A DNA stretch of 26,195 nt from a virus. Where the stretch lies: positions 1-26,195 of the IMG/VR virus record IMGVR_UViG_3300005078_000015, one strand, 5' to 3'. The position numbers were made by a program, and so were the translations under genes. Position 1 is the stretch's first letter. Each line of letters opens with the position of its first letter. Of this stretch, positions 1-26,195 are shown piece after piece. The notes under the pieces were generated by a model. The model did not search any database and was not told where the DNA came from. It saw only the letters and a program-made list of their open reading frames with translations.

Positions 1-522
1 AGTCTTGGGCTAAGTAAAACAGAAACAAACAAACTCTTTGACGCTTATCATGCCGGTGTACCATTCGCAAAGACAACCATGCAAGAAGTAATGGAGGAAG
101 CACAGTACTATGGGCTAATCCACACTATACTGGGAAGAAAAGCACGTTTTGATTTATGGGAACCCTCTGGTTGGGGAAAACACGGTCATGCCCTCACTTA
201 TGAAAAAGCAAGGCGTGTTTATGGTAGTCAAATTAAACGTGCAGGACTTCATAAGGCACTAAATAGAAAATTACAGGGCTCCGCTGCTGATTTAATGAAG
301 AAAGCGATGGTTGATTGCTATGAACAAGGTATTTTTGCGTCCACAGGAATACCACGTCTTACTGTCCATGACGAATTAGATTTTAGCGACAGTGGTAGTG
401 CGGAAGCAAACGAGGCCTTCAAAGAAATGCGTCATGTAATGGAAACCGCAATAAAAATAAAAGTTCCTATTCTTGTGGACGAAGAACGAGGGGTAAGTTG
501 GGGTCGTGTAGAACCTGTTTAG
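1..522 (+). CDS. DNA polymerase, family A (T7-type), C-terminal part
   Basis: The reading frame is open from base 1, so this is the 3' end of a gene that begins outside the window; about 173 residues are visible. Family A phage polymerases copy the phage genome. The segment resembles the palm and fingers end of T7 DNA polymerase: a stretch ending LLGRKARFDLWEP-like (here ILGRKARFDLWEPSG) follows the finger helix, and the motif C triad VHDEL occurs near visible residue 147, carrying the catalytic Asp and Glu. The conserved helix with LNRKLQGSAADLMKKAM precedes it, as in the family. It is the only plus-strand gene seen and marks the end of a replication module. Its last 56 nt overlap the 3' end of the outer spanin gene on the other strand. 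The ATG at 79 is internal and not the true start. Confidence 0.93.
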   Translation, partial: SLGLSKTETNKLFDAYHAGVPFAKTTMQEVMEEAQYYGLIHTILGRKARFDLWEPSGWGKHGHALTYEKARRVYGSQIKRAGLHKALNRKLQGSAADLMKKAMVDCYEQGIFASTGIPRLTVHDELDFSDSGSAEANEAFKEMRHVMETAIKIKVPILVDEERGVSWGRVEPV

Positions 523-772
523 ACTTTACCCATTCTTCTAAAGTGCCCAAGCGGTTTATAACGTTTTTCAACGTAAAGATAAGTTTCTCCCGTTGAATAA
601 GGGCACAGCGGATTGTGGTACAGGGTAGTTCAGGGAAGTCTGGTCTTTCATAAAGAAAAGAAGGCGGTGTTACGTAAACAAGTTCTTTTTCTACAATAAC
701 TTCTGGTTTAGTTTCTTTCGGTGTGCAACTCACCAGTAAGAAGGTGGCTAATATCATAATCCAAGCACGCAT
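467..772 (-). CDS. Outer-membrane spanin lipoprotein (Rz1-like, o-spanin)
   Basis: The 101-residue product starts with a short charged segment, a hydrophobic stretch and the lipobox LVSC, so Cys16 is the predicted lipidated first residue of the mature protein, followed by a Pro/Glu-rich periplasmic segment. O-spanins sit in the outer membrane and join the inner spanin to fuse inner and outer membranes in the last step of lysis of Gram-negative hosts. The ATG is preceded by AGGAG at 6 nt. The first 65 nt overlap the end of the i-spanin gene in another frame, the classic Rz/Rz1 arrangement. The predicted protein is longer than lambda Rz1. The 3' end overlaps the DNA polymerase gene on the opposite strand. 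Called from lipobox, position and partner; no sequence family was matched. Confidence 0.8.
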   Translation of the reverse strand: MRAWIMILATFLLVSCTPKETKPEVIVEKELVYVTPPSFLYERPDFPELPCTTIRCALIQREKLIFTLKNVINRLGTLEEWVKSKQVLHDPNLPLVLRPQE

Positions 773-1085
773 CTTCTGCTCCTTTTATCTCTTCTATAAA
801 AACGTTGCTACGCTTAAGCAACTCGTCTGTTTCTTTTTTTAGCTCTTTTTGAAGTACTTCTGTCTCTTTTTGATTCGCAATTAACTCATTAAGGACATCT
901 AAATTCTTCGCTGTTACTTTCGTTAGACTTCTGTTTAATTCGTTTGTTGCTTCGAGCCTTGTTTCTAACTTATCCACAAGTTCTCTAAGTTCATTTTTCT
1001 CGTCGAACAAAATGTATTTCAGTTCGTAAAGCCCGTAAACTATTGAGATTCCAAGTCCAGCCCATAGTATAATTTTAAAAATCAT
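708..1085 (-). CDS. Inner-membrane spanin (Rz-like, i-spanin)
   Basis: A 125-residue protein with one N-terminal transmembrane helix (about residues 3-21, IFKIILWAGLGISIVYGLY) followed by a long heptad-rich coiled coil (about 28-105) and a short C-terminal tail. This is the type II topology of inner spanins, which span the periplasm by binding the outer lipoprotein spanin. The gene starts with an ATGA overlap with the endolysin stop and encloses the start of the o-spanin gene at its 3' end, completing an endolysin, i-spanin, o-spanin cassette. Sequence similarity to lambda Rz is not evident by eye. The call rests on topology and gene order, which are strong for this pair. Confidence 0.8.
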   Translation of the reverse strand: MIFKIILWAGLGISIVYGLYELKYILFDEKNELRELVDKLETRLEATNELNRSLTKVTAKNLDVLNELIANQKETEVLQKELKKETDELLKRSNVFIEEIKGAEDACLDYDISHLLTGELHTERN

Positions 1086-1630
1086 AATTTAATCCTCTGC
1101 TTAATCCAGCCATAAACAAATTCTTCTTGTGTTTTATTTCTTTGTGCAAGAAAAAGAAAATATTCCCCAAGAAAGATGTTAAGTGCTTTAAGTAAAACAT
1201 CTTCGTCTCTAACAGAAAGATAAGCATTTAAAGCAAAAATTGTTTTTTCTCTAAGCAAACCATCTACTTTTAAGTCGTTGTAAAGTTTCTCACGCAAATT
1301 AAAAGCATTTAAAGACTTTTGAAGAAAGACCACAATCCGTCCTTGTCCAATAACAACACTGCTCAAAAAAAGAAATTCTGCTATGTTACTGGAAGTTGTG
1401 TCTACTTTAATAAACCAAGGACGAACCCAATAGTCGGAAAAATAAATCTTTTTTGCAAAGGCTAATGTCAGGTCGTGCATCTTCCCTTTGTAACCAAATG
1501 AACGCGCCGTCTTTTCAGTTATACCGTACTTTGTCTGACCCCCGAGGTCATTGCAGTTATCAACGTAATCACCCTCCTTCTCAAGAAGGTGGTTAAATAA
1601 TTGGTTAAATCTGTCACCGTACTCATTCAT
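1082..1630 (-). CDS. Endolysin, glycoside hydrolase family 108 (muramidase)
   Basis: 182 residues. The N-terminal part matches the GH108 signature: EKEGDYVDNCNDLGGQTKYG at residues 17-36, where Glu19 in the EGxYV motif is the expected catalytic acid. This family cleaves the glycan backbone of peptidoglycan. The C-terminal half, with a segment like YNDLKVDGLLREKTIFALNAY, resembles the peptidoglycan-binding domain (PG_binding_3) commonly paired with GH108. There is no signal peptide or N-terminal membrane anchor, so the enzyme should need a holin to reach the cell wall. No holin is adjacent; a candidate lies about 20 kb upstream. The gene overlaps both neighbours by 4 nt (ATGA), indicating coupled translation with the fibre gene before it and the spanin after it. 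Confidence 0.9.
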   Translation of the reverse strand: MNEYGDRFNQLFNHLLEKEGDYVDNCNDLGGQTKYGITEKTARSFGYKGKMHDLTLAFAKKIYFSDYWVRPWFIKVDTTSSNIAEFLFLSSVVIGQGRIVVFLQKSLNAFNLREKLYNDLKVDGLLREKTIFALNAYLSVRDEDVLLKALNIFLGEYFLFLAQRNKTQEEFVYGWIKQRIKL

Positions 1631-3573
1631 GTTTCTATAAACCCAAAATCACGCAGTATTTGAAGAACATTGTTAAGTTTATTCTTAACCTCTGTTAAGT
1701 CGGCGGGTGTGGCAGCATTGGGGATTGCAGGTTGTGTCGGCAAGGTCGGACTACCGTTCTTCATAGAAAACTCTTCTGTCTTAACAGCATTAGCGGCCAT
1801 TGAGTTATTTACACTTAGGCTGGCGTCCATGTCCACAAAAAGCAACGAAGAGTTAAAAGTGAAGTTTTGCGCGGCAGTAACATAAGTGCCCCAAGGAGAA
1901 CTAAAATCACCTGTCAGTGTAAGTTTGTCTATGGAAGTGTCACCGTTAGGAAAGGAAACCGTTCCTGCTTGAACTGTGAAGCCGTCACCAAAAGTAACGC
2001 CGTTATAAGAAGGGTCTCCACCAATAGGGGCTGCAAAAGTAGTGTTATGGTAGAAGTATGTCTGTGTATCGAACCTCTGGGTGTGTGCCCCGAATACTAC
2101 GAAACCAGTTGTATTAAAGTCTACAGAAACATCCACAATTAAGCTGTTTACATTAAGTGTTTCCGCAGTAACGAAGTCAAGAGACGTGCCCCCGTTAACA
2201 AACAAATCCCCGTTAACGTTAACGTCCCTTGTAACGTCTACATCTTTAGTAAAACCCACTGTTTCTAAGAAACTGTTAGTACTCGCGTTGCTTGTAAAGG
2301 AGGAACCGTCGACGGTCAATGACCAGTTACACAAGAGGTCATTTTCCATAGTTACAGGGTCGTTAAAAACTGCTTGTCCATCAAAAAAACAAGACCCTTG
2401 TGTTCTCATATTACCGCGAACATCTAAAAGTCCGAATGTTTTTGCACCGCCAATGAACTCTGGCATAATGTCTAAAGAAAACGTCCCTGACTCCTGATAC
2501 CAACCTGTTCCAGTAACGTAAACCGTGTCGTTGCTTATATGTAAGTCACCACCTGAAAATTCTGCTGTACCTGTGCCACCTGCACCAGTAAATTCAAAAG
2601 AATCCGTAATAGTTATGTCAGTTAAATTTGCCGAACCAGTTAAAGGAGAATCTGTTACAACATTCCCTTTTAACCGAATTGTTTGTGAACCGTCCTCCGC
2701 TCCTATTACAATTTCGTTACTGGCAGGGAAACTTGTCTGATTGCCTATTGCGACACTATTGACAGGAAGCACAACTACGCCCATTGTATAGTTAGTGTTT
2801 TCCATAACAGCGGGTAGGTTCGTGTTCTTTATTAGAACAGTATTGTTGTCCAAAACCTCCGCCTGAAATTTCCCGATAACAGCATCACCGTTATCGTTGT
2901 CTATTATGTGGACGATGATGGTTCCTTCCTCACCGTTCAATGTAGTAGTTATGGTGGTATCACCGTCAAACGTAACATCGTTAGGTGTTATTGTGTATTC
3001 CTCGTCAAAAGAACCAATTAACTTTTCTTGAAGAAGAGTTCCAAAACCAAAAAACAAAGAACGATTAACGTCTTCGAGTGGTGCGCCTAAGTAAAAGTGG
3101 TTCCCAATTTGACCAAAACCAGCTTTATTGTCCACATTAAATTCGTTTTTGACTAAAACTCTCTCAGAGGAGCCGTCACCTCCATAACCAACAGTAAGTC
3201 CTCCAGGAATAGCGTAGTCTACTGTGTTCCCTATAAAATCGTTCTGGTTCTCAGAAATATAACCTGCCTTAACATTCCCAACAGAAGTCCTGCCTGCTTC
3301 TCGGGCATTCCAAGCACGTAAATTAACTATGTGGTAAGCGTCTTCGTCTGTTTCCATATAACGAACTAAGACTTCCTCCCCTTCCGCAAAAGCATCCCAA
3401 GGTATTTGTAAAGAACCGTTTGGTGCAAAAAGGTTTCTTTCGTCGTCAGGAACACCGTTCTCAATCCTAAGAATCTTGGTTATGTGGACACTTGGTTCGC
3501 CTTCCATTTTAACAAGGAACAATTTTCCGTTGTAAAGTGGGGTGTTGTCGTCTATTGTGATTATCTTAGCCAT
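1627..3573 (-). CDS. Tail fibre or appendage structural protein, 648 aa
   Basis: Large acidic beta-rich protein. The N-terminal ~100 residues look globular. They are followed by a Gly-rich linker (about 98-180), a Thr/Asp-rich region, and then a long series of short beta repeats of the kind LNVNSLIVDVSVDFNTTGFV (about 430-600), typical of elongated phage fibres. The final ~40 residues are Pro/Ala-rich and then form an amphipathic helix, LTEVKNKLNNVLQILRDFGF, a C-terminal ending common in phage fibre and virion appendage proteins that probably trimerises. It sits after the baseplate genes and directly before lysis, where receptor-binding genes are usual. The specific receptor or enzyme activity cannot be told. 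No known depolymerase motif was recognised. Confidence 0.65.
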   Translation of the reverse strand: MAKIITIDDNTPLYNGKLFLVKMEGEPSVHITKILRIENGVPDDERNLFAPNGSLQIPWDAFAEGEEVLVRYMETDEDAYHIVNLRAWNAREAGRTSVGNVKAGYISENQNDFIGNTVDYAIPGGLTVGYGGDGSSERVLVKNEFNVDNKAGFGQIGNHFYLGAPLEDVNRSLFFGFGTLLQEKLIGSFDEEYTITPNDVTFDGDTTITTTLNGEEGTIIVHIIDNDNGDAVIGKFQAEVLDNNTVLIKNTNLPAVMENTNYTMGVVVLPVNSVAIGNQTSFPASNEIVIGAEDGSQTIRLKGNVVTDSPLTGSANLTDITITDSFEFTGAGGTGTAEFSGGDLHISNDTVYVTGTGWYQESGTFSLDIMPEFIGGAKTFGLLDVRGNMRTQGSCFFDGQAVFNDPVTMENDLLCNWSLTVDGSSFTSNASTNSFLETVGFTKDVDVTRDVNVNGDLFVNGGTSLDFVTAETLNVNSLIVDVSVDFNTTGFVVFGAHTQRFDTQTYFYHNTTFAAPIGGDPSYNGVTFGDGFTVQAGTVSFPNGDTSIDKLTLTGDFSSPWGTYVTAAQNFTFNSSLLFVDMDASLSVNNSMAANAVKTEEFSMKNGSPTLPTQPAIPNAATPADLTEVKNKLNNVLQILRDFGFIET

Positions 3574-3581
3574 TGTCTTCT

Positions 3582-4424
3582 TTAATGCTCGTGAAAAGTT
3601 AAACTACCTACTTCGAAAGTTTGTGCTGTACTTACGAACCCATGTTTGTCTGAAACACCTCCTGTGGTCAGTTCCTCTACAAAGCTTATTTTTTTATTTA
3701 AGGAAGGAATTTCTAAGACCGTCCCACCGACCTCTTGGTCTCTGTAGACATAAAAAGAACTTATTTTTCTTTCGAAAAACGAAGCGCCAAATTCGGTTCC
3801 TGTAACAGTTTGTGAAACAGTACCGTTATTTGTGTATGCACGGAAAAGAGGTTTTAAATTGTGCCCAGTTTTATTGTATTGCAACCCTACTTCTACCCTC
3901 TGGTAGCGTCCAACGCAATTAAAGCAAATTCCAATAAAATCAGTGGACTCGGATAAAGGGTTCCTTTTTAACATAAAACTTATTTTCCCTTTTAAATTAG
4001 TTGAGTCTACTCCACAGTCTGTATAAAGTGGGTAAAGGCCTGAAACAGCACAAACTGCGGAGCTACGTCCTGTCATGTAGTACTTTAGTGCCGCGTTACC
4101 TGCTTCGTTACTTAATACAGCACCCTTGTCTGGTGTCTTGCTTGTCAAGTCCGTACCGTAAGCACCGTTAAAGTAGTCCCTGTAATAAAGACTTAAGTCT
4201 AACCCTGAAACAGCCGTCGCCATTGCGATAGGTGGTTTTTCCGTATTTAACTGATTTCTGTAGATAAGGGAGGATAGTCTGTTTATTAACCCGTTAAAGA
4301 AGTCTCTTTGCGCAGCCCCTCCTGAAAAACCATAAGCGGACTCAGCAGGACTTAGTACTTTATTGGGCTCTGGAGGAGCTGTTGCAAACAGCTCACTTTC
4401 CTCCATTTTAGGTATCTCAGGCAT
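3582..4424 (-). CDS. Probable tail fibre or virion appendage protein, 280 aa
   Basis: The family was not recognised. The N-terminal 45 residues are Pro/Glu-rich (a short attachment or linker segment). A helical stretch follows (FFNGLINRLSSLIYRNQLNT, about 43-62), and the remaining two thirds are beta-rich with many aromatic, Asn and Gly residues, like receptor-binding or capping domains. It lies 8 nt before the larger fibre gene and starts in a 1-nt overlap with the upstream gene, in a run of four non-enzymatic structural genes after the baseplate wedge. Position and composition support a distal tail component. It could instead be a fibre assembly partner of the following 648-aa protein. Confidence 0.5.
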   Translation of the reverse strand: MPEIPKMEESELFATAPPEPNKVLSPAESAYGFSGGAAQRDFFNGLINRLSSLIYRNQLNTEKPPIAMATAVSGLDLSLYYRDYFNGAYGTDLTSKTPDKGAVLSNEAGNAALKYYMTGRSSAVCAVSGLYPLYTDCGVDSTNLKGKISFMLKRNPLSESTDFIGICFNCVGRYQRVEVGLQYNKTGHNLKPLFRAYTNNGTVSQTVTGTEFGASFFERKISSFYVYRDQEVGGTVLEIPSLNKKISFVEELTTGGVSDKHGFVSTAQTFEVGSLTFHEH

Positions 4425-4882
4425 TATTGTTCCTCTACATAGGTGAATCCGGCACCGTTGTTTCTATAAACAGGAACCCACACAGCAAGGAAATTGTTTA
4501 GGTCTGCGCTATTCGCTATGATAAGGGTATTTCCGTTCTTAAATTTAATAGGCACATTTGTTTGTCCACTAATTGCATCCATAAGAACTTTAGTAAAGAC
4601 AACACTTGCTAAGTCGTCAGAAGTAGCTGAACAAACAACAGAGTTATAAGTAACCCCGTTCTCTTTAGCAGTTTTTTGTTGTACTGATAATTGTGCCTCT
4701 GACCAAGTATCACTAAACACTGCTTTTGTGTCTTCAAACGAACCTCTATTGACCCCGTTTATCCTTACAGCACTTTTGTCAATTTCTACTTCAACAAGAC
4801 CTTCTTCTTGTTTTTGGAGTAACTGAACAAAGAGTTCTTCTGTAGGGCTTAAGTTTATATCACCGAAAATTGAAGATGTCAT
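4424..4882 (-). CDS. Putative tail fibre assembly or accessory protein, 152 aa
   Basis: A compact soluble protein lying between two fibre-type genes. It has an acidic N-terminal half and a C-terminal segment containing KFKNGNTLIIANSADLNNFL and then VPVYRNNGAGF. This weakly resembles the C-terminal domain (DUF4376-like) of small proteins encoded next to tail fibres, where a short strand and helix follow a conserved Asn/Gly turn. Such proteins can be fibre chaperones or minor tail components. The match is by eye and weak. No signal peptide, membrane segment or catalytic motif is visible. The gene ends in a 1-nt overlap with the next gene. Confidence 0.4.
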   Translation of the reverse strand: MTSSIFGDINLSPTEELFVQLLQKQEEGLVEVEIDKSAVRINGVNRGSFEDTKAVFSDTWSEAQLSVQQKTAKENGVTYNSVVCSATSDDLASVVFTKVLMDAISGQTNVPIKFKNGNTLIIANSADLNNFLAVWVPVYRNNGAGFTYVEEQ

Positions 4883-4893
4883 ATTATTCTCCT

Positions 4894-5616
4894 TTAAACT
4901 GGAACAGCTCTGTGTTCTTTTATGTAAAGTTTAGGAATACCGAAATGAAGTGTTCCACTATACGTTGCGTTTATGAAAGCGGAAAGCTTAATGTTAAGTG
5001 TTTGCCCTTTAGAGAAAGTATCGAACGGGTTGTTTCCTTGGTAAGCACTGTATTCTGCGTTCAATAGCCTGTGTACTCTTTGTTGCCCGAAGTAAACAGA
5101 GGCGTTTCCGGTAGTCCCGTAGCGTGCGGAACCATAGACGCTTGTTATAACCACTTGGTCATTTACAAGAAGGTGAACAATACCAACACAATTTTTTCCT
5201 TGGTGAGGAAACGTCTGTATATTTGCTTCAAACCCTGCCGAAATGAAGACATTACCTTCCGCTTGAACTGTGTGTGTTGCTTGAACAACGGTAACTGCAG
5301 AACTTACTCCAGGAGAATTAACTCTGTGGATAGACTTTAAAGAAGTACTGTCAAAAACATAGTAACCAAGCAAACCGCTTCTTTCAACTTCAAAATTAAA
5401 GTTGTTAACTGTTTCACTAAGTACCGTTATATTCGCCTCAGCAATGCTTAAGCGGTTATCTAACGAATGAAGAGCATCATCCGTTCTGTTAAACCACCAA
5501 TTAAAGTGCTCGGGGTTTGCGTCACCACAACCAAAACCAGTGGCTAAGTAAGGTGGTCTTACTTTATCCCCCGCATTTTCGCACCATATCGAAAAATCTG
5601 TAAAATCGAAACTCAT
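4894..5616 (-). CDS. Tail fibre/receptor-binding-type protein, 240 aa
   Basis: The N-terminal ~55 residues match a motif seen at the start of many small phage tail fibres: a PPYLATGFGCGDANPEHFNW block followed by WFNRTDDALHSLDNRL, which leads into a coiled coil (about 42-72, LDNRLSIAEANITVLSETVN). The rest is a beta-rich C-terminal domain rich in Ser, Val, Asn and Tyr. This pattern (attachment, trimeric stalk, distal lectin-like domain) suggests a short fibre. The start is well supported: AGGAG lies 8 nt upstream of the ATG in AGGAGATACTAAATG, and the gene directly follows the DUF2612 baseplate gene with no intergenic base. The exact partner on the baseplate cannot be read from sequence. Confidence 0.6.
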   Translation of the reverse strand: MSFDFTDFSIWCENAGDKVRPPYLATGFGCGDANPEHFNWWFNRTDDALHSLDNRLSIAEANITVLSETVNNFNFEVERSGLLGYYVFDSTSLKSIHRVNSPGVSSAVTVVQATHTVQAEGNVFISAGFEANIQTFPHQGKNCVGIVHLLVNDQVVITSVYGSARYGTTGNASVYFGQQRVHRLLNAEYSAYQGNNPFDTFSKGQTLNIKLSAFINATYSGTLHFGIPKLYIKEHRAVPV

Positions 5617-6417
5617 TTAGTATCTCCTATGAAATAAACCGCTACAAAAACCACCAAGCCAATCGCCACAACAATCTGAACCTCCGAAACCAAAAACAGG
5701 CACATCAAAGGATTCATACAGGGAAACTTTAACACCAATGGGGGCAGGAAGCAATAATTTATAAAAATCTAAAAGCAACTTTTCTTCCGTGGTAAATTTT
5801 CTTCCAACGTTAAAAGTTACTTCCCCACTTCTTTCTTGTAAAAAATAAACTTGGTCACCAAACAAAATCTGTAAACCAAGTTTTATGTCGCTTAAACTGT
5901 TATCACTGTTATCCGAAAGAATCTTTAGTCGTAACAGTTTAGCGTAATGTTCGTCGTCCTCAAAACAGTAATCTTCATATTCTGGAAGTTTGCCACAGTT
6001 AAATTCGCCTTCACAAAAACCAAGTACAGTAGACTCATCTGGGGAACAACATATAGTCGGTGTATTCATACTGTCATTTTTTGATTTCCAAGAACCAGAG
6101 TCTAAGCCTGTTAAGTATGCTGGGTCTTCCTTTACTGTTTCTCCGTCCACATAATCAAAACCGAACCAGAACTTTTGTAGTTGGGTAAAACCGAACCAAC
6201 GTTTCTTTTTTATATTACAGAAACACCGCGGAAAGTTAACAATCTCTCCGAGCCTATCAAGACCAACGATTTCTGTTTCACAAAGGGCAAGTTGAATCGC
6301 CTCTAAGTCTTTTAAATAAACTTTAATAAAGTCCTTAAAGTTATTAGACTCCCTGTACTGTGTTGCTATTTTCTCGAGGGTGTCATTTACAAGGCGACCT
6401 TCTTCATAACAGCTCAT
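5617..6417 (-). CDS. Baseplate wedge protein, DUF2612-like (gpI-like)
   Basis: 266 residues following the gpJ-like gene in a 14-nt overlap, the expected position for the gpI/DUF2612 component that links the baseplate wedge to the fibres. The fold pattern fits: an N-terminal helical region with LDRLGEIVNFPR, a middle segment on handling a short helix bundle (YAKLLRLKILSDNSDNSLSD), and a C-terminal KLLLPAPIGVKVSLYE strand typical of DUF2612 proteins. The protein is rich in cysteine (12 Cys by count, including CFC, two CC pairs, FCEGEFNCG and GGFCSG), unusual for a cytoplasmically assembled virion part. The C-terminus ends in a Gly/Cys/aromatic cluster that resembles a motif in the upstream gpJ-like protein. 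Confidence 0.75.
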   Translation of the reverse strand: MSCYEEGRLVNDTLEKIATQYRESNNFKDFIKVYLKDLEAIQLALCETEIVGLDRLGEIVNFPRCFCNIKKKRWFGFTQLQKFWFGFDYVDGETVKEDPAYLTGLDSGSWKSKNDSMNTPTICCSPDESTVLGFCEGEFNCGKLPEYEDYCFEDDEHYAKLLRLKILSDNSDNSLSDIKLGLQILFGDQVYFLQERSGEVTFNVGRKFTTEEKLLLDFYKLLLPAPIGVKVSLYESFDVPVFGFGGSDCCGDWLGGFCSGLFHRRY

Positions 6418-7738
6418 CTAAGCAATCCTCCGCAACTGTATTATCAAACTTGTCGAGAACTTTTAGTGTAATTCCTTGCGGAAGAAAAACTGGTCTTTCG
6501 TTCCAACGCATCGCTATAGATTCAACTGTCCAATCAAAATCACGACCCCATCTTCCCTTACAGAAACCACCAGAGTCCCATGAAGCCTCTGGATTGTTAC
6601 CACAAAAAGAAAAAACATAGTGATGTTTTGCCATAGACAGGTTTGTTATCTCAAGACCAGGAATGCTGGAAAAAGCAGCATAAAGTCTGCTTCTTATAAG
6701 TGGTTGCCCTATACCAAAACCACCACAGTCCTGCCTATTGTCTTCAAGTAAAGAAATAAGCTTGTCTTTAAGTCCTGTTAAATCGTGTGGTTGACAACCG
6801 CAACGACTGTCCACATAACGAACTTCTATGTCTAAAAGGGCGATAACCTCTCTTGGACGACTAAACCGAATGGGGTGACAAACCCCTTGCTCGTCAGTTA
6901 TTTTAAAAGTAGTAGAACCGTAACTACCTATCCCAGCGGGATGGTTTTCCCAGAGAGTCTGCGCAATAGCAGAGTCGTCCCCTCCTTCGATAACCAGCCC
7001 GTAACTGTGTGCCGGTATCTCCTTTATATCAGTAGCATAACCAGAGTTAACGTAAAGAACAGACTCTTTAACGTCGGGAAGCCCCCTAAGTAAGTTTTCT
7101 AACCGAATAACTGTATTTGGTGTGGAAACACCGTTCCTTCTCCCTATTAACCGTTGCCTTATTTCTTCGTCTGTTTCCTCTGCCTTAACTAACACACCAA
7201 CAATCGTTTCCTCGTTGTTTATGACAGTTGTTCCAGCAGGGAAGTCACCGATTATGGTATCAATGGAACCGATTGTAATGGTAACTGGGTTCTCATTTAA
7301 AGGTGAAGCATGTACAACACCGTTTCCGTTAGAGTCAAGTATTATTGTAGATTCAGAAAAAACTGAAACAGACTGTCCTGTAGAAAAGAACTCGGTTCCC
7401 CTTTCTATAACTAAACCCGCGTCCCCGTTTATCGTAATGTTTAGACCACTGTAACGTGCCGGTGTTCTTTTGGGTAAACCAAAGAGCTCAAGAAGTTCGT
7501 CAAGTCTTGCACCAGTCGCCGAGTTAGGGTCTATTGACTGGTAAATGTTCTCTGCAAGTTCCCACAAAATACTGTGAGCATAAGACATCATGCCGTTAAA
7601 CTGTCCGTGCGGTGATTGCGGTGCTAAGTTTGTGTTTTGACCAAAGACTTCCTTAACCCCTGAATCGAAATCAGCAAGTATTTCGTTTAATCTTTTTCTA
7701 TTAAAACCCTCGGGGGTTACACCATAAGGTTCTGGCAT
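6404..7738 (-). CDS. Baseplate wedge protein, gpJ-like (baseplate_J)
   Basis: 444 residues with the features of the P2 gpJ / Mu gp47 / T4 gp6 family, which forms the ring that holds the contractile sheath baseplate together and opens on infection. The N-terminus has the usual NTNLAPQSPHGQFNGMMSYA and the helix ending SATGARLDELLELFGLPKR, a family hallmark. Next comes a beta domain (AGLVIERGTEFFS), the EETDEEIRQRLIGRRNG helix, and the HPAGIGSYG motif, all in the normal order and at normal length. The C-terminal 90 residues carry a Cys-rich insert (CRCGCQPHD, GGFCKG). Starts in a TAATG 1-nt overlap with the gp25-like gene. Confidence 0.9.
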   Translation of the reverse strand: MPEPYGVTPEGFNRKRLNEILADFDSGVKEVFGQNTNLAPQSPHGQFNGMMSYAHSILWELAENIYQSIDPNSATGARLDELLELFGLPKRTPARYSGLNITINGDAGLVIERGTEFFSTGQSVSVFSESTIILDSNGNGVVHASPLNENPVTITIGSIDTIIGDFPAGTTVINNEETIVGVLVKAEETDEEIRQRLIGRRNGVSTPNTVIRLENLLRGLPDVKESVLYVNSGYATDIKEIPAHSYGLVIEGGDDSAIAQTLWENHPAGIGSYGSTTFKITDEQGVCHPIRFSRPREVIALLDIEVRYVDSRCGCQPHDLTGLKDKLISLLEDNRQDCGGFGIGQPLIRSRLYAAFSSIPGLEITNLSMAKHHYVFSFCGNNPEASWDSGGFCKGRWGRDFDWTVESIAMRWNERPVFLPQGITLKVLDKFDNTVAEDCLDELL

Positions 7739-8097
7739 TATAGTTTCTCCTCAAGTAAGCCGTATTTTGTCTTAACAGCAAAACTGATTATTTGGTAAGC
7801 CCTCTTTGAGTAATCAAACCTACTATCAAAAGAGAGTAGCTCCTCTACGCCGTCTGTGTCTATTATTTCTTTCTTTAGGTAAGCATCTGCAAGTGCTTTC
7901 TTTTCTGGTTTTTTAAAAATTTCTTGAAACCAAGGAAGACCAGCATCCCTGTCCAAAAACCACTCCTCATAAAAAAACCAAATCCGTTCTTTTATGTGCT
8001 GTCTGACCTCCTCGACACCTACAACACGACCAATCTCACCTGAACTGTCCACAAACATATCCCAAGTATTATCGTCTAACGCCCAACAATTAGCCAT
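7738..8097 (-). CDS. Baseplate wedge protein, gp25/gpW-like
   Basis: The family (T4 gp25, P2 gpW) is a small wedge protein that nucleates sheath assembly. Its signature is visible: EEVRQHIKERIWFFYEEWFLDRDAGLPWFQEIF, here split as VRQHIKERIWFFYEEWFLDR and then DAGLPWFQEIFKKPEKK, followed by the DGVEELLSFDS strand. The product is 119 residues from the ATG at 8097. That ATG is preferred over an in-frame TTG at 8118 because AGGTGG lies just upstream and the resulting 8-nt overlap (ATGGCTAA) with the spike gene recurs elsewhere in this operon. Flanked by spike and gpJ genes in the usual order. Confidence 0.9.
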   Translation of the reverse strand: MANCWALDDNTWDMFVDSSGEIGRVVGVEEVRQHIKERIWFFYEEWFLDRDAGLPWFQEIFKKPEKKALADAYLKKEIIDTDGVEELLSFDSRFDYSKRAYQIISFAVKTKYGLLEEKL

Positions 8098-9391
8098 CAC
8101 CACCACCTGTACTGTCAATTAAGTCTGCTGTGTCCTCAATAAGACTATTAAATTGTTCATTGTCCCACGTTTGTTTAACAATGTCACTTTTTTCTATAAT
8201 TTCTTTAGCGGCCTTGCTTTGTAAGTCAATCTTATGTTCTTTTAAAACAAGTTTAAGTTCCTCTGTTAAATCGTCTGGTAACCAGTCAAGCTCCTCCTCG
8301 ATAACATTTGCCAATAAATCCTCAATTTCGTTAAGTTCTTCAAGTATAGTTGTCGTCAAGTAGTCTACCCCCATGTTAACGGCCATTTGCGTTACAACAC
8401 TTGCGAGGTTAAGAACGAGCTGTGGTGTGATTGCCCCTGTAAGGTCTGTTAAAAGTGCCTTACCTGCTGCGGGCAATGCTTTTACACTGGCACCTAAACC
8501 ACCCAAACTGCTCTGTAGCCTATTTATTGAGAGTTTGTTTGCTGGTGTACCAAGCTCTGCTGTTCCCGTAGGGTTCATTATAAGTCGGCTCATTAGGCTT
8601 TTTATCTGAACGTTCCCCGTATGTGAATAAACTTCTTTTACTAAAAGGTTCTTGAACGCCCTCTTTCCTCTTCTTTCAAGTTCTTGTTTTGCCATTAAAG
8701 TCTTATCTTCTATTTTTCCTTTTTCTGTAAAGATTCTATGTGTTAAAGGATTCTCTAATAGGAGGTTACCGTCTTTTCTTCCTCTTACTTTTGTTAAAGG
8801 GTTAGCAAGTTTAAATTTTGAGTCTGGGTAAATATCCAAAGAAGTCTTTACTTTGTCATTAGCAGCACGTACTTGTCCGTCTTCCTTAAGAACAACCCTT
8901 GTGTCGAGCTCTTCGTTTACCATCTCAACCCAACCATCGTTACTTAACCAAACCTTCTTTATTCCGTCTTCTGTACGGAACTCTGGTTCTGTGTCGTTAT
9001 ACTCTTTTATTGGGTTTGTTTGATTCCAAACACCTACGTGGACAACTGCATCAGAGAAGTCGTGCCTCCTTGTGTTTTCTGGGTCTTGTACACCACCCTC
9101 AAGTAACCAATTATCAATAGAACGTTCAAAGAACTCCACTAAACATTCGTCACCTTCTTTTATAGGGAACGTTATCATGTAACCGCCTGCCCTTGGCCAG
9201 GAAATTGGGACTTCCATTAGTTCTGGAATTGCAATAACCTCCCCATTGTATTTCTTTTTGATTGTTAACTGAACGTTTACAAGCTGTTTCTCAGGGTCAA
9301 AATCAGTTATTATTCCCGGAAGCATAGTATGTGTTTCCAGTAATGTACTGTGGATTGTTTCTTCTACTGCTTTGTCTAAGTTACGTGCCAT
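8090..9391 (-). CDS. Baseplate central spike, Gp138 N-terminal domain type
   Basis: 433 residues. The N-terminal ~130 residues match the OB-fold domain of phi92 Gp138 and gpV-type spikes: LPGIITDFDPEKQLVNVQLT, then PELMEVPISWPRAGGYMITF and EGDECLVEFFERSIDNWL. The middle (about 150-260) is beta-rich and probably forms the intertwined spike stem. The last ~170 residues are unusual, with an Ala/Leu-rich segment and then long acidic helices (about 345-425), ending in a Gly-Gly-Gly tail. Central spikes puncture the host outer membrane as a trimer. No zinc/iron-binding PAAR or HxH tip was recognised. Placed between hub and gp25, the normal location. Confidence 0.8.
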   Translation of the reverse strand: MARNLDKAVEETIHSTLLETHTMLPGIITDFDPEKQLVNVQLTIKKKYNGEVIAIPELMEVPISWPRAGGYMITFPIKEGDECLVEFFERSIDNWLLEGGVQDPENTRRHDFSDAVVHVGVWNQTNPIKEYNDTEPEFRTEDGIKKVWLSNDGWVEMVNEELDTRVVLKEDGQVRAANDKVKTSLDIYPDSKFKLANPLTKVRGRKDGNLLLENPLTHRIFTEKGKIEDKTLMAKQELERRGKRAFKNLLVKEVYSHTGNVQIKSLMSRLIMNPTGTAELGTPANKLSINRLQSSLGGLGASVKALPAAGKALLTDLTGAITPQLVLNLASVVTQMAVNMGVDYLTTTILEELNEIEDLLANVIEEELDWLPDDLTEELKLVLKEHKIDLQSKAAKEIIEKSDIVKQTWDNEQFNSLIEDTADLIDSTGGGDG

Positions 9392-10233
9392 TATATGTCC
9401 TTCTTATATTGTTCATGTTTGACAGAACCGTCTTCTAATCGGGCAGCTTGAATGTCACAAAAGAAATCACCGTCAAGGTTACAACCGAGGTAGGTACACT
9501 CGTTTACCCTAAACAAACCAGAAGCGTCTTCCTCCTCTGAAATAACCTTAATGAGTCTTTTTGGTCTGATGTTGTGGTTTAATAGTGTGACAACGTGAAC
9601 GCCCAGTTCGGTCACATCCGGTGTACCTACCATACCCGTATCCTTAGAAATAACGTGTACACGGTCAATATATTTTTCCTTTGAGATAACCTCAAGGTAA
9701 CCGTTTTGAATTGACCAGTAAAGGTTATAGTGACGGGCTATTTTATTCATCTCACCAACAACACTACCAGCCATTGTGTAAGGTCTTTTTAGTGGTGGAA
9801 ATTTATCTACGTCCTGAATAACACCAAGTTTAACTCCAATCATCTTCCCGTAAAGAGCAAGTATAAGGTCTTTTGGAGCGGTTGCACTGGCAGGAAAAGT
9901 TTGGTTTATCTTCCCGAACCGATGATTTAGGTCAGCATCTCCAGAAGTAATCTCTGTAACAACGTCGGTATGTCCTTCCCTTTTGTTTATAACACTCCTT
10001 ATTTCACCTACATGCAAAAGACCAACTACCCCTTTCTCGTAACCACCCTCTACCGTAATGTTTTTAAACTCATCTTTAATTTTCTTTCTGTTCTCTTTTT
10101 TTAGATTGAAAATACGAACTTTTGCGTTATTGGGGTTAGCGTCAATGTCTTTCTGTATCTCAAACTCAACACGCAAGTCTTCCACAACAACAGAACCAAC
10201 GGTTACTTTTAATTTACGAATCCAGTTACTCAT
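9391..10233 (-). CDS. Baseplate hub protein (gp44/gpD-like)
   Basis: 280 residues. It opens with a beta-strand pattern common to tail hub proteins (LRVEFEIQKDIDANPNNAKV followed by RIFNLKKENRKKI), the conserved start of Mu gp44 and P2 gpD relatives. It continues with a barrel domain containing the RPYTMAGSVVGEMNKIARHY helix and the YWSIQNGYLEVISK strand, which recur in this family. The hub caps the tail tube and binds the spike. Starts inside the end of the plug gene with an ATGAGTAA 8-nt overlap and ends in a TAATG overlap with the spike gene. The family call is by motif and position, both consistent. Confidence 0.8.
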   Translation of the reverse strand: MSNWIRKLKVTVGSVVVEDLRVEFEIQKDIDANPNNAKVRIFNLKKENRKKIKDEFKNITVEGGYEKGVVGLLHVGEIRSVINKREGHTDVVTEITSGDADLNHRFGKINQTFPASATAPKDLILALYGKMIGVKLGVIQDVDKFPPLKRPYTMAGSVVGEMNKIARHYNLYWSIQNGYLEVISKEKYIDRVHVISKDTGMVGTPDVTELGVHVVTLLNHNIRPKRLIKVISEEEDASGLFRVNECTYLGCNLDGDFFCDIQAARLEDGSVKHEQYKKDI

Positions 10234-10555
10234 CTCTTTCCCAGCATAAGTAGAGCTTTACGTCACCGTTCGGCAAGTTAACTCTGTTTGGTTCTTCCCT
10301 AACGACTTTAGAGGTTACATGGTAGCAAATTATTTTTCCGATACCTAAATTATACCGCTCAATAAGGTCTACACCAAGAACAAGTTTTCTTCCAACAACA
10401 AGAGGCCTCCCTTCCTCGTAGAGGTTAAGTGTCCAGTAATCATACAAGGCGTTATAGTTCAAGAGGATGTTTATCCTTCGCCCATTCATAGTTACATCAG
10501 CAGACTGGGAAGGTGCGTCTAATACACTAAACTCACGTATAACGGCAACTTTCAT
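10226..10555 (-). CDS. Baseplate plug protein (Pam3 plug-like)
   Basis: 109 residues from the ATG at 10555. This start makes a 4-nt ATGA overlap with the upstream gene and has AGGGG a few bases before it; a longer in-frame reading from 10594 would run deep into that gene and is not favoured. The sequence shows the short beta-barrel pattern of the small plug protein of simplified myovirus baseplates: GRRINILLNYNALYDYWTLN, then the strand EGRPLVVGRKLVLGVDLIE. These plugs close the end of the tail channel between initiator and hub. The two flanking genes are exactly those, supporting the call. Confidence 0.7.
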   Translation of the reverse strand: MKVAVIREFSVLDAPSQSADVTMNGRRINILLNYNALYDYWTLNLYEEGRPLVVGRKLVLGVDLIERYNLGIGKIICYHVTSKVVREEPNRVNLPNGDVKLYLCWERDE

Positions 10556-11214
10556 GGTGACACCCCTACTTTCTGATTTCTTCCACTGCCCCAACCGATG
10601 TCCACGACATCACGCAAAGTCCTGTCTGTTGTCTTCTTCCCTTTCGAAACTTCTCCGGATGCAGTATCCCCGCTAGAATCCCCACCCTCAAGGGGGTATT
10701 TTGACTCTTGGTTTTGAACATCACCACGTTCGACAGTCGGTGCCCCCCTGTTTTGTGTGGAGTTATCCTCGAGAGACGGAGCAGACCCGTCTGCCGTAAC
10801 CGCTCTTAAAGAGGAAGCGGATATTGTCTTTGTCCCAACAATAATGACCTCCTCACAACTTGCCCTCACCAGAAGAACGTGTGCTGTTTGGTCGTCCTGC
10901 GTTACACTAAAATTCCGGATAAGCATGTTCTTTAATTGAGTTAGTCCAGTTAAGATGGTAAAAGGTTCTCTACTCTCTTGGACTTTGACAAGAGTTTCGT
11001 ACGCACCTTTTATTTTTCCAGGACTCCAGCCTTTGTAGAAATCGGAGACACCCGCCACAATGTCAAATTTCTTTGGCATAACTTGTGCGTGGTCAGAAAT
11101 CTCTGTACCTTTTTCTACGGGGTGTCTTGTTATAGCGAGGTTCCCGTTATGGGTCTCTTCTATTGTTACGTCAATTTCAAAAGCACCGAGGTTCTTTGTA
11201 AAAAAAACAGCCAT
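10552..11214 (-). CDS. Tail tube initiator, Dit-like baseplate protein
   Basis: 220 residues directly after the tape measure gene, in a 1-nt overlap. The N-terminal ~135 residues form the domain called Dit-like: strands FEIDVTIEETHNGNLAITRH and HAQVMPKKFDIVAGVSDFYK, then a helix and TILTGLTQLKNMLIRNFSVT, a common pattern where the conserved central Gly-Leu and Asn precede a strand on relief of the tape. The protein should form the first ring on which tail tube polymerises. The C-terminal ~85 residues are Ser/Gly/Glu-rich, low-complexity and predicted disordered, ending in a basic-aromatic patch (VVDIGWGSGRNQKVG). Confidence 0.8.
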   Translation of the reverse strand: MAVFFTKNLGAFEIDVTIEETHNGNLAITRHPVEKGTEISDHAQVMPKKFDIVAGVSDFYKGWSPGKIKGAYETLVKVQESREPFTILTGLTQLKNMLIRNFSVTQDDQTAHVLLVRASCEEVIIVGTKTISASSLRAVTADGSAPSLEDNSTQNRGAPTVERGDVQNQESKYPLEGGDSSGDTASGEVSKGKKTTDRTLRDVVDIGWGSGRNQKVGVSP

Positions 11215-13397
11215 TAGTATTCCACCGTTGTTGTAGAGTTTCTCTGTTGCCTATTAGCAAGGTCAGTAAGTGTTTGCTTAATTACGTTTGCCGATGTATA
11301 AGGGTCAGTAGTAGCACCGTTAACCGTTACACTGTTCTGTACCGTACTTGAGTTATCGTTGTTAATAGGACGGTTATTTCCGTTAACAGGAAGACGGTGG
11401 CCGTAAGTGTTTTGCTCACCAGAAGAAACGAAATTTTTTATTTGCCGTAAGACAGCAGCATCTTTGTTCATTTCCTCGGGTTTATTTGCTTGCCTAAACT
11501 TTTCGCTAACCCAACCAGCACCCTTACCCAAAGACTCGCCGACAAACTTAATCACTTTACCACCTAAGTAAGTTTCGAAAATATCTTTCGCCTCAGCGAA
11601 GGCATCTTTAATGTCCTGAACCATGTTCTTGACCATTATAGATACTGTTCCTGTAAAAGTTTCCCAAGCATTTGTCATCCAAGCAACAACCGTATCCCAA
11701 TTCTCCCAGAGTTTATATAGGGCATAAATCAAAGTAGCTATAATAGAGCCTATTAAAAGACTTTTACCGAGTAAGGCAAAGGCGGCGGCCACACCTTTAG
11801 TCGCTGCGGTAGTTGCAATGGCCTGAAATGCCCAAGCACGCATAGCCCAAATTAACTTCATTATCTGCCCTACTAAAATAAGAAGTGGAGCAAGCCAAGC
11901 GATCAAAAGAACCCTACCAAGCCATTTAACAAGTGCCCCAAAACCACCGACTTTTTTAGCCAACCGCTGAATTAAAGTTTCTCCGTCACGGATAGCAACT
12001 GCGGTCTTTTTCAACCATTCCCAAAATGCTTTAATGTTAACAACAAGATAATCACTAACTGCTTTTGCATACTCTTTAAGTTTACCAGTTTCGTATAACT
12101 CAAAGAGCTTGTCTGTAATTTCCTTTAGGATTTCTTTTAACGAATCAAAATAACCAGAGTCGTTAACCATGACCTGAAATATGTGCTTAAAGTCAAGGAT
12201 TTTGTTTGTTAAGCCGGACATTGTGTTAGCAATTTCTTCCGCAGAACCTTCTGCATCTTTAGCCAACCAATCAAACGCCTGTGAAAGTATTTCTCGGTTT
12301 AACTTACCCTCACTTGCCATCTCATAAACTTTACCGATATTATCTTGTTTGTCTTTTGTTGGGTCACCGACAACATTTGCCAGTGCCTCTAAAATCGGTA
12401 TGCGAGCCTCTGTTGCAGCACGTAAGTCCTGGCCTTGAAATTTATTCTTCGCCCAGCCTTGTCCTAATTGAAGGAGTGCTCTTTTAAGGTCATCCTGTGT
12501 GCCACCGTACTTGAAGGCAGAGTCCACAAGCCCCTTTAAGTCCTTGTCAGGGTTCATCCCCCTTTGGAGCATGTTAACGTATAGGTCAGTTGTTGTTCCA
12601 AAATCGAGCGGTGTTTTTAAGGCAGTGTTCATTATCGCCTTTTCTTGAGAAGCGACACGCTGTTCAGCCTCTTCGTTTGTTTCTCCTTCTACCTTACCGA
12701 AGTTACGAAGCATTAACCTTCTTTTTTCCATTTCGGCACCAACCACGGCAGTGTCTTTCATTGCCGTGTAGCCTGCAAGTCCGCCAAGAGAAACACCAAC
12801 TAAGTTCCTGAAACGAAGGATATTAGAGACTGTTCTGTTTATCCTTCTGCCCATTAGCATAAACTGCCTATTTATAGGACGAATGGCGTTCCTGACCCTT
12901 CGAGCGCCCAAAGTCATACTCGACCAAAGTGCTTTAGACTTTACCTTAGTAGTCCCAATAACCTGACCTAAGTTCCTAAACCAGCGAACAGCAGTAGCGG
13001 CAGCGTTTCTTGAGGCACGACCAGCTTCCCTCGAAACCCTCGCACCTTCCCTTGTCTCTGAGTTAACCTTCTTCTGTGCTTGAGCAGCCTTCCGTATCTC
13101 AGCGACCTCCTTTCTTCTTTTCCGTGCCCACTCTTTTACACTGGCTGAGTATTTCTTGTTTTCAGCAGTTACTTTTTTCTGCTCATTTAAGGTCTTTTCA
13201 ATTACCTTTAACTTTTCTTTCCATTCAGGAACATTAGCGTCTGAAACCTTAAACTTTACTTCTTTAGAAACCTCGTCCCGCATTCTTTTTGCGGTTCTTT
13301 GAATCTCTTTTAAGTGTTTTTTATGCTTTTGAAGTTCGGCAGTATTTATGTTATATCGCAGAAGCGTTATAAGCTCGTCTACAACTCTTTTAGCCAT
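11214..13397 (-). CDS. Tail tape measure protein
   Basis: At 727 residues this is the longest protein in the tail module. It sets tail length and is ejected at infection. The first ~120 residues are highly charged and coiled coil, followed by a basic segment. About residues 205-400 match the tape-measure N-terminal domain (tape_meas_nterm): MNTALKTPLDFGTTTDLYVN, DLKRALLQLGQGWAKNKFQG and the LNREILSQAFDWL segment. Two strongly hydrophobic stretches follow (around 490-515 and 530-560), which may form membrane-inserted pores. The C-terminus is Asn/Thr-rich. The start is supported by AAAGGAGG upstream. The ATG overlaps the stop of the frameshifted chaperone by 8 nt, the usual adjacency of chaperone and tape measure. 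Confidence 0.93.
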   Translation of the reverse strand: MAKRVVDELITLLRYNINTAELQKHKKHLKEIQRTAKRMRDEVSKEVKFKVSDANVPEWKEKLKVIEKTLNEQKKVTAENKKYSASVKEWARKRRKEVAEIRKAAQAQKKVNSETREGARVSREAGRASRNAAATAVRWFRNLGQVIGTTKVKSKALWSSMTLGARRVRNAIRPINRQFMLMGRRINRTVSNILRFRNLVGVSLGGLAGYTAMKDTAVVGAEMEKRRLMLRNFGKVEGETNEEAEQRVASQEKAIMNTALKTPLDFGTTTDLYVNMLQRGMNPDKDLKGLVDSAFKYGGTQDDLKRALLQLGQGWAKNKFQGQDLRAATEARIPILEALANVVGDPTKDKQDNIGKVYEMASEGKLNREILSQAFDWLAKDAEGSAEEIANTMSGLTNKILDFKHIFQVMVNDSGYFDSLKEILKEITDKLFELYETGKLKEYAKAVSDYLVVNIKAFWEWLKKTAVAIRDGETLIQRLAKKVGGFGALVKWLGRVLLIAWLAPLLILVGQIMKLIWAMRAWAFQAIATTAATKGVAAAFALLGKSLLIGSIIATLIYALYKLWENWDTVVAWMTNAWETFTGTVSIMVKNMVQDIKDAFAEAKDIFETYLGGKVIKFVGESLGKGAGWVSEKFRQANKPEEMNKDAAVLRQIKNFVSSGEQNTYGHRLPVNGNNRPINNDNSSTVQNSVTVNGATTDPYTSANVIKQTLTDLANRQQRNSTTTVEY

Positions 13398-13985
13398 CTT
13401 TTTGCGCCTCCTTTAACATAAATTCTTTAACATCAAGTGCCTCGTGGAAATCCATAAGGTCGTCGATGGTATAAGTGCCATCACACAGCTCCCCATAAGT
13501 ACAAAGTGGAGGTTCTGCTAAAACAGGCCTCCACAATAAGAAATTAAGGTTGGGGGCAAGTTCTTTTACTCTTCTCTGCTGGCGGTCGTCTGGAGAGTTG
13601 TCAGTAAGTCCGACCCCAGCAGTTCTACTAAAAAATCTTTAAAGTTAACCTCAAGAACCCAAAAAGCAACCTTATAGATTGTAGAGTAGGGTTTGTCACT
13701 AAGGTCTAAATCAAAATTAAGTTTCTTTCCGTTAATCCAAGTCTTTTCACAAAGCTCGACTAACAGGTCAGTCACAACGTCAGGGTCTAAGTCTTTTAAA
13801 ACGGTAGAAAAAGAATCGACATTAAAATTGTCTTCATCTTCTGAAAAACCGTCAAAAAGTGCCATTAAAGGCGCCCCGATTATTTTTGTTACACGAAATT
13901 TTAAGTTAATACCAGATTTCGCATTTTCTTTAAAGACTTTATAGTTGTCCCCATCAATCGTTGTACTAAATTCTCTACTATTCAT
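13390..13985 (-). CDS. Tail assembly chaperone fusion (GT-type) by -1 frameshift
   Basis: Joined reading: residues 1-119 from 13985 down to the Leu codon TTA ending at 13629, then a -1 shift that re-reads base 13629 and continues for 79 codons to TAA at 13390-13392. The total is 198 residues. The new extension is open throughout and has the character of the T domain: LNFLLWRPVLAEP, then YTIDDLMDFHEALDVKEFML and a Lys-rich end. The ~170 nt after the shorter frame stops have no other gene, so this extension explains an otherwise empty gap. In lambda (G/GT), P2 (E/E+E') and many others, a few percent frameshift makes a long chaperone that loads tube protein on the tape measure. The tape measure ATG overlaps its stop. 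Confidence 0.87.
13566..13985 (-). CDS. Tail assembly chaperone, unshifted form (G-type)
   Basis: The main product, 139 residues, lies between tail tube and tape measure genes, the invariant place of the tail assembly chaperone. It is acidic, with an FKENAKSGINLKFRVTKIIG strand region and a helical middle (SFSTVLKDLDPDVVTDLLVE, then KTWINGKKL). The family is divergent and was not recognised by sequence alone. Location, size, the frameshift signal near its end and the T-like extension identify it. The gene starts 24 nt after the tube gene. Residues 120-139 (end of the zero frame) are replaced by the extension when ribosomes slip. Confidence 0.85.
   Translation of the reverse strand: MNSREFSTTIDGDNYKVFKENAKSGINLKFRVTKIIGAPLMALFDGFSEDEDNFNVDSFSTVLKDLDPDVVTDLLVELCEKTWINGKKLNFDLDLSDKPYSTIYKVAFWVLEVNFKDFLVELLGSDLLTTLQTTASREE
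13576..13635 (-). promoter_or_regulatory. -1 programmed ribosomal frameshift signal
   Basis: On the minus strand the heptamer T TTT TTA (13635 to 13629) is in the correct phase for tandem slippage, since the zero-frame codons are TTT and TTA. A 6-nt spacer (GTAGAA) follows, then a stem of 12 base pairs: CTGCTGGGGTCG (13622-13611) pairs with CGACC-G-CCAGCAG (13588-13576) with a single bulged G and a 22-nt loop. Heptamer, spacer and stem all match the standard bacterial and viral -1 signal. The -1 frame has a stop (TAA) just before the heptamer and is open for 79 codons after it, so the shift must occur here. Confidence 0.85.
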
Positions 13986-14009
13986 AATTTCTCTCTTCTC
14001 TGTTTACAC

Positions 14010-14450
14010 TTAAGCACCGATATAGTTGGTTGGTGTGTCTGTCCAACAACCGGCAAAAATCTTCCATTCACGCATGCTTGCGTTAGCACCTAAGCCTTTT
14101 GTTGGAGCGTCTTGAATTACACATTCTGGAGCAGAACCACCGTCCCCAGTACCTACATCGGTAACACCGCAAGAAAAAATAAACGGAGCACCAGCTTGGT
14201 ATTGTGCTAACATTGCAGATAACATAGCGTGCCCGTCACCTGCGTGCTGTAAACGAATAGTTATGATGGCGGACTTATTTGTGGTTATGGATGACAGTAC
14301 ATCACCAGACGCACCAACCATGTTATTCGTGACAGGGCTGCCTGGTTCTACGGAAACCGCATCGTCCCCTTCCCAAAAACCAGTCAGTAATGCACCGTTA
14401 ATAACTGCCGCGACGTTATCAAAGGTATATGTTCGTAATTGAGTCGACAT
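14010..14450 (-). CDS. Tail tube protein (DUF3277-like)
   Basis: 146 residues, following the tail sheath gene by 14 nt. The order sheath, tube, chaperone, tape measure is standard for contractile tails. The N-terminus YTFDNVAAVINGALLTGFWE resembles DUF3277 tail tube proteins, with a FxxVxxxxNG turn and then GFxxGDDAVSVE; later strands such as SAIITIRLQHAGDGHAMLSA are also as in the family. Tube proteins stack as hexameric rings inside the sheath and form the DNA channel. Length fits a single-domain tube subunit. No decoration domain is visible. Confidence 0.82.
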   Translation of the reverse strand: MSTQLRTYTFDNVAAVINGALLTGFWEGDDAVSVEPGSPVTNNMVGASGDVLSSITTNKSAIITIRLQHAGDGHAMLSAMLAQYQAGAPFIFSCGVTDVGTGDGGSAPECVIQDAPTKGLGANASMREWKIFAGCWTDTPTNYIGA

Positions 14451-14464
14451 TATTCTCTCCTATT

Positions 14465-15592
14465 TTAAACTGTTAGTGTACCGTTAACGGTCGCGTAATG
14501 TATCGCTCCGGCGATTGTCGCTACAAACGAAATCGGTGGTGCAATTCTTTGTCCTCTTTGCGAAGGAGGAACAGTGGAAACTCGGTTAACGTCAATAGTG
14601 TAAGGCGGGATAAAGTTTCCGTCCTCGTCAAAATCGCTGGCAAGGAAACCGTTGTTAACAGCTTCTTCGAGTGCGTACTTAACCTCGTCCACAATCATTT
14701 GTGTTCCGACATTTGTGTAGGGAACTTTCTTTTCTTTAACAAGCAAAGTGTAAATTCTGTAAGAAATAGCAAATTGAAGCCAGTCAGCACCGTGCATGGT
14801 ATCAAACCATTCACCGCTTGCCATATTGCCTTCTACAAGCATATTGTTTCCCGCAATGTTAACGTATGCGTTGGCGTAGTGCCCTGCAGAATCAACAAGT
14901 CCTTGGCCAGGAACGAAACCTGTAATTGCTGTTATTACAGCACTTGATTTCTGTAGAGGCTCAATACCGTGAAGTTTCTTAAACTTCATGGTAATTGTAC
15001 TGTTCTGTCCTTGGAAGTTAACACGTAGCCCTCTTGCCATAAAAGCAACGTCCATATACTCGGCAGAATTTGTATGATAGCATACACCAGTTCTGTCGTA
15101 ACCTGCTAAATGAAGTCGGGCAGCAACGTGAGTCTGGTCGTTAGAATCTTCGGTCAAGGGGTCGTTACTGCACGTCATATACAACTTAACTCTTGCTTCC
15201 ACCCATTCGGCAACACTGTCAACATCAGTGCTGTCACGCATTTCTTTCGTAAAAGCAAGACCGTACCAATCACTGTCGTATGCTTCAACAGCGTCAAGTT
15301 CGTCTTGAATAGGGTTAGCATCGTTATAGTAACCGATTTTTATGAACAACGGTTTTGGTTGAACAGAAAAAGCAGCAAGGGCAGCTTTGTACGGTTCAGA
15401 AGTAGAGGCGTAATCTTCTGCAACTTCTTCTGGTGTAGAGTACAATTTTGTTCTGTCTGTTGCGTTAACAACACCCGTAGAATCGTTAGTAAGAAGTAAA
15501 AGTGTACCGAAACCTCTTCTTGTCGGAAAAATTGTCGCTCTTTCTATAGTAACGTCAATTATTCTGGATAAAGGTAGTGTCTTAATAGCCAT
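14465..15592 (-). CDS. Contractile tail sheath protein (DUF3383-like)
   Basis: 375 residues, the size of a compact sheath subunit. The N-terminus shows the DUF3383 pattern: LPLSRIIDVTIERATIFPTR, then FGTLLLLTNDSTG, a YSTPEEVAEDYASTSEPYKA helix and a PLFIKIGYY strand. The C-terminal domain contains GADWLQFAISYRIYTLLVKE, conserved in sheaths, and ends in the strand that donates to a neighbouring subunit. Contraction of this sheath drives the tube into the host. It is the firmest evidence that the phage is a myovirus. It starts 2 nt before the end of the upstream neck gene. Confidence 0.92.
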   Translation of the reverse strand: MAIKTLPLSRIIDVTIERATIFPTRRGFGTLLLLTNDSTGVVNATDRTKLYSTPEEVAEDYASTSEPYKAALAAFSVQPKPLFIKIGYYNDANPIQDELDAVEAYDSDWYGLAFTKEMRDSTDVDSVAEWVEARVKLYMTCSNDPLTEDSNDQTHVAARLHLAGYDRTGVCYHTNSAEYMDVAFMARGLRVNFQGQNSTITMKFKKLHGIEPLQKSSAVITAITGFVPGQGLVDSAGHYANAYVNIAGNNMLVEGNMASGEWFDTMHGADWLQFAISYRIYTLLVKEKKVPYTNVGTQMIVDEVKYALEEAVNNGFLASDFDEDGNFIPPYTIDVNRVSTVPPSQRGQRIAPPISFVATIAGAIHYATVNGTLTV

Positions 15593-15593
15593 T

Positions 15594-16160
15594 TTAATTT
15601 CCCATAGTTAATTTCTTTGTTAGTAAATCAGGACTGTTTCCGTATCTACTTATGTATTCACTGACCTCTACGCCTGCTACAGAGTCTACAAGGTTGTTAG
15701 TTTCCGCAGTAACGTTAAATAAAGCAGTGGCCTGTGTTCTCTTCTTAATCCCGAACTCAAGTTCAGGGTATAGTTCTTTCGGGGTATCGCATGACACGAA
15801 ACCTATCCCGGCGATACCCAAGTACTCCGTAGCATAAGATGACCTTAATTGTAACCTTAACTTCTGGAGGATGTCAAACGTGTTTGTAACGTTATTTGCA
15901 GAATAGACAGTTAAGCGCACGTAAGAGGTATAGGTCTCCTTAAGGTACTCCATAAGTTGCGTACTATTCGCTACTTCGTACCTTCTTTCAGTTATTCCTA
16001 TCTGGCGTGAAAACAAAGGGGTTACTGTCCCGTAAGTATTCGATTTTTGTGGCCGTGGATGATTTTGATAACCACGTATAAAAAGGAGCCCTGATTGACT
16101 GTGACAAAACTGGACAAGAGTGTTTATGAAGTCTTCATTGTTCGTAGAAATGCTCGTCAT
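15594..16160 (-). CDS. Neck/tail terminator protein (gp12-like neck terminator)
   Basis: 188 residues upstream of the sheath gene. The pattern resembles tail terminator or neck proteins that cap the tube before it is joined to the head: an N-terminal helix (NNEDFINTLVQFCHSQSG), a short loop with a Pro-rich segment (RGYQNHPRPQKSNTYGTVTP), and a region with strands and helices (SYVRLTVYSANNVTNTFDIL, QKLRLQLRS) followed by the GIAGIGFVS strand. The resemblance is to phage neck terminator gp12-like domains. Head-tail junction position supports it. It overlaps the upstream gene by 4 nt. Confidence 0.65.
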   Translation of the reverse strand: MTSISTNNEDFINTLVQFCHSQSGLLFIRGYQNHPRPQKSNTYGTVTPLFSRQIGITERRYEVANSTQLMEYLKETYTSYVRLTVYSANNVTNTFDILQKLRLQLRSSYATEYLGIAGIGFVSCDTPKELYPELEFGIKKRTQATALFNVTAETNNLVDSVAGVEVSEYISRYGNSPDLLTKKLTMGN

Positions 16161-16567
16161 GTGTCAACACCCCCTAAAAGACAACGGTTAAACTTTCCAT
16201 AAAACTTATCCCGCACTCTAAAGACACTATAAAGTTTCCAATTCTTTATAGAAACAGAAATAAAACATGCTTTTGGGGTATGTTCATCCTCTTCCCCTAT
16301 TTCGACAGGATACTCTGTCCACAGTATTCCCTCGAAATTAAGTCGTTGTCCTTCTTCTAATGAAGCTAAGTCGTCCGCATAACTTTCGTCAAACTTATTT
16401 GGTTGTTGAAAGACACCAGTTGTTTCTATAGGGGTTACAGTAGTGGTTATTTCATTTTGGGCTACTAAAGGGAGTCCAGTGCTTGTGTCATAACCAGAAT
16501 CCACATAATAGACACGTACAGGAATTTCTCTTCTTCTTAATGCGCGGACTAAGTTATGATTGAACAT
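16157..16567 (-). CDS. Putative head closure or neck protein, 136 aa
   Basis: The family was not recognised. A small soluble protein with an N-terminal basic helix (MFNHNLVRALRRREIPVRVY), a Thr-rich beta region, and C-terminal strands rich in Lys, Tyr and Phe (VSIKNWKLYSVFRVRDKFYG). It stands between a gp10-like tail completion gene and a neck terminator, where contractile phages encode the stopper or head-closure ring, so this role is inferred from order alone. It overlaps both neighbours (14 nt and 4 nt), suggesting coupled synthesis with them. Confidence 0.45.
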   Translation of the reverse strand: MFNHNLVRALRRREIPVRVYYVDSGYDTSTGLPLVAQNEITTTVTPIETTGVFQQPNKFDESYADDLASLEEGQRLNFEGILWTEYPVEIGEEDEHTPKACFISVSIKNWKLYSVFRVRDKFYGKFNRCLLGGVDT

Positions 16568-16991
16568 CTTTTGCCCTCACATTGTTTCGCATAAAACCTG
16601 TATCAATCAGAGGGTCATTAAAGCCTTTTTTGGCAATAGTAGCATCAGCGTTTTCAGGGTTATCAAAATTGTCAATAGATTCTTTAACTGCCTGAACGGC
16701 CTCTTTTTTAAGAAGGTTCATTGCTTGTTGACTGTCTAACTCACCACGAAGAATTTTCCTTCCGTTCACACGAATGTTCGTCATAAAATTGGCATTCGAA
16801 ACAAAAGCCATTTTCATAAAAGGTCTTGGGGGAATCGTAGAAGTACCGTCTTCATTAAAAGCCGCTATCGAGGCAAGGCTTTCTTTGCTTTTTGGGTGTG
16901 GTGTATTATCAAACCCAACAGAAATAGAACGTGACTTTGCATCTTTTAGAATTTTGTTAACAAATTTAAAATCTAACTGGCGTTCAATCAT
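16554..16991 (-). CDS. Tail completion/head-tail joining protein (HK97 gp10-like)
   Basis: 145 residues. The core carries the widespread motif of HK97 gp10-like and gpG/gpZ-like joining proteins: a SLASIAAFNEDGTSTIPPRP segment followed by FMKMAF. The AAFNExGxxxIPxRPFM motif is easily recognised and is preceded by the usual VGFxxxPH strand. It continues with a helix and then DPLIDTGFMRNNV, the conserved LIDTGxMRxxI ending. Such proteins join or complete the tail at the head interface. Location after the DUF4054 adaptor agrees. Confidence 0.8.
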   Translation of the reverse strand: MIERQLDFKFVNKILKDAKSRSISVGFDNTPHPKSKESLASIAAFNEDGTSTIPPRPFMKMAFVSNANFMTNIRVNGRKILRGELDSQQAMNLLKKEAVQAVKESIDNFDNPENADATIAKKGFNDPLIDTGFMRNNVRAKDVQS

Positions 16992-17437
16992 TTTAAATAC
17001 ATCCGGTTTGTTGTTGCTACACGCAACCCGATTGTTCGTAAAATTGCTAAGTACATCTTACCGTAGTCAGTTAATTGGTAGTCCTCCATGAACGGGTCAT
17101 TATGTTCGTTAGAAGTACCGGCGCTTCTTGGTTTGTGAAATTTTATTTGAACCTCACCAACCCTTTCTTCTGCAATACGGTTATTCGTGATATTAGTACC
17201 CCCTCCACCTCCGGGATTTTCTTCGGATGCTTGTATAAACTCCAAGAGGATACTAAGATAGTGTGCCGCTAAAAAGGAACGTGCCCTGTTTGTGTGGAAA
17301 CCAAATTGAGAACAACGAATTTTTTTGTTCACGTAATCAATTTGTTCGTCCAAAACAGCCAGTCCAGCAGGAGTTAGGTTACTAAACTGCGGTACATTAG
17401 ACAAGAAAATAGTTCTGTCAAGGTCAGGGCACGTCAC
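16988..17437 (-). CDS. Head-tail adaptor protein (DUF4054-like)
   Basis: 149 residues starting 3 nt after the preceding gene's end. The pattern of DUF4054 head-completion proteins is visible: an N-terminal NVPQFSNLTPAGLAVLDEQI region, a helix with ARSFLAAHYLSILLEFIQAS, a Gly-rich loop (about 73-82), a strand with RVGEVQIKF, and then the conserved LTDYGKMYLAILRTIGLR ending. These helical adaptors bind below the portal ring. A nearby Gly run (GGGGG) marks the flexible loop. A 4-nt overlap couples it with the gp10-like gene. Confidence 0.82.
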   Translation of the reverse strand: MTCPDLDRTIFLSNVPQFSNLTPAGLAVLDEQIDYVNKKIRCSQFGFHTNRARSFLAAHYLSILLEFIQASEENPGGGGGTNITNNRIAEERVGEVQIKFHKPRSAGTSNEHNDPFMEDYQLTDYGKMYLAILRTIGLRVATTNRMYLK

Positions 17438-17439
17438 TT

Positions 17440-17748
17440 TTACTTCTCTTTCTTAGGTGGTGGTGGGGGAATGTCTTTTCCTTTTTTGCCGGAATCACCA
17501 TCCTCATTATCACCTTTAGTTTCTTTCTTTTCTTCTTTTTCAGGAACATCATTTTCCACAGAAATAAGACCTTCTTTTTTGCACGCTTTGAAAAAAGACA
17601 AAGAGGAAAGTTCTTTGTAATCAGCGTTACTTACGTCAAGTGGTTTTGTCGGGATTAGCCGAAACCGTTTTGCTTTCTGCTTTTCCTTGTCCTTTTCTAG
17701 CACATTAAATGTGATTACTCTTTCTGTTTTGTTTACGATTGTTTTCAT
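17440..17748 (-). CDS. Small charged protein with Lys/Glu and poly-Pro tail, unknown
   Basis: 102 residues between major capsid and head-tail adaptor genes. The N-terminal ~65 residues look like a small folded beta domain (ERVITFNVLEKDKEKQKAKR, then RLIPTKPLDVSNADYKELSS and SFFKACKKEGLISVE). The final ~35 residues are low complexity: Lys, Glu, Asp, Gly and then six consecutive prolines followed by Lys-rich residues. A folded head plus a flexible charged tail is common in minor virion proteins placed here in myovirus operons, but no family was recognised. It is in frame with good spacing (2 nt from the capsid stop), so it is a real gene. Confidence 0.55.
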   Translation of the reverse strand: MKTIVNKTERVITFNVLEKDKEKQKAKRFRLIPTKPLDVSNADYKELSSLSFFKACKKEGLISVENDVPEKEEKKETKGDNEDGDSGKKGKDIPPPPPKKEK

Positions 17749-17750
17749 GG

Positions 17751-18671
17751 TTAAATACCGTCTCTAATTGTCGCGGAAAGTGGGTAGTAGTAGTGCGTAC
17801 CACCAGTTCGCGCCCAGCCAGGAACAACCAATTCAAGTCCGTCCTGCTGTGCTTCTAAGAAATCGAGTTCCATTGGGATGTAAAACTCAACCTTTTCGGG
17901 GTCAGGGTCGTATGCCATCATTCGGTCAGTACCACCTACACCAGCACCTTTCATATCTTTTAAGTGCTGGATTTGATTCTCAGAACTAATCCAAGGTGAG
18001 TTTTCAACCAAGAATTTTAAGATAGTTTTGTCAATTCCTGGCATTTGCGTGGTAGCAATATACGTCCATTGCTCTAAAGGGAGCAATAAAATACGTGCTT
18101 GCTCATACTCGTTAGTTAACTCTAACTGGTCTGCAAACATATCGTTTACATCAAATAAAATCTCAGCTGGTGTTTTGTTAACCCATTCTGTACCAGAGCC
18201 CGGATCTACCACATTAGCGACAGGAATGTTTGGGTTATTAAATAAACCAAGCATACCAGTTTGCGCATCACCATGTAAAGCAACTCTGTTGAACTGTTCC
18301 TCTGTTGCACGTCGGCAGGCCTCTGCACGTCTTCGCCCTAAAGGTTTCCCAGTAGCCTTACTTGCCATGATTTCCTGTACATTGTAGCCAAAAGAAGTAC
18401 CTACTGTAAAAATAGGGAATGAAACTTCTTTTCGTGAAACATCTGAACGTGGTAAATCAGTTGCGTAAGCACTGATAATTTTCGCCATACCAACTGCATC
18501 ATAGATGCCATAAGTGACGTGTGTGTCCGCTGCAGACAGTTCGCGGTTAACTGAGAGTAAACGTCGGAAAGGTAACTTTCGATATTTCTTCTCAAAAACC
18601 TTGTTAATAACTTTCTCAAGCTCACCCTCAAAGTAGATAGTATGAGCTGAGTCTAAACCTTTAATTTTCAT
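17751..18671 (-). CDS. Major capsid protein (DUF2184-like)
   Basis: 306 residues, the length usual for DUF2184 capsid proteins with HK97-like fold. The N-terminal RKLPFRRLLSVNRELSAADT and the segments SFPIFTVGTSFGYNVQEIMA, RRAEACRRATEEQFNRVALH and GDAQTGMLGLFNNPNI are the conserved middle of the family. The C-terminus ends in beta strands with GWARTGGTHYYYP. It follows the cement gene and has the strongest RBS in the block (AAGGAGATAACCAATG), fitting high expression. No separate delta domain is visible, so scaffold function probably comes from the nested product of the protease gene. Confidence 0.92.
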   Translation of the reverse strand: MKIKGLDSAHTIYFEGELEKVINKVFEKKYRKLPFRRLLSVNRELSAADTHVTYGIYDAVGMAKIISAYATDLPRSDVSRKEVSFPIFTVGTSFGYNVQEIMASKATGKPLGRRRAEACRRATEEQFNRVALHGDAQTGMLGLFNNPNIPVANVVDPGSGTEWVNKTPAEILFDVNDMFADQLELTNEYEQARILLLPLEQWTYIATTQMPGIDKTILKFLVENSPWISSENQIQHLKDMKGAGVGGTDRMMAYDPDPEKVEFYIPMELDFLEAQQDGLELVVPGWARTGGTHYYYPLSATIRDGI

Positions 18672-18682
18672 TGGTTATCTCC

Positions 18683-19201
18683 TTAGTTAAGCTCAATTAC
18701 GGCTAATTCGCCGGCAAGTGCGCTTGTTCTAAAATAAGCGTGCATATTAGTGATTTCTGTAGCATCACCAGCAAGTGTACTGACAGCGAAATCACCGATT
18801 GTGTAAGATGCGTTGTTTTGGTGAACGAAGTAAGCTTTCTCACCAGCCTCCACATCTTCTGCAACACGAACATAAACACGTCCACGAGTACCTACTGAAA
18901 CGGTGTCTTTCTCCTTCAAGTAGGCCGTTTCACCGTTACCGTTAGGTGCTGTTAGTGCCTCTAACTGCCCCTCTCTGACGTGTTCTCTTAAGGCAATACC
19001 CGCAAAACGTAAGTTGTCAGCATCGGGCTGGACACATTCTACATTTGGGTCGCCGGCATTAGATGCGAGGGCAACCGCAGAACCGTAACGAAGGGTGCCG
19101 GTTAAGAGGGTGTAGCTGTACGCACTCATTCTTGTTAAATCAGCAGGCAGCCCCGCGTATGCTTGGCCAATGCTGTCTGGATAATCTGTTTGAACTGACA
19201 T
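18683..19201 (-). CDS. Capsid cement/decoration protein, gp24-like
   Basis: 172 residues from the ATG at 19201, chosen because GGAG lies 6 nt before it; an ATG at 19213 would overlap the upstream gene. The sequence shows the family pattern of structural cement proteins: QTDYPDSIGQAYAGLPADLT, then strands such as GRVYVRVAEDVEAGEKAYFV and the NAGDPNVECV loop. These proteins bind the capsid surface after expansion and stabilise it. Location between protease/scaffold and major capsid is classical. It ends 11 nt before the capsid ATG. Confidence 0.75.
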   Translation of the reverse strand: MSVQTDYPDSIGQAYAGLPADLTRMSAYSYTLLTGTLRYGSAVALASNAGDPNVECVQPDADNLRFAGIALREHVREGQLEALTAPNGNGETAYLKEKDTVSVGTRGRVYVRVAEDVEAGEKAYFVHQNNASYTIGDFAVSTLAGDATEITNMHAYFRTSALAGELAVIELN

Positions 19202-19202
19202 A

Positions 19203-19763
19203 TTAGTCTCCAAGTTTATTTAAAATAAAGTCTTCGTCAAGAGCTTTAATTCTTTCTTGACGTTCGTCTTTTTCTTCTTCTTGTCCGGAATCACCAGCAG
19301 CACGTCTTCCCGCGTTACCTAAATCCTCGTCTTCATTTCTCTGATTATCTATGTTTTCCACGATGCTGTCAAACCTTGCTTCAATATAAGCATCAGATTT
19401 TTCACTGAAATCAGAATCTTTAACGGCAGTAGAAACAATTTCACGTCGAATTTCGTTTTCTGTTTTGCCTGAATAATCGAAGTCTTTCTGGACTTTTAAC
19501 GCACTTTTAATTACGTTTAACTTGCTGTTAATAGCACTGTCCATCGCTTCGGCACTTGTTTTCTTTTCTAAAGACTCAAGCTCTTTCTTTTTGTCTTTAA
19601 GTTCTTCATTGGCAGAGTCAAGCTGTGCCTGAACTTTATCGAGCTGGTCTTGTAAATCTTTCTTTTCTTGGTCTAACGCCTTAACTGCGAATTCTACTTT
19701 ATGTGCGACATTTTCGTCGAGTTCGCAGTCAGTGCTCCCAATTCTAATAAGTTGCTTTTTCAT
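19203..19763 (-). CDS. Candidate nested scaffold protein (in-frame internal start)
   Basis: Within the protease gene, in the same frame, the ATG at 19763 is preceded by GGAGATAATCCA, nearly the same as the AAGGAGATAACCA that precedes the capsid gene. Translation from it would give a 186-residue protein holding the coiled coil (KVEFAVKALDQEKKDLQDQL and onwards) and the acidic tail but not the protease domain. Lambda C/Nu3 and other phages make their scaffold this way. No other scaffold gene is seen between portal and capsid. The start is predicted from sequence only. Confidence 0.6.
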   Translation of the reverse strand: MKKQLIRIGSTDCELDENVAHKVEFAVKALDQEKKDLQDQLDKVQAQLDSANEELKDKKKELESLEKKTSAEAMDSAINSKLNVIKSALKVQKDFDYSGKTENEIRREIVSTAVKDSDFSEKSDAYIEARFDSIVENIDNQRNEDEDLGNAGRRAAGDSGQEEEKDERQERIKALDEDFILNKLGD

Positions 19764-20315
19764 TGGATTATCTCCGTTTGGTTCACTATCTAAAACTCTA
19801 CATTGACCGCCGCAACGACCTTTCGTTACAAGGGCAACGTGGTTTCCTGTAATCGCAGTTTGGACTGCGTCATAATCTTCCCCTTCTGGTGTTTTTCCAG
19901 GAGTGAAATCATACTCTGTATAAAAACCGATTGATAACTCACTATCAATGGCTTTCTTTGCTTTTTTTGTTCTGAAAATAACTCTTGACTTCAAGAGGTC
20001 TTTTTCTTGGTAAACATTCTCAGTTGTAGAACCTTGTTCTATTTCTTCTAAGTTATCCTCGTCCACCATAGCAACATGGTCTATTGTCAATGGAAGAAAC
20101 TTAAAAGAATCCATTGTTTCCTTCTTAAAAAGTTCTTCCGGTGGTCGGTAAACATTGAAAATACGGTCTGGTTCGTCAGTTCTTCCAATCTCAGAACCTT
20201 TATACCGCAGAATCCCGGCTTTTGCAAGGACAACATCTGATATGATAAACCCTTGTGGAGTCTTCTTCCTTGTGCTCGTCGTTAAAGAATAGTCTACTGT
20301 GTATTGTTTACTCAT
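19203..20315 (-). CDS. Prohead maturation protease (DUF2213-like)
   Basis: 370 residues from ATG 20315, selected because it makes an 8-nt overlap (ATGAGTAA) with the portal stop and has CGGAGA just upstream; an earlier in-frame ATG at 20369 lies inside the portal gene. Residues 1-175 match DUF2213: FLPLTIDHVAMV holds a candidate catalytic His80, SELSIGFY holds the Ser128, and NHVALVTKGRCG is the C-terminal conserved strand. The catalytic roles are inferred from the family. Residues ~195-265 form a long Gln/Lys/Glu coiled coil, followed by an acidic tail. This second half looks like a scaffold domain. It may also be made alone from the internal start at 19763. Confidence 0.82.
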   Translation of the reverse strand: MSKQYTVDYSLTTSTRKKTPQGFIISDVVLAKAGILRYKGSEIGRTDEPDRIFNVYRPPEELFKKETMDSFKFLPLTIDHVAMVDEDNLEEIEQGSTTENVYQEKDLLKSRVIFRTKKAKKAIDSELSIGFYTEYDFTPGKTPEGEDYDAVQTAITGNHVALVTKGRCGGQCRVLDSEPNGDNPMKKQLIRIGSTDCELDENVAHKVEFAVKALDQEKKDLQDQLDKVQAQLDSANEELKDKKKELESLEKKTSAEAMDSAINSKLNVIKSALKVQKDFDYSGKTENEIRREIVSTAVKDSDFSEKSDAYIEARFDSIVENIDNQRNEDEDLGNAGRRAAGDSGQEEEKDERQERIKALDEDFILNKLGD

Positions 20316-21669
20316 TTGTGTTCTCCGGTTTTTTGTCTTTTCTCTCCCCGTCAGCGATGCGTTTTTCAAGGACTTTTACCCATTCGGCAATCTCTTCGTC
20401 GGTTATATCAAAATGCGGTGTTCTTTTAACTGCACGTAAAACAACGACAGGAGGCAAGTACTCCATTGCTTCGTTGTACGCCTCAACTGATTTTTTCAGC
20501 ATGTCTACGATTTGTCCTCGCGTAGGTTGCCATAACGAGTTATAACTGTAAGAGTAACTTTCTTTAACATCACCAAAAATGTTCCGCATTAAAAGAACAT
20601 CAATTTTGTCCAAAATAGGTGAAAGTTCAAGATTTTGACGAGAATTGATAGTGTCGTAATAGTTAATCAAGTCATGCTCACCTGTGGCGTTTAATCCAGA
20701 AGGTGAAAGGCCGAGTAACCGTGTTACAGGGATGTCTGATGCACCACTAAGGGAGATGACGTACTCACGTATAACGTCGGGGATACCGGCAAAATTCTGA
20801 GTTATTTTAGTAAAGTCTTCTTCCTTGTCCTTAATAAGCATGTTTTGGTTTGACTTCGTTAAGTTAGCCAAAGTCATTCTTTTAAGAATCTGCGACTCAC
20901 CTATTGGGTCACCAAGAAGGTTTGTAAAACCCTCAATCGAAATTATATCCAGACTTGCTTCGTGAAGGAGGTTTGAGCCTGCCCCGTATGCCGTTGCTGC
21001 CCTTGCAAGAGCTTCTCGTGTTCTTTGGTAAAGTGACGCTCCCCAATAGTTATAGAGCTTTGCACGTCTCCTTGGAACTTTAATTCCATGAAAACGAATT
21101 ATTCTACTATGGTGTATGACTACTTCGTTAGCACTATCTTTCTTTAGTGCGTAAAATTTAGGGTTTCCATAATTTGGATTAAAAATATCATCCTCTATTT
21201 TGTGGACTTTTAACTCTGTTGCGTCAAACGAGATGATAGACAGGAGGTCACCTTTATTTACAGAGTAAATATCTAATTCTGTCCTGACTGAACCTTGTCC
21301 TTTAACATTAAGAAAAAGAGCGGCACCACCGTACTTTCTTGCATCCTTAAGACCCTGTTCTATTTTGACTTTAATATCGAAGTTTTTAATTTCGTTCTCA
21401 AAGGAAGTTAGTTCCTCTGCTGTTAGACCTTCTATAGTTCTCCATGAACGTACCATATCATGTGGTAATGCGTCCACAATCTTTGCGGCCAACCAATCGT
21501 TGCTGTAAAGAGCATCAATTTCGTCTACGTCAATAACGGGGGAGTGGACAAACTTGTTGTAATAGTCCTTATCCGCACTTGTACCTAAACCAGTTGCTGA
21601 GTTCTGGAGCAAATCGTAAGTAGGTACAGTTACCGTCATTTCAGTAGAGTAAATCGTTTTTCCGCTCAT
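20308..21669 (-). CDS. Portal protein (DUF1073-like)
   Basis: 453 residues, typical for the family. It forms the dodecameric ring at one capsid vertex through which DNA is packaged and the tail attached. Family segments are evident: YSNDWLAAKIVDALPHDMVR followed by WRTIEGL, KDARKYGGAALFLNVKG, the SRIIRFHGIKVPRR strand, EASLDIISIEGFTNLLG, and SGASDIPVTRLLGLSPSGLN with ATGEHDLINYYD after it. These are hallmarks of DUF1073 portals. It starts in an ATGA overlap with the membrane protein gene and ends overlapping the protease gene by 8 nt. Confidence 0.92.
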   Translation of the reverse strand: MSGKTIYSTEMTVTVPTYDLLQNSATGLGTSADKDYYNKFVHSPVIDVDEIDALYSNDWLAAKIVDALPHDMVRSWRTIEGLTAEELTSFENEIKNFDIKVKIEQGLKDARKYGGAALFLNVKGQGSVRTELDIYSVNKGDLLSIISFDATELKVHKIEDDIFNPNYGNPKFYALKKDSANEVVIHHSRIIRFHGIKVPRRRAKLYNYWGASLYQRTREALARAATAYGAGSNLLHEASLDIISIEGFTNLLGDPIGESQILKRMTLANLTKSNQNMLIKDKEEDFTKITQNFAGIPDVIREYVISLSGASDIPVTRLLGLSPSGLNATGEHDLINYYDTINSRQNLELSPILDKIDVLLMRNIFGDVKESYSYSYNSLWQPTRGQIVDMLKKSVEAYNEAMEYLPPVVVLRAVKRTPHFDITDEEIAEWVKVLEKRIADGERKDKKPENTNE

Positions 21670-22004
21670 TTTTTATTCCTAAAGTTATCACGAAGTTCCT
21701 GATAACTTTTCGAGTTAGCAACAGTTCTTAAAACAACGGAGACGAGAAACCACCCAAAAACACCAATCCCCGTCCCTGTCAAAAGGACTAATTGAAAGCT
21801 TAGAGGTAGATTTAACCAATCAAGAATCGGGACAGCAGTGGAATATGCAAGGAATACGGACGTAAAGAATCTCCCCAGTGTGTTGTACCAAGACTTCGGG
21901 TGCATTATCGAAATTGCAATTATGAATCCCGCCGCACCACCAAGGACACTGGCGACCGTGTAGTGAGAAATCAGTACAATAAAGGTAGTTTCGTCTGTTG
22001 CCAA
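21666..22004 (-). CDS. Three-helix membrane protein, holin candidate
   Basis: 112 residues starting at a TTG codon, with AGGA 7 nt upstream; no ATG is available near. Three hydrophobic segments are visible: about 8-31 (including ASVLGGAAGFIIAISI), about 44-62 (RFFTSVFLAYSTAVPILDWL) and about 67-92 (SFQLVLLTGTGIGVFGWFL). A short charged C-terminal tail ends in RNKK. This size and topology are those of class I holins, which form inner-membrane lesions to release the endolysin. The lysis cassette lacks a holin, which favours the call. It is odd that the gene sits 20 kb away, next to portal. The family was not recognised, so a head-assembly membrane factor cannot be excluded. Confidence 0.55.
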   Translation of the reverse strand: MATDETTFIVLISHYTVASVLGGAAGFIIAISIMHPKSWYNTLGRFFTSVFLAYSTAVPILDWLNLPLSFQLVLLTGTGIGVFGWFLVSVVLRTVANSKSYQELRDNFRNKK

Positions 22005-22030
22005 TGTCTTTTCCTGAAAAAATTAAGGGA

Positions 22031-22059
22031 AGTTTATCATCCCTATTAAAAAATATCAA
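22031..22059 (-). promoter_or_regulatory. Candidate sigma70-type promoter for holin/portal genes
   Basis: Minus strand: -35 TTGATA (22059-22054), 17-nt spacer, -10 TAAACT (22036-22031) with an upstream TG (TGA before TAAACT) giving an extended -10. It lies 27 nt upstream of the TTG start, in the only long gap (22005-22130) inside the structural block, where the previous fibre gene has ended. Hexamer match is 5/6 and 4/6. No convincing terminator is visible in the same gap. Confidence 0.5.
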
Positions 22060-22130
22060 TAAACTACTTCGTTCGTTTAATTATTACTTTGTTGAAATAG
22101 AATCAAGGTATTGTGTTTCTTATGTTGCTA

Positions 22131-23528
22131 TTACATTGAAACAGAACCGCCATTAGATATATCAAATGCTTCAATTGTGATAGAACACTGCCCCGAGATT
22201 GTTGTTACATCGCCCAAAGGGTCATTATTTGACGAACAAGTAGCCCTTACCCTGATTTTGTCACCATTAGAAACCTCTATCATAGTTGATGGTTTACCTG
22301 TTCCTTGACCGTCCTCGGAATTTCGGTGATAGGAATAATTGTTGGAATCGTCAACATCTGACCAAATCGATGCTGTCATATGCTGAATAATCCATTTAGC
22401 AGTGTATCTATCATTGGTTGTGGTCTGGCTATTGTACGCATTACAGTTTGTTGTTATTTTAAGCCAACAATCCGCTGATACTGTAATTTGACCAAGTGAA
22501 TCAATAGAAAAAATGTCATCCCTCCTCTTGTTTGTATCAAATTTAATTATTATCCATCCCGTATTTAAAATTGAATTATATTTTAATAGGTCTTGTGATG
22601 TTGATGCGACATAGTGTAGGTATTTTTTTTCACCATCTTTTTCATTTAATTTATTCTGTAAGTCAGTTATGTTAGATATTGTATGATTGTGGGATGTGTT
22701 TGCCTTACCGTTCAATGCTGTTTGTGTTGCATTAGATACTGGTTTATTGGAATCAGACGTGTTATCTACATTCCCTAATCCAACATCTGATTTAGATACA
22801 TTATGTGGATTGCCAGAACCAATTTGAGAGTGGTTATAGGCAATCTTACCCCTGTCACCACGATAGGCCGTACCCGAGGTTTCCCCTAAACTCAAGGCAG
22901 TTGCCCCTGTGGCTACCGTGTCAAGTTTGTTTCCGTCAGCGATAATGTCCCTGCCGTTAACCGTACCTGTAACATCGACGTCCTGTACATAAAGAACATC
23001 AAAATACTTTGTAGGTGAGCCTAAATCCTGAGAGTTATTCACCATTGGAATAAAGTCACCATAAAAAGAGGCATCAGTAAAGTCAATCGTTGCATTATCA
23101 AGAAGAAATACAGAACCAGATGCGGCTATTTCCCCATTACCTAAATCTATGTCCCCACCTTGACTAAATAAGTCGTTGAAGTGAACAGCACCGACCCAAA
23201 TGCTGTTAAACTTCTCGTTAGAAGAACCAAGATTGTAGTTTCCTGCCGGTAATATGTCCGAGTCCACAGGTGTGCTCCAGCTAAACGTTACCGACTGAAT
23301 TTCCCCGTTTATTTTCTGACTTGACCATGTCTTATCTGGTACGATAACTTGGTCGTCAATGAGAACACCACCCCCTCCGGACGGCCTGTCATATAGTTCG
23401 TTTATGGCACCTATAAGACTTCGTTTATGGTCTGTCTTAAGCACATCCATAGTACCTTTAATCCCGTCCCGTTCATTGAACATCTGGAGTTGTTCGATTT
23501 CTTTTTGAAGTTCCTTAGATTTTTTCAT
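22131..23528 (-). CDS. Fibre-type protein between terminase and holin candidate
   Basis: 465 residues. It begins with a short coiled coil (KELQKEIEQLQMFNE), then a Gly-rich hinge GGGGV and a beta-rich middle. About residues 220-275 hold a sequence common to many unrelated phage fibres: GDRGKIAYNHSQIGSGNPHN, then SDVGLGNVDNTSDSNKPVSN and ATQTALNGKANTSHNH. The C-terminal ~180 residues form a separate beta-rich domain (WIIIKFDTNKRRDDIF onward, ending in ITIEAFDISNGG) that may bind a receptor or capsid. Location between terminase and portal is unusual for a fibre. It might be a head fibre or an inserted host-range gene. Start and upstream gene overlap by 4 nt. Confidence 0.6.
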   Translation of the reverse strand: MKKSKELQKEIEQLQMFNERDGIKGTMDVLKTDHKRSLIGAINELYDRPSGGGGVLIDDQVIVPDKTWSSQKINGEIQSVTFSWSTPVDSDILPAGNYNLGSSNEKFNSIWVGAVHFNDLFSQGGDIDLGNGEIAASGSVFLLDNATIDFTDASFYGDFIPMVNNSQDLGSPTKYFDVLYVQDVDVTGTVNGRDIIADGNKLDTVATGATALSLGETSGTAYRGDRGKIAYNHSQIGSGNPHNVSKSDVGLGNVDNTSDSNKPVSNATQTALNGKANTSHNHTISNITDLQNKLNEKDGEKKYLHYVASTSQDLLKYNSILNTGWIIIKFDTNKRRDDIFSIDSLGQITVSADCWLKITTNCNAYNSQTTTNDRYTAKWIIQHMTASIWSDVDDSNNYSYHRNSEDGQGTGKPSTMIEVSNGDKIRVRATCSSNNDPLGDVTTISGQCSITIEAFDISNGGSVSM

Positions 23529-25045
23529 AAGTTATCATAAATAGTAAAGCATTTTTTAATTAGCATTTCTTCAATGGCGTCCATGCTAACGTCAATTTGG
23601 TCGTCGTTGTCATGCGTGTCGTCTACTGTCATGTGTGCAAACTCCTTCTTGTAGTCAAGTACCCAGTCTGTGTCCCCATAGGGTGTACTCTGGAGACTGC
23701 TGTCGGGAAGGAGAACGTTTCCTTTAGCAATCTCCGGAGCAACCAAAACCGCCCGTTGTACTTTGTCCACATTACGGGGAATCTCTTGAACGGGTATTCC
23801 TTCACGTTTAAACTGCTGTATTAAGTAAGTCCCTGAACTCTTGTCCTCGACCTTAAATGTCGTAGCACCAACAATGTTCTTATTCAATGGCTTACGGTAC
23901 TTGTTCCAGTACACCCTTGCTGCTTCTATCATTTCAGGAGTCTCCATCCGTTCCCTAAAGATATTAAGAACATAGATTTTCTTGTCATAACCAAGCCCGA
24001 ATAGTCCAAAGACTGTTGGGTCGTTACTTGTTTTCTTTTTAGTTGCCGTATCTGCGTAAATTACGATAAGACGAAGTTTTGGAACCTCCGTGTAGTAACG
24101 CCACCAGTGTTTTTTAAAGATACCGCCTTCTGCAGGAGAAGGTCTTTGCATGTACTGTGAGTTAAACGTGTACTCGTCCGCCTTTAGTTCCTCTATTTCT
24201 TTTCTGTCATGCTTCCATTTCCAAAGTGGGCCTGGAGGAAGAGAATAAGTTATTGGTCTCCCGTTTTTCCACTCACTTGGATAGTCCCTTTCTACCTCTG
24301 GTATCAGTACAGGTAAGTCAAGATGATGCCAGATTTTCCCGTCCCCGCCTTTAAGCAAGTGAGCAGATGGGTCATCGTCATGTAACCTCTGCATAATGAG
24401 AATAAAAGGTACTTTATCGTGCAAAAGACGCGAATTGTACGTGTTTGAGAACCTTCTGTTAATCAATTTTCGAGAATTTTCGTGGAAAACATCGTCTGGT
24501 TTAATGGGGTCATCCATGATAAAAGCACCGGAAAACTTCTCTTTTTCCTCACCATCTGAGCGTCCTGCACGAAATCCAGTAATCTGACCACCTGCTGCTG
24601 TCGCGTAAAGACCGCCACCGACCGTGTTAAACCACATTTTTTTCGACTTACTGTCCGCCCTCAAAGGCATAGGCCAAAGTTCTTGGTACTCAGCAGACTC
24701 TACGATTTCCTTTGTAGCAGAAGAGTTAAGTAACGCCAAGTTATCGGAGTATGACGTGTGGATAAATTTCGCCCGAGGGTTTATGGCCAGGCCTCTTGCC
24801 ACTAACATAAGCACAAAAAGCTCTGTTTTGGTATATCCCGGCGGAACGTTTACAATTAGATTCAAAATTTCCAGATTAAAGACCCTATCAATAATATCGC
24901 ACATTATTTCATGGTGCGGATTAAAAATGAAAGGTGAGTTCTCCCTTACTTGGAAAAAGTACTGGGAAAAAGTCTTATGAGAGCTCTCGCATGCCGCTTT
25001 GAGCATTATTTTCTCTTCTGGTGACCAGTCTTCTATCTTTTCCAT
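23525..25045 (-). CDS. terL: Terminase large subunit
   Basis: 506 residues with both motor and nuclease domains. Walker A-like NVPPGYTKTE is at 66-75. Walker B GAFIMDD is at 173-179, with the second Asp as catalytic acid candidate. An RxGRSDGEE region precedes it. The nuclease domain starts near IVIYADTATKKK (Asp332), continues with a TFKVEDKS strand (Glu400), and closes with DDTHDNDDQIDV (Asp479-485), consistent with the three-acid RNase H-like site. It pumps DNA into the prohead and cuts it. The small subunit ends at its first base. The next gene overlaps it by 4 nt. Confidence 0.95.
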   Translation of the reverse strand: MEKIEDWSPEEKIMLKAACESSHKTFSQYFFQVRENSPFIFNPHHEIMCDIIDRVFNLEILNLIVNVPPGYTKTELFVLMLVARGLAINPRAKFIHTSYSDNLALLNSSATKEIVESAEYQELWPMPLRADSKSKKMWFNTVGGGLYATAAGGQITGFRAGRSDGEEKEKFSGAFIMDDPIKPDDVFHENSRKLINRRFSNTYNSRLLHDKVPFILIMQRLHDDDPSAHLLKGGDGKIWHHLDLPVLIPEVERDYPSEWKNGRPITYSLPPGPLWKWKHDRKEIEELKADEYTFNSQYMQRPSPAEGGIFKKHWWRYYTEVPKLRLIVIYADTATKKKTSNDPTVFGLFGLGYDKKIYVLNIFRERMETPEMIEAARVYWNKYRKPLNKNIVGATTFKVEDKSSGTYLIQQFKREGIPVQEIPRNVDKVQRAVLVAPEIAKGNVLLPDSSLQSTPYGDTDWVLDYKKEFAHMTVDDTHDNDDQIDVSMDAIEEMLIKKCFTIYDNL

Positions 25046-25665
25046 TATGTTTTAGACTCAAGGTGGAATTTTTCCTTAAATTTCTCAATAAAGTTCTCCT
25101 GAACCTCTTTAGATAACTCCGGCGGTGCATCCATGTGCGCATTAAGACTGACAGAACGGTCAATATCCAGACCCATGTATTTACCAAGTTTAGCCCACGC
25201 AGCAACTCGCGCCGAGTGAGAAGAGTCCTCTCCACGGTAAGTAGCTTCTTCTAAGAGTCCCACAATAATTCTGTTCCGGCTACAAATAGCCTCCGTATCC
25301 ATTTCTTCCAGTTTTAACCGAATCAAAAGCTGAACATAAGGCTCTTGGTGCATTCTACGGGAGTAATTAAATACTGTGGACTGTGCTAAATCCTTTCCTT
25401 TTCGCGAAGAACGTCTATACGCATTAGCAAGGTTGAAGTCATAAAGGAATTCCTGAACAAACCTGTCCCTCCTAAGAACCGCTTCGTCGTCTCGGTATTC
25501 TGCTGCCAGTGACATGAGGGCAGCGACTTTTTCTTCGAAGGTTTCGTCCCCTTTTAGAACTGTGTGTGTTTCCCGAACAGAATCAAGAGGTTTAGGGTAG
25601 GGATTCTTAAAACAGAGTTGCCCTTGGATTGCTTCTTTAGTTTTGTGAGGGATGTTTTTAGCCAT
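25045..25665 (-). CDS. terS: Terminase small subunit
   Basis: 206 residues from ATG 25665. An in-frame TTG at 25809 was rejected because the extension would cross a promoter and a terminator. The central RDRFVQEFLYDFNLANAYRR and the following SSRKGKDLAQSTVFNYSRRM match the helix-turn-helix region of phage small terminases (RxxFVxEYLxxxNxxxAxxR). The rest is helical with a basic-acidic C-terminal (KEVQENFIEKFKEKF). It should recognise the packaging site and hand DNA to the large subunit. The SD (GTGGAAA) is weak and close. A single-base overlap (shared base 25045) links it to the large subunit gene. Confidence 0.75.
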   Translation of the reverse strand: MAKNIPHKTKEAIQGQLCFKNPYPKPLDSVRETHTVLKGDETFEEKVAALMSLAAEYRDDEAVLRRDRFVQEFLYDFNLANAYRRSSRKGKDLAQSTVFNYSRRMHQEPYVQLLIRLKLEEMDTEAICSRNRIIVGLLEEATYRGEDSSHSARVAAWAKLGKYMGLDIDRSVSLNAHMDAPPELSKEVQENFIEKFKEKFHLESKT

Positions 25666-25689
25666 TTTCCACAATAGGGTAAATGCCTT

Positions 25690-25718
25690 AGTATATTTTG
25701 GAAACGGAAATAAGTCAA
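25690..25718 (-). promoter_or_regulatory. Strong sigma70-type promoter upstream of terminase
   Basis: Minus strand: -35 TTGACT (25718-25713), 17-nt spacer, -10 TATACT (25695-25690), matching consensus at 5/6 and 5/6 positions with optimal spacing. The predicted transcription start is around 25683, only about 18 nt before the small terminase ATG. It lies immediately after the terminator at 25725-25755 and is the best candidate for the main late promoter of the 25-kb block. Confidence 0.82.
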
Positions 25719-25724
25719 ATGGAA

Positions 25725-25755
25725 TAAAAAAGGCAGTGGGATGACGCACTGCCTT
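25725..25755 (-). terminator. Rho-independent terminator, minus direction
   Basis: Minus strand AAGGCAGTG (25755-25747), 8-nt loop, CACTGCCTT (25738-25730) make a perfect 9-bp stem followed by TTTTTTAT (down to 25724). There is no T tract on the plus side, so the direction is clear. It ends the short RNA starting near 25835 and insulates the strong promoter that follows. Confidence 0.88.
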
Positions 25756-25835
25756 GAGGTATGGGAGCTCTACTTTAAACAAAGGAGCGGATAAGGTAAG
25801 GAACCGCAATTTTTAAGGGGTTAGAGCTCCCTTTG
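25725..25835 (-). ncRNA. Candidate short structured RNA or attenuated leader
   Basis: A promoter at 25842-25871 and the terminator at 25725-25755 define an RNA of about 110 nt (end points predicted). It contains a perfect 10-bp pairing GGGAGCTCTA (25831-25822) with TAGAGCTCCC (25772-25763), closing an interior that is pyrimidine-rich (TTCCTTACCTTATCC and GCTCCTTTG). An alternative pairing, CAAAGGGAGC with GCTCCTTTG (25835-25826 with 25788-25780), competes for the same 5' arm, so two folds are possible. CTCCTT is complementary to the AAGGAG of ribosome sites such as that of the capsid gene. No tRNA pattern or sizeable ORF fits. It could be a regulatory RNA or an attenuator. Confidence 0.55.
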
Positions 25836-25841
25836 GTTTGA

Positions 25842-25871
25842 ATTATACGGCAAGGTGGTAGCAGATTGCAA
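25842..25871 (-). promoter_or_regulatory. Sigma70-type promoter of the short RNA
   Basis: Minus strand: -35 TTGCAA (25871-25866), 18-nt spacer, -10 TATAAT (25847-25842), a perfect -10 box. The transcription start is expected near 25835. The product would reach the terminator at 25725-25755 after about 110 nt. No terminase start codon lies before that terminator. Confidence 0.7.
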
Positions 25872-25993
25872 GGGTTACTTTTGTGGTGTAAAGAAATATC
25901 CGCTTGTGTTTTTTTGGAAATTTTGGAACGGGGGTTGCGGCGCACAGGCAAGATTAGAATATAAAATGGACTTTGATTAGGTTAACTTAATGA

Positions 25994-26022
25994 AAGGGGT
26001 TGCTAATGAATAGTAACCCCTT
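25994..26022 (-). terminator. Strong hairpin after small peptide gene, probable terminator
   Basis: AAGGGGTTGCTA (25994-26005) and TAGTAACCCCTT (26011-26022) form a 12-bp stem with one G-T wobble and a 5-nt loop. On the minus strand the stem begins at the stop codon of the 23-codon ORF and is followed by TTTCATT, a short T tract, so it is a modest minus-strand terminator. A plus-strand terminator is less likely (AAATTAAAA follows). Confidence 0.5.
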
Positions 26023-26092
26023 AAATTAAAATTAGAAAAACAATGGGTGATAGTATTGCAACCCATTTTAAAATGTTGTTTACGTTTATCAT
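26021..26092 (-). CDS. Small hydrophobic peptide, 23 aa, possible membrane peptide
   Basis: ATG at 26092, stop TAA at 26021-26023. The product starts MINVNN and continues ILKWVAILSPIVFLILI, almost entirely hydrophobic with a Lys-Trp border, which could be one transmembrane helix. AAAGG lies 8 nt before the ATG, a plausible SD. A promoter candidate with a good -10 lies upstream (26122-26150), and a strong hairpin begins at the stop codon. Such an SD, membrane ORF and hairpin unit resembles small phage or toxin peptides, but no family was recognised and the ORF is short enough to arise by chance in AT-rich DNA. Confidence 0.42.
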   Translation of the reverse strand: MINVNNILKWVAILSPIVFLILI

Positions 26093-26129
26093 GGTTTTTA
26101 CCTTTTGTTTGAAGTATAAACATTTTAAA
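26067..26129. repeat. Inverted repeat bracketing the small peptide start
   Basis: TTTAAAATGTT at 26067-26077 is repeated inverted as AACATTTTAAA at 26119-26129, a perfect 11-bp match. A few further bases (TTTAC versus TATAC) pair after one bulge. The right arm overlaps the -10 of the peptide promoter and the left arm lies in the coding start, so it may be an operator pair or a fold that hides the SD and ATG. Confidence 0.5.
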
Positions 26130-26150
26130 CCATTTACCACTATATTACAA
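26122..26150 (-). promoter_or_regulatory. Candidate promoter of the 23-aa peptide gene
   Basis: Minus strand: -35 TTGTAA (26150-26145), 17-nt spacer, -10 TAAAAT (26127-26122). The -10 is 5/6 and the -35 4/6. A second possible -10 (TATACT, 26118-26113) has no good -35. The region also holds two 11-nt direct repeats CACTATWTTAC at 26138-26148 and 26151-26161 (13-nt period), overlapping the -35, which could be binding sites. Confidence 0.4.
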
Positions 26151-26195
26151 CACTATTTTACTACTATTTATGTTCTTTATCTAATTCTAATCTAA

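Follow-up and report, generated by a model that had tools for sequence, protein, structure and literature searches.

In phage lambda the tail assembly chaperone is made in two forms, of which gpG, the shorter, coats the tape measure protein and gpGT, the longer, recruits the subunits of the tube (PMC5009743, and Levin 1993 and Xu, Hendrix and Duda 2004, 2013, cited therein). A -1 frameshift of a chaperone gene has also been described for phage Adele and the Vandenendeviridae/Andersonviridae, with GTTTTT as the motif and with the extension annotated as a hypothetical gene (PMC12846349). Outside of tail assembly, the -1 sites of E. coli dnaX and of IS3-type elements combine a slippery heptamer with an upstream Shine-Dalgarno-like (SD-like) element and a downstream structure (PMC5009743). 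The locus described here lies in IMG/VR record IMGVR_UViG_3300005078_000015, of which the whole analysed stretch of 26,195 nucleotides is called the window. Judged by its sequence, the locus is a gpG/gpGT arrangement of the kind already known in tailed phages. As in lambda, the chaperone gene is located between the tube and tape measure genes and a -1 shift near its 3' end would add a C-terminal domain. However, the heptamer is a different one, the phage has a contractile tail, and both an SD-like element and a strong stem are found at the site; the likeness of the window proteins to gpG and gpT that is shown here is one of arrangement and not of sequence. The locus shares with Adele and the Vandenendeviridae/Andersonviridae, the nearest published case found, a -1 frameshift in a related chaperone and an extension that is likewise annotated as hypothetical, but their motif is GTTTTT and not T TTT TTN. 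All three components of the dnaX and IS3-type sites are present, although those sites use A AAA AAG where the window has T TTT TTA, and they serve another protein and another purpose.

The chaperone gene and the tail genes given here with coordinates are on the minus strand. The chaperone gene sits between a tail tube candidate of the KPP10 ORF10 family (14010-14450; PF11681, E 2.6e-10) and the gene of the tape measure protein (11214-13397; PF20155, E 1.8e-20), which has a good SD, AAAGGAGG. The tail sheath gene is found at 14465-15592 (phrog_205, E 8e-95), a Dit-like protein and baseplate genes are also nearby, and the portal, protease, major head protein and large terminase genes are located farther away. 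This set of sheath, tube candidate, tape measure, Dit-like, baseplate and head genes identifies the virus as a contractile-tail phage. The order of sheath, tube, chaperone, extension and tape measure was observed to repeat in related phages.

The short form of the chaperone is a protein of 139 aa encoded from an ATG start at 13566-13985. It matches Phage_TAC_15 (PF21822, E 2.5e-13) in Pfam and phrog_1613 (E 1.3e-12) among the PHROG tail assembly chaperones. Its model has a mean pLDDT of 83 and resembles 5ir0 (Z 8.3), YqbN (3klu, Z 5.2) and the HK97 chaperone (2ob9, Z 3.4), all of which outrank unrelated rows (Z 2.3 or less) even though the similarity to 2ob9 is weak. The top match, 5ir0, is ORF19 of a Vibrio cholerae PICI-like element and is listed as of unknown function. 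A tail-chaperone-like protein on such a phage-parasitic island could serve to disturb tail assembly of the helper phage.

Our analysis indicates, with high confidence, that this gene makes 139-aa and 198-aa tail assembly chaperones by -1 ribosomal slippage at T TTT TTA. This frameshift to a tail chaperone fusion was first proposed from the letters of the window alone, and it is now supported by the homology of both halves, the constancy of their frame relation, the retention of the heptamer column and purifying selection on the -1 frame. The heptamer occupies 13629-13635 and is read as T|TTT|TTA in the 139-codon frame, with GAT TTT TTA as the codon context. The -1 frame is closed on its upstream side by a TAA at 13642-13640 and is open from there to a TAA at 13392-13390, so that 79 codons and the stop (13390-13629) follow the shift. 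The resulting fusion of 198 aa ends within the tape measure start, in ATGGCTAA, with its stop overlapping the tape measure ATG (13397) by 8 nt. The sequence-only reading had given the same position and phase of the heptamer, the same limits of the open frame and the same fusion length and overlap, and each of these was borne out to the base. In-phase TTTTTTN is scarce in the genes of the window (6 per 8417 codons). In the 24-codon overlap the chance expectation is 0.017 for in-phase TTTTTTN and 0.16 for any in-phase XXXYYYZ. Another in-phase T TTT TTA is found at 5839-5845 on the minus strand, within the gene at 5617-6417, and in-phase TTTTTTN occurs in four more places in other window genes (1370, 2389, 11206 and 17596); these are most probably due to chance.

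According to the proposed mechanism, most ribosomes would terminate at 13566 to give the short form. A minority would come to a halt at T TTT TTA because of the 3' stem, and probably also because an upstream GAGGT pairs with the 16S anti-Shine-Dalgarno (anti-SD) sequence, whereupon the Phe and Leu tRNAs would both re-pair on TTT TTT, one base back. Slipped ribosomes would then translate 79 more codons to give the long form; the slippage and its level, the roles of the stimulators and the binding partners are inferred. As in lambda, the 139-aa form may coat the tape measure protein, and the less abundant 198-aa form may recruit tube subunits through its C-terminal domain; the ratio of the two would then be important. 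Counting against the proposal, U_UUU_UUA is reported to slip far less readily in E. coli than A_AAA_AAG does (PMC5009743).

The 79-aa extension was found to match phrog_4364 (E 4.8e-13) and, exactly at the gathering score of 23.9, DUF6889 (PF21829, E 3.6e-5), both of which are labelled 'unknown function'. Among the aligned extensions, 49 of 52 match phrog_4364 and 20 of 52 match DUF6889. Its model has a pLDDT of 87 and gave no PDB match with Z of at least 2 among the four chains returned by Foldseek. The ending of the fusion had been said to have T-domain character. Position and family make 'T domain' the right name for the extension, and homology to gpT itself is outside that support.

Relatives were more readily found through the extension than through the rest of the gene. 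Neither a DNA search with the region nor tblastn with the 139-aa protein gave a match in phage records, whereas the extension is a better conserved query and returned 130 phage records at E <=0.01. In the viral contigs, single-protein scans returned only a twin contig of the window (IMGVR_UViG_3300005882_000066) and a profile scan gave 56 loci, the twin among them; a sheath-protein scan of genome contigs found no relative, and Rfam has no match within the window. The loci were chosen without regard to the heptamer. One locus (L035) was scored by hand, since automated scoring had started from the wrong frame there, and one truncated locus (L063) was excluded. Our alignments show that the extension lies in the -1 frame of the upstream ORF in all 27 annotated regions, and that T TTT TTN occupies one alignment column in 23 of them and in the window, where T TTT TTA stands in the same column as T TTT TTC/T of the relatives. 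The -1 relation was observed in every fetched record with both parts (84/84, not all of them independent), and T TTT TTN is in phase in 77 of these and absent from the other seven. None of them therefore lacks both the heptamer and the -1 frame, the combination which the sequence-only reading had named as speaking against its claim.

The window alone could not exclude that a single gene had been split by a sequencing error or a recent mutation. The twin contig, however, is identical to the window over 4766 bp spanning the site, which makes an indel error unlikely if the two were independently assembled, and the same split recurs in all 84 records with both parts. Such an origin of the two frames has a negligible probability. 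The dN/dS in close pairs of relatives is about 0.04-0.36 for the -1 frame past the chaperone stop and about 0.7 or more for the other two frames. The -1 frame in this region is under strong purifying selection.

Another reading is that the extension is a small gene translated separately, and a short ORF at this position is listed as a 'hypothetical protein' in several phage records. However, the first start codon of the -1 frame in the window is a TTG at residue 32, which follows the conserved APNLN and has no SD, and separate initiation is for this reason unlikely. In addition, both the open frame and its conservation extend up to the heptamer, and the heptamer is kept too. A separate gene is thus very improbable, and the extension is better read as the product of ribosomal slippage.

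The heptamer exceptions are T_TTT_ATT (L034), T_TTT_ATA (L017), G_TTT_TTC (L020), CCCTTTC (L026), AAATTTT (L030 and L086) and GTTTTTT (L060). They bear on whether the frames are joined by RNA polymerase slipping on the T run and not by the ribosome. The site is indeed a run of six T, with seven in some relatives, but the runs at which transcriptional slippage is described in bacteria comprise 9 A or T (PMC5009743). Moreover, relatives with an interrupted run (T_TTT_ATT, T_TTT_ATA and G_TTT_TTC) keep the arrangement, and the heptamer always has the same codon phase. The shortness of the run, and the persistence of the arrangement where the run is interrupted, make slippage of the polymerase extremely improbable, and slippage of the ribosome is retained as the explanation. 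The sites at L034 3852-3858 and L017 1450-1456 retain the -1 extension. Only the P-site tRNA can re-pair well at these two sites, which suggests one-tRNA slippage in those lineages.

With regard to the stimulatory elements, the downstream stem begins 6 nt past the heptamer, after the spacer GTAGAA, and is formed by a 5' arm, CTGCTGGGGTCG (13611-13622), and a 3' arm, CGACC-G-CCAGCAG (13576-13588). It comprises 12 bp with one bulged G (13583) and has a dG of -21.2 kcal/mol; the spacer, stem and bulge reported earlier hold at these coordinates. When the same stretch is shuffled by dinucleotides, 1.9% of the shuffles attain its energy, as do 0.17% of the 63-nt windows taken along the coding strand. 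The loop ACTCT (13598-13594) is complementary to AGAGT (13572-13568) past the stem, so that a sequence reading of 13568-13598 allows a possible H-type pseudoknot.

The sequence-only reading had named the heptamer and the stem among the parts of the frameshift. Both are present, but the stem was observed not to be conserved in the family and an SD-like GAGGT upstream had been overlooked. This GAGGT (13648-13652) lies 12 nt upstream of the heptamer, inside the range of 9-14 nt reported for SD stimulation of -1 shifts (PMC5009743), and SD sequences are in use by the phage's own genes, as with AAAGGAGG of the tape measure gene. We examined its relatives in 53 loci, which were left on collapsing at 80% identity and consist of T-run loci with three exceptions added by hand. 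Averaged over these loci, anti-SD pairing between -150 and +40 is strongest immediately before the heptamer, with a mean of -5.3 kcal/mol where the average is -1.6 kcal/mol. Conserved amino acids carry much of this signal, yet the pairing beats synonymous randomisation (-5.6 against -4.5, Wilcoxon p 0.0012). An SD match of at least 4 nt was found in this position in 32 of 41 non-Chaseviridae loci, with 5 and 10 in the neighbouring intervals, and in only 2 of 12 Chaseviridae loci. The GAGGT of the window alone is unremarkable for its codons, as 29% of synonymous versions equal it. Taken with the pattern among the relatives, the sequence evidence indicates that GAGGT probably stimulates the frameshift.

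The stem was also considered as a conserved feature of the family, and this was rejected: averaged over the loci, the downstream structure is weak, with a mean z of -0.43. Strong downstream structure was observed in both collapsed T TTT TTA loci, the window (z -2.7) and L090 (z -2.6), and the stem is lineage-specific. This pattern, of two loci only, suggests that a stronger stem makes up for a weaker shift site.

The Chaseviridae, Kleczkowskavirus (RHEph04), Pam3 and Erebus have the same two domains in the same order and T TTT TTC/T at the same column, but they place TTC or TTT in the A site where the window has TTA. Most Chaseviridae, in contrast to the window with its GAGGT, have no SD-like element. 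We tentatively propose, at somewhat less than even probability, that DUF6889/phrog_4364 as a whole represents the C-terminal domain which TAC_15 chaperones gain by frameshifting. The slippery column would stay fixed while the stimulators around it are exchanged between lineages: T TTT TTC, mostly with no SD, in Chaseviridae, an SD with T TTT TTC/T elsewhere, and an SD and a strong stem with the weaker T TTT TTA in the window and L090. This proposed reassignment and the probable SD stimulator are what is new here. A search of the open-access literature gave no mention of DUF6889, and no account of this frameshift for the Chaseviridae/Rhizobium-phage group was found there, as judged largely by title and abstract. 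The proposal suggests a function for database families of unknown function. Furthermore, sites that vary in heptamer, stem and SD-like element form a natural series in which the contributions of each to the frameshift level could be compared.

The N-domain profile also finds the chaperone of KPP10 (E 8e-18), which has the same locus order and GTTTTT. The KPP10 extension (L092 7660-8288) is not convincingly matched by the present T-domain profile (E 0.025). As far as these sequences indicate, the extension may have been replaced, or have diverged past recognition, between phage lineages.

A joined CDS was annotated in none of the 27 regions examined, where the -1 region is either blank or called hypothetical. 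The annotation of many contractile-tail phage genomes, in which this region is now empty or 'hypothetical', would be corrected. As an example, the Mangalitsa record (L024 1496-1885) has about 390 nt left blank between the chaperone and tape measure genes, and the -1 extension is located within this gap. The annotated tape measure gene of Mangalitsa seems to start too late.
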